Shown here in pieces: positions 1 through 64,000 of a stretch of DNA of 64,000 nucleotides. Position numbers and translations under genes: made by a program. Numbering within the stretch: the stretch's first letter is position 1; every line of letters begins with the position of its first letter. This stretch comes from Anaerolineales bacterium (lineage in GTDB: Bacteria; Chloroflexota; Anaerolineae; Anaerolineales; UBA4823): NCBI GenBank assembly GCA_025057645.1, contig JANXBJ010000001.1, positions 1 through 64,000 on the forward strand, in the 5' to 3' direction. The notes beneath the pieces are model-generated. The model worked only from the letters and a program-made list of their open reading frames with translations. It was not told the DNA's origin and did no database searches.

Positions 1-1399
1 GCAACGAGTTTGGCGTTACGATGCCGGCTCGCCGGTGGATACGCCGCCGGCCTATTCTGCTAGCCGTGATCTCATCATCGTTGCCTCTCGCGATCTCTAT
101 GCCCATGCTATCCGCAATAAGGATGGCAGCCGTGCTTGGCGGGTTAAGCACACGCCTCTTCAGCCCGGTGATCCGGGCTCGAGCGCAGCCAACGATTATG
201 CTGAGGTGAGTCGGGGTTGGCCGGTCATCGCTGAGCGAGCCGGAATTGCGCTCATCAAGCTGCGCCTAGATTGCACAGCGATCTGGGATTGGGGCCTAGA
301 CTTGGACAACAACCCAGCGATGCGCCAGCACCTCATTAACAATCCCGACCAACAAGCGCTCATCGCCGTCGATCTAGATGATGGCCGGCAGGCATTCATC
401 GCCCACATAGCGCACGGTGGATTCGGAGATCAAGATTATTTACCGATGGGACCCATGCCAGTCATTAAGACCTTTCCTGACGGAAATCAGATCGCCTATG
501 TGGTGATTCGGGGGTGTATTGATGACCGGGCTTGTGGTGACAGTCGGTGGGACTCGTATCTTGGGGAAATGATGTTGGACGATCAAACTCTTAGCGGTTT
601 GCTCGCCGGTTACGTGCGCTATATGCGGAACACCCTTTTCCCCAGCGATGAACAACCTTTCCTTTCCATGGCTGGCGACCACATCTTCGCTGCCCATTGG
701 GAAGCTGGCATTGCGCATCAGATCCTCGACCGCTCCCCGTCTAAAGGCACGGGTGACAACCCGATTACGACCAGCGACTTGCCGCACATTGTCACCTCTC
801 AGGATAATGACGTGTGCGGTAGGGGTTTCCAATCCAGCCATTATTGCGATCGCGGGCTTTCCAACACCCGCAACTGGCCACCAGGTTTTTATATCTATTG
901 GAGGCAAGGCGCTGTCTATGACGAATATTGGAGCGAATATGCCCAATGGGTGCTCAGCCGCGACACCCTCTATTTTGTCAGCACGGATGGCGCTGTCGTT
1001 GCCCTCGAGCACGGCAATCCATCGGCTGCATCCGAAGGGCACTCCTCTCAGGGTATCCTTGCCGCCTCGGTTGCCCAACCCACTCCGATGCCGCCTCCGA
1101 ACCACGAACTCTCCCCGGAAGACACCTGGGCTTATGTCGGACAGACGGTGACCGTGCAAGGGAAGTTAGTCAAGGTTTTCAACAATCGCAAGGCGGTTTT
1201 GCTGGCCTTCAACCATCCTCATCAAAGGCACTTTGTCATCCTCATCCGCAAGCAGCATTGGGGCAATTTCCCTATTGCACCTGAAGCGATCTTCAGGGCT
1301 GGACAGGAGATTCGTGCCACAGGAAAGTTAGGTTGGTATCAAGGCGCACCGGTGATGCACGTCGAAGGGCCGCATCAGATTGAGATCGTCAGTGAATAA
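1..1399 (+). CDS. Secreted PQQ-repeat/OB-fold protein, 5' truncated by window edge
   Basis: The reading frame is open from base 2 to the TAA at 1397-1399, so the start lies left of the window. The roughly 465 residues present align along their length with the C-terminal two thirds of the next gene (1480-3504); shared segments include PPAYS-SRDL near the start, GYLPMGP-type text in the middle, and a closing domain containing FNNRK, a basic RKQHWGNF stretch and GWYQG. Comparison with the paralogue suggests about 200 N-terminal residues are missing, holding the signal peptide and the first PQQ-like blades. The last 90 residues look like an OB-fold of the type appended to secreted nucleases, after a Pro-rich linker (PTPMPPP). 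No catalytic motif is visible. Probable role: an extracytoplasmic beta-propeller binding protein; ligand unknown. Confidence 0.8.
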   Translation, partial: QRVWRYDAGSPVDTPPAYSASRDLIIVASRDLYAHAIRNKDGSRAWRVKHTPLQPGDPGSSAANDYAEVSRGWPVIAERAGIALIKLRLDCTAIWDWGLDLDNNPAMRQHLINNPDQQALIAVDLDDGRQAFIAHIAHGGFGDQDYLPMGPMPVIKTFPDGNQIAYVVIRGCIDDRACGDSRWDSYLGEMMLDDQTLSGLLAGYVRYMRNTLFPSDEQPFLSMAGDHIFAAHWEAGIAHQILDRSPSKGTGDNPITTSDLPHIVTSQDNDVCGRGFQSSHYCDRGLSNTRNWPPGFYIYWRQGAVYDEYWSEYAQWVLSRDTLYFVSTDGAVVALEHGNPSAASEGHSSQGILAASVAQPTPMPPPNHELSPEDTWAYVGQTVTVQGKLVKVFNNRKAVLLAFNHPHQRHFVILIRKQHWGNFPIAPEAIFRAGQEIRATGKLGWYQGAPVMHVEGPHQIEIVSE

Positions 1400-1479
1400 G
1401 CCTCTGCAGTGCCTTGAATTAACGTGGAAAGCATCTAGGGAAATCCGAAGCTGTCGACTGTACGTTTGAGCAAAAGGCT

Positions 1480-3504
1480 ATGAAAGAGAGACCAAATTAT
1501 CTTTCTCAGATTCTCGTGATTTTTTCTCTGATATTCATTATAGCTCTCGTCGCCCAAGGACGCCTTCTGGCGCAGGGACTGGAGCCGGCCTTGTATCTGC
1601 CACTCATTCTGAAAAGCGAAACTGCGCCGGTTGCAACCGAATGGACGCAACACGCTCACGATGCACAACACACCAACTATACCTCACAAAGCGTGCCCAC
1701 CCCTTGGCGGTGGCGCTGGGTGTGGAATGGCCCGGACGCCAGAGGTGGGATCAGAAAAGTGACCACCAATGGTTCCTTGCCGCGCACCGTCCAACCCGTA
1801 ACGGGCGGCGGGCGAGTCTACATTGCCGCTGGGGTGGATGGCGTGTTCGCCTTGAGCGAAGCCAGCGGCGCTCAAGTTTGGCAACGATCCAATATTGGCT
1901 CGATCAATTCGACTGTTGCCTATGACCCGGATACCCAAACCGTTTTTGCCGTTTCTGCCAATGGTAAACTCTACAAGCTGCGCGCCTCGGACGGGTTTAT
2001 CCTCGGACAGTTTTCCACTGATCAACAGAGCGATCTGCCCTTGCCGCCGGCGGTTTTGGCAGATCGGGTTTTATTCTCCATGGGCACGCGCGTGTTCGCG
2101 GTGGACAAGCGTACGCTCCAGCCGATCTGGAGTTACGCCGCAGGCAATCTTGTAGCGGTGCCACCTGCCTACTCCCCTTCGCGAGATTTGGTCATCGTCG
2201 CCACCGAACCCGATCTATACGTTCATGCCATAAGGAATGCGACAGGAACACGCCAATGGCGCGTGCGCCCTGTGCATTCTAGTCGCTCTTTTGAAGACCC
2301 GACCGAATTCCGCTATGGCTGGCCGGTCATCGCCGAACAGAGCGGTTACATACTGGTGCGCGTACACCTCGGCGCCGGGGATAGCTTATATCGCGTTTGG
2401 CCGCGCACAAATCCCGAGATGCGTCAGATGCTTATGCAGTATCCCGGTGACCAACCCGTGTTCGTGCTGGATTTGGACGACGGACGAGTTCCGTTTATCG
2501 CCCATGTCGGCGACGGCGGCTACGGCGATGGAGGTTATCTCCCAATGGGCCCCCAACCGACCGTCAAACGGCTCGAGAATGGCAGAGAGGTGGTCTATAT
2601 TGTCACCCGCGCCGAACATGAACGCTATATGCATCCCTGGAACTCTTATTTTGCTGAAATGGTGCTTGACGATCAGACGGTCAGCGGTTACCAAGGGGGG
2701 TATGTACGGTTTATCTATTATGACTACCCTGTCGGAGATGAAACGCCGTTTTTGCTCACCGATGAACAGCCCAATGTCTCCATGGCAGGAGATATTCTCT
2801 TTGGCGGGCATTGGGAAGCTGGATTTGCGGCGCGCATCCTCGATCGATCGGATTCGCGCGGCAGTTTCACCCATCGGATCACCACCCAGCGATTGGATAC
2901 GATCGTCACCTCCCAAGATTGGACCTGGTCGTGCGCTTTTAGCCCCTCTCACTACTGTCCGGATAGCCTTCATAACACCCGAATTTATGGGCAAGGATTC
3001 TACATTTACTACAATCAGGGCAATGTCTATGACCAGTACTGGAGCGAATATGCTGTTTGGACAGTGAGCAACGAAAACGTCTATTTTCGCAGTTGCGATG
3101 GGGCAATTGTAGCGTTGACGCACGGCAACCCAGAAACGCCTTTCGGAGCAATCTCCTCTCGGACATCAGAGGCAAGCGAATTGGTCTCCACGGATGTAGA
3201 TTCCGAAATCAAAATTCCCTATACGGCAGCCCGCCAGTACGCAGGCAAAGTTGTGACCGTTGAGGGAGAGATTCGCTACACCTTCAACAACCGCAAGATG
3301 TTGCTCCTCGGATTCACCAACCCGCATCAAGGCGCGCTGAAAGTGCTGATCAAACGAGAACATTGGCAAAACTTCTCATCTCCACCTGAATCGCTCTACC
3401 GAGTGGGTCAGACGATTGAAGTGAAGGGAAAAGTCGGATGGTATCAGGGTGATCCGGCAATTTATCTGACCTCACCGTATCAGATTCAAATTCTTACCCC
3501 TTAG
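1480..3504 (+). CDS. Secreted PQQ-like beta-propeller protein with C-terminal OB-fold-like domain
   Basis: 674 residues. Residues 1-32 form a signal peptide (basic start, hydrophobic core SQILVIFSLIFIIALVA, then QGRLLAQG), followed by LYLPLILK, a segment I associate with exported Chloroflexota proteins. Residues 55-260 hold PQQ/quinoprotein-like blades (GGRVYIAAGVDGVFALS, GKLYKLRASDGFI, RVFAVDKRTLQPIW). A less typical Gly/Asp-rich region follows, then from about 580 an OB-like domain (VVTVEGEIRYTFNNRK through GWYQGDPAIYL). It is a tandem paralogue of the truncated gene just upstream (gap 80 bp) and lies 15 bp before another secreted protein, so the three probably form one transcript. Propellers of this class are usually non-enzymatic scaffolds, or PQQ enzymes when specific residues are present; I see no clear PQQ site. 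Function unassigned. Confidence 0.85.
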   Translation: MKERPNYLSQILVIFSLIFIIALVAQGRLLAQGLEPALYLPLILKSETAPVATEWTQHAHDAQHTNYTSQSVPTPWRWRWVWNGPDARGGIRKVTTNGSLPRTVQPVTGGGRVYIAAGVDGVFALSEASGAQVWQRSNIGSINSTVAYDPDTQTVFAVSANGKLYKLRASDGFILGQFSTDQQSDLPLPPAVLADRVLFSMGTRVFAVDKRTLQPIWSYAAGNLVAVPPAYSPSRDLVIVATEPDLYVHAIRNATGTRQWRVRPVHSSRSFEDPTEFRYGWPVIAEQSGYILVRVHLGAGDSLYRVWPRTNPEMRQMLMQYPGDQPVFVLDLDDGRVPFIAHVGDGGYGDGGYLPMGPQPTVKRLENGREVVYIVTRAEHERYMHPWNSYFAEMVLDDQTVSGYQGGYVRFIYYDYPVGDETPFLLTDEQPNVSMAGDILFGGHWEAGFAARILDRSDSRGSFTHRITTQRLDTIVTSQDWTWSCAFSPSHYCPDSLHNTRIYGQGFYIYYNQGNVYDQYWSEYAVWTVSNENVYFRSCDGAIVALTHGNPETPFGAISSRTSEASELVSTDVDSEIKIPYTAARQYAGKVVTVEGEIRYTFNNRKMLLLGFTNPHQGALKVLIKREHWQNFSSPPESLYRVGQTIEVKGKVGWYQGDPAIYLTSPYQIQILTP

Positions 3505-3519
3505 CGAAAGGGAAGGACA

Positions 3520-4953
3520 ATGGAACCAAGATTTGAAATCATTCGAAAAACTGTGCTTCTATTGAGCCTCTTTGCACTGGTGACTGTTATCACCCAAATG
3601 CCTCGGGCAACGTTTGCCGACTCCTCTTCTTTTCTCTACCTTCCTCTTTTGATCAAAGGTACACCACCCGAATTATTGCCGCGCATCAATGCGCCTAATT
3701 TTGGGTCACAGGCAATCCCCTTTGGGCAAACTGCCATCGCTTGGTTTGGCTACCTCAGCCCGGATAGCAACTACGCCGATATTCGCGTCGGTTACAACAA
3801 CCAGGAGCTTTACGTGTATCTAGCGGTCTTCGACCGCCATCTGTGGTATGACGAGAATCCCGCTCCGGCCCGCCTAGAGCAGTGGGATGCCGTGACGTTG
3901 TTGCTGGATATGAACGCCAATGCTCATTCGCTCTCCCCTTCGAGCTATCGTTTCGTCGCTCAACTCTACGGGGACGAAGACCCAAAATACAAAGCCGCTT
4001 ACCGAGGTGCAAGTTCAGCTTGGCAACCGGTTAACCTGAGCTTCCGCGCCAAGCCGGGCTGGCGGGGTAACGCGCTCAATGACAACCGCGAGAGCGATCG
4101 GGGTTGGGCAATGGGCTTTACGATTCCCTTTAGCAGTCTTGGGCTGTCCTCTGCCCCAGCCTACGGCACGTCGTGGCGAATGGCAGTGCTCCTTCATGAC
4201 CGTGACCAACGCGGCGGTCCGGTTTTCCCGATCCAGACCTGGCCGCCCCAAGTCTATGATACCGACCCGGGCAGTTGGGGATTCTTGAACTTCGGCATCC
4301 CCGCCTATGCCTCCCCCAAAACCCCGAAAGGCACTGTGCTGGTCCGCCGCCCGACCGAGAACAGCCCGCTGGTGCCAGATGCCGATGTCGGCGGCACGAG
4401 TTCCAACCAGTGCCCTGGCGATGAATATCATATCTGGAACGAATGGGCAAACCGCAACTACGGTAACGCGCCGGATTTTAACATCCAAAACCAATCCGAT
4501 GTCGCCGACTGGCCGTGCTTTGCCAAGTACTACGTGACTTTCCCGCTGGATAGCATCCCGCCGGGAAAGACCATCGTCTCCGCCAGGCTGACTTTGCATC
4601 AATTCGGCAATGCCGGCGGTTCGGAAGCTAAGCCGTCCTGGATCCAAGTTCTGACTACCCTCGGCGACTGGCAGGAAAACAAAATCACTTGGAACAACGC
4701 GCCGCTGGCGTATGAAAACCTCGGCGGCAGTTGGGTTGACCCGATAGCGAACTTTCCCGGTTGGCCGGGCGTCCCTCGCACCTGGGATGTCTCTTTGGCC
4801 GTGGTCAAAGCCTACCAGCAAGGTCAACCTCTGCGCCTTGTCCTCTACGAAGCCGACTCGGATTACCACAGCGGCAAATATTTCGTTTCCTCCGATACGG
4901 GTGATTGGAATACCGCAGGACGCCCGACCCTAGAGGTGAAATGGTCTGACTAG
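3520..4953 (+). CDS. Secreted protein with CBM9-like and DNRLRE-like domains
   Basis: 477 residues beginning at ATG 3520 behind a good Shine-Dalgarno (AGGGAAGGA). The signal peptide (core KTVLLLSLFALVTVITQM) ends in FADSSS and is followed by LYLPLLIKG, matching the neighbour's post-signal motif. Residues about 50-265 resemble the CBM9/DOMON-like sandwich of extracellular carbohydrate or haem binders (ADIRVGYNNQELYVYLAVFD, then WDAVTLLLDMN, ending WGFLNFG). Residues about 285-477 look like a DNRLRE-type beta-sandwich (an initial D-x-y block, YYVTFPLDSIPPGKTIVSA, WQENKITWNNAP, and a final GRPTLEVKW). DNRLRE domains occur in large surface proteins and assist adhesion or enzyme display. No catalytic residues are apparent. 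It is probably co-transcribed with the two preceding propeller proteins as a cell-surface set. Confidence 0.85.
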   Translation: MEPRFEIIRKTVLLLSLFALVTVITQMPRATFADSSSFLYLPLLIKGTPPELLPRINAPNFGSQAIPFGQTAIAWFGYLSPDSNYADIRVGYNNQELYVYLAVFDRHLWYDENPAPARLEQWDAVTLLLDMNANAHSLSPSSYRFVAQLYGDEDPKYKAAYRGASSAWQPVNLSFRAKPGWRGNALNDNRESDRGWAMGFTIPFSSLGLSSAPAYGTSWRMAVLLHDRDQRGGPVFPIQTWPPQVYDTDPGSWGFLNFGIPAYASPKTPKGTVLVRRPTENSPLVPDADVGGTSSNQCPGDEYHIWNEWANRNYGNAPDFNIQNQSDVADWPCFAKYYVTFPLDSIPPGKTIVSARLTLHQFGNAGGSEAKPSWIQVLTTLGDWQENKITWNNAPLAYENLGGSWVDPIANFPGWPGVPRTWDVSLAVVKAYQQGQPLRLVLYEADSDYHSGKYFVSSDTGDWNTAGRPTLEVKWSD

Positions 4954-5447
4954 GACTCTTTGAGATGCTCTCACTTTCATGGCTCGCTCTGATGCTAGAA
5001 ACGTTCCCTAATTGCCCAGTCACAGGGGTAGACCTACTGGGGACTACCTCCCTCGCTCTCTTTGCTTCTGGCCCAATTCATATCAAACCAAGGGTTCGGA
5101 GTAGCAGGCGTCTGCATCTACGCAGGTGGCGGACGAGAACGTCTGCCGCACATCTTGGTTAGTTAGATAGAAAAGCGCACCTTGTTCGGTCTAGAATTCT
5201 GTCTGCGATAAATCTTCATCGTGCCCCCTAGCGTGTTATAAGGACTCCGGTTATACTGCCAAATAGGCAGGTGCTCTTTCAATTTCCACCCGGTTGTGGA
5301 TCTCGGGACGGTCTAGCCTTGTGAGCTTGAAGAAGTAGAATGCTACCGATTACAAATGGCTGTTGTAAGTCGATAGCGGTGCTCAGTTCATCCTTAGCAA
5401 CCCCTGCCCGCTGCAATGCAACTCCTCTGTGATTGGGAGTCCTCTGT
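4954..5447. other. Intergenic region, nothing recognised
   Basis: About 490 bases without a convincing gene between two same-strand genes. Short open frames exist on both strands but lack ribosome-binding sites and plausible protein composition. A GCAGGCGTCTGC / GCAGG / GTCTGC cluster near 5105-5145 gives weak inverted-repeat potential. I see no tRNA, tandem repeat or strong intrinsic terminator. Confidence 0.5.
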
Positions 5448-6422
5448 ATGGATGTTTCCTCTGCAACCGCCCTGGCTCACCCCAACATTGCCCTGATCAA
5501 GTATTGGGGCAATTCAGACGATGAATGGACGATCCCTGCCAACGGCAGCATCTCGCTGACCTTGGGAGGGCTCTTCACCCGTGTGCAGGTCACAGTGGAC
5601 AAGGCACTGATTCAGGACCAGTTATTCCTTGAGGGGGAGGTTGCCTCCGAGGCTGCTCAAGTCCGTGTGCGCCAATTTATGGATCATGTGCGCCGCTTTA
5701 GCGGGAAACAAATGTTCTGCCGCATCGAAAGCACAAGCAATTTCCCGCGCGGCAGCGGCATCGCTTCTTCGGCGGCCGCCTTCGCTGCGATGGCCCTTGC
5801 AGCCGCCAAGGTCTACGGTCTGCCAACCGACCCGTGTGAATTGAGCCGTCTGGCGCGGCTGGGTTCAGGCTCGGCCTGCCGTTCTATCTACGGCGGTTTT
5901 GTCGAGTGGATCGCTGGGATCGATCATCAGTCTTCCTATGCAATTCCCCTTGCTCCTAAGGATTATTGGGATTTGGTCGATTGTGTGGCAGTGGTCAGTA
6001 CTGAGCACAAAGCCGTCAGCTCGCGGGAGGGACATCGCTTGGCGAAGACCAGCCCGTTGCAGCCCTGCCGGGTGCAAACTGCGTCGCAACGCATAGAGCG
6101 GTGTCGCCGGGCGATCTTAGAGCGCGATTTTGGGCAACTTGCCCAAGTGGTAGAACTGGACAGCAACCTGATGCACAGTGTAATGATGACCTCTCAGCCC
6201 CCTCTGTTTTACTGGCGAGGGGAGACGCTAATCATTATGGAGGAGGTCAGGCGATGGCGCAACCAAGGCCAGCCGGTCTGTTATACGGTCGATGCTGGCC
6301 CGAACGTGCACGTCTTGACCCTTGCCGCACACGCAGAGTGGGTCAGAGAGAAGCTGAGCCAGATCGCCGGGGTAAAAGGGGTGATTGTGGCTGCGCCTGG
6401 GGAAGGAGCGGTTTTAGTCTAG
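5448..6422 (+). CDS. mvaD: Mevalonate-pathway decarboxylase (phosphomevalonate or diphosphomevalonate decarboxylase)
   Basis: 324 residues of the GHMP-kinase superfamily MvaD family, which decarboxylates a phosphorylated mevalonate using ATP, in isoprenoid synthesis. Family landmarks: ALAHPNIALIKYWGN near the N-terminus, FPRGSGIASSAAAFAAMA (the GHMP ATP loop), RLARLGSGSACRSIYGGFVEW, and VDAGPNVHVL holding the catalytic Asp. ATG 5448 is preferred over the in-frame TTG at 5433 because GGGAG lies about 7 nt before it and the family usually starts a few residues before the ALAHPNIA block. The usual KYWGK Lys is Asn here. In Roseiflexus (Chloroflexota) a homologue was shown to act on phosphomevalonate, working with isopentenyl phosphate kinase, so that is the likelier substrate. 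It stands alone; no other mevalonate gene is in the window. Confidence 0.9.
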   Translation: MDVSSATALAHPNIALIKYWGNSDDEWTIPANGSISLTLGGLFTRVQVTVDKALIQDQLFLEGEVASEAAQVRVRQFMDHVRRFSGKQMFCRIESTSNFPRGSGIASSAAAFAAMALAAAKVYGLPTDPCELSRLARLGSGSACRSIYGGFVEWIAGIDHQSSYAIPLAPKDYWDLVDCVAVVSTEHKAVSSREGHRLAKTSPLQPCRVQTASQRIERCRRAILERDFGQLAQVVELDSNLMHSVMMTSQPPLFYWRGETLIIMEEVRRWRNQGQPVCYTVDAGPNVHVLTLAAHAEWVREKLSQIAGVKGVIVAAPGEGAVLV

Positions 6423-6540
6423 ACTCGGGGGAAGTTTTGCGACAATTTGTTCTCCTCCCCACCGAGGGTAGAGGCTCATAGAAGGTTTCACAACGGGGTT
6501 CGGCACAATAACTCATCCTCCAGCACTGCCGAAAAAGGGA

Positions 6541-6546
6541 TATAAT
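6541..6546 (+). promoter_or_regulatory. -10 box (TATAAT) for the rseP operon
   Basis: A perfect TATAAT lies 35 bp before the rseP start. No recognisable -35 hexamer is placed 16-18 bp upstream. Confidence 0.5.
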
Positions 6547-6581
6547 CAAGCTACGACTATCGGAAACAAAAGGCTGGAAGG

Positions 6582-7607
6582 ATGAACTTCGATTTGCTGA
6601 GTTTCATTATTGGTATTGCGATTCTGATCTTCTTCCATGAATTGGGGCATTTCGTCGCTGCTCGATTGCTCAAGGTGGAAGTAGAAGAATTCGGCATTGG
6701 TTTTCCACCCCGCCTCTTCAAGTGGGCCACTATAAAGGGCACAGACTTCACATTCAATCTAATTCCCTTGGGTGGTTTTGTGCGCATCAAAGGGGAAAAT
6801 GACCCAGAGGTCCCGGGGGGATTAGCTGCGGCAAGCCCTTGGGTACGCCTAGCCGTGATCGGGGCAGGACCGCTGGTTAACATTCTGATCGGAGTTGTCC
6901 TTTCGGTGTGGCTATTTTACCAGGCAGGCGAGCCTGTCCTCGACCGGGTCAAAGTGATGGATGTAGCCCCGAATTCTCCGGCTGAAAGAGCGGGTTTGCG
7001 CCCGGGGGATGTCATCTTAGAAGTGGAAGGCAATCGGGTCGAATCGGTGGAAGAACTGCGAGAGTTGATCTATGCCCGATTGGGTCAGGAAACCCGCTTG
7101 GTTTACGAAAGAGAAGGACAGAGCTTCAGTGTTACGCTGATCCCTCGCAACCCGCCCCCAGAGAATGAAGGAGCGATTGGTATTCTAATGGGGTACGATT
7201 CTCGACCAATTTCCCTTGTGCGGGCCATCCCGCGAGGCGTGAATGCTGCTTTCAACTACGTGCGCATGCTCTTCTCCCTCCCCCGTTTACTGATGAGTGG
7301 GGAAATCTCGCCTGAAGCGGCACGGCCGGTAGGATACAAGGGCATGTTTGACCTCTATCGTCAACTGGGCGATTCCTTGGCCTTCTTCACTGCGATCACG
7401 ATGTCGCTTGGGGTGTTAAACCTTTTTCCACTTCCGGCCTTAGATGGGGGGCGGATTGTTTTTGCGCTTGTGGAGCTTCTCACACGGCGGCGTGTCCCAC
7501 CGCGCCTCGAGAACGCTGTCCACTATATTGGGTTCGTTATCTTGCTTGCCCTTTTGATCTATATTAACATCCTTGATTTTGTTGATCCCGTTGAGCTGCC
7601 ATTTTAG
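6582..7607 (+). CDS. rseP: RIP metalloprotease RseP (site-2 protease, M50)
   Basis: 341-residue intramembrane zinc protease. The HExxH site is HELGH at residues 19-23 in the first membrane helix; the second metal-binding segment is FPLPALDGGRI near 284-294, a variant of the NPDG-type motif. A PDZ domain occupies about 115-185 (PNSPAERAGLRPGDVILEVEG). Members cleave membrane-anchored anti-sigma factors or signal-peptide remnants after a first site-1 cut. A Shine-Dalgarno AAAAGG lies about 8 nt before the ATG. The HEAT-repeat gene follows after 11 bp, so the two are probably co-transcribed. The window also encodes a membrane anti-sigma factor (18955-19491), a possible but unproven substrate. 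Confidence 0.95.
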   Translation: MNFDLLSFIIGIAILIFFHELGHFVAARLLKVEVEEFGIGFPPRLFKWATIKGTDFTFNLIPLGGFVRIKGENDPEVPGGLAAASPWVRLAVIGAGPLVNILIGVVLSVWLFYQAGEPVLDRVKVMDVAPNSPAERAGLRPGDVILEVEGNRVESVEELRELIYARLGQETRLVYEREGQSFSVTLIPRNPPPENEGAIGILMGYDSRPISLVRAIPRGVNAAFNYVRMLFSLPRLLMSGEISPEAARPVGYKGMFDLYRQLGDSLAFFTAITMSLGVLNLFPLPALDGGRIVFALVELLTRRRVPPRLENAVHYIGFVILLALLIYINILDFVDPVELPF

Positions 7608-7618
7608 GAAGATGACCC

Positions 7619-8671
7619 ATGAAAGATCCGACCCGAATTACTCTGGATCAGTTGAAACAAGCGCTGCTGGATGTGAGTAGGCCTCTTCCACCGGTTTATC
7701 TCTATCGGCTTTCCGATCTCAGCGATCAGGACCTGAGCGAAATTAAGTCCTTTTGGAACGAGATTCCGACTTGGCGCAAACAAGCTCTGATGGAGGATAT
7801 TGAGGAGTTGTCGGAGAACGACCCGCTGCTCTCTTATGAGAATTTGAGTTTGTTTGCGCTCTCCGATGCCGATGAGCGGGTGCGTGAGTTGGCCATTCGT
7901 TCGTTGTCTTACTACGAAGAGCCCAGTTACCTGAACACACTCCTGAATATCCTCGAAAACGATCAGTCGGCTATCGTGCGCGCCGAAGCTGCCTCTGCAT
8001 TAGGTCGCTTTGTGTATATGGGCGAGGTGGATGAATTGCCAGCGGAACGATTGCGCGAAGTCGAGGATCGTCTGATCCAAATTTTCACTAGCAACGATGC
8101 TCTGATCGTGCGTCGTTGTGCGCTGGAGTCTTTGGGATATTCAAGCCGTCCCGAGGTGGAAGATTTCATGCGGGAGGCGTATTATTCGGGTAATCGAGAT
8201 TTGCTTGCTAGCTCGCTGCATGCGATGGGTCGCTCTGCCAACAGCGATTGGACTCCGCTTGTGGAAGCGATGCTCGATCACGAAGATCCGGTGATTCGCT
8301 ATGAAGCGGCTCGGGCTGCCGGCGAGTTGGAAGCCACCACCTGTCGCCGTCGCTTGTTGGAATTGGTGGATGATCCCGACTTGGATGTGCGCTTGGCTGC
8401 TATCTGGTCGCTTTCGCAGATCGGGGGTGAAGGGGTGATGGAAAAATTCATGCACTTGTATGAAACGACCGAGGATGACGAGGTATTCGCCTTGCTAGAG
8501 GACGCTATGGATAATCTGGCTTTTACCGAAGGGAACGGCTTCTTCGGTCTGTTGGATATCGAGCGGATGACACGCCAAGACGACGAGGAGGACTTGGAAG
8601 ACTACCTAGAAGAAGAGTGGGATGACTTTGCCGATGAAGACTACGAAGATGACGAAGAAGATGAGATTTAG
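7619..8671 (+). CDS. HEAT-repeat protein with acidic C-terminus
   Basis: 350 residues. From about residue 75 to 285 there are at least six helical-pair repeats of HEAT/PBS-lyase type, each with a D-x-x-VR-x-x-A core (DERVRELAIRSL, SAIVRAEAASALG, DALIVRRCALESLG, DPVIRYEAARAAGEL, DLDVRLAAIWSLSQIGGE). The last 40 residues are almost entirely Asp and Glu with aromatics. No signal peptide or membrane helix, so it is probably a cytoplasmic scaffold. An AGGAAG ribosome-binding site precedes the ATG, 11 bp after rseP. The HEAT fold serves protein binding; the partner cannot be deduced. Confidence 0.88.
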   Translation: MKDPTRITLDQLKQALLDVSRPLPPVYLYRLSDLSDQDLSEIKSFWNEIPTWRKQALMEDIEELSENDPLLSYENLSLFALSDADERVRELAIRSLSYYEEPSYLNTLLNILENDQSAIVRAEAASALGRFVYMGEVDELPAERLREVEDRLIQIFTSNDALIVRRCALESLGYSSRPEVEDFMREAYYSGNRDLLASSLHAMGRSANSDWTPLVEAMLDHEDPVIRYEAARAAGELEATTCRRRLLELVDDPDLDVRLAAIWSLSQIGGEGVMEKFMHLYETTEDDEVFALLEDAMDNLAFTEGNGFFGLLDIERMTRQDDEEDLEDYLEEEWDDFADEDYEDDEEDEI

Positions 8672-8702
8672 GTGGTCGGTCTTGCCTAGCATATCGTTCT
8701 AG

Positions 8703-9908
8703 ATGATCGGCACACGTTTTGGGTTTTTCTTTTCTTTCTTCGGTCTGGTAGTGTGTGCGGCGATTCCGTTCCAAGTCGGGGAGGAAAAAATTGAGTGCGA
8801 CTGTCATCTCAATTATCGGTTCGGGGAAACCCTTACCCTTACGGGTAAACTGCCGGCCCAACCTATGCCCGCCGAAGCGCACCTTGTCTTCCAAGTGAAT
8901 GAGAGGACCATCCTCTATCCGTTGACCTTAGACGATCGGGGGAATTTTGAGTTTCGGTCAAATTTCCAGCACCTGCCGCTGCGTCCCTTTGCTCGGGTGC
9001 CGTATTGGATCGAAGGCACCCTCTCCAATGGTATTCCGTTTTCTACTCCTCGAGAAGAGTTTTTCTATGAAGACAATCGCTTTCCCTGGAAAATTCGGGA
9101 GCAGCCGCCCTTTCGAGTGCACTGGCATCGCGGAGGCCTCCAGTTCGCCCAAATGGCATTGGATGTAGCTAGGGAGGCTCACTATGTAATCACTGCGTGG
9201 TTTCCCGTCCAAGTGAATGAGCCAATCGAGATTTATCTCTATGAATCGCCAGGGGAGTTGCGCCAGGCGCTTCAAATCTCCAAGAGCGGCTGGATTGCTG
9301 CTCACGCCGACCCAGCCCTTGGGGTGATTTTGGTCTCCGTGAGTGAGGGGTTTGATCAGCGCTTGCAGATGGAGCAGCAGATTCCGCATGAGATGATGCA
9401 CCTTTACCTCTATCGTTACCGCCCCGATGCTTACTCCAATCTCCCGGTTTGGCTTCGAGAAGGACTAGCCACGGCGGTTGAGTTATATCCCAACCCGGAT
9501 TATTACGCTCTATTGGATACGGCTGCTCGAGACCGCTCTTTCCTAGCCCTTAGCAGTCTGTGCGAAACTTTTCCCCAGGAACCCTTGACAGCCTATTTGG
9601 CGTATGCGCAGTCGGCCGCGGTGGTTCAATACCTGATCGAACAGTATGGCATTGAAAGAGTTCGTCAGTTGATTAATGCATACGCCGACCAGTATGATTG
9701 CGAGGCCGGTTTTGGCCACATCTATAATTTCTCGCTGAGACAGCTTGAGGATCAATGGAGGGAGCATCGTTTTGGAAGCCATCCTACCGGGCGGGCTTTG
9801 GCCCGTCTTGTGCCCTGGGGAATGCTATTAATGTTAGTTCTATTCGGGCCTCTCCTCCTCTCTTTTCAATTGCTCTCTCATTCTACTACTGGGAAGGAGT
9901 CAAGATGA
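8703..9908 (+). CDS. Membrane-anchored peptidase MA-family metalloprotease
   Basis: 401 residues. An N-terminal hydrophobic segment (FGFFFSFFGLVVCAAIPF) should act as a signal sequence, and a C-terminal helix (WGMLLMLVLFGPLLLSFQL) as a membrane anchor. The zinc site is HEMMH at about 229-233, followed by LPVWLREGLATAVEL with the downstream Glu ligand, the gluzincin arrangement of peptidase MA-like families. An N-terminal Ig-like beta domain spans about 40-140. The catalytic part should face outside. No clear Shine-Dalgarno precedes ATG 8703. The gene ends by ATGA overlap with the acylphosphatase. Substrate unknown. Confidence 0.85.
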   Translation: MIGTRFGFFFSFFGLVVCAAIPFQVGEEKIECDCHLNYRFGETLTLTGKLPAQPMPAEAHLVFQVNERTILYPLTLDDRGNFEFRSNFQHLPLRPFARVPYWIEGTLSNGIPFSTPREEFFYEDNRFPWKIREQPPFRVHWHRGGLQFAQMALDVAREAHYVITAWFPVQVNEPIEIYLYESPGELRQALQISKSGWIAAHADPALGVILVSVSEGFDQRLQMEQQIPHEMMHLYLYRYRPDAYSNLPVWLREGLATAVELYPNPDYYALLDTAARDRSFLALSSLCETFPQEPLTAYLAYAQSAAVVQYLIEQYGIERVRQLINAYADQYDCEAGFGHIYNFSLRQLEDQWREHRFGSHPTGRALARLVPWGMLLMLVLFGPLLLSFQLLSHSTTGKESR

Positions 9909-10198
9909 CCGAAAGCGCACCAAAGCGTCTCCACGCAATTGTCGAAGGAGTCGTTCAGGGGGTGGGTTTCCGTATGTTTGTGGTCCGTCTTGCCACAGAA
10001 TTGAATTTGACCGGATGGGTGCGCAACACTTGGGATGGAAACGTGGAGGTTGTGGCGGAGGGGGAGGAAGCTCAGCTCAACAAATTGTTGGCCGGCCTAA
10101 AGGTCGGGCCGCGTGCAGCCCATGTCACAAATGTGCGCATTGAATGGCTGCAGGCCACCGGTGAGTTTCGTGACTTTCGTATTCGATATACGGTCTGA
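9905..10198 (+). CDS. acyP: Acylphosphatase
   Basis: 97 residues, the standard family size. Acylphosphatases hydrolyse the carboxyl-phosphate bond of acyl phosphates. The signature GVVQGVGFRMFV carries the phosphate-binding Arg (residue 23), and GWVRNTWDGNVEV carries the catalytic Asn (residue 41). The true start is ATG 9905, four bases before the end of the upstream peptidase gene (ATGA overlap), with AAGGAG in front. Translational coupling to a metalloprotease gives no clear functional hint; the operon is probably rseP-HEAT-peptidase-acyP. Confidence 0.95.
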   Translation: MTESAPKRLHAIVEGVVQGVGFRMFVVRLATELNLTGWVRNTWDGNVEVVAEGEEAQLNKLLAGLKVGPRAAHVTNVRIEWLQATGEFRDFRIRYTV

Positions 10199-10203
10199 CC
10201 CAC

Positions 10204-10902
10204 TTAACCAAAGGCGATCCCGCGTTCCCTCAATGAGGCATAGCGGTTACGCCCGACAATGATATGGTCAAGCACTTCGATATCGAGCAGTTGACCGGCC
10301 TGAATGATCGCTTTGGTGAGGGCAATATCCTCACCGCTTGGTGTCGGATCGCCGCTCGGGTGATTGTGCACCACGATGATGGCAGCGGCATTGAGACGAA
10401 CAGCTTGGCGGAAAATTTCGCCTACCCGGACTTGCGCAGAATTCAAAGAACCTCGCACAATGGAATGAATGGCTAAAACCCGATGCCGAGTGTCGAGGAT
10501 AAGAACTCGCATCTCTTCCTGCTCTAGCCCGCTCATCTCGTGATCGACCAACACAAATGCGTCCTCTGGGCTGCGGATGATTGGCCTCTCGTCTGCCTCC
10601 AATCGCAGGCGATTGCCCAGTTCAAGCGCAGCTTTGATTTGGGCAGCTTTGGCTGGTCCGATCCCATGCTGGGCGCTCAATTCCTGAAATGATGCACGGT
10701 GTAACCCGAGAATGCTATGGAATTCGCGCAACAAGCGCTGCCCGATTTGGACCGCGTTCTCCCCCGGCACACCCGTTCGGATTAGGATCGCCAAGAGTTC
10801 GGCATTGCTCAAAGCACCTGCGCCCTTCTCAGCCAGCCTTTCGCGCGGACGATCGGTTCTGGGCAGGTCTTGAATCCGAAATGTGAATTTAGGTTCACCC
10901 AC
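10204..10902 (-). CDS. radC: RadC family JAB/MPN-domain protein
   Basis: 232 residues. Begins with the typical RadC N-terminus (LPRTDRPRERLAEKGAGALSNAELLAIL), then a helix-hairpin-helix (HGIGPAKAAQIKAALELG), then the JAMM metalloprotease-like motif HNHPSGDPTPS with a downstream Asp (LDHIIVG). Full length for the UPF0758/RadC family. An early claim of a direct DNA-repair role was withdrawn, and the biochemical activity remains unclear. The gene converges with acyP (5 bp apart) and diverges from the zinc-ribbon gene at 10956. Confidence 0.94.
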   Translation of the reverse strand: MGEPKFTFRIQDLPRTDRPRERLAEKGAGALSNAELLAILIRTGVPGENAVQIGQRLLREFHSILGLHRASFQELSAQHGIGPAKAAQIKAALELGNRLRLEADERPIIRSPEDAFVLVDHEMSGLEQEEMRVLILDTRHRVLAIHSIVRGSLNSAQVRVGEIFRQAVRLNAAAIIVVHNHPSGDPTPSGEDIALTKAIIQAGQLLDIEVLDHIIVGRNRYASLRERGIAFG

Positions 10903-10930
10903 GGCCTACGCTCCCTGTTTACCTTCATGC

Positions 10931-10936
10931 TATAAT
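10931..10936 (+). promoter_or_regulatory. -10 box (TATAAT) for zinc-ribbon membrane gene
   Basis: Perfect TATAAT 19 bp upstream of ATG 10956, implying a leader of about a dozen bases. No convincing -35 and no Shine-Dalgarno. Confidence 0.55.
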
Positions 10937-10955
10937 CAAAACATCGATTGTCTTT

Positions 10956-11414
10956 ATGGAAGTTACCACTCTTCGTAACGTGGTCCTGATCCTCACAGCT
11001 TGGGGTGGGGCGTTTCTTGCGGCGCTGTGGTTAAGTCTGATCCTCTGGACTTATCGGGACATTCGCCGGCGAACACGAGATAGGCTGGCGCATATTCTGG
11101 CAGTTCTTGTGATCACCGTCTTGTTTCTGCCCGGGTTAGTGATCTACTGGATTCTGCGCCCTCCTCAGACGCTGGAAGAAGAGTATCAACAAACCTTGGA
11201 AGAAGAGGCTTTGTTGCAATCCATCGAAGAAGCCATTTTGTGCCCGGGGTGTTCGCGAAAAATACAGCCGGACTGGATGGTTTGTCCCTCGTGCCATACC
11301 AAGCTGCGTAAACTGTGCTATCAATGTCATCGCTTGCTTGAGTTAGGTTGGAATATTTGCCCTTACTGCGCCACCCCTGTGGCAGGAATGCGCAAAGAAG
11401 AAAAAGACCTGTGA
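10956..11414 (+). CDS. Membrane protein with C-terminal double zinc ribbon
   Basis: 152 residues. Two membrane helices at about 9-32 (VVLILTAWGGAFLAALWLSLILW) and 46-66 (ILAVLVITVLFLPGLVIYWI), an acidic helical linker, then four CxxC knuckles (LCPGCS, VCPSCH, LCYQCH, ICPYCA) forming one or two zinc ribbons in the cytoplasm. This architecture is common in Chloroflexota but uncharacterised. The stop codon TGA lies inside the stem of the convergent eno terminator. No homologous function can be assigned; protein-protein or nucleic-acid binding near the membrane is possible. Confidence 0.85.
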   Translation: MEVTTLRNVVLILTAWGGAFLAALWLSLILWTYRDIRRRTRDRLAHILAVLVITVLFLPGLVIYWILRPPQTLEEEYQQTLEEEALLQSIEEAILCPGCSRKIQPDWMVCPSCHTKLRKLCYQCHRLLELGWNICPYCATPVAGMRKEEKDL

Positions 11415-11435
11415 GACTGGCAAGTCTCACAGGTC
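11406..11435 (-). terminator. Rho-independent terminator of eno
   Basis: A perfect 13-bp inverted repeat (GACCTGTGAGACT / AGTCTCACAGGTC, 4-nt loop). Read on the minus strand it begins 7 nt after the eno stop and is followed by TTTTTCTTCTTT, a canonical intrinsic terminator. Its left arm overlaps the last codons and the stop of the convergent zinc-ribbon gene. Confidence 0.9.
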
Positions 11436-11442
11436 TCCAGAA

Positions 11443-12744
<1,302 letters not shown>

Positions 12745-12767
12745 TCACCTCGTCGCATGAGATCGTT

Positions 12768-12793
12768 CTGTTATGCTCTGGGTTGCATAACAG
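12768..12793. repeat. Perfect inverted repeat between pyrG and eno
   Basis: CTGTTATGC and GCATAACAG flank an 8-nt loop. No T-tract follows on either strand, so it may be a factor-assisted terminator for pyrG or an operator for eno. Confidence 0.5.
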
Positions 12794-12832
12794 GGAGTTG
12801 CTTGTAGAAGCTAGGCATAAGTATACTTCGTT

Positions 12833-14572
<1,740 letters not shown>

Positions 14573-14628
14573 TCATGTACGTGTATAAAAGGGGTAGGAA
14601 AGGTGCTCATGATTAGGCGCTTTATGGG

Positions 14629-15003
14629 CTATCCCACCATACGGAGCAAATCTTCGGCAGCGCGGCGCATTTCGAGGAAAACCAACCCTAGCTTGGCGTT
14701 AGGCCGCGCTAAAACGGTCAAGACGGCTTCTTGTCCAACGGCGCTCAGGATCACGAAACCGTTCGAACCTCGAATATAGACTTGTTCAAGCTCTCCCCGG
14801 CGTAGCTCAGTTGAAATGCGTTCTCCCAAACTGATCATCGCCGCAGACATGGCTGACACCCGGTCTTCCTCCGCGTCTGGAGGCAGGGCAGAAGCCATAA
14901 TTAGACCGTCAACCGAGACGAGGGCAGAGGCTTCGATCTCTGGTGATGCACTTTGCATTGCACGCAGCCTAGCTATTATCCTGTCTGTGCGCGACTCACC
15001 CAT
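14629..15003 (-). CDS. Roadblock/LC7-domain protein
   Basis: 124 residues with the alpha-beta roadblock fold: SPEIEASALVSVDGLIMASALP, then MISLGERISTELRRGELEQVYIRGSNGFVILSAVG split by the central helix, then ALVTV-like ending LTVLARPNAKLGLVFLEMRRAAEDL. In bacteria such proteins are MglB-like GAPs or partners of small Ras-like GTPases; no such GTPase gene is adjacent. Cytoplasmic. It precedes pyrG on the same strand with a 71-bp gap that holds a possible pyrG promoter. Confidence 0.88.
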   Translation of the reverse strand: MGESRTDRIIARLRAMQSASPEIEASALVSVDGLIMASALPPDAEEDRVSAMSAAMISLGERISTELRRGELEQVYIRGSNGFVILSAVGQEAVLTVLARPNAKLGLVFLEMRRAAEDLLRMVG

Positions 15004-15234
15004 AGACCACCTTTGCCTCTCTTCTAGTAGAGTTTACCATACTTCTTCCGAATCAGGCGCTAGAACCCGAGGCTTGGGCACTGATTTCCCTTTTCCAACA
15101 GGGCAGACTTCCCGGTGTGTTCTCTCCGGTCTGCGTTGGCGCAAAGCGCAGATGAGTCTGTCTACAACTTCTGCAAAGCCTGCAAGAAGGCGGAGATTTG
15201 CCGAAGAAAAGCCCTTGGCTTTCGCCTCATCAGG

Positions 15235-15240
15235 TATAAT
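15235..15240 (+). promoter_or_regulatory. -10 box (TATAAT) giving a probably leaderless transcript
   Basis: TATAAT ends 8 nt before ATG 15249, so transcription should begin at or next to the start codon. There is no Shine-Dalgarno. Confidence 0.5.
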
Positions 15241-15248
15241 CACCCTAA

Positions 15249-15629
15249 ATGGACTTGAATCTCGTTGGTCCCCTGGCAGCGATTGCGGCTTTCCTCGGAA
15301 TCGCCCTTGGGCATATTACCGTTCGCTGGTTGGAATTTCGCATTGCTCACCTGTGGGTGCCCGTGCTTTTTTTCTTAGCCCTTGGCATTGGGGCTGAAGT
15401 CCTCTCGGTAAGCATGCGAAATGTCTATGCCAAAGTGGGGTGTGGTGTATCAGGGGTTCTGTTCGTTTGGGATGCAGTGGAGTTGATCCGTCAGCAGCGG
15501 CGAGTGCGCCGTGGCCACGCCCCGGCCAACCCTGAGAATCCCCGCCATCGTCGCTTTTTGGAAGAGCCCGGTTCCAGGGCAACTACTCGTGACTATCTGA
15601 GAGATGAAACTCGTCTTGAACTAAAATAA
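15249..15629 (+). CDS. DUF4491-like small membrane protein
   Basis: 126 residues. Three hydrophobic helices (LVGPLAAIAAFLGIALG, WVPVLFFLALGIGAEVL, VGCGVSGVLFVWDAVELI), then a basic tail with RRVRRGHAPANPENPRH. The final GxxPxNP signature after the last helix, and the overall plan, match the DUF4491 family and the second copy at 15805. Function of the family is unknown. The start is ATG 15249, immediately after a TATAAT box. Confidence 0.75.
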   Translation: MDLNLVGPLAAIAAFLGIALGHITVRWLEFRIAHLWVPVLFFLALGIGAEVLSVSMRNVYAKVGCGVSGVLFVWDAVELIRQQRRVRRGHAPANPENPRHRRFLEEPGSRATTRDYLRDETRLELK

Positions 15630-15804
15630 TGTTTGGGGAGTATCCGGATTAGGAGCCCTCACAATAATTTTCTGTTGCATGCTCTGTTCAGGGTAAGCAC
15701 CTGGGGATGTTCTGGTCCTGACCTTTGTGCCTAGCCTGTCGAGAAGGAGCTTTCTGGAAGATGATTTTGTATAAATCCGGCTTGGATGCTCACGGAGAGA
15801 GGCG

Positions 15805-16137
15805 ATGCCAGAGCTTGGGATTTTGGTCGGGATCATAACCTTGCCGACCATTGGTTTGGGGTTTCTAGTGGTGATTCTGATCGAACGGTGGCTCGGTTGG
15901 CTGTGGTGGCCCTATTTGCTTGGGCTGGGAGTCTTTCTTGTGATTGGTTCTATGTTCATTGAGAACGATTGGTGCTCGGCTTGGCTGGGAGTTGGAGGTG
16001 CGACGCTGGCTTGGGGTGCTACAGAGCTCAAGAAACAAGCGCGCCGAGCAGAGTTAGGGTGGTTTCCCTATAATCCCAACAAAATCCAACCCCCTTTCAA
16101 GGAGAAGATCGGCAGATGGAAAGCCCCGAGCCTCTAG
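15805..16137 (+). CDS. DUF4491-family membrane protein
   Basis: 110 residues. Helices at LGILVGIITLPTIGLGFLVVILIE, WWPYLLGLGVFLVIGSMFI and AWLGVGGATLAWGATEL, then KKQARRAELGWFPYNPNKIQPP. The SMFIEN segment and the GWFPYNP tail are typical of DUF4491. An AGAGAGGCG Shine-Dalgarno precedes ATG 15805. The last 22 bases overlap the start of era, so the two are co-translated. It pairs with the related gene 175 bp upstream. No known function. Confidence 0.85.
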   Translation: MPELGILVGIITLPTIGLGFLVVILIERWLGWLWWPYLLGLGVFLVIGSMFIENDWCSAWLGVGGATLAWGATELKKQARRAELGWFPYNPNKIQPPFKEKIGRWKAPSL

Positions 16138-17033
16138 TGCGTCCGGACTATCGTGCCGGTTTCATCGCTGTTATCGGGAAGCCCAATGTGGGTAAGTCGA
16201 CACTGATGAATGTGTTGCTTAGACAAAAAGTCGCTGCGGTCTCCCCGCGCCCGCAAACGACCCGTAAGCGCCAGTTGGGCATCCTTACAACCGAAGAGGC
16301 TCAGATCATCTTTGTCGATACGCCTGGCTTTCATACACCGAAGCATCGATTAGGCGAGAAGATGGTCAAAGCAGCCCTGAAGGCAATGGAAGACGCCGAT
16401 GGGTTGCTGTTTCTTCTCGATGTGAGTGAACCCCTAAGCCGGGAGGATTTCGATCTGGCCGACCAAATCCAACCCTATTCTGCCACCAAGCCTTTGGTAA
16501 TCGCTTTGAACAAAATTGACATCGCCAAAGAGGAATTTTGGACTCAAGCCCAAACTTTGGTCCAGGAACGTTTTCCGAGCGCTAGGGTGATCCCGGTTTC
16601 CTGCTTGCGCGGTGACAACCTGGACCAGTTGTTGGCTGCTTTAATCGAGTGTTTACCTGTCAGCGAACCCCTTTACCCTGCCGATCAGATCACCGATTAT
16701 TATGAACGGGAAATTGCAGCCGAGTTGATCCGTGAAGCGGCGTTGCACATCCTGCGGGATGAAGTGCCTCATGGCATTGCGGTGCGCATTGACCAGTACC
16801 AGGAAAAAAACGAAAACCTCGCAGTCATTGATGCCACAATCATTGTCGAAAAAGAGACTCATAAAGCGATTGTCATCGGTGCCGGCGGAAGCATGATCAA
16901 GAGGATCGGCACTCAAGCCCGTCAAGAGATTGAGGCGATGAGTGGCCGCAAGGTCTTCTTGAACCTGCATGTCAAGGTTCAGAAGAACTGGCGCAAGAAT
17001 GAGACCCTTCTGAGGTGGCTTGGCTACACTTAG
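16116..17033 (+). CDS. era: GTPase Era
   Basis: 305 residues, the usual Era length. It binds 16S rRNA and helps 30S maturation. G motifs: GKPNVGKSTL (G1), RPQTTR (switch I), DTPGFH (G3), NKID (G4), SCLRGDN (G5). The C-terminal KH domain includes VIGAGGSMIKRIGTQARQEIE. ATG 16116 has AGGAGA about 8 nt upstream within the preceding DUF4491 gene. A strong palindrome at 17080-17115 lies downstream. Confidence 0.97.
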   Translation: MESPEPLVRPDYRAGFIAVIGKPNVGKSTLMNVLLRQKVAAVSPRPQTTRKRQLGILTTEEAQIIFVDTPGFHTPKHRLGEKMVKAALKAMEDADGLLFLLDVSEPLSREDFDLADQIQPYSATKPLVIALNKIDIAKEEFWTQAQTLVQERFPSARVIPVSCLRGDNLDQLLAALIECLPVSEPLYPADQITDYYEREIAAELIREAALHILRDEVPHGIAVRIDQYQEKNENLAVIDATIIVEKETHKAIVIGAGGSMIKRIGTQARQEIEAMSGRKVFLNLHVKVQKNWRKNETLLRWLGYT

Positions 17034-17079
17034 ATCTGCGCAGAAGTCCACCTAGAGACCACGCTAGTCGGCTGAAGAG

Positions 17080-17115
17080 AGTGTTCTATTGCCGTAGCGA
17101 AGGCAATAGAACACT
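17080..17115. terminator. Perfect 14-bp palindrome between convergent era and AIM24-like gene
   Basis: AGTGTTCTATTGCC / GGCAATAGAACACT with an 8-nt loop. It sits between convergent genes, so it probably terminates transcription from one or both sides, but there is no T-tract on either strand. Confidence 0.6.
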
Positions 17116-17146
17116 TCAACCTCTACGAGCTAAATATGGTCTGGAT

Positions 17147-17914
17147 TTATCTGCCGCTAATTAACCCCTTTAGGAGGTCTCCTCCTAAACCGGCTATTCC
17201 AGATTGTTCATCGCCTCCGGCAGAGAGCGAGAGCCCCCGCTTGATCCGATCCACCAGCCTTGAAAAGGGCAAGCTTTGCAAGTAGACTTTGCCGGGACCG
17301 GTAAGGCGAGCTAAGAACAGTCCCTCGCCGCCAAACAGCGCGTTCTTGAAGCCTCCGACGAACTGAATATCGTAATCAACTGTAGCCGCAAAGGCGACAA
17401 TACACCCCGTGTCGACTCTTAGGGTTTCCCCGGCGGCCAGCTCTTTTTCAATAACTGTACCTCCGGCATGAACGAAGACCATGCCGTCCCCCTTTAGGCG
17501 CTGCAAAATAAACCCCTCGCCGCCAAACAAGCCGGCGCCAATCTTTCTGGTAAAAGCGATATCGATATCTACGCCTTGCGCAGCGGCTAAAAAGGAGTCT
17601 TTTTGACAAAGAACCTCGCCCCGAAATTGATCGAGATCGAACGGAATGATACTGCCTGGGTATGGCGCTGCAAACGCAACACAGCGCGGTTTGGCGTCGG
17701 AGTTGTAAAACGTAGTTACGAAGAAACTTTCACCGGTCAACATTCGCTTCAGCCCCTTAAAAATTCCACCTCCTGTGGTGGTTTGCATTTGAATTCCATT
17801 TTCCATGTAGGTCATCGTCCCGGTCTCAGCTTGAACGCCTTCGCCGGGGTCTAAGATCACTTCGACCAACTGCAGTTCTTCACCGTAGATTTTGTACTCA
17901 ATAACATCGGCCAT
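17147..17914 (-). CDS. TIGR00266/AIM24-family protein
   Basis: 255 residues from ATG 17914, which has AAAGGAG 8 nt upstream; an in-frame GTG at 17923 is less likely. Family marks: PGEGVQAETGTMTYMENGIQM, GGGIFKGLKRMLTGESFFVT, FLAAAQGVDIDIAF, KIGAGLFGGEGFILQRLKGDG and the second NALFGGEGLFLARLTGPG. The fold is a pseudo-threefold beta prism found in bacteria and in mitochondrial AIM24. No enzymatic activity is established. It stands as a single gene downstream of the sigma-factor operon. Confidence 0.92.
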   Translation of the reverse strand: MADVIEYKIYGEELQLVEVILDPGEGVQAETGTMTYMENGIQMQTTTGGGIFKGLKRMLTGESFFVTTFYNSDAKPRCVAFAAPYPGSIIPFDLDQFRGEVLCQKDSFLAAAQGVDIDIAFTRKIGAGLFGGEGFILQRLKGDGMVFVHAGGTVIEKELAAGETLRVDTGCIVAFAATVDYDIQFVGGFKNALFGGEGLFLARLTGPGKVYLQSLPFSRLVDRIKRGLSLSAGGDEQSGIAGLGGDLLKGLISGR

Positions 17915-18013
17915 CTTGCACACTCCTTTACCAGCTCTTGGGGGAATATATGCTGCTCTATTGTCCAGTTCACTCCTAAATTGCTTGAAACTTTATCTAC
18001 CTCTAAACCCTGC

Positions 18014-18955
18014 TTACAGAACCACCTCCTTTAGCCCAAATTGAGTTAAGACTACGGCACCAAAGCCTACCAACCCCACAGCTAGGGGGATAGTCCACCC
18101 AATACAAGGGATAAGAGCCGAAACACCGTTGACCACAAACACTAGAACAAATGTGCCTACCCCTGCAGCGATCGGCGATGACCAACTCTGTCCGAGCCCC
18201 TCGGCTATGCGCCTGCCGGTTTCAAGCCCAATACCAAGAACGCCGAGAAGCCACCCCAATGCGGCCGCAATCAATCCCAAAAGGCTGACCGGCAAGAAAA
18301 CCAGGGTTACTGCGAGAAAGATCACACTTGCTAAAACGATAATGGCGGAAACCAATCCCACAGCCGTAGCGACTATCCCCTGATCGCGCACTGCGTTAGC
18401 GATGCGCTCCAGCGGTTGAGGGAACAAAAGCCCGACTAGGACAGCCAGAGCGCTCCAAGCGAAGACGCGGAACAAGAAACTGCCCCAGCGCATCCAACCC
18501 TGCACTATCCAATCTAAGTTGGGTAATTCGACCCGAAAGGGATAAACCGCAGCAAAGGGGCGAAACGACTCAAATTGCAATACCTTTCCTGTAATCCGAG
18601 CTCCTTCCTCCTGTTGATAGGCTGATCCAAACAGAATCACATCGCCCCCTACTTGAGCAGTCCGCTGTAAGCTGATCTCCCCGCCAAACCCGACAATATC
18701 TCCGGCAATCTCGCCTTGGCAAGAGAGGTTGCCCCCGAAAAAGGCAACGTTGCCCGTAATTCGTGAACCTTCTTGCAGTTCTGCCGTTCCGCCGAATACA
18801 ACCAAGTCTCCATTCAGAACTTCGTTCTTGTGTAAGGTGAACTCTCCTCCAAAAACTACTTTGCTTTCTGTAGCCTCGCCCGCTAAGACTCTCCAGGGGA
18901 TTAGGAGGGCAGCAAGCAGAGCGGTCAGCACCGCAACTAAGAGGATACGTCTCAT
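18014..18955 (-). CDS. Bactofilin-like (polymer-forming) membrane protein
   Basis: 313 residues from ATG 18955, which overlaps the upstream stop as TAATG; an in-frame ATG two codons earlier (18961) is possible. A signal sequence (RRILLVAVLTALLAALLIPW) is followed by four beta-helical repeats of about 25 residues, each with a GDxVxFGG-type turn (NGDLVVFGGTAEL, TGNVAFFGGNLSC, AGDIVGFGGEISL, GGDVILFGSAY), as in bactofilin/DUF583-like proteins. The C-terminal half holds about five membrane helices. Its place as third gene of an ECF sigma / anti-sigma operon suggests an envelope-stress or surface-sensing role. The extracytoplasmic beta-helix fused to a membrane domain differs from classical cytosolic bactofilins. 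Confidence 0.82.
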   Translation of the reverse strand: MRRILLVAVLTALLAALLIPWRVLAGEATESKVVFGGEFTLHKNEVLNGDLVVFGGTAELQEGSRITGNVAFFGGNLSCQGEIAGDIVGFGGEISLQRTAQVGGDVILFGSAYQQEEGARITGKVLQFESFRPFAAVYPFRVELPNLDWIVQGWMRWGSFLFRVFAWSALAVLVGLLFPQPLERIANAVRDQGIVATAVGLVSAIIVLASVIFLAVTLVFLPVSLLGLIAAALGWLLGVLGIGLETGRRIAEGLGQSWSSPIAAGVGTFVLVFVVNGVSALIPCIGWTIPLAVGLVGFGAVVLTQFGLKEVVL

Positions 18956-19491
18956 TAGCATGTAACCCTTCTAGCGCTGAACTTTCGTAACATTGCCAGC
19001 CAGATCAGCGTTAGGCCAACGAACATTGCAATCAGTGCGGCCTCCGTGGCCGGAGTCAGTAATTGGCTCGTTGCTCGAATAATGGTGAACAGAAAGGTGT
19101 AGATTCCCTCCAATATAGGAACAAGTGCACTAAGATTGTATAGAGCGATCACCACACGCAACCAGAGCGGCTGAGGAGAAAAGACTACCAGAGCAAACAC
19201 CGGAAAGGCGAACAGCGCAGCTAGCAGCGCATTGATAACGAACAGCGCCAAAGCCCGCCGCTGTTGAGTGCGGGCCTCTCTCTGAACGTAGCGCTTCTGC
19301 CACCTCTGGCTAAACCCTGCGCGGGGGGCCACCCATCCTGCCGACTCTAGCACGAGCTGGGTTTCCTGCCACGCAGCGTGCAATGTTCGACAGCGCTCGC
19401 AAGAGCGTAAATGTTGCTCAAGGAAAAGCCGTTCTTGCGCAGTTAGAGGTTCGTCTGTGAATAAGCGTTCTTCAAAAAACCGGTGATTCAT
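18955..19491 (-). CDS. Membrane anti-sigma factor with zf-HC2-type zinc finger
   Basis: 178 residues. The N-terminal anti-sigma domain contains LFLEQHLRSCERCRTLHAAW, the H-x3-C-x2-C zinc site of ZAS/zf-HC2 anti-sigma factors. Three hydrophobic helices follow (LALFVINALLAALFAFPVFALVVF, LRVVIALYNLSALVPIL, ATEAALIAMFVGLTLIWLAML). It overlaps the sigma factor gene by 20 bp, so the pair is translationally coupled, and overlaps the next gene by one base. Expected role: holds the ECF sigma factor at the membrane until a signal releases it, possibly through proteolysis by an RseP-type enzyme such as the one at 6582. Confidence 0.9.
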   Translation of the reverse strand: MNHRFFEERLFTDEPLTAQERLFLEQHLRSCERCRTLHAAWQETQLVLESAGWVAPRAGFSQRWQKRYVQREARTQQRRALALFVINALLAALFAFPVFALVVFSPQPLWLRVVIALYNLSALVPILEGIYTFLFTIIRATSQLLTPATEAALIAMFVGLTLIWLAMLRKFSARRVTC

Positions 19492-20095
19492 ATCCCTTCC
19501 TGTCCGCCTCCTGAAAGGTTGCCGGATATCTCTTGAGCCAGCTATTGGCTAAAGCGCGCCGCGCACGATGCAAACGACTCTTGATGGCGCTGACCGATAA
19601 GGAAAGCGTTTTAGCAATTTCCTCGTAGGAGAGATCATACCAATAGTATAAAACAACAACAGCCCGGTCGACTTCCGAAAGCGTTTTGAGCAGTTGTTGT
19701 ATCTTTTGTTGATCCTCTCTTATCCCAACAGTGGTTTCTAGAGGGGGATCGTGGCTAGCGAATTCGGGCTCGGGTAAATCTTCCAGCGAAAAGATCACCA
19801 TTCTGCGTTTCCGAATTTGGTCGATACAGTAGTGAGCTGCGATTGAAAGCAGCCAAGTGGCGAACGGGCGCGCTGGATCGTATTGACGCAAGGAGTGGAA
19901 AGCCCGCAGAAAGGTCTCCTGAGCTGCGTCCTCGGCGTCCTCAAGAGTGCCCAGCATGCGATAGCAAAGGTTAAACACGGAACGCTGGTAAAGTTCAATC
20001 AACTCCACGAACGCCTCGGTATCGCCGAGAAGCGCCTGTTGAATCCATTGAGGTTCTTGCTTGCGGAGATCTTCGTCTCGACTCCTTGGTTCCAT
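19472..20095 (-). CDS. ECF-type RNA polymerase sigma factor
   Basis: 207 residues. Sigma region 2 (YQRSVFNLCYRMLGTLEDAEDAAQETF then FATWLLSIAAHYCIDQIRKRR) contacts the core and the -10; region 4 (LSEVDRAVVVLYYWYDLSYEEIAKTLSLSVSAIKSRLHRARRAL) is the -35-binding helix-turn-helix. There is no region 1 or 3, as expected for group 4 sigma factors. It heads a three-gene operon with its anti-sigma factor and a bactofilin-like membrane protein. Many such operons are autoregulated, but I could not identify an ECF promoter with confidence. Confidence 0.96.
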   Translation of the reverse strand: MEPRSRDEDLRKQEPQWIQQALLGDTEAFVELIELYQRSVFNLCYRMLGTLEDAEDAAQETFLRAFHSLRQYDPARPFATWLLSIAAHYCIDQIRKRRMVIFSLEDLPEPEFASHDPPLETTVGIREDQQKIQQLLKTLSEVDRAVVVLYYWYDLSYEEIAKTLSLSVSAIKSRLHRARRALANSWLKRYPATFQEADRKGYESPVF

Positions 20096-20140
20096 CCTGC
20101 TTTTCCTAATCTTTACCTACGCTTGACGGTGCAAAATGTT

Positions 20141-21091
20141 TCACTCTGTCTTTTCGATGAAACGGGATAGTTCCTCTTCTCGCCCTCTGTGGATCGTGGG
20201 GGTTGGCTCAGTCAGGGGCTTGAAACCCTCTCCAAACACTTCTGTGGCCTGCCCAATCACCATAAATGCCTCCGGGTCGGCCTCACGAACCAGAGCTTTG
20301 ACTTGAGCGATTTCCGATCGACTGACTACACAGTAAAGCACGGTTTTAGGACGGCCGCTGAATCCCCCTTGCCCGGGAATCAGGGTTACACCGCGCTTCA
20401 TTTCAAAAAGGATCTTCTGGAGGATTTCCTCCGGACGCTCGCTAATAATCATTGCGGTCCGGGTGACATTGGAGCCTTCCAACGTCACTTCAGCGGCCAC
20501 GCCGCTAATGTATAGCATGACGATCGCGTATAAAGCGTGCTCCCAGCTGAAAGAAATTCCAGCTAAAAACATAATGAGCGCATCAGTGAGCATGTAAGAC
20601 TGCGAGAGGGAGATGCCCCAACGGTGGTTAAGGATGCGCGCTAGGATGTCACTACCCCCGCTAGTGCCTTGCCCGCGGTATACCAACCCAAAACCAATCC
20701 CACTGATCACCCCTCCATAGAGTGCATTGAGGTTCAGGTCGCGTGTTATCCCTTCCGCTGGCAAGAAGAAGGCAAGAACGTCTACGAGAACGGAGAAAGC
20801 TCCAACGGCGAATACAGTGCGCAATGCAAAACGTAATCCCCCTAAATATCGCCAACCTAAAACGAAGAGCGGAATGTTACCGATCACCACCATCACCCCA
20901 ATCGGCCATTGGGTGAAGTAGTTAATGATTTGCGCCAGACCGGCCACGCCCCCAGAGGCCAGGCGGGCCGGGATTAGAAACAGGCGCATGGCGAGGGCTT
21001 GGATGAAGACCCCTGCTAAGATCAACAACCCATCCCGCCCATCTCTCCACGACAAGGTTGCTGCCAACTTAAGTTTCTCTTCCATCGTCAT
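20141..21091 (-). CDS. YitT family membrane protein (DUF161 + DUF2179)
   Basis: 316 residues. About six membrane helices (GLLILAGVFIQALAMRLFLIPARLASGGVAGLAQII, VMVVIGNIPLFVLGW, and others) with the repeated G-rich segments of YitT proteins (YRGQGTSGGSDILARIL), then a cytoplasmic DUF2179 domain (VTLIPGQGGFSGRPKTVLYCVVSRSEIAQVKALVREADPEAFM). The family is widespread, and the transported substrate is not established. The start overlaps the 3' end of the upstream dehydrogenase gene by 23 bp, so the two are co-transcribed. Confidence 0.93.
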   Translation of the reverse strand: MTMEEKLKLAATLSWRDGRDGLLILAGVFIQALAMRLFLIPARLASGGVAGLAQIINYFTQWPIGVMVVIGNIPLFVLGWRYLGGLRFALRTVFAVGAFSVLVDVLAFFLPAEGITRDLNLNALYGGVISGIGFGLVYRGQGTSGGSDILARILNHRWGISLSQSYMLTDALIMFLAGISFSWEHALYAIVMLYISGVAAEVTLEGSNVTRTAMIISERPEEILQKILFEMKRGVTLIPGQGGFSGRPKTVLYCVVSRSEIAQVKALVREADPEAFMVIGQATEVFGEGFKPLTEPTPTIHRGREEELSRFIEKTE

Positions 21092-21980
21092 CCAGCAGTT
21101 TTGTGTTGGCTAAGTGTTCGATCACCCCGATCACAGCCGAATTGTCTAATTCACGCATCCCCATCTCGAGCATGGCGTGGTAAAGTTGGGCGTGAACTGC
21201 TGCACTGGGCAAGGGGATGCCGTATTGGCGTGCTGTATCCATCACAATATCCAGATCCTTAGCTTGCATATAGGCTTTGAACCCGGGGGTACGATTGCCG
21301 GCGAAGAGGCGTGGGGGCTTGACGTCTAACGTCCAACATTGTGCTGCGCCACCTTTGATGGCTTCGACCACTTTCTTCGGGTCGGCGCCAGCTTTTTTTG
21401 CAAAAATCAGCAGCTCGCCCATTGCCACCATTTGGGCTGCCACCATGATCTGGTTAGCGGCCTTGGCAATTTGCCCTGCTCCGGCTTCTCCAACGTGGGT
21501 GATCGTCTTGCCCATGGCTTCCAGAATGGGACGCACCTTTTCCACTGCCTCTGCGGGTCCGCCGACCATGATCGCCAAGGTGCCTTGGCGGGCACCGATA
21601 TCGCCACCGCTGACCGGAGCATCTAGGGCCATCACTCCTTTCTCCGCCAGGCGCTCGGCAATCATTCGCGCGGTAGCGGGCTTGATTGTAGAGTTATCCA
21701 CGTAGATCAGACCCGGGTGTGCACCCTCAATAATGCCCTGCTTTCCCAAAACAACCAGTTCGACATCCGGGGTGTCGGGCAAGTTGGTGAAAACTACATC
21801 CACCTGCTCAGCCACTTCTCTTGGGCTGAAGGCGGCTCTTGCCCCTTCGGCCACTAACTCTTCCACTGCGCCCCGGCTGCGGTTGTGCACAACCAGCGGG
21901 AAGCCTGCCTTGAGGATGTTGCGCGCCATAGGCTTGCCCATTAATCCCAAGCCAATGTACCCAACGCGAGGTTGTGACAT
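21069..21980 (-). CDS. Beta-hydroxyacid dehydrogenase (tartronate semialdehyde reductase / 3-hydroxyisobutyrate dehydrogenase family)
   Basis: 303 residues. N-terminal Rossmann NAD(P) site VGYIGLGLMGKPMARNILKAG, substrate-binding DAPVSGGDIGARQGTL, and the catalytic Lys in GQIAKAANQIMVA. The HNRSRG sequence after the second strand suggests NADP preference (inference). Closest in pattern to GarR/GlxR 2-hydroxy-3-oxopropionate reductases, but 3-hydroxyisobutyrate or other short hydroxyacid substrates cannot be excluded. An AAGGAGG ribosome-binding site precedes the ATG. First gene of a pair with yitT. Confidence 0.93.
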   Translation of the reverse strand: MSQPRVGYIGLGLMGKPMARNILKAGFPLVVHNRSRGAVEELVAEGARAAFSPREVAEQVDVVFTNLPDTPDVELVVLGKQGIIEGAHPGLIYVDNSTIKPATARMIAERLAEKGVMALDAPVSGGDIGARQGTLAIMVGGPAEAVEKVRPILEAMGKTITHVGEAGAGQIAKAANQIMVAAQMVAMGELLIFAKKAGADPKKVVEAIKGGAAQCWTLDVKPPRLFAGNRTPGFKAYMQAKDLDIVMDTARQYGIPLPSAAVHAQLYHAMLEMGMRELDNSAVIGVIEHLANTKLLDDDGRET

Positions 21981-22153
21981 AGCACCTCCTTGAGCGTCTT
22001 GGATTTTCGTTACCAGCCAATTGTATTACGATTAACTGGATTCGGATGGCAGCGATCTGGCCTCAGCTTGTCATTCATTGCTGTATCTTGTCCCCTACTG
22101 GGGAGCGAATTTCCCCTAATCTGTCGCCGGTATAATGATGGCTTTAGTAGGGA

Positions 22154-23314
22154 TTAGTCTGTTGTATTTATGAGTTTAGGCTTACGTTTGAGCTTGGGGC
22201 CCTCACGCGTGTCCTGAACGATCCAGCCGAGTTGCTCAATCTTGCGACGTAGCTCGTCTGCTGTCGCCCAATCTTGCGCTCGGCGTGCCTCTTCTCTAGC
22301 TCTCACGCACTCAATGACTTCAAGGGAAGGTGTCTCCTCTTTGGGCTCGGAAGAGGCCCGCTGAAGCGCTTTCTCCCAAATTGCGGCCGCAACCCCTGTG
22401 GCCGGCGAGGGGATTGAGAAAGGACAGCAGATATCTAGGGGGAAAATCGCTCCGGTTTGGAAGTAATGAGTGTGGCTTCCGACCTTCTTTGCTAGCGCGT
22501 TCAGTTCTTGATCATTGGAAGGAGACCCTATCGCCACCTCATGGGGTTCGCCGCTGTGGATGACCGTCACTCCCCCCTTGCCGAAGACACTAGCGGTCAT
22601 TTTCTCCAAATCGATAAACAGGACAGTTTGCTCGTCAATGCCGATGATCATGCAAGGCTCGGGCAGCAACTCTACTAGGCCGGCGAACCTTTCCTTTCCC
22701 ATAAAGCAACGGGAAGTGTCCAGTTCCGATCCGCCCTCGTTGTTGTTCCAATGGGGGATCAACACAACAGGCAAACCGTACAAACCAAAGAAATCCAACC
22801 CTCTTTTCCAATGAAGGTCCTCGCCGACTTTGTAGATTTCATATACCGGTAAGGCGAAGCGGCCGATGGCGATAGTTGCTGCACTAGCGAGCACCAAGTC
22901 TGCCCCTAAGTAATGGCGGGCGAGGATGATCTGCCACGCAAGGCTGTTGAAGAGTTGGCGGACAGCATAGGTTGGGCTACCCGGCCCCATAAAGATGACC
23001 TCCGCGTCCCACAGAGCCTCCAAAATTTCTTCTGAGTCCGGGGAAAAGGGCGTACCTCGCCTCCGTGCAGGTATGACTTTGATTTGGGGGTGATAATTCT
23101 GGAGATGGTGGCGGAGAAACTCGGCCACTCTGCCAATCACCTGCGCAGAGTTGGGTTCGAACCCGGCTGGCGTTTCCAGCAAGGCCACTCGAGGGGGGTG
23201 ATCAAAACGGCGGAAGACCTCTTCAAAAGCTCTGCGCCCGCTTGGCGAGGTTTCGCCTGAACCCAACAAAACCACTCGCCCGGGGAGAAAACTGCGCTCA
23301 GGAGATGCGTTCAT
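22154..23314 (-). CDS. Peptidase S51-like protein fused to a CysRS C-terminal-like segment
   Basis: 386 residues. Residues 1 to about 265 resemble the S51/type 1 glutamine-amidotransferase-like fold: RVVLLGSGETSPSGRRAFEEV, FMGPGSPTYAVRQL, a nucleophile-elbow-like LASAATIAIG where peptidase E and cyanophycinase have SAG(A), and PHWNNNEGG. Residues about 330-386 (VIECVRAREEARRAQDWATADELRRKIEQLG, then DTREGP) match the helical hairpin ending cysteinyl-tRNA synthetases. The join is in one uninterrupted frame. Whether it is an active serine hydrolase is unclear because the elbow lacks the usual Gly after Ser-Ala. The next gene upstream ends only 6 bp away, implying an operon. Confidence 0.8.
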   Translation of the reverse strand: MNASPERSFLPGRVVLLGSGETSPSGRRAFEEVFRRFDHPPRVALLETPAGFEPNSAQVIGRVAEFLRHHLQNYHPQIKVIPARRRGTPFSPDSEEILEALWDAEVIFMGPGSPTYAVRQLFNSLAWQIILARHYLGADLVLASAATIAIGRFALPVYEIYKVGEDLHWKRGLDFFGLYGLPVVLIPHWNNNEGGSELDTSRCFMGKERFAGLVELLPEPCMIIGIDEQTVLFIDLEKMTASVFGKGGVTVIHSGEPHEVAIGSPSNDQELNALAKKVGSHTHYFQTGAIFPLDICCPFSIPSPATGVAAAIWEKALQRASSEPKEETPSLEVIECVRAREEARRAQDWATADELRRKIEQLGWIVQDTREGPKLKRKPKLINTTD

Positions 23315-23320
23315 TGAAAC

Positions 23321-24334
23321 TCAAGTGCTCCGGTACCGCTGCACGATGTTTGGGAACAAATATTCCGTGAACGTTCGCTCCAAATTATACTCGGGTTGCC
23401 ATCCCCAATCACGGCGGGCATCATTATCGTTCATATCTTCGGGCCAGCTATCGACAATGGCTTGACGGCGCAAGTCGGGTTCAAAAATGACTTGGGCGTT
23501 CGGAAAAGCTCTCAAAACCCACTCTCGGAACTCTCCTGCGGAGAGACTAAAGCTGGTGACATTATAAACTCGGCGACTGAGCTTTTCTGCGGGTGTTGCG
23601 GCTAGCTGGAGCAGAGCACGGATTGCATCGGGCATCGCCATAAAGGGAATGCGCGTGTCTTCTCGGACAAAGCAGGCGTAAGGGTGGCCTTGGGCGGCTG
23701 CGTGGATCATTTCCGGACCGTAGTCCGAAGTGCCACCGCTGGGCAAAGTGAAGGCGCTGATCAGCCCCGGAAAGCGCACGGCGCGGAAATCAACCATCAC
23801 CGGACGCTCGACAGCAAGCTGACGGTAATACTTGCTGTAATAAACTCCCAGCATTTCGCAGTATAGTTTATTGCTGCCGTACATTGTGCGGGGGTAGTTC
23901 CATTCCCACTCCCGCACTCGGGGAAATTGGGCTTTGGTGGCTAAGTCCGGCAGGCCGTAGACTGCCACCGAACTGGGGAAGATGAACAGAACCGGTTTTC
24001 CACGCCAGTCTGACTGATCAGATGCAAGCTGGAGCAGTCCCAGCGTCCCTTCGACATTGACGCGATGCGCTGCCTCGGGAGTGAACTCCGCCCGAGTAGA
24101 CAGAAGTGCCGCTAGGTGAAAAATTGTATCAAACTCGTACTCCGCGACCAATCGTTCGAGCAATGGCCGGTCGCAAATATCGCCCAAAACGTGAGTGACC
24201 TTAAAGTCCAAAAGAGGTAAGGGTCGAATGTCCAACGAGAGAATGTTCCTCACCCCCTGCTTCCATAGCTCATCGATTAGAGCTGTGCCAATCTCACCGG
24301 CTCCACCGGTTACAAGGATGACTTTTTTGCGCAT
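23321..24334 (-). CDS. SDR-family NAD-dependent dehydrogenase, L-threonine 3-dehydrogenase-like
   Basis: 337 residues of the extended SDR class. NAD-binding VILVTGGAGEIGTALIDEL, the catalytic Tyr-x3-Lys in YGSNKLYCEMLGVYY, and a substrate region FPGLISAFTLPSGGTSDYGPEM with DTRIPFMAMPDAIRALLQLA, which strongly resemble SDR-type threonine dehydrogenases (threonine to 2-amino-3-ketobutyrate). UDP-sugar epimerases share the fold, so substrate assignment is by motif only. The start, ATG 24334, has GAAAGGAGAAAG in front. The gene diverges from purA. Confidence 0.9.
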   Translation of the reverse strand: MRKKVILVTGGAGEIGTALIDELWKQGVRNILSLDIRPLPLLDFKVTHVLGDICDRPLLERLVAEYEFDTIFHLAALLSTRAEFTPEAAHRVNVEGTLGLLQLASDQSDWRGKPVLFIFPSSVAVYGLPDLATKAQFPRVREWEWNYPRTMYGSNKLYCEMLGVYYSKYYRQLAVERPVMVDFRAVRFPGLISAFTLPSGGTSDYGPEMIHAAAQGHPYACFVREDTRIPFMAMPDAIRALLQLAATPAEKLSRRVYNVTSFSLSAGEFREWVLRAFPNAQVIFEPDLRRQAIVDSWPEDMNDNDARRDWGWQPEYNLERTFTEYLFPNIVQRYRST

Positions 24335-24375
24335 TTCTTTCTCCTTTCTTGTTCACCCCTGCGACTTCCTAATGA

Positions 24376-24381
24376 TATAAT
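24376..24381 (+). promoter_or_regulatory. -10 box (TATAAT) of purA
   Basis: Perfect TATAAT in the divergent region between the SDR gene and purA, with a weak TTCACC 18 bp upstream (24352-24357). Leader of about 58 nt. Confidence 0.55.
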
Positions 24382-24421
24382 CTCCATAGAGCACAACTCG
24401 CTCTGGGTGAATTGTACTTGA

Positions 24422-25738
<1,317 letters not shown>

Positions 25739-25772
25739 ACCTTCCAGGGAGGCGTTGCTTCATCCGTGCGAT

Positions 25773-26573
25773 ATGCGCTCTTCTCTTCTTGTCCCTGCTT
25801 GGCGAGCGCTGCTCCTCATCTCCGTTGCTGGTTGCCTTGGTCTACTTGGGTTGAGCGCTTGTCTTTCCCCTCTTACTCCAACACCCATCTTCTCCCTTCC
25901 AACGCCCTCGCCAACGCTCACTGCAACGGCTACGATAGTTTGGTTTCCTCCAACTGCTACCCCAACTCCTCTTCCGACCCAAGTCCTTACTCCGACAGTG
26001 GACCTGCGGCCTCAAATCGGCTCTTTGCTCTTTGCAGACCAGTTCGAAGACCGGAGCGCCTGGTCACTCATCGAGACTCAAGGGGGTAGAATCGCCTTTG
26101 GCAAAAATGAGCTTACGATCGCCATTGCTCAGCCAAAAGTATATCTTTACACCCTCCGCAAATCTCCCCAACTTTCTGATTTTTATTTGCAACTCACCCT
26201 TTGGCCCAATCTCTGTCGGGATGAGGATGAATATGGAATTCTCTTCCGAGTGACACCCGAACTCGATTTTTATCGCTTAGGGCTGACTTGTAACGGTCAG
26301 CTTCACCTCGATCGCTTTTTCCAAGGCAGGGTGGCTGTGCCCTACCCGAAAACCTATAGCGGTGCTGTACCACTCGGGGCACCCAGTTCTGTACGAGCTG
26401 CTATTTGGGCTTCTGAAGAGGAGATCGTGGTTTTCCTCAACGATCAGTTTCAATTTGCTCTCCGGGAGAGGGTGATTCGCTCTGGAGTGCTCGGCCTGTT
26501 TGCTCGATCGGTTTCCAGTGCCTCAGTAACGGTCAACTTTTCTGATCTGGCTGTCTATCAGATTGCCCCTTGA
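25773..26573 (+). CDS. Lipoprotein with concanavalin-like (LamG/DUF1080-type) domain
   Basis: 267 residues from ATG 25773. An in-frame TTG at 25725 would add 16 residues and overlap purA, and is less likely because the lipoprotein signal begins MRSSLLVPAWRALLL. The lipobox is LSAC. A Thr/Pro-rich linker of about 45 residues leads to a beta-sandwich domain (LFADQFEDRSAWSLIETQGGRIAF, YEYGILFR-like EDEYGILFRVTPELDFYRL, VFLNDQFQFALRERVIRSGVLGLFA), typical of laminin-G/3-keto-disaccharide-hydrolase-like folds. Probably a surface-anchored glycan-binding protein. No catalytic residues recognised. Shares the purA transcript by position only. Confidence 0.8.
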   Translation: MRSSLLVPAWRALLLISVAGCLGLLGLSACLSPLTPTPIFSLPTPSPTLTATATIVWFPPTATPTPLPTQVLTPTVDLRPQIGSLLFADQFEDRSAWSLIETQGGRIAFGKNELTIAIAQPKVYLYTLRKSPQLSDFYLQLTLWPNLCRDEDEYGILFRVTPELDFYRLGLTCNGQLHLDRFFQGRVAVPYPKTYSGAVPLGAPSSVRAAIWASEEEIVVFLNDQFQFALRERVIRSGVLGLFARSVSSASVTVNFSDLAVYQIAP

Positions 26574-26651
26574 GGAGGGAACTGCGTTCAGGTCGCGGCT
26601 CAGTTCGTCCGCATGCGAGCGGATAGGATCGAACCGCAAGCTGGAGACCGC

Positions 26652-27440
26652 TCAATCGATCCATTCGTAGACGGTTGTGCCTAGGATTTCCTTCAGGGCG
26701 CGGGTAGTGAGAGATAAATTGTCGGCGGTGGGGATCAGATTGAGCAGCAAATTGGCTAACGTAGGTGTCGTCATTCTTTGCCAGCCGCTCTGGGTAACAG
26801 TGTAGTCGGTCGGAGCGGGGATGACTTCGAACCCTTGGCGTTCAAAAGCACGCACTGAACGAGGCATGTGCATGGCTGAAGTCACCAAAAGGATTCTGTG
26901 GACGCCCATTTTCTCCAAGATCGCTTTGCTAAATTGGGCATTTTGTAGAGTGTTCTGGGAATGGCCTTCGAGGATCAGTGCCTCCTCGGGCACTCCCATC
27001 CATTGCAGAAGGGAGGCCATCTCTGCTGCCGGATTGGGGCTGCTGGGCGTATACCACTCAATTGCACCCCCGCTCAAAAGAATTTTCGCAGCTTTGCCCT
27101 CGTGGTAGAGCCGAGCAGCATAGAGCAACCGATCGCCTGCGCCGTTCACTTCCGGCATCACTCGGGGCGGAGCAGCCGCCAAAGTACCCCCTCCAAGCAC
27201 AACCATTACTTCCACCTCGGGCACGCTCTCCGGAGGCAGGTATTGCCACTCCAACGCTCGGGCTAGGTGATAGGCGACTAGACGATTGCCCCCTAGCCAA
27301 AGCAGCAAGAAGGCGGTCCAAACCATGCTGCGGCTTAGACGCGGGAACCGGTAAAGGAGCGAGGCACAGAGTAAGAGAACGGTGGACATACCGAGCGGGT
27401 AAATCAAGGGAGGCAAAACTTTAGAGAGGAAAACGAACAT
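26652..27440 (-). CDS. YdcF/ElyC-like DUF218 protein
   Basis: 262 residues. Two N-terminal membrane helices (LPPLIYPLGMSTVLLLCASLLY, MVWTAFLLLWLGGNRLVAYHLA), then the DUF218 domain: VEVMVVLGGGTL, RLLYAARLYHEGKAAKILLSGG, EALILEGHSQNTLQNA, RILLVTSAMHMPRSVRAFERQG. E. coli relatives (ElyC, SanA, YdcF) affect envelope integrity and lipid-carrier recycling; the enzymatic reaction is not settled. The start has no strong Shine-Dalgarno. Upstream is prmC on the same strand, 29 bp away. Confidence 0.92.
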   Translation of the reverse strand: MFVFLSKVLPPLIYPLGMSTVLLLCASLLYRFPRLSRSMVWTAFLLLWLGGNRLVAYHLARALEWQYLPPESVPEVEVMVVLGGGTLAAAPPRVMPEVNGAGDRLLYAARLYHEGKAAKILLSGGAIEWYTPSSPNPAAEMASLLQWMGVPEEALILEGHSQNTLQNAQFSKAILEKMGVHRILLVTSAMHMPRSVRAFERQGFEVIPAPTDYTVTQSGWQRMTTPTLANLLLNLIPTADNLSLTTRALKEILGTTVYEWID

Positions 27441-27469
27441 TGCGGACTTCTCCTATATACCCGTGTGGT

Positions 27470-28330
27470 TCATACTTCTACTTTGAGCAAACGTTCCCGG
27501 TTACTGAGGTCCTTAATCACCGCTATCTTCGCCTCGGGAAAGGCCTTTCGAGCCAGGGTCTTCATCTCGCTGACCTGAGCTGAGTCGATCTCGCAAGCAA
27601 TCAAGCAACCCTTGGGGACAGATGGTTGCAAAGCATCAAAGAGCGCCCGATATAAGTCCAAACCATCGCTCCCGCCATCTAGAGCCAGCGTGGGTTCTTT
27701 GCCGTAGATAGGCAACCTCTTAAGGCGCTCAGAAGGAATATAGGGCAAGTTGGCACAGATTACGTCAAATTTTTTGGCGAGCGGAGGCAATAAAGACGCT
27801 GAAACCAAAAGCACCCGCTTTTGAAGTTGGAATTTTGCGACGTTCCTTTGAGCCACACGCAGGGCTGCGAGGGAGATATCACTCGCTACGACGCAGATTC
27901 TCTCGCAGGAAAGGGCGAGCGAAATCGCTATGCATCCCGATCCGGTGCCAATATCCAGGACATGAGTGGCCGAAGGATGCTTCTCCAACCAAGATAAAAC
28001 TTCCTCGACCATTAGTTCGGTTTCAGGGCGGGGGATCAGGGTGGCTTCGGTGACGAAAAATTCGTGGCCAAAAAACTCCCATTTGCCGATCAGATAGGGA
28101 AGCGGCACCCCCCGTCGGTACAATTCAAGTTTCTGTTCCAGCTCTTGGATTTGGGTGGTGGAAAGCTCATGCTCTCTGTGGCTGAGTACCCATGTTCGGG
28201 AACGTCCTAGCACATGGGAGATCAACACAGAGACATCCAGTTCGGAGGTTTCGGTGACTCCTTTCCAACTCGGAGAGGTCTTTTTCAGGAATTCATCGAG
28301 GTTCACTGAGTTCTGGGATCTATGCCTCAA
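27470..28330 (-). CDS. prmC: Release-factor glutamine methyltransferase PrmC
   Basis: 286 residues. Methylates the GGQ glutamine of peptide chain release factors using S-adenosylmethionine. An N-terminal helical domain is followed by VLDIGTGSGCIAISLAL (SAM site) and the catalytic NLPYIPSERL, a variant of the NPPY motif with Leu for the first Pro. It overlaps the 3' end of prfA by 11 bp, the classic prfA-prmC arrangement that pairs enzyme and substrate. Confidence 0.95.
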   Translation of the reverse strand: MRHRSQNSVNLDEFLKKTSPSWKGVTETSELDVSVLISHVLGRSRTWVLSHREHELSTTQIQELEQKLELYRRGVPLPYLIGKWEFFGHEFFVTEATLIPRPETELMVEEVLSWLEKHPSATHVLDIGTGSGCIAISLALSCERICVVASDISLAALRVAQRNVAKFQLQKRVLLVSASLLPPLAKKFDVICANLPYIPSERLKRLPIYGKEPTLALDGGSDGLDLYRALFDALQPSVPKGCLIACEIDSAQVSEMKTLARKAFPEAKIAVIKDLSNRERLLKVEV

Positions 28331-29387
28331 TCTCCATTGCTGCTAATCGCTCGGCTTCATCTCGGAGTGCCAATTCCTCAATGAACTCGTCGATTTCCCC
28401 TTCCATAACCGCCGGCAAGTTATAGCTGGAAAAGTTGATCCGGTGGTCGGTCACCCGCGATTGAGGGTAGTTATAGGTGCGGATTTTTTCGGCTCGTTCG
28501 CCCGTCCCGACCTGAGAGCGCCGCGCTTGATCGATACTCTGTCTTTGCTTCTCCATTTCCATTTCGTATAGGCGAGCTCGTAAAATGCTCATTGCTCGTT
28601 GCTTGTTCTGCAGTTGGGAACGCTCATCTTGACACTGGACAACGATGCCAGTTGGGAGGTGGGTGATCCGCACGGCTGTTGCATTTTTTTGCACGTTTTG
28701 TCCGCCGGCTCCAGCAGATTTATACACGTCAATGCGCAGATCCGATTCGGGAATTTCTACCTCGACTTCATCCGCCTCGGCCAAAACCGCCACAGTGGCC
28801 GTTGAGGTGTGGATTCTCCCGGAGGCTTCGGTAATTGGTACTCTTTGAACGCGGTGGACGCCCGACTCGTATTTCAGGCGCGAGTAAGCCCCTCGGCCTC
28901 TAACCATGAAGATGATTTCTTTGTAGCCTCCAATCCCGGTCTCGTTGGCGGATAAAACCTCCACTTCCCATCCTTTCTTTTCTGCGTAGCGACTGTACAT
29001 GCGGAAAAGGTCTGCAGCAAATAATGCAGCCTCCTCCCCGCCCGTTCCGGCGCGGATTTCCACAATTACGTTGCGGGTATCGCGCTTATCTCTGGGCAGC
29101 AACATGCTTTTGATTTCTCTCTCAAGCTGAGCGATTTTCTGATCGAGCTCTTCGAGCTCGATCTCTGCCAACTGGCGTAATTCTTCATCCTCGCCTTCGA
29201 GGAGCGAACGGGCTTCCTCCCTCCTTTCAAGTGCTTGACGATACTCTCGAGCCTTCTCGACCAGCGGTTCGAGTTCACTGCGTTCCATGTTTAATTCTGC
29301 TGCGCGTTGATAATCGCCTCCCACCTCGAGAAGCGCCCGGTTAATTTCTTCGTACTTTTCCTCGATTCCACGTAGCTTATCTAACAT
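28320..29387 (-). CDS. prfA: Peptide chain release factor 1
   Basis: 355 residues, standard RF1 length. The peptidyl-hydrolysis motif is GAGGQNVQKNATAVR; the stop-codon-reading tripeptide region is HRVQRVPITEASGRIH (P-x-T type, RF1 rather than the SPF of RF2). A coiled coil occupies the N-terminal 100 residues. No programmed frameshift is present, again pointing to RF1 rather than RF2. Followed by overlapping prmC. Confidence 0.97.
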   Translation of the reverse strand: MLDKLRGIEEKYEEINRALLEVGGDYQRAAELNMERSELEPLVEKAREYRQALERREEARSLLEGEDEELRQLAEIELEELDQKIAQLEREIKSMLLPRDKRDTRNVIVEIRAGTGGEEAALFAADLFRMYSRYAEKKGWEVEVLSANETGIGGYKEIIFMVRGRGAYSRLKYESGVHRVQRVPITEASGRIHTSTATVAVLAEADEVEVEIPESDLRIDVYKSAGAGGQNVQKNATAVRITHLPTGIVVQCQDERSQLQNKQRAMSILRARLYEMEMEKQRQSIDQARRSQVGTGERAEKIRTYNYPQSRVTDHRINFSSYNLPAVMEGEIDEFIEELALRDEAERLAAMEIEA

Positions 29388-29639
29388 ACTTCGAATATAG
29401 TCCTAAACAGGTTGTTTAGAGTCTGATCCTTTCTGCAGGATGCTTGAGATTCAGGGCTGGCCTTCGTAGTGAACTGGCTTTCCCAAGGAGCACAAGAGCA
29501 GTTGCGGACTTTAGTTGGTCCACGCTGTGATTCTCAGCAACCCTCTGCACAGTTGCTTTATGCTTGTAGGTCACTTGACCGAACTCCCATTATACCACGC
29601 CCGGAACTCTCTCTCTGCGAAGAGCGTCTAACAAAGGAG

Positions 29640-31478
29640 ATGCAACCAACCCCTACGGGAAACAAAATGAAACTCCTTTTCTTTTTCCTTGTCGGTTCCT
29701 TTTGGGCAATCCTACCAGTGCAGCTCGATAATATCGGTGAGAGGATTGCTATCCTCGATTCGTCCCCTTGTGCGCTGTCCCTTTGCGCCGACCCCCTTTG
29801 TCCTCCGCTCTGTCCGCCAACCTTAACTGTGCAACCGGTCCTTCTCAAACATCATGTTGAGGTGTGGATTGAAGATCAGGTCGCCATCACCCGAGTAGAC
29901 CAAATCTTTTATAACCCAAACGACTGGGTGATCGAAGGCACTCACGTGTTCTCCATTCCTCACGAGGCAGCCCTTACCTCCTTCAAGCTCTGGGTAGACG
30001 ACCGAGCAATCGAGGGTGAGGTTTTGGAAGCCACCAAGGCTCGCCAGAAGTATGAGCGAGCGGCCTCAGGTCTGCATGAGTCGGCTTTGCTTGAGTATCT
30101 CGGGAGCAGCGCTGTGCGAGCGCGCGTTTTCCCTATTCCCCCGCACGGAGAAGAACAAATCACCTTGGAATATGCTCAGGTGTTGCCTCTCGAGGGGGGG
30201 CTTCTGCGGTATTCTTATCGCCTAAACGCTGAAAAATTTCCCATGGCACCTTTTGAGTCGTTCAGAATCGACATCAAGCTGCGCTTCTCCACGCCTATCC
30301 TTACGATCTACTCGCCCTCCCACGCAATTTCTGTTGCCCACAAATCGGAAACTGAAGCTCAGGTCAGTTACACAGGAAACTCCTTTCTTCCCACTCGGGA
30401 CTTTTCGTTAGTAATTTCGCTTGGTGAGACCCAAGCTCTTTATCTCTCCACCTTCCGGGATTCCCGCCACCTCTCCGGTGAGGATGGAGTGTTCCTGCTG
30501 CTCTTGTCGCCCCCTCCGCAAATCTTTGCCCAGCCGACTCCTAGGGATGTTCTGCTGGTTCTCGACCGATCCAGCAGTATGGGCGGTGAGAAGTTTCAGC
30601 AGTCTCTCCGGATCGTCAAGTCCATCCTCGATCGCCTAAGGGAGGAAGACCGTTTCAATATCCTCGCCTTCAACGATGATGTGCTTTTGTATAGCTCCGG
30701 CCCGCGCCCGGCATCTGAAGTACCCGAGGCAGAACGCTGGTTGGAGAGCCTGGCCGCCGAAGGCAGTACAAATCTTCACGCCGCTCTGCTCCAAGCGATT
30801 CAAAGGGTTGCTCACGACCGCCCGACCTATTTGTTTCTTTTTACCGATGGCTTGCCTACCGTTGGCGTCCGCGATAGCACGGCTATCCTCGAAGCGGTGC
30901 GGAGGCTAGCGCCGGAAAACCTGCGCATCTTTCCTTTCGGTGTAGGTTACGAGGTCTCCACCTTTTTGCTCGACTCTCTCGCTCAAGAGAACCGCGGTCA
31001 AAGTGTTTATGTCCAGCCTAGTGAAGAACTCAGCCGGAAGGCTTCTACTTTCTACACCTATCTCGACGCGCCTGTGATCACCGAACTCGCTCTTGACTTT
31101 GGCGAAATCGAAGTTTATGACATTTATCCTCCGGTGCTCTCCGATTTATTTGTCGGTGCTCAGCTCTGCGTTTTGGGCAGATATAAAGGAGGGGGTGTGA
31201 CGGAGATTCGGTTAAGCGGTCAAATCAACGCAAAAGCCAAGAATTTCGTCTATCCTGCTCAAAAGTTTGACCAAGAGGGGACAGGTCAACTCTCCCCTTT
31301 CCGGGCCGTTCTTCCTCGCCTGTGGGCAACGCGCAAAATAGACCATTTGCTTACCCAAATTCAACTCCGAGGAGCCGACCCTGAATTGATCGGACGAATT
31401 GTGAACATAAGCATTCGCTACGGTGTAATTGCGCCGTATACTTCCTTCTTTCTTAGTAGCTCAGGGGATTCCCCCTAA
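29640..31478 (+). CDS. Secreted VIT and von Willebrand A domain protein
   Basis: 612 residues from ATG 29640; AAAGGAG abuts this ATG, and ATG 29667 is an alternative. An in-frame GTG at 29469 would add 57 residues with no signal-like features and is disfavoured. The signal sequence is KLLFFFLVGSFWAILPV. A Cys-rich PLCPPLCPP stretch precedes the VIT domain (VAITRVDQIFYNP, EATKARQKYERAASG, VRARVFPIPPHGEEQITLEY). The VWA domain has a complete MIDAS metal site: LVLDRSSSMGG (DxSxS), GSTNLHAAL, LFTDGLPT. VIT/VWA proteins are secreted or envelope adhesion proteins related to inter-alpha-trypsin inhibitor heavy chains. It stands alone before rho. Confidence 0.9.
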   Translation: MQPTPTGNKMKLLFFFLVGSFWAILPVQLDNIGERIAILDSSPCALSLCADPLCPPLCPPTLTVQPVLLKHHVEVWIEDQVAITRVDQIFYNPNDWVIEGTHVFSIPHEAALTSFKLWVDDRAIEGEVLEATKARQKYERAASGLHESALLEYLGSSAVRARVFPIPPHGEEQITLEYAQVLPLEGGLLRYSYRLNAEKFPMAPFESFRIDIKLRFSTPILTIYSPSHAISVAHKSETEAQVSYTGNSFLPTRDFSLVISLGETQALYLSTFRDSRHLSGEDGVFLLLLSPPPQIFAQPTPRDVLLVLDRSSSMGGEKFQQSLRIVKSILDRLREEDRFNILAFNDDVLLYSSGPRPASEVPEAERWLESLAAEGSTNLHAALLQAIQRVAHDRPTYLFLFTDGLPTVGVRDSTAILEAVRRLAPENLRIFPFGVGYEVSTFLLDSLAQENRGQSVYVQPSEELSRKASTFYTYLDAPVITELALDFGEIEVYDIYPPVLSDLFVGAQLCVLGRYKGGGVTEIRLSGQINAKAKNFVYPAQKFDQEGTGQLSPFRAVLPRLWATRKIDHLLTQIQLRGADPELIGRIVNISIRYGVIAPYTSFFLSSSGDSP

Positions 31479-31483
31479 TAGCC

Positions 31484-31534
31484 CAGGGAGTGCCCTAGCC
31501 TTGAGAGTGACGAGTCTACTAAGGCACTTCCCTG
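31484..31534 (+). terminator. Inverted repeat after the VIT/VWA gene
   Basis: CAGGGAGTGCC and GGCACTTCCCTG pair over 11 bp with a single bulged A, enclosing about 28 nt, starting 6 nt after the stop codon. No T-tract follows, so it may be a 3' stabilising hairpin or a weak terminator. Confidence 0.5.
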
Positions 31535-31640
31535 AAGGAGGTTAAAGGTTAGTAGAAGAGAGTTAGTGCAAAGCACTGTAGGTAGGGAGACTTTCCTCAG
31601 TCTAAGTCACCCTAAAAGGCCAAAAACTCGATCAAAACCC

Positions 31641-31671
31641 TTGTCAAAACCGGTAAGTTATGGTGTATAAT
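31641..31671 (+). promoter_or_regulatory. Promoter of rho
   Basis: TTGTCA (31641-31646), 19-bp spacer, then TATAAT (31666-31671). Transcription from about 31678 leaves an untranslated leader of about 325 nt before the rho ATG. Confidence 0.6.
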
Positions 31672-31686
31672 AGGGCCGCTGGGGAC

Positions 31687-31784
31687 GATATCCGAATTCG
31701 CAGGATACCTCCACCTTGAGTCGGTTTCATTTTACCGGATGCTCCTGTTTCAGGTGGCTTTGGAGAATTAGCGAATTCCGAATC
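31687..31784 (+). ncRNA. Structured element in the rho leader
   Basis: Nested pairing can be read directly. The outer stem joins CGAATTCGC (31693-31701) with GCGAATTCCG (31771-31780), extended by GAT/ATC around one bulge and one mismatch. The middle stem is CCACCT (31711-31716) with AGGTGG (31752-31757). The inner hairpin is CGGT/ACCG (31722-31737). It begins close to the predicted transcription start. A regulatory role is inferred. Confidence 0.45.
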
Positions 31785-31795
31785 GATGTGTAAAG

Positions 31796-31851
31796 CTGTC
31801 TCTATATCCACTCACTCTGTTTCTCAACCTATCATCTGGATTTTCTCCAGT
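31796..31851 (+). promoter_or_regulatory. C-rich, G-poor stretch in the rho leader (rut-like)
   Basis: By hand count, 31801-31850 has 16 C and 4 G and is dominated by pyrimidines. Such C>G single-stranded RNA is what Rho loads on. Its place in the rho leader would fit autogenous attenuation as known in E. coli; here that is inference. Confidence 0.4.
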
Positions 31852-32004
31852 TCTGCAGAGGCCTTCCGAGTTTGAGTCGTCCCAAGACCAATATCACAAA
31901 CAGGGATCTCCGCTAGCGTATAGACACTCCATCGACGACTGCCCTCATGGAGAGCAGACGCCAAATTTTGAATAACCAGAAAACCCAAGGGAAGAGAAGA
32001 AGCG

Positions 32005-33285
32005 ATGAAATTGGCTGAATTAGAAAATATTCCTCTATCGGAACTACGCCAAATGGCGATGGAACTGAACGTTCCAAACGCCAACCGCATGAAAAAGGAG
32101 GATCTTATCCTTCACATCCGTCAAGCGGAGGGGGAACAGGAAGGGTTAGAGGTTCGAGGTGGAATCTTGGAGATCATGAGTGAGGGGATCGGCTTCTTGA
32201 GGTCAGGGCATTACACTCCTGGGCCCTTCGATGTTTATGTTTCCCAATCCCAGATTCGGCGCTACAATTTGAGGACTGGAGACTTGGTGATCGGTCAAGT
32301 GCGCCCGCCGCGCGAGTCGGAACGCCACTATAGTCTCCTCAAAGTAGAGAGTGTCAATGGCCTTGACCCCGAAGAGGCGCGCAACCGCCCTAATTTTGAA
32401 TCCCTAACCCCCATTTTCCCCGATACACGCTTTGACCTCGAGACTGACCGTTATACCCTATCCACGCGTTTGATCAACCTGATCAGCCCGATTGGCCGTG
32501 GGCAGCGGGGGCTGATTGTTTCGCCGCCCAAGGCTGGGAAGACCACTATTCTGAAGCAGATCGCTAATGCGATTTCTACTAAGTATCCTGACGTTCACCT
32601 GATGGTGGCGCTGATCGGTGAGCGTCCGGAAGAAGTTACTGATATGGATCGGTCGGTTGATGCCGAAGTGATCTCCTCAACTTTTGACGAGCCGGTTACC
32701 TCTCATGTGCGCATTGCCGAGATGGCCCTCGAACGCGCTAAGCGATTGGTTGAGATTGGCCGCCATGTGGTCATTCTGATGGACTCGATTACCCGGCTAG
32801 CCCGAGCCTATAATCTTGTGGTTACCCCTTCGGGACGTACCTTGTCCGGCGGGATCGACCCCTCGGCGCTCTATCCCCCCAAGCGTTTCTTTGGTGCAGC
32901 CCGTAATCTGGAAGAGGGTGGTTCACTGACGATCATCGCCACGTGTCTGGTGGATACCGGCTCGCGCATGGACGACGTGGTATATGAGGAATTCAAAGGC
33001 ACGGGGAACATGGAGCTTCATCTCTCGCGCCGCTTGCAGGAACGGCGCATCTTCCCGGCTATCGACATTGAGCGCTCTTCGACCCGACGCGAAGAACTCT
33101 TGCTGGGTCCGGATATCACTCAGAGAGTGTGGCTGATGCGTCGCATGTACGATGCAATGATCACTCCACCTCCGCACGGGGCCGGTATGGATCCGACAAC
33201 CGCTACCGAGGCCATCTTACAGCGGCTAGCGCGCACAGCAAATAATCAGGAATTTCTCGAGACCCTGAGCGAAGACCTGGACTAG
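32005..33285 (+). CDS. rho: Transcription termination factor Rho
   Basis: 426 residues. Hexameric RNA-dependent ATPase that ends transcription. The Rho-N helical domain ([26 protein letters not shown]) is followed by the cold-shock-like RNA-binding domain ([31 protein letters not shown]), Walker [10 protein letters not shown] at 173-181, Walker [16 protein letters not shown], and Q/R-loop region [20 protein letters not shown]. No insertion domain, so it is the compact form. An AAGGGAAGAGAAG Shine-Dalgarno precedes ATG 32005. The long folded leader upstream suggests control of its own synthesis. A 60-residue protein gene follows. Confidence 0.97.
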
Positions 33286-33308
33286 TTATTTTCCCAAAGG
33301 AGGAAACT

Positions 33309-33491
33309 GTGGCTAAAGACACGCCTGAACCCGAAACCATGGTCCTAGCCGAAACAGATAATTACCTCGCTTGGCAGGCTCAAGAACCTGATGGAGAGAC
33401 TACATACCACCTAGAGCTCAATAATGTGACCTTGCACTTCTTCCAAGAAGAGTGGGATGAGTTCCTTGCCTTAGTGAGGATGCTCAGTTAG
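33309..33491 (+). CDS. Small acidic conserved-looking protein downstream of rho
   Basis: 60 residues starting at GTG 33309, with a strong AGGAGG Shine-Dalgarno and 23 bp after rho. The sequence is acidic and aromatic (NYLAWQAQEPDGETTYHLEL, FFQEEWDEFLALVRML) and looks like a small beta-beta-beta-alpha fold. No signal peptide, membrane helix or Cys. I do not recognise the family. Co-transcription with rho is likely from spacing. Confidence 0.75.
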   Translation: MAKDTPEPETMVLAETDNYLAWQAQEPDGETTYHLELNNVTLHFFQEEWDEFLALVRMLS

Positions 33492-33582
33492 CGCGGTAGG
33501 GTGCAATTGCCCGGCTGTCTTTGATACAAGAGGTCTTGCGGGGAGGAAAAATAGCCCTGCAATTCCCAAGGCCACCCCTTGG

Positions 33583-34116
33583 TTATAGCTTTTGATCGCA
33601 GAGGAAAGCATAACTGCAGACTCGGCAACGTGCTGCTTCTTGATGGGATCTAGACACGTTGCTGCAGGTTTCTGCTTGCCGCATTTGGTCAAGCAACTCG
33701 AGCAGCTTCCTTTTGCTTTGCTCGTTGAATTCAATCCGGAAGGTGTAGCCCACGTTGTCTCTTGGCAAGCGACTGCGATAATGCAAATATCCGTAACGTG
33801 GCCGCACCTTATAGGTCTCCTCAACCAGCAAGCAGTAGGCGAGCAATTGAAGGGTGTGGGCTTCATAGGGTTGCTGCGGGAGATTGCGGGTAGTTTTGAC
33901 CTCAACCGGGATCCATTCTTTTCCGATGCGAATGAGGTAATCGGGTCGCCCAGCTAGGCGGTAACGCTTAGAGAATAAAGGTGGGGGACGTTGGCCTTCG
34001 TGCAAATCTAGGGCGACAAGTCTTCCCGAAGGTAGCCCGTTCCGGACTCTTTGGCGGTGACCCCACCAAAGCAGCAACAGCGCGACCGCAGCAATCAGGA
34101 TGGAGAGGACGATCAT
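33583..34116 (-). CDS. Membrane-anchored Cas4-like PD-(D/E)XK nuclease, catalytic chain
   Basis: 177 residues. Residues 1-19 are a membrane helix (IVLSILIAAVALLLLWWG). The RecB/Cas4-type nuclease core follows: GRPDYL with Asp59, PVEVKTT with Glu72 and Lys74 (the D...ExK metal site), and QLLAY (Q90, Y94). The C-terminus has Cys151, Cys164, Cys167 and Cys173 (CRVCSYAFLC), resembling the three distal iron-sulphur ligands of Cas4. Cas4's usual N-terminal part with the remaining Cys is absent here but is encoded by the gene 16 bp upstream. No other cas gene or CRISPR array is in the window. A GAGGGAGG Shine-Dalgarno is close to the ATG. Probable role: DNA-end processing at the membrane; unproven. 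Confidence 0.8.
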   Translation of the reverse strand: MIVLSILIAAVALLLLWWGHRQRVRNGLPSGRLVALDLHEGQRPPPLFSKRYRLAGRPDYLIRIGKEWIPVEVKTTRNLPQQPYEAHTLQLLAYCLLVEETYKVRPRYGYLHYRSRLPRDNVGYTFRIEFNEQSKRKLLELLDQMRQAETCSNVSRSHQEAARCRVCSYAFLCDQKL

Positions 34117-34132
34117 GCCTCCCTCTTAGGGC

Positions 34133-34360
34133 CTATCTGGCAAGTTGCCACAATAGAATTGTGGTTGCCAAGAAGAGCAGCAAATAGGCTGCTCGGATTG
34201 TCCATATCGCCTGACGCAGGCGATGGGCGTGGAGGTGGTGAGCCAACTGACCGCTTTCTAGATCGGGTTGGTTTTCACTTGGTATTCCTTGGAGACGATA
34301 CCACCACGCCCGTTGGCAATACCAAAATGAGCTAATCTCTGAGGCCCGAATAATCCGCAT
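34133..34360 (-). CDS. Cas4-like N-terminal segment with membrane helix
   Basis: 75 residues. The start MRIIRASEISSFWYCQRAWWY is the characteristic N-terminus of Cas4/RecB-like Dna2 families, with Cys15 equivalent to the first iron-sulphur ligand, then GQLAHHLHAHRL; a membrane helix occupies 52-73 (IWTIRAAYLLLFLATTILLWQL). It ends 16 bp before the catalytic chain, which starts with its own membrane helix. Together they look like one Cas4-like protein split at a two-helix membrane hairpin. It follows the translin gene by 18 bp. A sequencing frameshift is unlikely because each half has its own start, and the stop and new start fall between two complete helices. Confidence 0.75.
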   Translation of the reverse strand: MRIIRASEISSFWYCQRAWWYRLQGIPSENQPDLESGQLAHHLHAHRLRQAIWTIRAAYLLLFLATTILLWQLAR

Positions 34361-34378
34361 CGTAAGCTCCCAGTTACT

Positions 34379-35023
34379 TTAGAGAGGAAGGCAGCCATTC
34401 AGCTTTTCTTCGAGCAGCCGCAGGCTTTCTTCTAGTTTTTCATGGCGCAGGCTGAGGGTTAGGTCGCCGCGTGTGCGCTCGATTAGGCTACGGGCAATAT
34501 CGGTCAGGCGCCGCAAACCGCCGGTGATCGCCTCCGGGTAATCCATAGTGACCAGCACGGCGAAGATGTCGTCCATGTAGGTGAGCATCCGCTCTGCCTC
34601 CTGCGTATTCGCAAGACGCAGGGAGTCCAGACAACGCCGGCGTAGTTCCCCGATGGCTTCAGCCATCCCCTTCAGATATGTTGCATACTCCAATTCTAAC
34701 TGTTCGGGGGTAGGCAAATGCCCCTCTCCGGTGAGCGAATAGACGATCACTGCTTCGGCATATTCTTTTAAGGCGTCTTGAGTATAGCCCTCGAAATAAA
34801 TCTCCGGAAAGAGCGCCAGGTTTTGGCGCAGGCTTTTCACCAAAACTGATGCCTTCTCCATTTCCTCCAGAGCGGTTGCTCTTTCTTCGCGATGAATGGC
34901 ACGAATTGCATTGGCGCAATGGCGCGTTAGGGCGCGCGCTTGAGACAAGGCTTCTTCGCGCGCTGCGGTTCGCGAGGCAAACGCAGCGTGGATAGTTTCG
35001 GCGATCTCCTCAAGGTTATCCAT
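34379..35023 (-). CDS. Translin-family protein
   Basis: 214 residues, all-helical. Matches the prokaryotic translin family (COG2178 type): ARALTRHCANAIRAIHREE, GYTQDALKEYAEA, YLKGMAEAIGELRRRCLDSL, MDDIFAVLVTMDYPEAITGGLRR and ARSLIERTRGDLTLSLR. Eukaryotic translin binds ssDNA/RNA, and its partner TRAX supplies an RNase site of acidic residues. Glu87 and Glu90 here (LKEYAEA) correspond to the TRAX Q-EYVEA pair, and Asp151/152 to a further acidic position, so ribonuclease activity is possible. Translin genes are common in archaea and sparse in bacteria. It leads the operon with the two Cas4-like chains; ssb lies upstream on the same strand. Confidence 0.85.
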   Translation of the reverse strand: MDNLEEIAETIHAAFASRTAAREEALSQARALTRHCANAIRAIHREERATALEEMEKASVLVKSLRQNLALFPEIYFEGYTQDALKEYAEAVIVYSLTGEGHLPTPEQLELEYATYLKGMAEAIGELRRRCLDSLRLANTQEAERMLTYMDDIFAVLVTMDYPEAITGGLRRLTDIARSLIERTRGDLTLSLRHEKLEESLRLLEEKLNGCLPL

Positions 35024-35369
35024 GGACTTGCTCTGACCTTATTTAATCTGGAGAGAGGTGAATAGACAGGATAGTTGGTCCGCTAATGAGAGTTCCTTCG
35101 CAGCCGCTTCGTGATCAGCAATATTTTCTACCGGCGCCCGCTGGGATAAGTTGGTCCCAGCGGAGAGACACCGATTCAAGACTAATTAGCGGTTATGCCA
35201 TGCCTAGCAGCATTTGGGCAAGGCTAAAGACGGTTCCTGAGATGAAATGAGCCATAAAGTGGGTGTACTAACCGGCAGACCAGAGACTTCTCAAACTTCG
35301 GTAGGGATGGACAGGCTAGCCTCCTGCTCGGTCACTGCTCTTTGAACCTCTAAAAGAGGATCCTTCGGG
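35024..35369 (-). other. Intergenic region between ssb and translin with hairpins
   Basis: About 346 bases without a supported gene. It contains a perfect 9-bp hairpin (CCGCTGGGA / TCCCAGCGG, 35138-35163) and a smaller CCTCT/AGAGG hairpin just after ssb (near 35347-35359). These could separate ssb transcription from the translin operon. No clear promoter for translin was identified. Confidence 0.5.
35138..35163. repeat. 9-bp perfect hairpin upstream of translin
   Basis: CCGCTGGGA and TCCCAGCGG around an 8-nt loop, with no T-tract. Possibly a processing or termination structure in the ssb-translin spacer. Confidence 0.45.
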
Positions 35370-35792
35370 CTAGAAGGGAATGTCCTCTTCTCCGCCGCTC
35401 TCGAGCTCGCTCAACTCGGTTAGGGGCTCAGTGGCTTCGGTTTCGGCCCGTGGAGACAAGAAGCGAAATGTGCGTGCACTGACCTCGAATGAGGCCGCAA
35501 CTGTGCCGTCTTGACGATTCCAGGTGCGCGGCCCGCCAGTAGAAGCATCTACCACTAGGCGACCCTCTACGAGGACTTTTGCTCCCTTCTTGAGATATTG
35601 ATTGGCCACTTCGGCTTGTTTTCCCCAAACCGAGACGCGAAACCAAATTGTCCGAGAAATGCGTTCACCGGTGCTAGAGGTATAGCTATCATCCACAGCA
35701 ACCGAAAAGGTGGTTACAGCTTGGCCAGTGGGGGTGTAGCGCATCTCGGGATCGCGTCCCAGATTGCCGGCGAGGATAATCGTGTGGTACAT
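35370..35792 (-). CDS. ssb: Single-stranded DNA-binding protein
   Basis: 140 residues. OB-fold with MYHTIILAGNLGRDPEMRYTPTGQAVTTFSVAVDD, GERISRTIWFRVSVWGKQAEVANQYLKKGAKVLVEGRL, then an acidic tail ending GGEEDIPF, the conserved tip that recruits repair and replication proteins. AAGGAG precedes the ATG; TATAAG upstream near 35820-35825 (minus strand) is a plausible -10. No rpsF or rpsR neighbour, so ssb stands alone here. Confidence 0.95.
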   Translation of the reverse strand: MYHTIILAGNLGRDPEMRYTPTGQAVTTFSVAVDDSYTSSTGERISRTIWFRVSVWGKQAEVANQYLKKGAKVLVEGRLVVDASTGGPRTWNRQDGTVAASFEVSARTFRFLSPRAETEATEPLTELSELESGGEEDIPF

Positions 35793-35858
35793 GATTTTCT
35801 CCTTCTTAGGAATAGATGCTTATATTTTTGCTAATAGCTCGCCTCGTCTTCGTTCGAT

Positions 35859-35864
35859 TATAAT
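35859..35864 (+). promoter_or_regulatory. -10 box (TATAAT) for the structured ncRNA
   Basis: Perfect TATAAT placed about 7 nt before the 5' end of a folded region with no coding content. The -35 is weak. Confidence 0.5.
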
Positions 35865-35870
35865 GCATCA

Positions 35871-36026
35871 CTTTGGAAAAAGCTCTCCCAATTTGCCGCA
35901 AACCTCCATTCTCTCTGCCCACTGCGGGCTAGAGGGAGATGCCGGAGCGGGGGTTGTCTGCAAAGTCCTTTAGCGATCGATCAAGTGGGTCCAGGCATAA
36001 GCTGTGCAAGCAAGGGGGCTTTTTCG
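35871..36026 (+). ncRNA. Structured small RNA, possibly 6S RNA
   Basis: About 155 nt between ssb and coaBC. A 12-bp closing stem pairs GAAAAAGCTCTC (35876-35887) with GGGGGCTTTTTC (36014-36025), with two G-U pairs; the 3' arm ends in TTTTT and doubles as a terminator. Inside, TTTGC/GCAAA, CAA/TTG and CCTCC/GGGGG segments lead to a strong apical hairpin, TTCTCTCTGCCC with GGGC-T-AGAGGGAG around ACTGC (35909-35937). A 3' internal loop of about 45 nt remains. A TATAAT box sits at the expected distance upstream. The closing stem, large internal loop and long apical arm are the plan of 6S RNA, which traps RNA polymerase; the identity is tentative and no conserved 6S sequence was confirmed. Confidence 0.45.
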
Positions 36027-36128
36027 TTGTTTCAAACGCTTCGGATGACCGGGAGCCCTGTGCACTACTTTGGCCGGCCGATCTCTATAAGGGAGGCATT
36101 GATTCCCACGCTATGAGGGAGAATATTG

Positions 36129-36134
36129 TAAAAT
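36129..36134 (+). promoter_or_regulatory. -10 box (TAAAAT) for coaBC, probably leaderless
   Basis: TAAAAT ends 7 nt before the GTG start of coaBC, so transcription should start at the start codon. No Shine-Dalgarno precedes the GTG. Confidence 0.4.
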
Positions 36135-36141
36135 AGGCCCT

Positions 36142-37368
36142 GTGGGAAATATCCTCTCCGAAAGACGCATCCTTTTAGGGGTCACGGGTTCAATCGCTTG
36201 CTATAAAGCGGCTGATTTAGCGTCAAAGCTGACTCAACAGGGGGCATCGGTTACCGCTATCCTAACTGCTGCGGCTAGACAATTTATCACTCCGCTCACC
36301 TTTCAATCGGTTACCGGGCAGCGCGCATACGTAGATGAAGACCTTTGGGGCCACGAAGGTCATATTCAGCACTTGGGTCTAGCTCACGGCGCTGATCTAA
36401 TTGCCATCGCACCGGCTTCGGCGAATACAATTGCCAAAATAGCCCATGGGATCTGTGACAACCTTTTGACCCTGACCTGTCTGGCGGCCACCTGCCCCAT
36501 CCTGATCGCCCCGGCGATGGACAGCGGCATGTATACCCATCCTACGACACAAGCTAATGTGGAAATTCTCAAACAGCGCGGCGTGTATGTCGCAGGTCCG
36601 GCGACTGGCCGCATGGCCTCGGGGTTGACCGGGATAGGACGGATGCTCGAACCGAGCGAAATCCTCGGTCATCTTCGTTGGGTTCTCGGCCGTCAGGAAG
36701 GGAGATTGAAGGGAAAACGATTGGTGGTGACTGCGGGTGGTACCTCTGAGCCCATCGATGCCGTGCGCGTGATTACCAATCGTTCCTCGGGGAAACAGGG
36801 CTTCGCAATTGCCCAAGCTGCTATCGATCAGGGGGCGGAAGTCACCTTGATTACCGGACCTACCGCTCTGCCAACCCCGGTAGGGGCGAGGCGGATAGAA
36901 GTGAATACAGCTCAAGAGATGCTCACAGCCGTTCTAGAGGCCATTTCAGCGGCGGATGCGTTGGTCATGGCAGCGGCCGTTGCTGATTTCCGACCGGAAA
37001 CCGTTGTAACAGAGAAACTCTCCAAGGAGGAAGGCATTCCTCAGCTTCGACTGACTCTCGCGCCGGATATCCTTAGCGCAGTTGCCCACTTCCGCAGCCG
37101 CAGCGGTTATCCTCGCGTTGTCATCGGCTTTGCTGCCGAGTCCGGCGACTTGGTCGAGCGTGCCCGTCAAAAGCTGGTTCGCAAGAGACTGGACCTGATC
37201 GTGGCCAATGACATCACTGCGCCGGATAGCGGCTTGGGGGCAGATACGAATCGCGTGACCCTGATTGATCCAGCCGGGAACGTTCAGTCATATCCGCTGA
37301 TGACCAAGGACGAGGTTGCTCAGATCCTCATAGAGAAGCTCGTCTCCCTGCTAGAGATCTCTTCGTGA
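36142..37368 (+). CDS. coaBC: Bifunctional phosphopantothenoylcysteine decarboxylase / phosphopantothenate-cysteine ligase
   Basis: 408 residues from GTG 36142. It carries out two steps of coenzyme A synthesis. The CoaC flavoprotein half (1 to about 185) shows LLGVTGSIACYKAADLASKL, the catalytic-His region HIQHLGLAHGADL, PASANT and PAMDSGMYTHP; the usual PxMNxxMW motif has Asp for Asn and Tyr for Trp. The CoaB half (about 190-408) shows KRLVVTAGGTSEPIDAVRVITNRSSGKQG, AAAVADFRP and LSKEEG. The Asn to Asp change occurs in some natural CoaBC proteins, to my knowledge, so the enzyme is probably active. Start and -10 spacing suggest a leaderless mRNA. Confidence 0.95.
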   Translation: MGNILSERRILLGVTGSIACYKAADLASKLTQQGASVTAILTAAARQFITPLTFQSVTGQRAYVDEDLWGHEGHIQHLGLAHGADLIAIAPASANTIAKIAHGICDNLLTLTCLAATCPILIAPAMDSGMYTHPTTQANVEILKQRGVYVAGPATGRMASGLTGIGRMLEPSEILGHLRWVLGRQEGRLKGKRLVVTAGGTSEPIDAVRVITNRSSGKQGFAIAQAAIDQGAEVTLITGPTALPTPVGARRIEVNTAQEMLTAVLEAISAADALVMAAAVADFRPETVVTEKLSKEEGIPQLRLTLAPDILSAVAHFRSRSGYPRVVIGFAAESGDLVERARQKLVRKRLDLIVANDITAPDSGLGADTNRVTLIDPAGNVQSYPLMTKDEVAQILIEKLVSLLEISS

Positions 37369-37495
37369 GCCGATTTGCCAGTTCGAGTTTGCGGTGCACT
37401 CTCAACGGGCAATCTGGTGCAATGGCGAACTCTGGTCATTGTCCCCTACGCGGCAGCTCTACTGGAGAGTTTGGAAAGGCACGCCGATCCGGGGG

Positions 37496-38899
37496 TCAGA
37501 TGTTCAGGAACGTCTCTGACCATGCGAATTGACGGCGGCTCTGGGTAGCCTGCTCGTAAGCATACCCTGCCCGCAGCAATAACTCTTCTTGCCAGTGATC
37601 AGCCACGATTTGTAATCCGATCGGCAAGCCTTCGGCATTGAAACCACACGGGAGAGAAAGTGCAGGGAGGCCGGTCAAGTTGAACGGTGATGTGAAGCGT
37701 GTCAGGACTTTTGCGGCTTCGAGCGAATCCTGCCCTACGATGGCTGGAGCAGCAATAGGGGTTGTGGGGGTAAGCAAAAGGTTGTATCGCTTGAAAAGCT
37801 CACGATAACGCTTCTGCAGGATCGCCTGTGTCCGTCTCGCCTGAACATACTGCGTCACCGCTACCGCAGCGCCGTTGCGCAGCCGCTGCAGCACATCTTC
37901 GCCAAACTGTTGTGGGCGTTCCGAGAGTTGCTTCTCATAGATTGCGGCTGCGTCGCTGATTACCATCAGTGCGTTGGTCTGAGCAGCTAATGCTCCCTCC
38001 GGCACACAGATTGGCTCAACCACTGCTCCCAGTTCGCGCAGCACATCCGCTGCCAGTCGCACCGCACGTAAAACTTCCTCTTCTGCTTGGGTGAAGAACT
38101 CATCCTCCGCCAGTGCGATGCGTAGTCCCTTGACTCCCTCCTTCAAATGTGGCAATGGATTGCGCAGAGGTTTTTGGGCATTAGTTGCATCTTGTGGGTC
38201 GTTACCGGCGATCAGGCGATAGAGCAGGGCAACATCTTCAACGCAGCGACCCAGCGGGCCGACATGATCCAGATTCCAGCTAAGGGGCAACACCCCCCTT
38301 AGGCTCACCCGACCGAATGTGGGTTTCAGGCCAACTGCGCCGCACAGGCTGGCAGGGATACGGATCGAGCCGCCGGTATCGGTGCCGATGGCGCCTAGGC
38401 AAAGACCCGCAACTACGGCAGCGGCTGATCCCCCTGAGGATCCTCCGGAGATCCGATCAGTCCGCCAAGGGTTGCGCACTGCCCCAAAATGAGGGTTGAG
38501 ATTGGTCACCCCAAGGGCGATTTCGTGCATATTGTGATAGCCGATAAGGATCGCCCCGCTTTGCCGCACACGCTCGACCACTCGTGCGTCTTGATCGGGA
38601 GTATATCCCTCCCAAACCTTGGACCCGGCGCGCAGCGGATGACCACGAATAGAGATAATATCCTTGATCCCAATCGGAATTCCATAGAGCGGGCTTAAGG
38701 GCCGAGGGTGTTTGAATGCCTTACTCAAGCGTTCTGCTTTGGATAAAGCCTCTTCGCGAAACACTGAGAGGTAGCAATTTAAGACGGGGTCATGCCGTTC
38801 AATGCGCTCTATGACCGCCTGAGTTAACTCAAGAGGGGTGATTTCCCGGTTTTGGATCAACTGTTTAGCTTCGGTCAGGGTTAGGTGCTGAATGTTCAT
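37496..38899 (-). CDS. Amidase-signature hydrolase (GatA-like)
   Basis: 467 residues. The Ser-cisSer-Lys triad is visible: Lys79 in IPIGIKD, the Ser pair in ISGGSSGGSAAA (153/154) and Ser177 in TDTGGSIRIPAS. Length and N-terminus (SLTEAKQLIQNREITPLELTQAVIERIE-like) match both GatA (tRNA-dependent amidation) and free-standing amidases. No gatC or gatB is adjacent, and it is coupled by a 4-bp ATGA overlap to a HAD phosphatase, so a metabolic amidase is at least as likely as GatA. Cytoplasmic. Confidence 0.9.
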   Translation of the reverse strand: MNIQHLTLTEAKQLIQNREITPLELTQAVIERIERHDPVLNCYLSVFREEALSKAERLSKAFKHPRPLSPLYGIPIGIKDIISIRGHPLRAGSKVWEGYTPDQDARVVERVRQSGAILIGYHNMHEIALGVTNLNPHFGAVRNPWRTDRISGGSSGGSAAAVVAGLCLGAIGTDTGGSIRIPASLCGAVGLKPTFGRVSLRGVLPLSWNLDHVGPLGRCVEDVALLYRLIAGNDPQDATNAQKPLRNPLPHLKEGVKGLRIALAEDEFFTQAEEEVLRAVRLAADVLRELGAVVEPICVPEGALAAQTNALMVISDAAAIYEKQLSERPQQFGEDVLQRLRNGAAVAVTQYVQARRTQAILQKRYRELFKRYNLLLTPTTPIAAPAIVGQDSLEAAKVLTRFTSPFNLTGLPALSLPCGFNAEGLPIGLQIVADHWQEELLLRAGYAYEQATQSRRQFAWSETFLNI

Positions 38900-39507
38900 G
38901 ATTCTTCCTCGAGAAGGCGTTGGAGGTCGTGGATGGTTTGCGCAGTTGACCGAAATTGGAAGCTGTTCATCCCCGCTTCTCGAGCGGCTTGAACGTTTAC
39001 CGGGAGATCATCGACGAAAACCATTTCGCTAAGAGGTGTGTTGAACCTCTGGGCAGCTAATTCGTAAATGCTTCGGTCCGGCTTCATCAAGCCTACCTCT
39101 GCGGAGATGATAACATCGTCGAAGAGCGTCAGAATCCCTAGCTCATCGTTCAAAATTCTACGCATGTCATCCCATGCATTGCTCAGCAAGCCAATGCGAT
39201 GGGTCTGGCGATGAGAGCGGATGAACTGCAGCAGCTCCTCATCCAAGCGATCGCCGGCGAAGAACTGTTCCCTAATCAAAGGAATCTGTGCTTCCGTTGC
39301 CCCGAGGGCGGCTGCAACTTGCCGCCAATGCTGTTCGGCCGTGATTTTCCCTACTGTGGCGCTCAGCGCAGAAGGGCTGCCAAACACGAGGTAAATGAGA
39401 TCTTCCTCGTCTAAACCATACTTGGCAGCCAGTTTTTGGCGCGGTCGACGGTCTTCTGTGCGCAGCAGCACCCCACCGAAGTCAAAGAGAATTGTGCCAA
39501 TCGCCAT
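38896..39507 (-). CDS. HAD-superfamily phosphatase (YihX-like)
   Basis: 203 residues. Motif I ILFDFGGVLL (nucleophile Asp), cap domain with RQVAAALGATEAQIP, motif II LLSNAWDDM, motif III Lys in EVGLMKPDRSIYELAA, motif IV VFVDDLPVNVQAAREAGM. Of the HAD-IA epoxide-hydrolase-like / YihX group acting on sugar phosphates or similar. Its gene precedes the amidase and overlaps it by 4 bp. A TATACT element near 39560 (minus strand) is a plausible promoter. Confidence 0.9.
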   Translation of the reverse strand: MAIGTILFDFGGVLLRTEDRRPRQKLAAKYGLDEEDLIYLVFGSPSALSATVGKITAEQHWRQVAAALGATEAQIPLIREQFFAGDRLDEELLQFIRSHRQTHRIGLLSNAWDDMRRILNDELGILTLFDDVIISAEVGLMKPDRSIYELAAQRFNTPLSEMVFVDDLPVNVQAAREAGMNSFQFRSTAQTIHDLQRLLEEES

Positions 39508-39680
39508 GGGTTCTGCTCCTATCTTGGGAACAAAGCCGGTTGGACGAGCTCAATAATTGAGTATAGAATTCCCATATTCTGGAACAACTGGTAGCAATTT
39601 TTCCAAGATGGCTTTTTTATGAGTGGCTGTATTTTACCCCGATCGACTCAAGATCCTTCTCAAGACAGATGCGTCAAACT

Positions 39681-40961
39681 CTAAGACCGGGAGTTGGAGA
39701 AGTCCCTTTCCCCTTTGGGGAGCCTAAATTTGGACCAAACCGGCAAGATTGCCAAGAGCGTCAGGTAGGCGGTCAATCGAAATGGAAAGTGGGGGCCGTA
39801 CCTCTCATACAACCGGGCGCCGATCGCTGGGGCAGGCAGGGAAATTAGGCCCAAGCTGGTCTGAAACAGTCCGAAACCAATACCGCGTATCTTCTCCGGA
39901 AAAGCCTTGCTGATCAACGCTTCGTAAGCAGGGGCCATCAAGCCTACCCCAACTCCCAGCACCGCCCATGCTAGGGCAAAGCCGAAAATGCTCTGGGCCT
40001 CAATAAAAACTAAGAGTGCAACGAACTGCATAAAGAAACCACCGGCAATGGCCTGGCGCTCTCCCCATTGATCGGCTAGCCAACCTGCGGGGAGAGTGGT
40101 GAGCATCATGAAGATGCCAAAAACAGCTTCTAACATCCCAATTTGCTCGAGGTTCAGTCTGCCTTCTTCCTGAAGGTAGATGGGAAGCAAATTCATCGAA
40201 AGCGCGTAACCGATGTCGCGTATCCCGTCAGTTAGGAGGATCCAGGTCACCAGACCTCCTGCTAATAACATCGAAGCCATTGTGCTCATGCTAGATCGTA
40301 AGCTTTGCCAAGTGAGAGGTTGAGACCGGCTCTCGATATTTTTAGCGGCATAGCGCGCCATAATCACACGGATTCCCGTTGCAAGGAGATAGAGCGAAGC
40401 CGCTGCTATGAGCATGATCCGAAAGCCGAAGCGATGGGCGACGAATCCTCCCAGAGGAGGCCCGATGACCGAGACCACCATAAAGATCGTGTTCGAGATA
40501 CCGAAAACCCTGGCTCGGTTCTGTTCGCTGGATTGCTCTGCAATAAAGGCGCCGAAGCTCGGTGCGACCAACGAGACCGTAATCGCTCCTAATCCTTCCC
40601 CTAAAAGCACCCATTGCCACGAGGGAGAGAGAATCAAGATGGCGTAAGAAATCACCCCCGCTACGCTCCCGATGGCTATGCTCCGCAGCCGCCCTAGCGA
40701 GTCCGATATCCACCCCCCCAGAATCTGCAGGGCCAAAGGAATAATGCGCGATAAAGTGAAGAACAGCCCCACCTGGGCCACGTCTGCTCCAAGGGAGGTC
40801 AGATAAAGCGGCAAGAGCGGCCCATACATGCTTCCGCCCACATTTGCTAGCACCATGGCAACCAAAAACCAGAGCAGAAGGGGGTTAAGGATCGCATTAT
40901 CTTGTAAAGATTGGGAGTAGAGCTTTGGCTTGCTCTGTTTAGTTTCGTTTTTCCAACTCAT
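39681..40961 (-). CDS. Major facilitator superfamily transporter
   Basis: 426 residues from ATG 40961; an in-frame GTG at 41012 lies inside the upstream terminator hairpin and is rejected. About 12 membrane helices with the MFS motif GGWISDSLGRLRSIAIGS after helix 2 and its repeat AGWLADQWGERQAIAGG in the second half. Drug/efflux (DHA1-like) in character; the substrate is not predictable. A short leader peptide and intrinsic terminator sit between its promoter and start, suggesting induction by attenuation. Confidence 0.92.
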   Translation of the reverse strand: MSWKNETKQSKPKLYSQSLQDNAILNPLLLWFLVAMVLANVGGSMYGPLLPLYLTSLGADVAQVGLFFTLSRIIPLALQILGGWISDSLGRLRSIAIGSVAGVISYAILILSPSWQWVLLGEGLGAITVSLVAPSFGAFIAEQSSEQNRARVFGISNTIFMVVSVIGPPLGGFVAHRFGFRIMLIAAASLYLLATGIRVIMARYAAKNIESRSQPLTWQSLRSSMSTMASMLLAGGLVTWILLTDGIRDIGYALSMNLLPIYLQEEGRLNLEQIGMLEAVFGIFMMLTTLPAGWLADQWGERQAIAGGFFMQFVALLVFIEAQSIFGFALAWAVLGVGVGLMAPAYEALISKAFPEKIRGIGFGLFQTSLGLISLPAPAIGARLYERYGPHFPFRLTAYLTLLAILPVWSKFRLPKGERDFSNSRS

Positions 40962-41005
40962 TTCTTTCCACGTTGGCCTAGAATTGTCGTATAAATTCAA
41001 AAAAA

Positions 41006-41034
41006 CAGCCACGGGCAGGAGCGCACCGTGGCTG
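41006..41034 (-). terminator. Leader terminator (attenuator) before the MFS gene
   Basis: On the minus strand CAGCCACGG (41034-41026) pairs with CCGTGGCTG (41014-41006) around 11 nt, followed by seven T. No minus-strand gene other than the short leader ORF lies upstream, so this terminator sits inside the MFS leader. GGCAGCTA (41065-41058) can pair with TAGCAGCC (41037-41030) with one mismatch, as a competing antiterminator. Confidence 0.75.
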
Positions 41035-41056
41035 CTAATTGACGTTCGCCGATCTC

Positions 41057-41149
41057 CTAGCTGCCAACAGGCGCGCCCGGAAAAGGCAACACACCATCAA
41101 GACCGACAGTAGCACTCGCTTGGGAGGGAGGATATGCCGTCCCGACCAT
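41057..41149 (-). CDS. Predicted 30-residue leader peptide
   Basis: ATG 41149 to TAG 41057, with AAGGAAGGG about 11 nt upstream. The peptide begins MVGTAYPPSQ and ends LPFPGAPVGS; it has five prolines, including a PP pair. The stop codon overlaps the 5' arm of a possible antiterminator, so the ribosome's position on it could decide whether the downstream terminator forms. Coding status is inferred from position and ribosome-binding site only. Confidence 0.45.
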   Translation of the reverse strand: MVGTAYPPSQASATVGLDGVLPFPGAPVGS

Positions 41150-41196
41150 CGAAAAGAAAACCCTTCCTTAGGAATAGAAAAAATTAGGAGAGCGTT

Positions 41197-41226
41197 AATA
41201 TATCACAAAAGAGCGGTCTTCGTCAA
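41197..41226 (-). promoter_or_regulatory. Promoter of the MFS leader
   Basis: Minus strand: TTGACG (41226-41221), 18-bp spacer, TATATT (41202-41197). Start near 41190 gives a leader of about 230 nt containing a short ORF and an intrinsic terminator before the MFS ATG. Confidence 0.7.
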
Positions 41227-41425
41227 GAACGCAATCTGCTTGTTCTTTGTCTACAAGGCCCTAGCCCGATCCTCGGGAATTGCCTAAGCACACTCCTAAT
41301 GTGGAGAACCAGAAGTTTGCCGCAGGTTTCGAGTGACATCGGCGAAGCAGAGCTACAGGTCGCAGAGCTGATAAAGACCTCCTGACGCTGCAAAGTTCTC
41401 TAAACACGATTGGGCGTTTTTGTTG

Positions 41426-41431
41426 TATAAT
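41426..41431 (+). promoter_or_regulatory. -10 box (TATAAT) for the DUF4332 gene
   Basis: Perfect TATAAT, 57 bp before ATG 41489; the -35 is weak. Confidence 0.5.
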
Positions 41432-41488
41432 CTTTACAAATATAGCTAACCCTAACGTTCTCTAAATTTCCCGGATAGAGGTGAAGAT

Positions 41489-41893
41489 ATGGCAAAGCTG
41501 GAAGATGTCGAGGGCATCGGTCCAACCTACGCAGAGAAGTTGCGTCAGGCGGGCGTTCGTTCACCTGCTGCCTTTTTGAAACGGGCAGCGACCCCCAGTG
41601 GACGAAAGGAATTGGCGGAGAAGAGCGGGATCAGCGAGCAATTGATTTTGGAGTGGGCTAATCATCTCGATTTGTACCGGATCAAGGGCATCGGCTCGGA
41701 GTATTCCGATTTGCTCGAAGAAGCCGGCGTGGATACCGTGGTCGAGCTGGCGCAGCGCAATCCTGAGAACCTCTACCAGAAGCTGGTAGAAGTCAACACC
41801 GCTAAGAAACTCGTGCGGAAGATGCCCGTACTCTCCCAGGTTGCTAATTGGATTGAGCAGGCGAAAAGTTTGCCCCGAGTTCTGGAATATTGA
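41489..41893 (+). CDS. DUF4332 helix-hairpin-helix protein
   Basis: 134 residues. Two helix-hairpin-helix units: LEDVEGIGPTYAEKLRQAGV and LYRIKGIGSEYSDLLEEAGV, the second followed by VDTVVELAQRNPENLYQKLVEVN and ending VANWIEQAKSLPRVLEY. DUF4332 resembles the tandem HhH modules of DNA polymerases and topoisomerases, so non-specific DNA binding is likely. AGAGGTGAAGAT precedes the ATG. Single-gene unit with its own promoter. Confidence 0.88.
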   Translation: MAKLEDVEGIGPTYAEKLRQAGVRSPAAFLKRAATPSGRKELAEKSGISEQLILEWANHLDLYRIKGIGSEYSDLLEEAGVDTVVELAQRNPENLYQKLVEVNTAKKLVRKMPVLSQVANWIEQAKSLPRVLEY

Positions 41894-42228
41894 TTAATTG
41901 ACGGCATTTTTTTCTTCCCTCTTCTATAGTAAAGAATTGGCTACCTTAATGAGGAGAGGGTGTCGAGGTTATCTCCCGTATGCCTCGCTCCTTCTTTAGG
42001 GGTATTTGTGTTGGTCTTTATGGCAACGAGCACAGGGCACAGGATAGCTGAGCTACTGCCGGCGTGCCTGAGAGGTAGGTTCCCTTGCTTATAGGTGGGA
42101 GGGATAGGGGGCTCCCCGAGGCTCTAAGAGCTCGGGTATCTTGGCTAACGTAGCGGACTTTGGGAAGGTGTACCTAATAATTTTGTAAGAACGTAAGAAG
42201 AACCCTTTGAGATTCGGGGCTGAGTTGC
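41894..42228. other. Intergenic region, no gene recognised
   Basis: Contains a palindrome CCCGAG-N10-CTCGGG at 42115-42136 and G-rich runs near 42085-42115. A T-rich stretch (TTTTTTTCTTCCC) follows DUF4332 but lacks a strong preceding stem. No coding frame with a ribosome-binding site; no tRNA cloverleaf found. Confidence 0.45.
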
Positions 42229-42234
42229 TATAAT
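42207..42234 (+). promoter_or_regulatory. Promoter of the SpoIIAA-like gene
   Basis: TTGAGA (42207-42212), 16-bp spacer, TATAAT (42229-42234), 33 bp before ATG 42268. Confidence 0.65.
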
Positions 42235-42267
42235 GATTTTAACGGTCGTGAAAGGAATCGGGTTCGA

Positions 42268-42639
42268 ATGTTCGACGTGCGGACAAACTTTTTCGAAAAC
42301 AAGCTGCTCTTTCTGGCTCGGGGGAAAATCGAGGAGAGTGAATGCCGTCTGATGTGCGACGCTTTGCTGAAGAATGCACGCAAGTTGCAACCAGGTTTTG
42401 TCCTCATTTGCGACATCCATGATTTAGCTCCCTTGCCTGAAGGGGGACGACTGGAATTGCAGAAGACTATGCAGGCTTTGTTAGACTCGGGTATGGGAGC
42501 CGAAATCCGCATTATCTCGGATAAATCAGTAGTTACGGCGAACCAATTCCAACGCGCCTCCCGCAGTGTCGGATATACGGCAACGGAAGTGCGTTCGGTA
42601 CAAGAGGCGGAGCGTCTAATCGATCAACTGAGGGGATAG
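42268..42639 (+). CDS. STAS/SpoIIAA-like small protein
   Basis: 123 residues with alternating strands and helices: MFDVRTNFFENKLLFLARGKIEESEC, VLICDIHDLAPLPEGGRLELQKTMQALLDSGMGAEIRIISDK, SVGYTATEVRSVQEAERLIDQL. The layout resembles SpoIIAA-like STAS-fold proteins. No obvious phosphorylatable Ser and no kinase partner nearby, so a classical anti-anti-sigma role is not supported. Has its own well-formed promoter. Confidence 0.7.
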   Translation: MFDVRTNFFENKLLFLARGKIEESECRLMCDALLKNARKLQPGFVLICDIHDLAPLPEGGRLELQKTMQALLDSGMGAEIRIISDKSVVTANQFQRASRSVGYTATEVRSVQEAERLIDQLRG

Positions 42640-42884
42640 TCTTCTTGCAGGGCCGTGAACCGGCACTGTTCAGATGAGCGCCGAAGCTGACCCTGAGTCG
42701 GCTAATTTCTTCGATATAGGGGGCAAGCATGGTGTGTTCGTGTAAAAAATAGCGTCAGAGTGTTTACCCGAAGGCTTTTCGAGCCAATTTGGGGTTGCAC
42801 GGACTGCAACTTCAGTTACACCCTCTTGCAAGGAACGTTGTCCTAGTTTATTATTAGGCCTGTATCTTCTTTAAGGAGCATTAA

Positions 42885-43748
42885 ATGAATGTTGGCGTTC
42901 TTACTGACACCACTGCTAGTATTCCTGCCTCTTTGGTCGAAGAGCTAGGCATTGAGCTGGTTCCGTACTACGTGATGCGGGGGATGGAAACTCTGCGCGA
43001 TATGATCGATGTCAAGCCCGATGAATTTGCCCAGTATCTCCTCACAGCGCAGACGTTGCCGACAACGTCGAATCCTAGCCCGGGGGATTATGTCAACGCT
43101 ATCTTGCGTCTGGCAGAACGCACCTTGAACATCGTGGCTCTCACGATGACCTCAAAGGGCAGCGGAGCCTATCAGTCTTGTCTTGCCGCCGTGGAAATGC
43201 TAAAGGAGAAAATGCCCAGACTGCGCGTGGATGTCGTGGATACTCTTGCAGTAGCCATGGCGCAAGGCTGGGCTGTGATCGAGGCGGCGCGGTTAGCGAA
43301 GCGAGGATTCGGAATTGCAGAAGTGGTCGAAAAGGCCCGCCAAACTGCGCAGCAGGCAATGATGATGATGACTGCGGACACACTGCGCTATCTTTACATG
43401 GGCGGACGGATCGGTCGTGCCCAACACCTGATTGGATCGCTGCTCAATATCAAGCCAATTATTGGAATGCAGGACGGGGTGATCGTTGCCCTAGCTACAG
43501 AGAGGACTCGCCCCAAAGCTTATGCGCGCATTGTAGAACTGATGAAAGAGCGTCTGAGCGGTATCCGCAATATCAAGGTAGCCTTTATGCACGTTGCAGC
43601 ACTAGATCAGTTAGAGCATTTGAAAGAGAAAGTTTGCTCTCAATTTCATTGCGTTGAGAGTTTGACCACTGCTCTTTCTCCTGCTTTAGCTGTGCATTCC
43701 GGTCCGGGAACGGTCGGGCTTAGCTATATTCCTGCCGAGTCGGGGTGA
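42885..43748 (+). CDS. DegV family fatty-acid-binding protein
   Basis: 287 residues. DegV/FakB type: VGVLTDTTASIPASLVEELGIELVPYYV, the Thr-Ser-x-Pro segment TTSNPSPGDYV, LTMTSKGSGAYQSC, DTLRYLYMGGRIGRAQHLIGSLLNIKPIIGMQDG, and a C-terminal HSGPGTVGLSY. These proteins hold a fatty acid for FakA-dependent phosphorylation; no fakA is in view. AAGGAG precedes ATG 42885. Possible promoter TTGTCC-N17-TGTATC at about 42837-42866. Confidence 0.93.
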   Translation: MNVGVLTDTTASIPASLVEELGIELVPYYVMRGMETLRDMIDVKPDEFAQYLLTAQTLPTTSNPSPGDYVNAILRLAERTLNIVALTMTSKGSGAYQSCLAAVEMLKEKMPRLRVDVVDTLAVAMAQGWAVIEAARLAKRGFGIAEVVEKARQTAQQAMMMMTADTLRYLYMGGRIGRAQHLIGSLLNIKPIIGMQDGVIVALATERTRPKAYARIVELMKERLSGIRNIKVAFMHVAALDQLEHLKEKVCSQFHCVESLTTALSPALAVHSGPGTVGLSYIPAESG

Positions 43749-44003
43749 GCGGAGTTTTTCAAGACTTATACTGGGGGACTACCCGGCAATAGCCAAACAC
43801 CCGGGTGTAATCGGGCTTTCTAGTTGGATACGGCACGCTGTTCTTTGCCAGTGAGCGCCGATTGGTTGGAAGAGCCGGGGCTGTATGTCGAGAGTTCGGG
43901 GAGAACAAAAAGTTGCCGGGCAAAAAGCCATATAGCCGGCTAGGTCTTGATTAGCGGTGAGCTTCCTCTTTTCGGAGTCGCTTTTCGGGGTAGAAACCAC
44001 GGT

Positions 44004-44744
44004 TCACGGCTTTGTGAGACCGAAGGAGCTTTGGATCGGGATGCCATACCGCTCTTGAAAGAGTTTGGCATCAAAGGGTGCCTGTCGAGCCCGGCACTTT
44101 TCGCGTGGGCAGAGCTGACAGCTTATAAACTGAGTTTGGGTTGGGAAGACAACTCCGGAGACAGATTTGACCGGGTACATAAGCTTGCTCTCGGTCAGGG
44201 ATACGCCAATTTTTCCTTTCACATCCCCAAGAAGGCTGAAGAGGTCCTCTTGAGCACTGAGCGGCCAGTCGTCCAGGGAACCGGGGTGCATTTCCGAGAG
44301 CGGGCCGCAATGAAAGCGTTGGGTAAGGTACTGATGCATAGCTTGTCGGGCAGTTTCCAGCGCAACTTCTTGAATCACATCTGCCCAGAAGCGATGGAGC
44401 AAATCGGGGAGTGTTGTCGACCAAGTGGCTAGTTCTAAACCAGCCGTGGCGACAAAGACAAAGGCATGGGTTGCCTCTTCAAGGTTGACGCGCAAAATTC
44501 GGCTGACCAACCGGCGGCCGTCCAATCGTACCCAATTTTCCCCCTTCTCAGCTATAAGAACCCTGCGCACCATTGCTTTGGGCTTTGCAACTTGCTCTGC
44601 TTGGTCGATTAGGTGGTCGAGTTCGGCAAGGTAGTGGCTACCGGGCTTGAGGCGCAAGGTCTGACACAAGCTCTCGCGGTTAATTCGAAATGGAATTTGC
44701 GAGAGCACCTTGACCTCACTTCGAGCAGAAGGCACACGCGACAT
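44004..44744 (-). CDS. Stand-alone MetH-activation-domain-like protein
   Basis: 246 residues from ATG 44744; the frame is open further upstream, but the promoter at 44781 lies inside that extension, fixing this start. Resembles the vitamin B12-dependent methionine synthase activation domain: EMHPGSLDDWPLSAQEDLFSLLGDV then IGVSLTESKLMYPVKSVSGVVF. A C-terminal SCQLCPREKCRARQAPFD Cys cluster is not part of MetH itself and could bind metal or an iron-sulphur cluster. Likely reactivates a corrinoid protein or methionine synthase encoded elsewhere. No metH in the window. Confidence 0.82.
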   Translation of the reverse strand: MSRVPSARSEVKVLSQIPFRINRESLCQTLRLKPGSHYLAELDHLIDQAEQVAKPKAMVRRVLIAEKGENWVRLDGRRLVSRILRVNLEEATHAFVFVATAGLELATWSTTLPDLLHRFWADVIQEVALETARQAMHQYLTQRFHCGPLSEMHPGSLDDWPLSAQEDLFSLLGDVKGKIGVSLTESKLMYPVKSVSGVVFPTQTQFISCQLCPREKCRARQAPFDAKLFQERYGIPIQSSFGLTKP

Positions 44745-44780
44745 TGCGCAGATTTGGCTTGGAAAGGATAAACTGTTCTG

Positions 44781-44809
44781 ATTATACCAATCCGATTCAG
44801 AGGGTCGAA
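44781..44809 (-). promoter_or_regulatory. Promoter of the MetH-activation-like gene
   Basis: Minus strand: TTCGAC (44809-44804), 17-bp spacer, TATAAT (44786-44781). Predicted leader of about 30 nt to ATG 44744. Confidence 0.65.
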
Positions 44810-44849
44810 GATATAGAATTTTAGCCTTCACAGCCCTTCTGCTCCATGT

Positions 44850-44855
44850 TAAACT
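44850..44855 (+). promoter_or_regulatory. Extended -10 (TGTTAAACT) before the membrane-anchored protein gene
   Basis: TGn-TAAACT ends 7 nt before ATG 44863, consistent with a leaderless start. Confidence 0.35.
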
Positions 44856-44862
44856 TCTCTGC

Positions 44863-45504
44863 ATGCCTTGCAGGAGGAGAATCCGATGGTCTTTTTGCAT
44901 GGCTTGGCTGTGCGGGCTTGTGGTGCTGTTGGCAGCAGCACTTCCGGCGCGCGCGCAGAGCGTAGCGGCAATTGTACCGCGCATTGAGATTCTGGAGCCG
45001 CGTCCGGGTCAGGCTTTGCAAGGCAGTGTGCGCATTATCGGCAGCACCAATATTCGCAATTTTCATTACAGTGAACTGGCGTTTGCATACCAAGAAAACC
45101 CTACCGATACTTGGTTTCTTCTCGCTGAAAGCGATCAAGGCGTGGTGCGTGAGGTTTTAGCGGTCTGGGATACCACCACGATTACAGATAACGACTACCA
45201 ACTCCGGTTGACCGTCTTGACAAAGGACAATCAAACCCATGTTTATATGGTGGAGAGGTTACGGGTTCGCAACTACACTGCGGTCGAGACCGACACCCCC
45301 GAACCGAGGCAGCGGAACCGAGTCGAAGCGGAAACCACCCCAGAGCCGACGCAACCGACTTTCACTCCCTCACCTCTCCCAACCAATCCGCTTACCCTGC
45401 ATCCGAGGGATCTCACCTACAGCGCTTTGAAAGGAGCCGGGCTGGTAACCCTCTTCTTTGTCGTTGGGAGTCTGGTCCTCGCTTTGCGAAATCGGTCTGC
45501 CTGA
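44863..45504 (+). CDS. Secreted single-pass membrane protein with Ig-like domain
   Basis: 213 residues. A signal peptide (basic MPCRRRIRW, core AWLCGLVVLLAAALPARA, cut after AQS) is followed by a beta-sandwich of about 95 residues (IEILEPRPGQALQGSVRIIGSTNI, WDTTTITDNDYQLRLTVLT), a Thr/Pro-rich linker, and a C-terminal membrane helix (ALKGAGLVTLFFVVGSLVLAL) with a short basic tail. The globular part is similar in style to Ig/fibronectin-like extracellular domains. No enzyme motifs. Only 3 bp separate it from pth, implying co-transcription. Confidence 0.8.
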   Translation: MPCRRRIRWSFCMAWLCGLVVLLAAALPARAQSVAAIVPRIEILEPRPGQALQGSVRIIGSTNIRNFHYSELAFAYQENPTDTWFLLAESDQGVVREVLAVWDTTTITDNDYQLRLTVLTKDNQTHVYMVERLRVRNYTAVETDTPEPRQRNRVEAETTPEPTQPTFTPSPLPTNPLTLHPRDLTYSALKGAGLVTLFFVVGSLVLALRNRSA

Positions 45505-45507
45505 AAG

Positions 45508-46122
45508 ATGAGCGATTGGATTCCTTCCGCAGAGCGCTCAACTTACTTGATCGTCGGCTTAGGCAATCCGGGCAAAGAGTATGCCCAAAGCCGACATAAT
45601 GTCGGCTTTATGGTGGTGGAGCGGATGGCAGAGCAACACGGGCTTCTATTCACGCGATATGAACACAGGGCGCTAGTGGTCAAGCTTAAGTTCGAGCTTA
45701 AGACCTTGATCCTCGCCAAGCCGCAGACTTTCATGAATCTCTCCGGAAGTGCTGTAGGGGCTTTGGTGCGCTTCTATAAAGTGCCGGTGGAACAATTGAT
45801 GGTGATTTATGACGACATTGATTTGCCCTTTGGAACGCTGCGAATGCGTCCGGGAGGGAGCTCTGGCGGGCATAAGGGAATGCAATCGATCTTAGAGCGC
45901 TTGGGACGGCAGGACATTCCGCGCTTGCGAATCGGCGTTGGGCGTCCTAAAAGCTCAAGGTTGGCAGCGGAGTATGTTTTGGAGAAATTTAGCCCTCAGG
46001 AGAGCCTAGAGTTACCCTCGATCCTGAACCGCGCTGTCCAGGCATTGCAGGATTGGACTAGGTTGGGGATTGTGGAAGCTATGAACCGCCACAACGTTAA
46101 TTTGCTTGCCAATCAGGCCTGA
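45508..46122 (+). CDS. pth: Peptidyl-tRNA hydrolase
   Basis: 204 residues. Frees tRNA from prematurely released peptidyl-tRNA. YLIVGLGNPGKEYAQSRHNVGFMV holds the catalytic His and an essential Asn; KPQTFMNLSGSAV and YDDIDLPFGTLRMRPGGSSGGHKGMQSI complete the active site. Ends just inside the upstream region of mfd; pth-mfd is a common gene order in bacteria. Confidence 0.97.
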   Translation: MSDWIPSAERSTYLIVGLGNPGKEYAQSRHNVGFMVVERMAEQHGLLFTRYEHRALVVKLKFELKTLILAKPQTFMNLSGSAVGALVRFYKVPVEQLMVIYDDIDLPFGTLRMRPGGSSGGHKGMQSILERLGRQDIPRLRIGVGRPKSSRLAAEYVLEKFSPQESLELPSILNRAVQALQDWTRLGIVEAMNRHNVNLLANQA

Positions 46123-46144
46123 GGTGACCCAAAGAAAGGTCAAT

Positions 46145-49100
46145 ATGAGCTTCGAGGTCCTCTTCCAACGAATCGCCGAGTCGAGCCAGTCGCTTTTGAG
46201 TGCCTTACGGGGCCATCGGGGTCTCTTGCGCCTCTCCCTCAGACGTTCGGCCCGTGTGCCTCTGGCGATTGCGCTAACGAAGGCCTTGCAAGTGCCTATT
46301 TTCTGGATTGTTGATCGGAACGATCGAGCTTTGGCGCTGTTGGAGGAGGCGAGCCTGTGGGATTCGAACCTGACTCGTTATCTGTTTGCCGAGCCTAGTG
46401 TATTATTTTACGAAAAGGCCCCATGGAGCGAATCCACCCGTCGAGAGCGACTCGCAGTTCTCACCCATTTTGCTAAAACCCAGCTCCCTTCTTTTAGGAT
46501 AGAAGATCAGCCGGTTCTGGTCATCGCTTCTGCTCGTTCGGTGATGACCCGCACCATGCCCCGGCGTGAGTTTCTCAAAGCGCTTCGCGTGTATAAGCGG
46601 GGGGCCGTGCAGCCCATGGAACACCTGATTCAACACTGGATCGAACTAGGGTATGAGCGGGTTAGCACTGTGGTCGAGACTGGACAATTTGCTCGGCGTG
46701 GCGGGATTCTCGATATTTGGCCGCAGGCTTCTCCTTTTCCAGTGCGGATTGACTTTTTTGGAGATCAAATCGAGACCTTGACACCATTCGATCCGTCGAG
46801 TCAGCTCACCGACCGCAGCCGAGGAGAGTTAGCGGCCTTGCTTGTGCCTCCGGCAAGGGAGTATCTTCTGAAGTCCGAAGAGGTTTATCCGCTTGAGGCG
46901 CAGCTTGAACTTTGTGAATTTCACCTGCCCTATTTGCATCCCTATCCGGCATGTGTCTTGGATTATTTGCCCGAGCATGCGCTCGTCCTCGTTGACGATG
47001 CGGAGATCGTGCGCCAGACGGCTACGGAGATAGAAGAACAGGCCTTAGAACTACGTCAATCTGCTCTTCGCGAGGGAAGCATAACGGAAGACTGCCCGCC
47101 TCCTTACGTTTCGTGGTCTGAGGTTGAGGATCGCTTGTCTCTGCGAAGAGGAGTTCAGTTCGGGTGGGAAGCGGAAGATTGCGCGCCGGAGGCTCTGGCC
47201 CATGAACTCAATCAAGCATTTCAAGGGCAACCGCGTTTCGGCGGGCGGTTGAAGCCGTTCCTTCAGCATCTCGATGAGCTTGCCCGAGAGACTTCGGCGA
47301 TCTGGGTTGTGTCTAGGCAAGCTGCGCGATTGGAGGAGCTTTGGCGCGAGGGGCGACATGCCGGAGAGGCGGTAGGTATAGTGAGGTTTGTCAAGGGAAG
47401 CATCGCCGAGGGCTTCAGCTTTGTCGCAAAGGACCGCACCGTTTTCCACGTTTTCTCTGACGGCGAGATTTTCGGCCTTCGCCCGCCGGAGATCCGTCAA
47501 CGGAAGAAGCCGGTCGTCTCAGGCCCCGAAGCACCCTATGCGGACCTACAGCCCGGCGATTACGTAGTTCACGTCGATCATGGCATTGGGATGTTTGTCG
47601 GCCTGGTCACGCGCACAATCGATGGGGTGGAGCGCGAATATTTGTGCCTTGAATACGCCGACCAAGCCCAACTCTATGTTCCGGTTTATCAAGCGGACCG
47701 CATCTCTCGTTACATCGGAGCAGACAAAAGAACCCCAGCGCTGAGCCGCCTGGGCACTTCAGAATGGCAAACTGTTAAGGCTCACGTCCGTGAGGCCGTG
47801 GTCGAAGTCGCCCAGGACTTGCTTGATCTATATGCAAAACGGAGCGTGATCCGAGGTCATGCTTTTTCGCCCGATACCCCTTGGCAAGCAGAACTAGAAG
47901 CCAGCTTTCCCTATGTTGAGACGGAAGACCAGCTTCGGGTGTTGAAAGAAATAAAGGCAGATATGGAGTCGCCGCGCCCCATGGATCGCTTGATCTGCGG
48001 GGACGTTGGATATGGTAAGACAGAAGTAGCTCTGCGGGCTGCCTTCAAGTGCGTAATGGATGGAAAGCAGGTTGCGGTCTTAGTGCCGACAACTATTCTC
48101 GCCCAGCAACACTACGAGACCTTTCGTCAGCGCTTGGCGGCCTTCCCGGTGGAAGTGGAAATGCTCTCTCGCTTTCGGACGCCTCAACAACAGCAAGACA
48201 TCTTGTATAAACTTGCCCAGGGGAAGATTGACATCATTATCGGGACGCATCGTCTGCTTTCGAACGATGTCGCTTTCAAGGATTTAGGGCTGCTGATTAT
48301 CGACGAGGAACAGCGCTTCGGGGTGCTCCATAAAGAGAAGCTCAAGAGAATGCGAGCCGAGGTCGATGTCCTAACGCTGACCGCTACTCCAATCCCACGC
48401 ACTCTATACCTTGCCTTGGCGGGCATTCGTGATATCTCCCTGATCAGGACCCCTCCAGAGGAGCGCATTCCTGTCCTCACCCATGTCGGCCCTTATTCGC
48501 CTGAGCTGATCCGCAGAGCAGTGTTGCGCGAGCTGGAACGCGGCGGACAGGTTTTCTTCGTCCACAACCGAGTTCAGACCATTGAGGCCATGCGCCGGCA
48601 CTTGGAGAAACTGATTCCGGAGGCGCGGATCGCCGTGGCACACGGTCAGATGCCGGAAAAGGAACTGGCTGAAATTATGCACCGGTTTACTCAGGGTAAG
48701 GTGGATGTCCTTTTGACCACTTCGATCATCGAATCGGGCCTGGATATTCCCAACGCAAACACCCTAATTGTCGACCGTGCCGATACTTTTGGTCTGGCTC
48801 AGCTCTATCAATTGCGTGGCCGGGTGGGGAGAGGTGCACAGCGCGCCTATGCTTACTTCTTTCGCCATCGACGGCGTCCGCCGAGCCCGGAGGGGCAACA
48901 ACGCCTGGAAATCATCGCCGAGAACGCCCAATTAGGGGCCGGCTTTTCGATAGCTATGCGCGATTTAGAGATGCGAGGTGCAGGGGATATTTTGGGAACA
49001 CGCCAATCGGGGCACGTTAACGCCGTAGGTTTGCATCTGTATACACGTTTGCTGACGGAGGCAATCCGACGGTTAGGGCAGAAAGAAGGCTTCCCCCCAC

Positions 49101-49573
49101 TGCGCTTGCCCGCCGAAGAGGAAACCGGGGTCGGAGTAACGGTCGATCTACCCCTTTCGGCCTCTATCCCCTCGGACTACGTTCCGGATAAGCTGATGCG
49201 ATTGCAGCTTTACCGCCGTATTGCGGATATGAGATCGAGTGTCGAGCTTGATCAACTGCGCAAAGAGTTCCATGATCGCTTCGGGCCTCCTCCCAAAGCA
49301 GTGGAGGATTTACTCTATCAAATGAAAGTCAAGCTGCTCGCTCAAAAAGCAGGCTTGGTTTCCGTCACTGTCGAAAACAACCAGATCGTTCTGAGGTTTC
49401 CCGAGGAATTTCAAGCTGGGCGAGGGCGTTTCCTGCACCCTGCAGCTCGCTGGGGCAAGACGGCGATTTGGTTTGCCTACACCACGGCGGAACAATGGCG
49501 AGAGGTTCTCTTGGAGATCTTGAGAGAACTTCAGCATGAGCCCGCTGTGCAGACTGCGGTCTTATCCGGCTAG
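46145..49573 (+). CDS. mfd: Transcription-repair coupling factor Mfd
   Basis: 1142 residues from ATG 46145, with AAAGG 5 nt upstream; an in-frame TTG at 46106 is less likely. The UvrB-homology region occupies the first 400 residues (GYERVSTVVETGQFARRGGILDIWP). The RNA-polymerase-interacting domain has GDYVVHVDHGIGMFVGL. The translocase has Walker A LICGDVGYGKTEVA, DEEQRFG, TLTATPIPRTL and motif VI QLYQLRGRVGR. The C-terminal TRCF domain is present. It displaces stalled polymerase and recruits UvrA. A sugar transferase gene follows after 5 bp. Confidence 0.97.
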   Translation: MSFEVLFQRIAESSQSLLSALRGHRGLLRLSLRRSARVPLAIALTKALQVPIFWIVDRNDRALALLEEASLWDSNLTRYLFAEPSVLFYEKAPWSESTRRERLAVLTHFAKTQLPSFRIEDQPVLVIASARSVMTRTMPRREFLKALRVYKRGAVQPMEHLIQHWIELGYERVSTVVETGQFARRGGILDIWPQASPFPVRIDFFGDQIETLTPFDPSSQLTDRSRGELAALLVPPAREYLLKSEEVYPLEAQLELCEFHLPYLHPYPACVLDYLPEHALVLVDDAEIVRQTATEIEEQALELRQSALREGSITEDCPPPYVSWSEVEDRLSLRRGVQFGWEAEDCAPEALAHELNQAFQGQPRFGGRLKPFLQHLDELARETSAIWVVSRQAARLEELWREGRHAGEAVGIVRFVKGSIAEGFSFVAKDRTVFHVFSDGEIFGLRPPEIRQRKKPVVSGPEAPYADLQPGDYVVHVDHGIGMFVGLVTRTIDGVEREYLCLEYADQAQLYVPVYQADRISRYIGADKRTPALSRLGTSEWQTVKAHVREAVVEVAQDLLDLYAKRSVIRGHAFSPDTPWQAELEASFPYVETEDQLRVLKEIKADMESPRPMDRLICGDVGYGKTEVALRAAFKCVMDGKQVAVLVPTTILAQQHYETFRQRLAAFPVEVEMLSRFRTPQQQQDILYKLAQGKIDIIIGTHRLLSNDVAFKDLGLLIIDEEQRFGVLHKEKLKRMRAEVDVLTLTATPIPRTLYLALAGIRDISLIRTPPEERIPVLTHVGPYSPELIRRAVLRELERGGQVFFVHNRVQTIEAMRRHLEKLIPEARIAVAHGQMPEKELAEIMHRFTQGKVDVLLTTSIIESGLDIPNANTLIVDRADTFGLAQLYQLRGRVGRGAQRAYAYFFRHRRRPPSPEGQQRLEIIAENAQLGAGFSIAMRDLEMRGAGDILGTRQSGHVNAVGLHLYTRLLTEAIRRLGQKEGFPPLRLPAEEETGVGVTVDLPLSASIPSDYVPDKLMRLQLYRRIADMRSSVELDQLRKEFHDRFGPPPKAVEDLLYQMKVKLLAQKAGLVSVTVENNQIVLRFPEEFQAGRGRFLHPAARWGKTAIWFAYTTAEQWREVLLEILRELQHEPAVQTAVLSG

Positions 49574-49578
49574 AGCAA

Positions 49579-50241
49579 ATGAGACCGAAGAAAACCATCC
49601 CCCTAAGTAAGCGGCTCTTTGATAAGATCGTGAGTCTGTTGCTGATCGTCTTGCTTTCTCCGCTAATGCTTTTTATTGCCCTGATCGTTTGGTTGGTGCA
49701 TGGCTCGCCGGTGCTCTTTCGTCAACAACGTCCTGGTTACCTAGGCAAGCCGTTCACCTGTTATAAATTCCGTACCATGGTCGAGCGGCGTGACGAACAG
49801 GGCAATCTGTTGCCGGATGAGCAGCGCCTGACCCGCCTTGGGCGGTTTCTGCGCTCGACAAGTTTGGATGAGCTTCCGGAGTTGCTTAACGTCCTGCGCG
49901 GGGAAATGAGCTTGGTGGGACCTCGACCCTTGCTGATGCAGTACCTCGATCGATACACCCCTGAGCAAGCTCGTAGACATGAAGTGTTGCCGGGGATTAC
50001 CGGTTGGGCGCAGGTCAATGGTCGCAATGCACTCAGTTGGGAAGAGAAATTTCGCCTCGATGTATGGTATGTCGATCATTGGTCGTTTTGGCTCGACCTG
50101 AAGATCCTCGCTCTTACCCTAATTAAGGTGCTCAAGCGCGAGGGAATCAGCAGCGAGGGTTTTGCAACTGCGCCGGAATTTCTGGGCAGTGCGGAGCAGT
50201 CTTGGGAAGCTAGGGAGGAAAGTCCCGAACATGGAAGCTAA
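49579..50241 (+). CDS. Bacterial sugar-phosphate transferase (initiating glycosyl-1-P transferase)
   Basis: 220 residues. Single-domain PglC/WcaJ-core type: SKRLFDKIVSLLLIVLLSPLMLFIAL (re-entrant membrane helix), GKPFTCYKFRTMVERRDE, LGRFLRSTSLDELPELLNVLRGEMSLVGPRPLL and ITGWAQVNGRNALSWEEKFRLDVWYVD. It moves a sugar phosphate from a UDP-sugar to undecaprenyl phosphate, starting a surface glycan. No second glycosyltransferase is nearby. It overlaps the following E1 gene by 11 bp and precedes a NeuD-type acyltransferase fusion, placing both in surface-sugar metabolism. Confidence 0.93.
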   Translation: MRPKKTIPLSKRLFDKIVSLLLIVLLSPLMLFIALIVWLVHGSPVLFRQQRPGYLGKPFTCYKFRTMVERRDEQGNLLPDEQRLTRLGRFLRSTSLDELPELLNVLRGEMSLVGPRPLLMQYLDRYTPEQARRHEVLPGITGWAQVNGRNALSWEEKFRLDVWYVDHWSFWLDLKILALTLIKVLKREGISSEGFATAPEFLGSAEQSWEAREESPEHGS

Positions 50242-52264
50242 CCATTTTTATCGCTTGATGTGTCGCATCCGCTTTTTCGAGGAATTGGTTTTGGAGAAAT
50301 TCCCAAGCGGTGTGTTTGTGGGCACAACACATACATATCTGGGTCAAGAGGCAAATGCGGTGGGGGTGGTCGCTCACCTCCGAGCTGAAGATATCATTTT
50401 TAGCAATCACCGTGGGCATGGGCATTTCCTGGCCTTTGGGGGCGATCCGCGCGCGCTCTTTGCCGAGCTAATGGGGAAACGGAGCGGAGTATGCGGTGGC
50501 AGAGGCGGCTCTCAGCACTTGCACTGGCGCAATTTTTACTCCAATGGAGTTCAAGGAGGAATCGTCCCCATTGCAACCGGCATGGCATTTGCTGAGAAAA
50601 TTAAGCGCAGCGGAGGCATTGCAGTGGCATTCTTGGGTGACGGAACTTTGGGAGAGGGCGTGATTTACGAAGCGTTCAATATGGCAAGCAAGTGGAACAT
50701 CCCAGTTCTGTATGTCGTCGAAAACAACCGCATCGCTCAAACCACGCCAATCGAGCTGACCCTTGCCGGCACAATTGCCGGCCGGTTTCAAGCTTTCGGG
50801 ATCGCCGGCGAGGAGTTGGAAACCTGCGATGTGCTAGATGTTTATCAAGCAGCAGGAAGATGGGTTGCACAGGTGCGTGAGACTCAATCTCCGGCGGCGC
50901 TGATCCTACACACCTATCGTTTTGGCCCGCACTCTAAAGGAGACGACACCCGTCCCGCTGAGGAGGTCGCTCGTCTCTGGGAAGTTTTTGACCCCCTGAA
51001 GGTTTTCTCCCGGCGTCTCTCTGCGCAGGAACGTGCCGCAATTGAAGCGGAAGAGCGAGAACGAATTCAACAGGCTTTTGAGGCTGCGCTGAGAGATGAA
51101 TATCCCCTGCCGAGTGAGCTAGGCCGGCTGGGGGAAAATGTCCTTGTCCCCACCTCATCTTCTCTCATGAGTGGGGATATCCTCACCCTCGGCCCCTCTT
51201 TCAATGAGGGACGCAAACAGGCCTCTGGGGCGGCGGGAGGGGGCAAAGGGATAGGCGAAAACGGTGTTACCGTAGTTCACTCTCTCAACCGAGCACTCCG
51301 TCGGGCCTTGGCCGAAAATGAGCGTGTGTATCTGATAGGTCAAGACCTGCTCGATCCTTACGGAGGCGCATTCAAAGTGACGCAGGGTTGTTCGACCGAA
51401 TTCCCCAACCGAGTGATCCCTACCCCCATCTCCGAAGCCGGGCTTGTCGGCATTGCAGCCGGCATGGCCATGCGAGGGTTGCTTCCGGTCGCTGAGATCA
51501 TGTTTGGCGACTTCCTTACTTTGATCGCAGATCAGGTGATCAACCACATTGCGAAATTTCGCTGGACGTACGGTGAGGCAGTGAAGGTGCCGCTGGTAAT
51601 CCGCACGCCTGTAGGGGGCGGACGAGGGTATGGTCCTACTCACTCCCAATCGCTTGAGAAGCTCTATCTCGGGGTGCCCGGTATTCATGTTGTTGCAGTC
51701 ACTCACTTTGGCAGCCCGCAAGACTTGCTGCTTCACGCTCTTTGGCAAGATGAAGACCCCGTAATTTTGATTGAGCATAAGAGCCTATATCCGTTGCCCC
51801 TCTTCGAGGCCTCGGACCCGGACTTCGAGCGGGAAGTTGATTGGACCGCTTTGGGTTACCCCGTATATACTCTGCGTCTAAGAGGGGCGCCTCCTCCGAT
51901 TTTGTCCTTGATTGCGTATGGCTATGCAGCCGAGTTGGCCCGCAAGGCTATGCTCCAGCTAGCCTACCGCGAGGAAATCTTTTGTGAGTTAGTTGTTCCG
52001 ACCCAGTTAAACCCCTGCGAGAGCAAAAAACTGCTAGAATCGGTCCGGCGCACCGGGCGGGCGATCGTGATCGAAGAAGGCACCTTGACTTTGGGTTGGG
52101 GGGCGGAAGTGTTAGCCCGGCTGGCAGAGCAGGCCTTACCTAGCCTGTTGCGAGTCGCTCGCATCGCAACAGCCGATTGCCCAATCCCGGCTTCTCCCCC
52201 TTTAGAAAAGGCGGTCTTGCCCAGTGTTGAGGCTATTGTGCAAAAGGCAATCGACATTCTCTGA
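50231..52264 (+). CDS. Fused alpha-beta 2-oxoacid dehydrogenase E1
   Basis: 677 residues from ATG 50231 (GGGAGGAAAG upstream); a longer TTG start at 50162 would extend into the sugar transferase gene. Residues 1 to about 310 are E1-alpha: the ThDP site GDGTLGEGVIYEAFNMASKW through VVENN (about 136-166), with GVCGGRGGSQHLHW before it. A Gly-rich linker leads at about 345 to E1-beta: VYLIGQDLLDPYGGAF, PTPISEAGLVGIAAGMAMRG, GGGRGYGPTHSQSLEKLYL. It decarboxylates a 2-oxoacid and transfers the acyl group to a lipoyl domain. Substrate may be pyruvate or a branched oxoacid; not resolved. No E2 or E3 gene follows; the next gene supplies a lipoyl domain fused to a NeuD acyltransferase. Confidence 0.92.
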   Translation: MEANHFYRLMCRIRFFEELVLEKFPSGVFVGTTHTYLGQEANAVGVVAHLRAEDIIFSNHRGHGHFLAFGGDPRALFAELMGKRSGVCGGRGGSQHLHWRNFYSNGVQGGIVPIATGMAFAEKIKRSGGIAVAFLGDGTLGEGVIYEAFNMASKWNIPVLYVVENNRIAQTTPIELTLAGTIAGRFQAFGIAGEELETCDVLDVYQAAGRWVAQVRETQSPAALILHTYRFGPHSKGDDTRPAEEVARLWEVFDPLKVFSRRLSAQERAAIEAEERERIQQAFEAALRDEYPLPSELGRLGENVLVPTSSSLMSGDILTLGPSFNEGRKQASGAAGGGKGIGENGVTVVHSLNRALRRALAENERVYLIGQDLLDPYGGAFKVTQGCSTEFPNRVIPTPISEAGLVGIAAGMAMRGLLPVAEIMFGDFLTLIADQVINHIAKFRWTYGEAVKVPLVIRTPVGGGRGYGPTHSQSLEKLYLGVPGIHVVAVTHFGSPQDLLLHALWQDEDPVILIEHKSLYPLPLFEASDPDFEREVDWTALGYPVYTLRLRGAPPPILSLIAYGYAAELARKAMLQLAYREEIFCELVVPTQLNPCESKKLLESVRRTGRAIVIEEGTLTLGWGAEVLARLAEQALPSLLRVARIATADCPIPASPPLEKAVLPSVEAIVQKAIDIL

Positions 52265-52298
52265 CCCAAAAGACTCTGGTTTGGAGTAGAGGTGATTT

Positions 52299-53414
52299 GT
52301 GGACAGCCCAGCGAAACCGATTTTATTTCCCTTGATCAACGCTAATGAACCGGAGATGATGCTGGTTTCCGTTACAGTTCAGCAGGGTCAGAAGGTACAA
52401 GCGGGCCAGGTGCTGGGTGTTGTCGAAACGACTAAGGCTACTGCTGAAATTACTGCGGAAGAGGAAGGATATATATTCCTTGTCGACCCCGGGGCGGGAA
52501 GGATGGTGCGGGCAGGAGAGGTGTTCGGTTATCTCTCGTCGGAACCCGACTCTGACCTGCAGAGCCTGAGGCTTGAAAAGCAGGAGACTGACACTCTCGC
52601 CGTGGAAGGCCAGTGGGGAAATCTGCGTCTTACGCAGCCGGCGCGGCGCCTGGCTGAGGAGATGAGGGTCGATATAAGCCGCCTGCCTCGAGATGAGTGG
52701 ATCACTGAGCAGCGCCTCAGGCGCTGGATTGAAGAGGAGCGTGTGCGCGCCGAGGCTGCCAAAGCGCAGGACAAAGTCGATCCCGCAGCGGTCCTGATCT
52801 TCGGCGGAGGCGGACATGGAAAGTCGCTGATTGAACTGCTCCGGGCGACTGCACAATATTCAATTGCCGGCGTGATCGACGATCATAAGCCTTTGGGTGA
52901 GCACATACTAGGCGTGCCGGTGATCGGTCGGAGTGAGGACTTGCCTGATTTATACGCCCGGGGGTATCGCCTAATGGTCAATGCCGTGGGGGGAATCGGG
53001 GATCTCTCCCAGCGTTTGGCCGTGTTTGCGCGCAGCAAAGCCGCTGGTTTCGATTTCCCGACCATAGTTCATCCCACTGCATTTGTCGAAGAAAGCGCCA
53101 CGCTGGCTAAAGGCGCCCAGGTGTTTCCTCATGCCTACATTGGCAGTGAGGCAAGGATTGGCTTTGGGGTCATCGTCAATACCGGAGCAATTATCTCACA
53201 CGATTGTCAAGTCGAGGATTATGTAAATATCTCCCCGGGAGCGATTTTGGCAGGGGAGGTGTATGTCGGCGAGGCTACCTTAATCGGGATGGGGGTGACG
53301 GTCAACCTAAGAGTCAGAATCGGGGCTCACTGCCGCATTGGAAACGGAGCTACGGTGAAACGGGATGTACCCGATTACACCATCGTGCGCGCCGGTTCGG
53401 TTTGGCCGCCCTAA
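52299..53414 (+). CDS. Lipoyl / E3-binding-like / NeuD-type acyltransferase fusion
   Basis: 371 residues from GTG 52299 (AGAGGTG upstream), 34 bp after the E1 gene. Residues 1-82 form a lipoyl domain with the acceptor Lys46 in VVETTKATAEI. Residues about 110-147 (TQPARRLAEEMRVDISRLP then EQRLRRWIEE) resemble the peripheral subunit-binding domain that holds E1 or E3. Residues 164-371 are a NeuD/PglD sugar acyltransferase: LIFGGGGHGKSLIELL, GVPVIGRSEDLP, then left-handed hexapeptide repeats with the presumed catalytic His301 in IISHDCQVEDYVNISPGA. The E2 catalytic CAT domain is absent. Inferred reaction: acyl-lipoyl to amino-sugar transfer. Confidence 0.88.
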   Translation: MDSPAKPILFPLINANEPEMMLVSVTVQQGQKVQAGQVLGVVETTKATAEITAEEEGYIFLVDPGAGRMVRAGEVFGYLSSEPDSDLQSLRLEKQETDTLAVEGQWGNLRLTQPARRLAEEMRVDISRLPRDEWITEQRLRRWIEEERVRAEAAKAQDKVDPAAVLIFGGGGHGKSLIELLRATAQYSIAGVIDDHKPLGEHILGVPVIGRSEDLPDLYARGYRLMVNAVGGIGDLSQRLAVFARSKAAGFDFPTIVHPTAFVEESATLAKGAQVFPHAYIGSEARIGFGVIVNTGAIISHDCQVEDYVNISPGAILAGEVYVGEATLIGMGVTVNLRVRIGAHCRIGNGATVKRDVPDYTIVRAGSVWPP

Positions 53415-53497
53415 GCAATGGAGCGGATAGATTCCAACATAATTCTTAGACTTCGCATAGGAATTTTTCAGTAGAATCGACCTGCGGAGGTGAAACG

Positions 53498-54481
53498 ATG
53501 AATCTCTCGATGTGGATTAGAGCCCTTCAGGTTATCCCTCATGTCGAGAAGGCTGAGTGGGAACGTTTGGACGTGATCTCGAAATGGTTGATCTCCGCCC
53601 GAGCTGCTGTGCTGATTATGACCTTTTTGAGCGGAGCGATTGCCGGGCTTCTAGCTTACCAAAAAGGATTGTTCCAATTTTGGCCTTGGTTTCTGGCGAC
53701 CCTAGGGATCGTCCTGGCGCACGCGACAAACAATCTACTCAATGACTATACCGATGCTGCCCGAGGTGTCGATCGAGAAAACTACTACCGTGCTCAGTAC
53801 GGCCCTCAGCCGCTGATCCATGGGCTAATGACCAAACGTCAGCACCTGACCTATTCAGCGGTGAGCGGCGGGATAGCCCTGGCGATTGGCCTCTATCTAG
53901 TCTTCTACCGAGGTGGGTGGACGTTGGCGCTGTTGTTGGCTGGGGCTTTCTTTGTCCTGTTCTACACTTGGCCGCTAAAGTATATTGCGCTCGGTGAAGT
54001 GGCGGTATTGATCGTGTGGGGGCCGCTAATGGTGGGCGGGGTTTACTACGTGGTCACCGGAGTTTGGGATTGGTATGTAGTGCTTGCCAGCTTGCCTTAC
54101 GCCCTTGGGGTCACCGGAGTGATCTTCGGCAAGCACATCGATAAATGGGAAATGGACAAGGCCAAGCACATATATACTCTACCGGTTCTTTTAGGGGAAC
54201 GGCTGTCCCGGTGGACGGTGTTGGGGTTGTTGGTGTTGCAATACCTCTCGGTAGTTTATTTGGTTGCCACCGGCTTCTTTTCTCCGCTCATGCTGGTTGT
54301 GTTTTTGGCTGTGCCGGCTTTCCTGCGTGTACTTCCCGTTTTTTTGGCCCCCAAGCCTGCCGAAAAACCTCGTGATTTTCCGGAGGTCTGGCCGAACTAC
54401 TTTGTGGCAGCGGCCTTCTTCCACAATCGCCGCTTCGGGTTGTTGTATTTGGCGGGCTTGATCCTGAGCGCTGTCTTATGA
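53498..54481 (+). CDS. UbiA-family prenyltransferase
   Basis: 327 residues, about eight or nine membrane helices. The first Asp-rich motif is NNLLNDYTDAARGVDREN and the second is KHIDKWEMDKAKHIYTLP, which bind Mg-prenyl diphosphate. A long, strongly hydrophobic run (FLVPV-type AVFLAVPAFLRVLPVFL) ends the protein. MenA/UbiA-like proteins attach a polyprenyl chain to an aromatic ring; menaquinone synthesis is plausible in this lineage, but the acceptor is unknown. GGAGGTGAAACG precedes ATG 53498. Not obviously linked to the preceding glycan genes. Confidence 0.92.
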   Translation: MNLSMWIRALQVIPHVEKAEWERLDVISKWLISARAAVLIMTFLSGAIAGLLAYQKGLFQFWPWFLATLGIVLAHATNNLLNDYTDAARGVDRENYYRAQYGPQPLIHGLMTKRQHLTYSAVSGGIALAIGLYLVFYRGGWTLALLLAGAFFVLFYTWPLKYIALGEVAVLIVWGPLMVGGVYYVVTGVWDWYVVLASLPYALGVTGVIFGKHIDKWEMDKAKHIYTLPVLLGERLSRWTVLGLLVLQYLSVVYLVATGFFSPLMLVVFLAVPAFLRVLPVFLAPKPAEKPRDFPEVWPNYFVAAAFFHNRRFGLLYLAGLILSAVL

Positions 54482-54532
54482 GGCTATATGGAGGGATATC
54501 CCGGCTACGGCGGGGTAAAGTGTGTGTGTATG

Positions 54533-54565
54533 AAGGCGGCCTTCCAGACATCGGAAGGCCGCCTT
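54533..54565. terminator. Bidirectional terminator between UbiA and dNK genes
   Basis: Perfect 13-bp stem AAGGCGGCCTTCC / GGAAGGCCGCCTT with a 7-nt loop between convergent genes. Weak T-richness on the plus side only. Confidence 0.7.
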
Positions 54566-54581
54566 TGCAATTTCAGGGGTT

Positions 54582-55238
54582 CTAGCCGTCAATCGGACTA
54601 GGCGGAAAAACCACTTCCTCTTTGCCCGAGAGGCGCTCTCGGATGCGCTCCACGACAAGGTTTAGATGCTTGGGGTGATGAACATAGTCGAGATCATCAG
54701 TGCGGATGGTCAATACCGGGCAAAGATCGAAGGTTTGTAACCAATCTTCGTAGAGGGTTTCTAGTAGTTTCAGGTAGTCCACTGTGATGCCGCTTTCGAT
54801 GCTGCGGCCGCGTTGGCGAATACGCTCTATGAGCACTTCGACCGGCGCTTGCAGATAGATCAGCAAGTCCGGCGGGGGAAGCTGGTTGACAATCAGGTCA
54901 AACACTGTGCGGTAAGATTGATAATCTCTCTCAGAGAGACTCCCTATCTGGTAAAGTGCCCGGGCAAAGATATGGGCGTCTTCGTAGATACTGCGGTCGA
55001 TGATCACCGATTGGGGGATTTGCACCATCTGCAGGTACTGCTGGGCACGATGGCCGAGGAAAAAGATCTGCAGGTGAAATGCCCAGGCACGCATATCGGC
55101 ATAGAAGTCCGCCAAGTAGGGATTATCGACCACCGATTCGAAGGCGGTGTACCACCCTAACCGGGCGCCGATCCGTTCTGTTAGGGAGGTCTTTCCCGTA
55201 GCAATGTTGCCAGCAACGACAACTAGCCGCTTGGTCAT
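54582..55238 (-). CDS. Deoxynucleoside kinase
   Basis: 218 residues of the dNK/dCK/dGK family, phosphorylating deoxynucleosides in salvage. P-loop VVAGNIATGKTSL, catalytic Glu in WYTAFESVVDNPYLADFY, the D-R-S motif IIDRSIYEDAHIFA, and lid RIRQRGRSIESGI. The specific base preference is not predictable. The start lies 3 bp after the nrdJ stop, so it is co-translated with ribonucleotide reductase in an operon for dNTP supply. Confidence 0.93.
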   Translation of the reverse strand: MTKRLVVVAGNIATGKTSLTERIGARLGWYTAFESVVDNPYLADFYADMRAWAFHLQIFFLGHRAQQYLQMVQIPQSVIIDRSIYEDAHIFARALYQIGSLSERDYQSYRTVFDLIVNQLPPPDLLIYLQAPVEVLIERIRQRGRSIESGITVDYLKLLETLYEDWLQTFDLCPVLTIRTDDLDYVHHPKHLNLVVERIRERLSGKEEVVFPPSPIDG

Positions 55239-55241
55239 CGC

Positions 55242-57830
55242 TTAGCATTCGCTAAAGCCACAGGCATAGCACTTTCGACAGCCCTCTTCGTTGACTACAG
55301 CGGCCTGTCCGCATTCGGGACACAAATCACCGATGCGGAATTGGGCGGAGGCAGAAGCAGCTTGAGAGCTGCTCGAGTTACCTCCGCTCCGCTCGTTTTG
55401 ATCGGAGTTGAGATCGAGCTCCATAAGGGGAGTTGAGCGCAAAGGGCCGACATCAGAGGACTGCTTGCTCTCCAGATATTCGGCCAGAATTTGGGCCACC
55501 CCATCGGGCAAGGAACGCACCCGATTGGGACCGAAGCCCAGGGAACGCCCCCCACCGATGCCATGTAACTGCCGCCATACCTCTTTGAGGCGCTCGCGGG
55601 GAGGTACGGGAGAAACCAGACGCAAAATGTAGGAAATCAGACGTCCAATGGCTTCGGAGACAGCGGCAGTATCCGAGCCGGCTTTGGCGGTGTTGATAAA
55701 AACCTCAAAAGGTTGATTCTCGCCGTTTTCGTTGATGGTGATGAAGGCCTTACCCAATGGGGTGTTAATGCTGTAGGTGTAGCCATGCAGCGCACGCGGA
55801 CGCGGTTTTTTCTGTTCCGGCCACAGGGCGATTTGATATTCTTTTTCGTCTTTGGCTTTCTGCTTTGCTACAGCTTTGGTCTCCAAGACAACTTTCTCAC
55901 GCGAGCCAGTAACATAGACGGTGATCCCCTTGCAACCCAATTGCCAAGCCAGTTGGTAGGCGATCATTACGTCCTCCACCGTGGCTTCAGCCGGGAAGTT
56001 GATCGTCTTGCTCATGCTATTGTCAACGAAGGCCTGTATGGCTGCCTGCATCCGGACGTGTTCCTCGGCGCTGATGTCGGGAGCGACAACAAAGATGCGC
56101 TGGATTTCTTCGGGCACTTCGCTGAGACCCTGACAAGTTCCGTGCTCGTTGACGTAGTGGATAATTCGGGTGCGCGTTTCTTCGTCTAAGCCGGCCTCGA
56201 TTAAGGCTTTCTCGAAGAGAGGACTAGTGTACTGAAGTTGTAGGTCTTTGCCGTTATCATTCACATGACGGATGTAGGCCAGAGCGAAAACCGGCTCACA
56301 TCCGTAGCCTTCGCACCCGGCGACAGTGGCAATTGTTCCGGTTGGGGCTACTGTCGTTTGGGCGGCGTTCCGAATCCCGTATTGGCGGATTCCCTCGACA
56401 ATTTCCTGCCAATCCAGGGGAGGTCTATTCCAATTGCGGCTATAGGGGAAAAGGGGCGTTGGGGGCTTCCAGGCTAGATTTTCAGGGTCGTAGATACTCC
56501 CGCGAATAGCCGGGAACGGGCCGCGCTCTTTGGCCAATTGGATACTGGTGCGCATGGCATGGAACCGGATAAACTCCATCACCTGAGCTGCAAATTCCTG
56601 TCCCTCGGGGGAGCCATAGCGCACGCCAACGTGGTACATTAAATCTGCTAGTCCCATAAAGCCTAGGCCGATGCGCCGTGCGCGAAGGGCTGCTTCGCGC
56701 AGTTGAGGGACTGCCGGGACATATGCGTTGGCATCAATGACATCATCCAAAAAGCGAGTAGCCAGTTCGACACTGCGTTGTAGCTTTTGCCAGTCCACTT
56801 GTCGGTCAGGGGCAAAATGCTGGGCAAGGTTGATGGAGCCTAGACAGCAATTCTCATAGGGTCCCAACCATTGCTCACCGCAGGGATTAGTGGCTTCTAG
56901 AGTGTACAGGTGCGGAAGAGGATTGCTGCGGTTCGCCGTATCGAGGAAGAGCACTCCCGGCTCTCCATTGTGGTGGGCCTGACGGACGATTTTTTCAAAC
57001 AGCTCTCGCGCCTTGACCACCTTGTGGACTTTAATCGGGATCCCCGCGGCTTCAGCTTGCTCCAGGGTGCCGTCAAAGTCTTGGTACTCTGGTGCAGTGA
57101 CATCCGGAAAACGGAGTTCCCAGTCCGCATCCTGAAGAACTGCTTGCATAAAGGCATCCGTGATGCCCACAGAGATGTTGAAATTGGTGATGGCATTCTC
57201 ATCGGTTTTACAAGTGATGAATTCCTCGATGTCCGGGTGATCCACTCGGAGGACAGCCATGTTCGCTCCGCGTCGAGTGCCGCCCTGTGCTACTTCCCCG
57301 AAGGCCTTATCGTATACCCGCAAAAATCCTACCGGACCGGTGGCCTGTCCCGCAGAAGACTTGACCAGAGAACCCTTGGGCCGGAGACGCGAGAAGGAGA
57401 AACCGTTCCCGCCACCCGTCTGCTGAATCAGGGCCGCATCACGCAGGGTTTGGAAGATGCCCGTCGAGCGGCGACCCATGTCGTCGCTGATGGGGAGCAC
57501 GAAACAAGCTGCAAGCTGACCGAGGGGCGTGCCGGCCCCTGTAAAGGTCGGCGAATTCGGGAAGAAACAGCGTGAAGTAAGGAGTTCATAGAATTGGATC
57601 GCAATCTCCGTGATATCTTCTCGCCATTGTTTTTCCGCTAAGGCGACTGCATAGGCGACTCGCCAGAACATGCCCTCGACGGTTTCTGCAGGTGTGCCGT
57701 CCGGATTGCGACGCACGTAGCGACGCATGAGCACTTGGCGCGCATTCTCCGTCAGCTCGATCTTAGGCAATCCCTCAGGCAATGGGGGGAGGGAAATTAA
57801 GGTGGTTTGCTTTTGAGATTCAACCAGCAT
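55242..57830 (-). CDS. nrdJ: Adenosylcobalamin-dependent (class II) ribonucleotide reductase
   Basis: 862 residues. Reduces ribonucleotides using adenosylcobalamin instead of oxygen-dependent radicals. [60 protein letters not shown], and the active-site loop [14 protein letters not shown] near residues 314-327 are seen; [26 protein letters not shown] is the conserved later block. The C-terminal tail has paired cysteines (LCPECGQ and [12 protein letters not shown]) that relay electrons to the active site. No N-terminal ATP-cone is visible. Preceded by nrdR (81-bp gap) and followed by dNK. Confidence 0.97.
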
Positions 57831-57911
57831 TACAGTGACTCCTTTCCATTTTTGGGAGAGAGTAAAGGCAGATATGGGAAACCTCCCCTCTTTGGCAGCT
57901 TGCCGCAGAGG

Positions 57912-58361
57912 TCAACTTTCTAAAAGACGATCAATCTCGTCTCGGATGGCTCGCAAGTCCGAGAGCCGCAAGTAGACGATGGCATAGCGGATGTAAGCGA
58001 TCTGATCAAGTTCTTTGAGGCCTTCAATCACCATATCTCCCACCACTCGAGAGGAGACCTCTGCCCTTCCCATGGATTGGAGCTTGGCTTCGATCTCTCC
58101 AACAAGGCGCTCGATGTCGGCAGCAGAGACCGGTCGCTTTGCACAAGCGATGCGTATGCCCCGCAATAACTTCTCTCGGTCGAATTCTTCCCTGGTTCCA
58201 TCTGCCTTAATTATCAATGGAGTAGCTAGAATAGGACGCTCGTATGTACTGAACCTTTGCCCGCAATGTTCGCACTCTCGCCGACGCCGAACTCCACCGC
58301 GCGAGTCATGGGAGGTATCGATGACTCTTGAGGAAGTGTTTTTACAGTAGGGACACCGCAT
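57912..58361 (-). CDS. nrdR: Transcriptional repressor NrdR
   Basis: 149 residues from ATG 58361, giving the family-typical MRCPYC start; an ATG at 58391 would add ten residues and lies in a putative operator. The zinc ribbon is CPYCKNTSSRVIDTSHDSRGGVRRRRECEHCGQRF; an ATP-cone domain follows (LIIKADGTREEFDREKLLRGIRIACAKRPV). NrdR senses nucleotides through the cone and represses RNR genes by binding paired NrdR boxes. It is the first gene of nrdR-nrdJ-dNK, preceded by two such boxes. Confidence 0.97.
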   Translation of the reverse strand: MRCPYCKNTSSRVIDTSHDSRGGVRRRRECEHCGQRFSTYERPILATPLIIKADGTREEFDREKLLRGIRIACAKRPVSAADIERLVGEIEAKLQSMGRAEVSSRVVGDMVIEGLKELDQIAYIRYAIVYLRLSDLRAIRDEIDRLLES

Positions 58362-58384
58362 CCTGTGAAGTACTAGAACAAATT

Positions 58385-58400
58385 CCCCCATATATGGGGG
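58385..58400. promoter_or_regulatory. NrdR box 1 (palindrome)
   Basis: A perfect 16-bp palindrome, CCCCC-ATATAT-GGGGG, matching the C-x-A-T-A-T-A-T-x-G core of NrdR boxes. Lies 24 bp upstream of the nrdR ATG. Confidence 0.7.
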
Positions 58401-58415
58401 TAGTATTACCTGAAG

Positions 58416-58431
58416 TGGTTATATATTGTGC
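58416..58431. promoter_or_regulatory. NrdR box 2
   Basis: TGGTTATATATTGTGC matches the NrdR core at 9 of 10 positions. It is separated from box 1 by 15 bp, so the centres are 31 bp apart, the spacing reported for paired NrdR boxes. Confidence 0.65.
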
Positions 58432-58436
58432 TTGCT

Positions 58437-58465
58437 ATCTTAGCATAGAAGGGGTGATTAGTCAA
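58437..58465 (-). promoter_or_regulatory. Promoter of the nrdR-nrdJ-dNK operon
   Basis: Minus strand: TTGACT (58465-58460), 17-bp spacer, TAAGAT (58442-58437). The predicted start near 58430 falls in NrdR box 2, consistent with repression. Confidence 0.65.
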
Positions 58466-58576
58466 GAGTTAATTGCAATTAATCAGATTAAAATTTCCAG
58501 GGGTTGCTACATCCTCGTCAGCACTGCTGACTTTCCCCCTTTTTGGGTTATGGAGTTTCGGGAAAGAAATTGCCTT

Positions 58577-58604
58577 AGCCGCTGGGAGGAGGAAACCAGC
58601 GGCT
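58577..58604 (-). terminator. Hairpin after ftsZ
   Basis: AGCCGCTGG / CCAGCGGCT, a 9-bp perfect stem around 10 nt, 31 nt after the ftsZ stop on the minus strand, followed by a moderately T-rich stretch. Confidence 0.6.
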
Positions 58605-58634
58605 TATTCCAGGAGAAGGCATCCCAGATCCGAT

Positions 58635-59774
58635 TTATCCTAGGCGATTGCTGGCCGAGCGATTGCGCAAAAAGGTCGGTATATCCAAGTCCTCGGTGTT
58701 GAGCGCGCGGGGCTGAAATTCGCGCCGCTGGGCTGATAGGCCCGAATGCGATTGAGCTGCCCGCTCGGGCTTGCTCTCACGCAAGGGTGTTTCCGCAGGA
58801 TGTCGTGTCGGGGCGGGACGCTCGAACCCTGTGGCAATCACCGTGATGCGCACTTCGTCTCTCATGTTGGGGTCGATCACTGCGCCGAAAATCAGGTTGA
58901 CATCGGGGTGAGCAGTCCCCTTGATGATTTCGGCTGCTTCATACACATCATGCAGAGTCAGATCGTTGCCGCCGGTGACATTGAATAGAATACCTCTCGC
59001 CCCGTCGATCGTAATATCGAGGAGTTGACTAGAGATAGCTTGTTCAGCCGCCATGCGGGCGGCACCTTCCCCTTTGCCCGTGCCCACAGCCATAAGGGCT
59101 GCACCGCCTTCGGACATGATCGTGCGTACGTCAGCAAAGTCGAGGTTAATCAGGCCCGGGACTGTGATTAGTTCAGAAATCCCCTGCACTCCCTGACGGA
59201 GCACATCGTCAGCCAGCCTAAAGGCCTGTTGGATCGTTGCGCGGCGGTCGATAATCTGTAAAAGTCGGTCGTTGGGGATCACAATAAGGGTGTCGGCTTG
59301 TTCCTTAAGCCTTCCAATCCCCTGTTCTGCGGTCTGGATGCGCTTTGGCCCTTCAAAGGAGAAAGGACGGGTGACCACGCCGATGGTCAGGGCGCCGCAT
59401 TCCTTTGCAATTTGGGCTACGATGGGCGCAGCACCCGTGCCCGTGCCGCCTCCCATACCGGCGGTGATGAAAACCAGATCCGAACCCTTTAGGATGCTGT
59501 AGAGGTCTTCTGCAGATTCCTCGGCGGCTTTGCGACCGATCTCAGGGTCACCCCCGGAACCTAACCCCCGAGTGAGCTTTTCGCCGATGCGCACTCGAGT
59601 AGGGGCTCTGCAGTTGAGCAAGGCTTGGGCATCTGTGTTGATGCCGATGAATTCGACACCTTGTAAGCCTTCGTCAATCATGCGATCCACTGCGTTGCAG
59701 CCGCCCCCACCGACGCCAACCACTTTGATCTTGGCAAAGGATTCTAGTGAACTTGGAACAGGATTGTGGCTCAT
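58635..59774 (-). CDS. ftsZ: Cell division protein FtsZ
   Basis: 379 residues. Tubulin-like GTPase that forms the division ring. [17 protein letters not shown], the GTP signature [14 protein letters not shown]-loop segments NDRLLQI and [11 protein letters not shown], and the C-terminal peptide [12 protein letters not shown] that binds FtsA. A variable linker of about 45 residues is rich in Pro, Arg and Glu. Last gene of the murB-ddl-ftsQ-ftsA-ftsZ run, 46 bp after ftsA. Confidence 0.98.
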
Positions 59775-59820
59775 AAATCGATCCTCCTCGTAGAAAGACT
59801 TTTTGTTATCGGCCTTCTCC

Positions 59821-61071
59821 TTATGGAAGGAGCCGTCGTAACCATTCCTTCATCACTTCCCAAGCTTGGTGAGATTTTGTCGGGCCAAAAGAGCCCTTTT
59901 TCGGTTCAAGAGGCAGAAATTCGTTGTATAAATAGGCCCACTTTAGCAGGCCTACCGAGGTAGCGAAAGCCGGAGAATTCAGGCGGTCGGCCATGCCCAG
60001 AAGGCCTTCTGGGCGGGCGATGCGCACCGGAACGCCTAGAACGCGATGAGCCATGGTCCGCATCCCCGGAAGTAGACTAGAGCCTCCGGTGAGAACGACT
60101 CCTGCGGGGAGCAGACCATCGTACCCTGAACGTTTCAATTCTTGGAGGACTAAGGTGAAGATTTCCTCCACGCGGGCTTCGATGATGTCGGCCAGTTCAG
60201 CCCGGCTGATTTCCACAGCCTCGTTCTCACCGAAGGGTTTGATGACAAACATCTCCCGCTTATCGACTTCCGATTGAATGGCATGACCGTGTTGAATTTT
60301 GATTTGCTCGGCTTGCGAGGTAGGGAGGTGGAGACCTTGAGCGATGTCCGAAGTGATGTGATTGCCACCCACAGCCAAAACGGCTGTATACCAGACATCT
60401 CCCTCGCTGTATAACGCTAAGTCCGTTGTGCCCCCGCCAATATCGCAGAGCAATACCCCCATTTGCCGTTCGGCTTCTGTGAGGGCCACCTCTGCGGCTG
60501 CGAGCGGGTTTAGGACAAATTGGGAAACTTCGACCCCTGAAAAGCTGACGCACTGGCGCAAGTTCTCAGTCGAAGAGGCAGAAACCGTGATGATGTGGGT
60601 TTCAACTTCTAAGCGATAGCCGTGCATTCCCACAGGCATCCGGATTCCCTCTTGACCATCCACCGTGAAGCCCCGGTGAATCACGTGAAGGATTTCGCGG
60701 TTATGGGGAATAGGGATGGCGCGGGCGGACTCGATAGCTCGGAGGATGTCCTCCTGGTCGATCACCCGTCCGCTTACGCCGACCACTCCTCGGCTGTTCG
60801 TAGAGGAAACTTGCGCGCCCGCCACGCTGACTAGGGCCGCGTTGATTTCCATTCCCGACGTCCTCTCGGCTCTCTCTATGGAGCGCTTGACTGCTTGGGA
60901 AGCAGCAGCGAGATCGACAATAACGCCTTTCTTGATCCCTTGGGCGGGTTCGATACCCACTCCTAGAATTTGTAGTTGGCCAGAGACCTCTTCACGCCCA
61001 ACTAAGGTGCAGATTTTGGTTGTGCCGATGTCTATCCCAACTACGACTGGACGTTCCGACTTCATCGTCAC
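59821..61071 (-). CDS. ftsA: Cell division protein FtsA
   Basis: 416 residues of the actin/Hsp70 fold. [17 protein letters not shown], the 1C (SHS2) subdomain, the phosphate-2 loop [15 protein letters not shown], and the adenosine motif [13 protein letters not shown]. The end [13 protein letters not shown] is an amphipathic membrane-targeting helix as in E. coli FtsA. It anchors FtsZ to the membrane. Its ATG overlaps the ftsQ stop by 4 bp. Confidence 0.97.
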
Positions 61072-62072
61072 CGCTCCAATCGATAATAAGGCGCGTGAAT
61101 ATACTCGATGCTAATCAGTACAGGTTTTTGTTTTTCTTTTTTTAGTTTCTTTACCATAAGTTCATAAATTTTCATTTTCAGGCTCAGATCCTTCAGCGCA
61201 CCCACGTAGACCGTCCACCCGCGGGGATCGCGCCAACCAAGTCCGCGTTCTCTCTCGTAGAACAGCGTTGCGCCTTCGGGGATCATAGCGCCGATTGAAA
61301 CGATGCCCGAGATCAATTCGACCGGGAGGAACGGACGCGACACATCGGTTTCTTTCTCTGCCCCGGTGGGCAAGGGGGCGTCTTGGGCCTCGATGATCAG
61401 TTTCGGCAGCAGTGTGTCTTCTGAACGCAATGGAAATGCATACCCCTCCGCATCCACTAAGAGGGTGCGATCCCCTTGCTTCCAAGCAAGGATCGGCTTT
61501 CTCTCGTCGACATAGATGTAGACCTTATTGGGGAAACCCAGAGAGACCTCGACCTTGCGAAACTCCGGGAATTGGGCGATGAGTTTCTCTTGGATTTCTC
61601 GAGGATCGAGGGTGAAGACCGGTTGGCCACGGAGGTCTAGCTCCACCATGACCTCTTTAGCACTGATGCGTTGTAAACCCTGAAGGCTAACGGAGTTTAC
61701 TTGGAAAAGCGGGGCTGTCCAGAGCAAATAAAGGAGCCCTATAAGGCTAAACGAGAGAAAGGCAGAAAGCAGACGCCATCCGATGGCGATGCGAGGCAAG
61801 CTGGGCAGACGAATTTCCACACCCGGGAGACCGACCGGCACATCCAGCCTGTGGGAAGTTCTTGTAGTTCGGCGCGGGGTTGCCATGGGTAAACCGGGCA
61901 CCGTCCCGCGCACCATTACGGGAACGCGACGTGCCTCTAGGTCTACACCCCTCTTCCGCTTCGAAGAAAGGAGACGAGAATGCTTTCGCTGGCGGACTCG
62001 AGTCTCCCGAGGGCCGAGCGTGTTCGGAGCAGCCTTGAGGAAGGTGAATGGAGAGAAAGATTTCTCTTGCAC
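61068..62072 (-). CDS. ftsQ: Cell division protein FtsQ (POTRA)
   Basis: 334 residues. A strongly basic cytoplasmic tail of about 95 residues precedes one membrane helix (RLLSAFLSFSLIGLLYLLWTA) and a POTRA domain (FQVNSVSLQGLQRISAKEVMVEL, LDPREIQEKLIAQFPEFRKVEVSLGFPNKVYIYVDERKP), then the FtsQ-beta domain. It links FtsA/FtsZ to late division proteins. The tail is longer than in E. coli FtsQ. ddl ends just one base before its start. Confidence 0.95.
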   Translation of the reverse strand: MQEKSFSPFTFLKAAPNTLGPRETRVRQRKHSRLLSSKRKRGVDLEARRVPVMVRGTVPGLPMATPRRTTRTSHRLDVPVGLPGVEIRLPSLPRIAIGWRLLSAFLSFSLIGLLYLLWTAPLFQVNSVSLQGLQRISAKEVMVELDLRGQPVFTLDPREIQEKLIAQFPEFRKVEVSLGFPNKVYIYVDERKPILAWKQGDRTLLVDAEGYAFPLRSEDTLLPKLIIEAQDAPLPTGAEKETDVSRPFLPVELISGIVSIGAMIPEGATLFYERERGLGWRDPRGWTVYVGALKDLSLKMKIYELMVKKLKKEKQKPVLISIEYIHAPYYRLER

Positions 62073-63203
62073 TTATCTCCTCTCTCTCTGATAACGGTAG
62101 AGGTTCTTTGCCTTTTCGGCCTTGCGTTCGAGGGCTAGTTCGATCAGGCGATCGACCAGTTGAGGGTAGCTGATTCCGACCGCATTCCAAAGTTTGGGGT
62201 ACATGCTAATCCGGGTAAACCCGGGAATGGTATTGATTTCATTGACATATAGTTCGCCGTCGTCCTTGTCCAGGAGCATGTCCACCCGCGCCATCCCGGC
62301 GGCGTCAATTGCTTTGAAAGTGCGGACCGCCAAGGAGCGGGCATGTTCACTCAAATGTGGTTCTAGGGGTGCTGGGATCAACAATTGAGAACGATCATCG
62401 TGGTATTTTGCGTGGTAGGAATAAAATTCATCCGCAGGGATGATCTCACCCGGAATCGAAGCTTCAACCTCCTCATTGCCCAATACACTCACTTCGATTT
62501 CCCTGGCGTTGACCCCTCGTTCCACAAGGATGCGCCGGTCGTAGCGGATCGCCTCCTTTAGGCCGGAGATCAATTCGTCTCGGTTGCGACACTTGCTGAC
62601 CCCCACCGAGGAACCCAAGTTTGCTGGCTTGACGAAAAGGGGGTAAGGAGCGATGGCTTCGCTTTTTGCAACCACTTCCTCAAGCCCGCTTTCAACTTCT
62701 CGGCGGGTGAAGACTTTCCAATCGACAACCGGAATCCCGTGCGCCCGCATGACGTCCTTAAAGATGCCTTTATCCATTCCGACTGCAGAACCGACCACAC
62801 CCGAACCCACGTAGGCCACATTGGCTATCTCTAAAAGGCCTTGGATAGTGCCGTCTTCGCCAAAGGTGCCATGGAGGACAGGGAAAACAACGTCCACTTG
62901 GCAAAGCCGCTGAAGGAGCCAAGCAGAGGCTTCTTCGCGCAAGAGGTAAATCCCGCTCCGAGTGGGATCGGGCAAGAGAGTGGCTGGGATGCAAGTGGAG
63001 AGAGTTCCCTCGCCGAGTTCTTCTAGCGCCTTTTCTCCGTAAAGCCACTCTCCCTCGTGGGTGATTCCAATTGGAATGACCTCGTAACGCTCCGGGTCTA
63101 GGGCGGAGAGAATCGAACGGGCAGAGAGCAGGGAAATCTCGTGCTCACCTGAAACCCCACCGAAGAGGACGGCGACTTTCAATTTCCGGCTTTGGTTATC
63201 CAT
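62073..63203 (-). CDS. ddl: D-alanine--D-alanine ligase
   Basis: 376 residues. An ATP-grasp enzyme that makes the D-Ala-D-Ala end of peptidoglycan precursors. VAVLFGGVSGEHEISLLSARSIL, LHGTFGEDGTIQGLLE, YVGSGVVGSAVGMDKGIFKDVM, FVKPANLGSSVGVSKC and YVNEINTIPGFTRISMYPKLW are seen. A slightly long version with an omega-loop insert, as in VanA-like/DdlB-type forms with 350-375 residues. Overlaps murB by 8 bp. Confidence 0.97.
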   Translation of the reverse strand: MDNQSRKLKVAVLFGGVSGEHEISLLSARSILSALDPERYEVIPIGITHEGEWLYGEKALEELGEGTLSTCIPATLLPDPTRSGIYLLREEASAWLLQRLCQVDVVFPVLHGTFGEDGTIQGLLEIANVAYVGSGVVGSAVGMDKGIFKDVMRAHGIPVVDWKVFTRREVESGLEEVVAKSEAIAPYPLFVKPANLGSSVGVSKCRNRDELISGLKEAIRYDRRILVERGVNAREIEVSVLGNEEVEASIPGEIIPADEFYSYHAKYHDDRSQLLIPAPLEPHLSEHARSLAVRTFKAIDAAGMARVDMLLDKDDGELYVNEINTIPGFTRISMYPKLWNAVGISYPQLVDRLIELALERKAEKAKNLYRYQRERR

Positions 63204-64000
63204 ACTTTCCCTCGATCAAAATGGTGGTCTGACCTGATCGGGCTCTCGAGGTAGGGAAGTTTCCCAAGGGCTGAATTTCCAATTCCAAGTCGATGCCAAA
63301 CTTTTCTCGAACGGCTTGATGAGCTGTCTGAATCAAATCCCAGACATCGCCCGCAGTGGCGTGGCCCAAGTTGATAAAGAAGTTGGCATGGAGAGGGCTG
63401 ATCATAGCGCCGCCGATGGTCAACCCTTTCAGTCCTGCGGCATCAATGAGGCGGCCAGCAAAGTCTCCGGGCGGATTCTTGAACATCGAACCCAAACTTG
63501 CTCCCGGTGGTTGAGTTTGTCTACGCCGTCGAGAAAGCTCTTCCATCTTCTCCCGAATCTCCCTGGGGTTTCCTCGCTCCAAGCGCAAAAGGGCGGATAG
63601 GACTACAGCTTGTCCTGGGGAGTGCTTCAAACGGCTAGAGCGGTATTGGTAGTTCATCTCCGCAGCCGTCCACTGCTCTTGAAAGGCGAGTATGTGATCT
63701 CCCCGGTAATGGCGGTGCAAGATCGTGACCACCGCCAAGTTCTGAGAAATTTCACCGCCGAATGCGCCGGCGTTGTTGACAACCGCCCCTCCGAGGGTGC
63801 CAGGGATGCCACATGCCCACTCCAATCCGCTCAGGCCACGAGCAGCCGCCTGACGCGCGAGATGACTCAGGCTCACACCGGCATCGGCCCAGAGAAGGGG
63901 AGGGGTGGCGTTCAGATCGAAGCGCATTCGTGCGCGGCCTTTGGCTCGATTGATGATGACCAGACCGTCCAACCCCTCGTCGCTGATCAATACATTCGAG
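63196..64000 (-). CDS. murB: UDP-N-acetylenolpyruvoylglucosamine reductase MurB, start beyond window
   Basis: The frame is open to the right edge: bases 63991-64000 continue into SNVLISDEG, the FAD-binding segment that normally lies about 60-70 residues into MurB, so the true start is outside. Present are [36 protein letters not shown], the catalytic-Ser region [11 protein letters not shown] and the closing LELEIQPLG. It reduces the enolpyruvyl group to make UDP-N-acetylmuramic acid. First visible gene of the mur/division run. Confidence 0.96.

Follow-up and report, generated by a model that had tools for sequence, protein, structure and literature searches.

A predicted solo-Cas4-type nuclease divided between two membrane-anchored chains in the Chloroflexota

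Known Cas4 proteins and the two-gene locus

The Cas4 proteins of the DUF83 group are single continuous polypeptides of 171–221 amino acids, and the H80A form of one of them, SSO1391, is inactive; the matching histidines, His94 and His62, lie near the metal in known Cas4 proteins (PMC4176176). Likewise, the solved examples, Pcal_0546 (4r5q), SSO0001 (4ic1), a type I-C Cas4 (8d3l) and Cas4/Cas1 (7mi4), are single chains or are fused to Cas1. Homologues encoded outside CRISPR loci, the solo-Cas4 proteins (PF01930/COG1468), have been surveyed by Hudaiberdiev et al. 2017 (PMC5704561); the excerpts of that survey used here describe a solo-Cas4 group that is monophyletic and occurs in many Chloroflexi, and state that short fragments were discarded. 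A search of the open-licence literature returned no description of a membrane-bound or split Cas4. More distant relatives such as EXO5, MGME1, the AdnAB nuclease domain and ACE1 are single chains or are fused to helicases, and to our knowledge none of them has a split or a membrane hairpin. What they (the Argonaute-associated ACE1 being 9iac) have in common with the proteins described here is the RecB-type fold class, with a weak structure match.

The pair described here lies in a 64,000-nt stretch of DNA from an Anaerolineales bacterium, which we call the window, and consists of two minus-strand genes that are separated by 16 nt and read in different frames. The first (34133–34360; 75 amino acids, TAG stop) encodes chain A, an N-terminal Cas4 segment followed by a C-terminal membrane helix; the second (33583–34116; 177 amino acids) encodes chain B, in which an N-terminal membrane helix precedes a RecB/Cas4 nuclease core and three cysteines. 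Directly before the ATG of chain B stands GGGAGG, a Shine-Dalgarno-like element that is B's own (GAGGGAGG, 34118–34125, minus strand). Both reading frames, and every residue that a first-pass annotation had named in them, were found exactly where it had placed them; absent from that annotation was the Cas4 motif-I GxxxH of chain A, of which Gly37 and His41 are invariant.

Specifically, chain A carries Cys15 (codon 34316–34318, minus strand), a predicted Fe-S ligand that aligns with Cys64 of Pcal_0546, and His41 (34238–34240, minus strand), the motif-I histidine, which aligns with His94 of the same protein (PMC4176176). Each is constant in all 55 A chains of the order-level set, and the histidine is apparently lost in a few distant members (e.g. 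L176 and L192). Chain B carries Asp59 of motif II (33940–33942), Glu72-x-Lys74 of motif III (33895–33903), the QhXXY motif Gln90-x3-Tyr94 (33835–33849) and the predicted Fe-S ligands Cys164, Cys167 and Cys173 (33598–33627), all on the minus strand and all constant in 61/61 B chains of that set; Asp59 and Glu72 align with Asp123 and Glu136 of Pcal_0546 (the chain numbering being offset by 3, by our count). The four cysteines of Cas4, one N-terminal and three C-terminal, are thus complete only over both chains, one in A and three in B. The idea, already raised at first pass, of a cluster reaching across two polypeptides gains from the invariance of all four.

Cas4 profiles cover residues 4–51 of chain A, which scores under the cut-offs of PF01930 and TIGR00372 and matches the N-terminal part of both, and a 168-position Cas4 profile is tiled by the two chains, with A over positions 2–47 and B over 51–167. 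Joined in frame, A and B score 84.8 bits against the Cas4 profile, compared with 67.1 for B alone. When a profile of the in-frame read-through pair is set against the solved Cas4 structures, A takes the N-terminus (Cys, GxxxH) and B the remainder; the order of motifs, Cys, GxxxH, Asp, E-x-K, QhXXY and three Cys, is common to both, although in the pair motif I is separated from motif II by about 80 residues, which include two helices, and by a chain break. Because 75 and 177 amino acids in two genes, with a conserved split, do not make the single polypeptide of Cas4, we class the pair as a Cas4-related variant rather than a standard Cas4. It is a Cas4 homologue encoded outside CRISPR loci and, like the solo-Cas4 proteins as excerpted from PMC5704561, it has all the catalytic motifs and four cysteines; those excerpts give four cysteines to each member and mention neither a membrane helix nor a split, whereas here there are two polypeptides and two helices. 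The Chloroflexi solo-Cas4 group of that survey may, judging from the same excerpts, include chain B.

The surroundings of the pair bear on whether it could be a component of CRISPR adaptation, as ordinary Cas4 is. The protein family is the same and cas1 does occur elsewhere in the genome, but no CRISPR-like array was found in the window, the cas1 on the same contig lies about 708 kb away, not beside the pair as in a CRISPR locus, and the other cas1, on another contig, has an ordinary single-chain Cas4 next to it; furthermore, cas1 was not detected in 38 of 63 B-bearing related genomes. Such a role is very improbable, and we reject the pair as a CRISPR partner on the missing array, the distance to cas1 and the relatives without detectable cas1. 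The first-pass remark that no CRISPR locus is present holds for arrays in the window; the genome has cas1 genes elsewhere.

Conservation of the split

A search with chain B found a match in 63 of 81 related genomes, and in 59 of 61 order-level loci a separate A frame lies directly upstream of B. Where measured, the gaps between A and B range between −13 and +87 nt, an overlap is seen in 11 of 56 pairs, and all three frame relations are present. At the level of the class, the B profile is matched in 221 of 296 genomes, and at the level of the phylum in 127 of 301, some of the latter having ordinary Cas4 only. Among 40 further loci with a strong B match in the wider Chloroflexota, A is nearby on the same strand in 34, and in several class-level loci (L142, L146, L152, L159 and L161) a YkuD L,D-transpeptidase-type gene stands between the two. 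In all eight B loci without an adjacent A (six wider and two order-level), A is encoded elsewhere in the genome, in G614 about 0.89 Mb from B on the same contig. Overall, A is present in 10/10 B-bearing genomes tested and was not found in any of 14 genomes without B, counts that are uncorrected for kinship, although the eight genomes in which B has no A beside it span seven families.

These observations allow the simplest objection to be weighed, namely that a local frameshift or nonsense mutation, an assembly error or decay to a pseudogene has broken a single-chain Cas4. The 16-nt interval and the change of frame are what such an accident would leave, but the split is kept in roughly a hundred loci spread over many families, B has its own start and ribosome-binding site, other genes can intervene or A can lie elsewhere in the genome, and both chains are under purifying selection, dN being well under dS wherever dS is estimable. 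Because a separate A occurs in 59/61 loci with varied gaps and all three frame relations, we regard local mutation, and with it read-through or a pseudogene, as ruled out, its probability being negligible; the three frame relations also exclude programmed frameshifting as a general rule. The first-pass annotation had itself named a continuous protein in relatives as the finding that would count against it. What the relatives have instead is a phylum-wide split, with the few continuous forms nested among split ones, and the Cas4-type nuclease in two membrane-anchored chains that it had proposed is upheld by motifs that are invariant over A and B together.

The continuous forms are L185 and L191, in which A, a two-helix middle and B are fused in a single reading frame; their placement among the split forms comes from a quick tree with weak deep support. 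Outside the Chloroflexota, where occurrence is known from plasmid records only, split pairs are found on ~64-kb Bacillus subtilis plasmids, adjoining a type IV DinG-like helicase and Hfq, and on plasmids of the planctomycete family Isosphaeraceae (Singulisphaera and Paludisphaera). Independent of CRISPR genes, the arrangement thus appears to recur throughout one phylum of bacteria and, on plasmids, in two more. On two of the B. subtilis plasmids (L194:342-3663 and L199:5339-8660) the DinG-like helicase, the split pair and Hfq form one apparent operon, near which no other CRISPR type IV gene is annotated. On one planctomycete plasmid (L198:4914-5413) the B copy is broken into two frames near an IS701 transposase gene. 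A viral origin was considered and rejected, as searches of viral contigs and of phage records yielded no relatives.

It is also worth considering that B may be complete alone, with its three cysteines and another ligand, and that A, with its Cas4-like N-terminus, serves separately as a regulator or as an adaptor at the membrane. By itself, B passes the curated cut-off of PF01930 (44 bits against 22.7) and, barely, that of TIGR00372 (65.1 against 65); Fe-S cysteine mutants of Pcal_0546 are still active (PMC4176176), and the two genes can stand far from each other in a genome. Yet B has neither the motif-I histidine nor the nuclease fold's N-terminal segment, and A holds exactly those residues invariant; the two are jointly present or absent in the tested genomes, and natural fusions exist. 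Nor is a further ligand apparent in B, since Cys164, Cys167 and Cys173 are the only invariant cysteines among the 61 B chains. Cys151, which had been suggested at first pass as a substitute for Cys15, must be dropped, its column being mostly other residues (R 20, A 11, K 6, S 5, Q 5, H 4). Self-sufficiency of B is hence unlikely, and the patterns of conservation give strong support to a single enzyme formed by A and B.

We therefore favor, with a probability of roughly 78%, a two-chain, membrane-anchored, CRISPR-independent nuclease of the solo-Cas4 type, with a composite Fe-S cluster and active site, as the best explanation. A and B would be obligate subunits of one Cas4-type (RecB/PD-(D/E)XK, iron-staple) enzyme, probably as a physical heterodimer with nuclease activity. 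Chain A would give one Fe-S cysteine and the motif-I histidine, and chain B three Fe-S cysteines, the Asp, Glu and Lys residues and QhXXY, such that cluster and catalytic center would be complete only once the chains meet. Each chain would bring one helix, and both would interrupt the Cas4 fold at the same place, after the His of motif I and before the Asp of motif II.

Membrane topology and structure models

Both chains contain a strongly hydrophobic segment, as expected from the membrane helices claimed for them at the outset. In chain A it covers about residues 52–71 (34148–34207, minus strand), with a Kyte-Doolittle 19-mer value of 1.88 and a family median of 2.46, and in chain B residues 1–19 (34060–34116, minus strand), with 2.58 and a family median of 2.42. 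Lysine and arginine cluster at the end of each segment that faces the nuclease part (means of 2.8 and 3.2, against 0.4 and 0.2 on the other side). From this bias and the positive-inside rule, we infer that A is oriented N-in/C-out and B N-out/C-in, which would place both nuclease parts in the cytosol.

Two AlphaFold2 models were made, each from four alignment rows and with the natural spacer linking A and B. The joins are weak (pLDDT 57 and 61, pTM 0.46–0.47, with the N-terminal region of A at about 30–50). The top PDB match of both low-confidence models is nonetheless the Cas4 of 7mi4, in a match that spans both chains (Z 9.8 with 135 residues aligned at 4.8 Å; Z 8.9 with 122 aligned at 4.4 Å), and in their fold lists the scores of unrelated helical chains are little lower than that of Cas4. 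The models are consistent with a Cas4 fold laid over both chains; they are not proof of an interface.

Gene neighborhood and possible role

It is informative to examine the pair in light of the genes around it. Directly upstream of A is a translin/TRAX-family gene (34379–35023, minus strand), and beyond it a single-strand DNA-binding protein gene (SSB; 35370–35792, minus strand), a conserved neighbor. The commonest full ordered neighborhood is SSB, DUF3467, translin, A, B, NAD kinase, a B-box/membrane protein and RecN, of which the window holds SSB and translin; over 101 loci, translin is counted in 60, NAD kinase in 50, RecN in 49, SSB in 36 and DUF3467 in 31. Translin is near the pair in 50/61 order-level loci and stays beside A in six loci or genomes where A and B are non-adjacent. 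It was rejected as an obligate partner, however, being present in 12 of 14 genomes without A and B.

Several further features of the locus may be recorded here. The product of 34379–35023 has the archaeal TRAX AfTRAX as its closest solved structure (E 1e-22), and the NCBIfam models that match it are named for the haloacid dehalogenase superfamily. In genus relatives (L035–L037) a DUF3467 gene lies between SSB and translin; the corresponding part of the window (35024–35369) has no intact reading frame of at least 50 amino acids on that strand. A short plus-strand frame (33309–33491) between Rho and the pair has similar frames at the same place in genus relatives and no family match, and no known RNA family was found near the pair.

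The neighbors SSB, translin, NAD kinase and RecN suggest a role in repair or DNA processing, less certain than the rest of our reading, since neighbors indicate association and not function; during repair or recombination, the enzyme may act at the membrane to process single strands or the ends of DNA. Among the roles listed at first pass, chromosome processing is thus favored by the neighborhood, and DNA uptake and phage defense find no specific support. A reading that differs on role only is that the same two-chain enzyme handles incoming DNA at the membrane, in transformation or in blocking plasmids or phages. It would suit the predicted membrane location and the plasmid-borne pairs near a DinG-type helicase or DNA methylases, and a Cas4-like nuclease does limit the transfer or maintenance of plasmid RSF1010 in Synechococcus (PMC10653904). 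On the other hand, the pair is found in most of the class, often within the housekeeping SSB/NAD kinase/RecN neighborhood; ComEC, as a link to competence, is nearly universal and hence uninformative, and some B genomes show none. We consider a role in handling incoming DNA possible but rather doubtful. Somewhat less hesitantly, although still tentatively, we suggest a phylum-wide, two-subunit membrane Cas4, independent of CRISPR, whose active site and Fe-S cluster would form only as the chains meet in the membrane; tethered there, it would act in Chloroflexota as an end-processing nuclease of core repair, with the same split on plasmids of other phyla.

Judged by its sequences, the pair is a new and widespread variant of solo-Cas4, two-chain and apparently membrane-anchored. 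In earlier descriptions a Cas4 protein is one chain; in this pair the fold is interrupted between the catalytic His and Asp, with a predicted membrane helix flanking each side of the break, and the pieces are retained together across the phylum even where their genes are separated. Should the chemistry be borne out, two membrane proteins would together complete an Fe-S cluster and a nuclease center, which could amount to a built-in assembly or localization switch. For work in a tractable host, there is the copy on the B. subtilis plasmid. If the proposal is true, the pair would also provide a clue to what solo-Cas4 proteins do in bacteria, a question that the excerpted Cas4 literature itself raises (PMC5704561).
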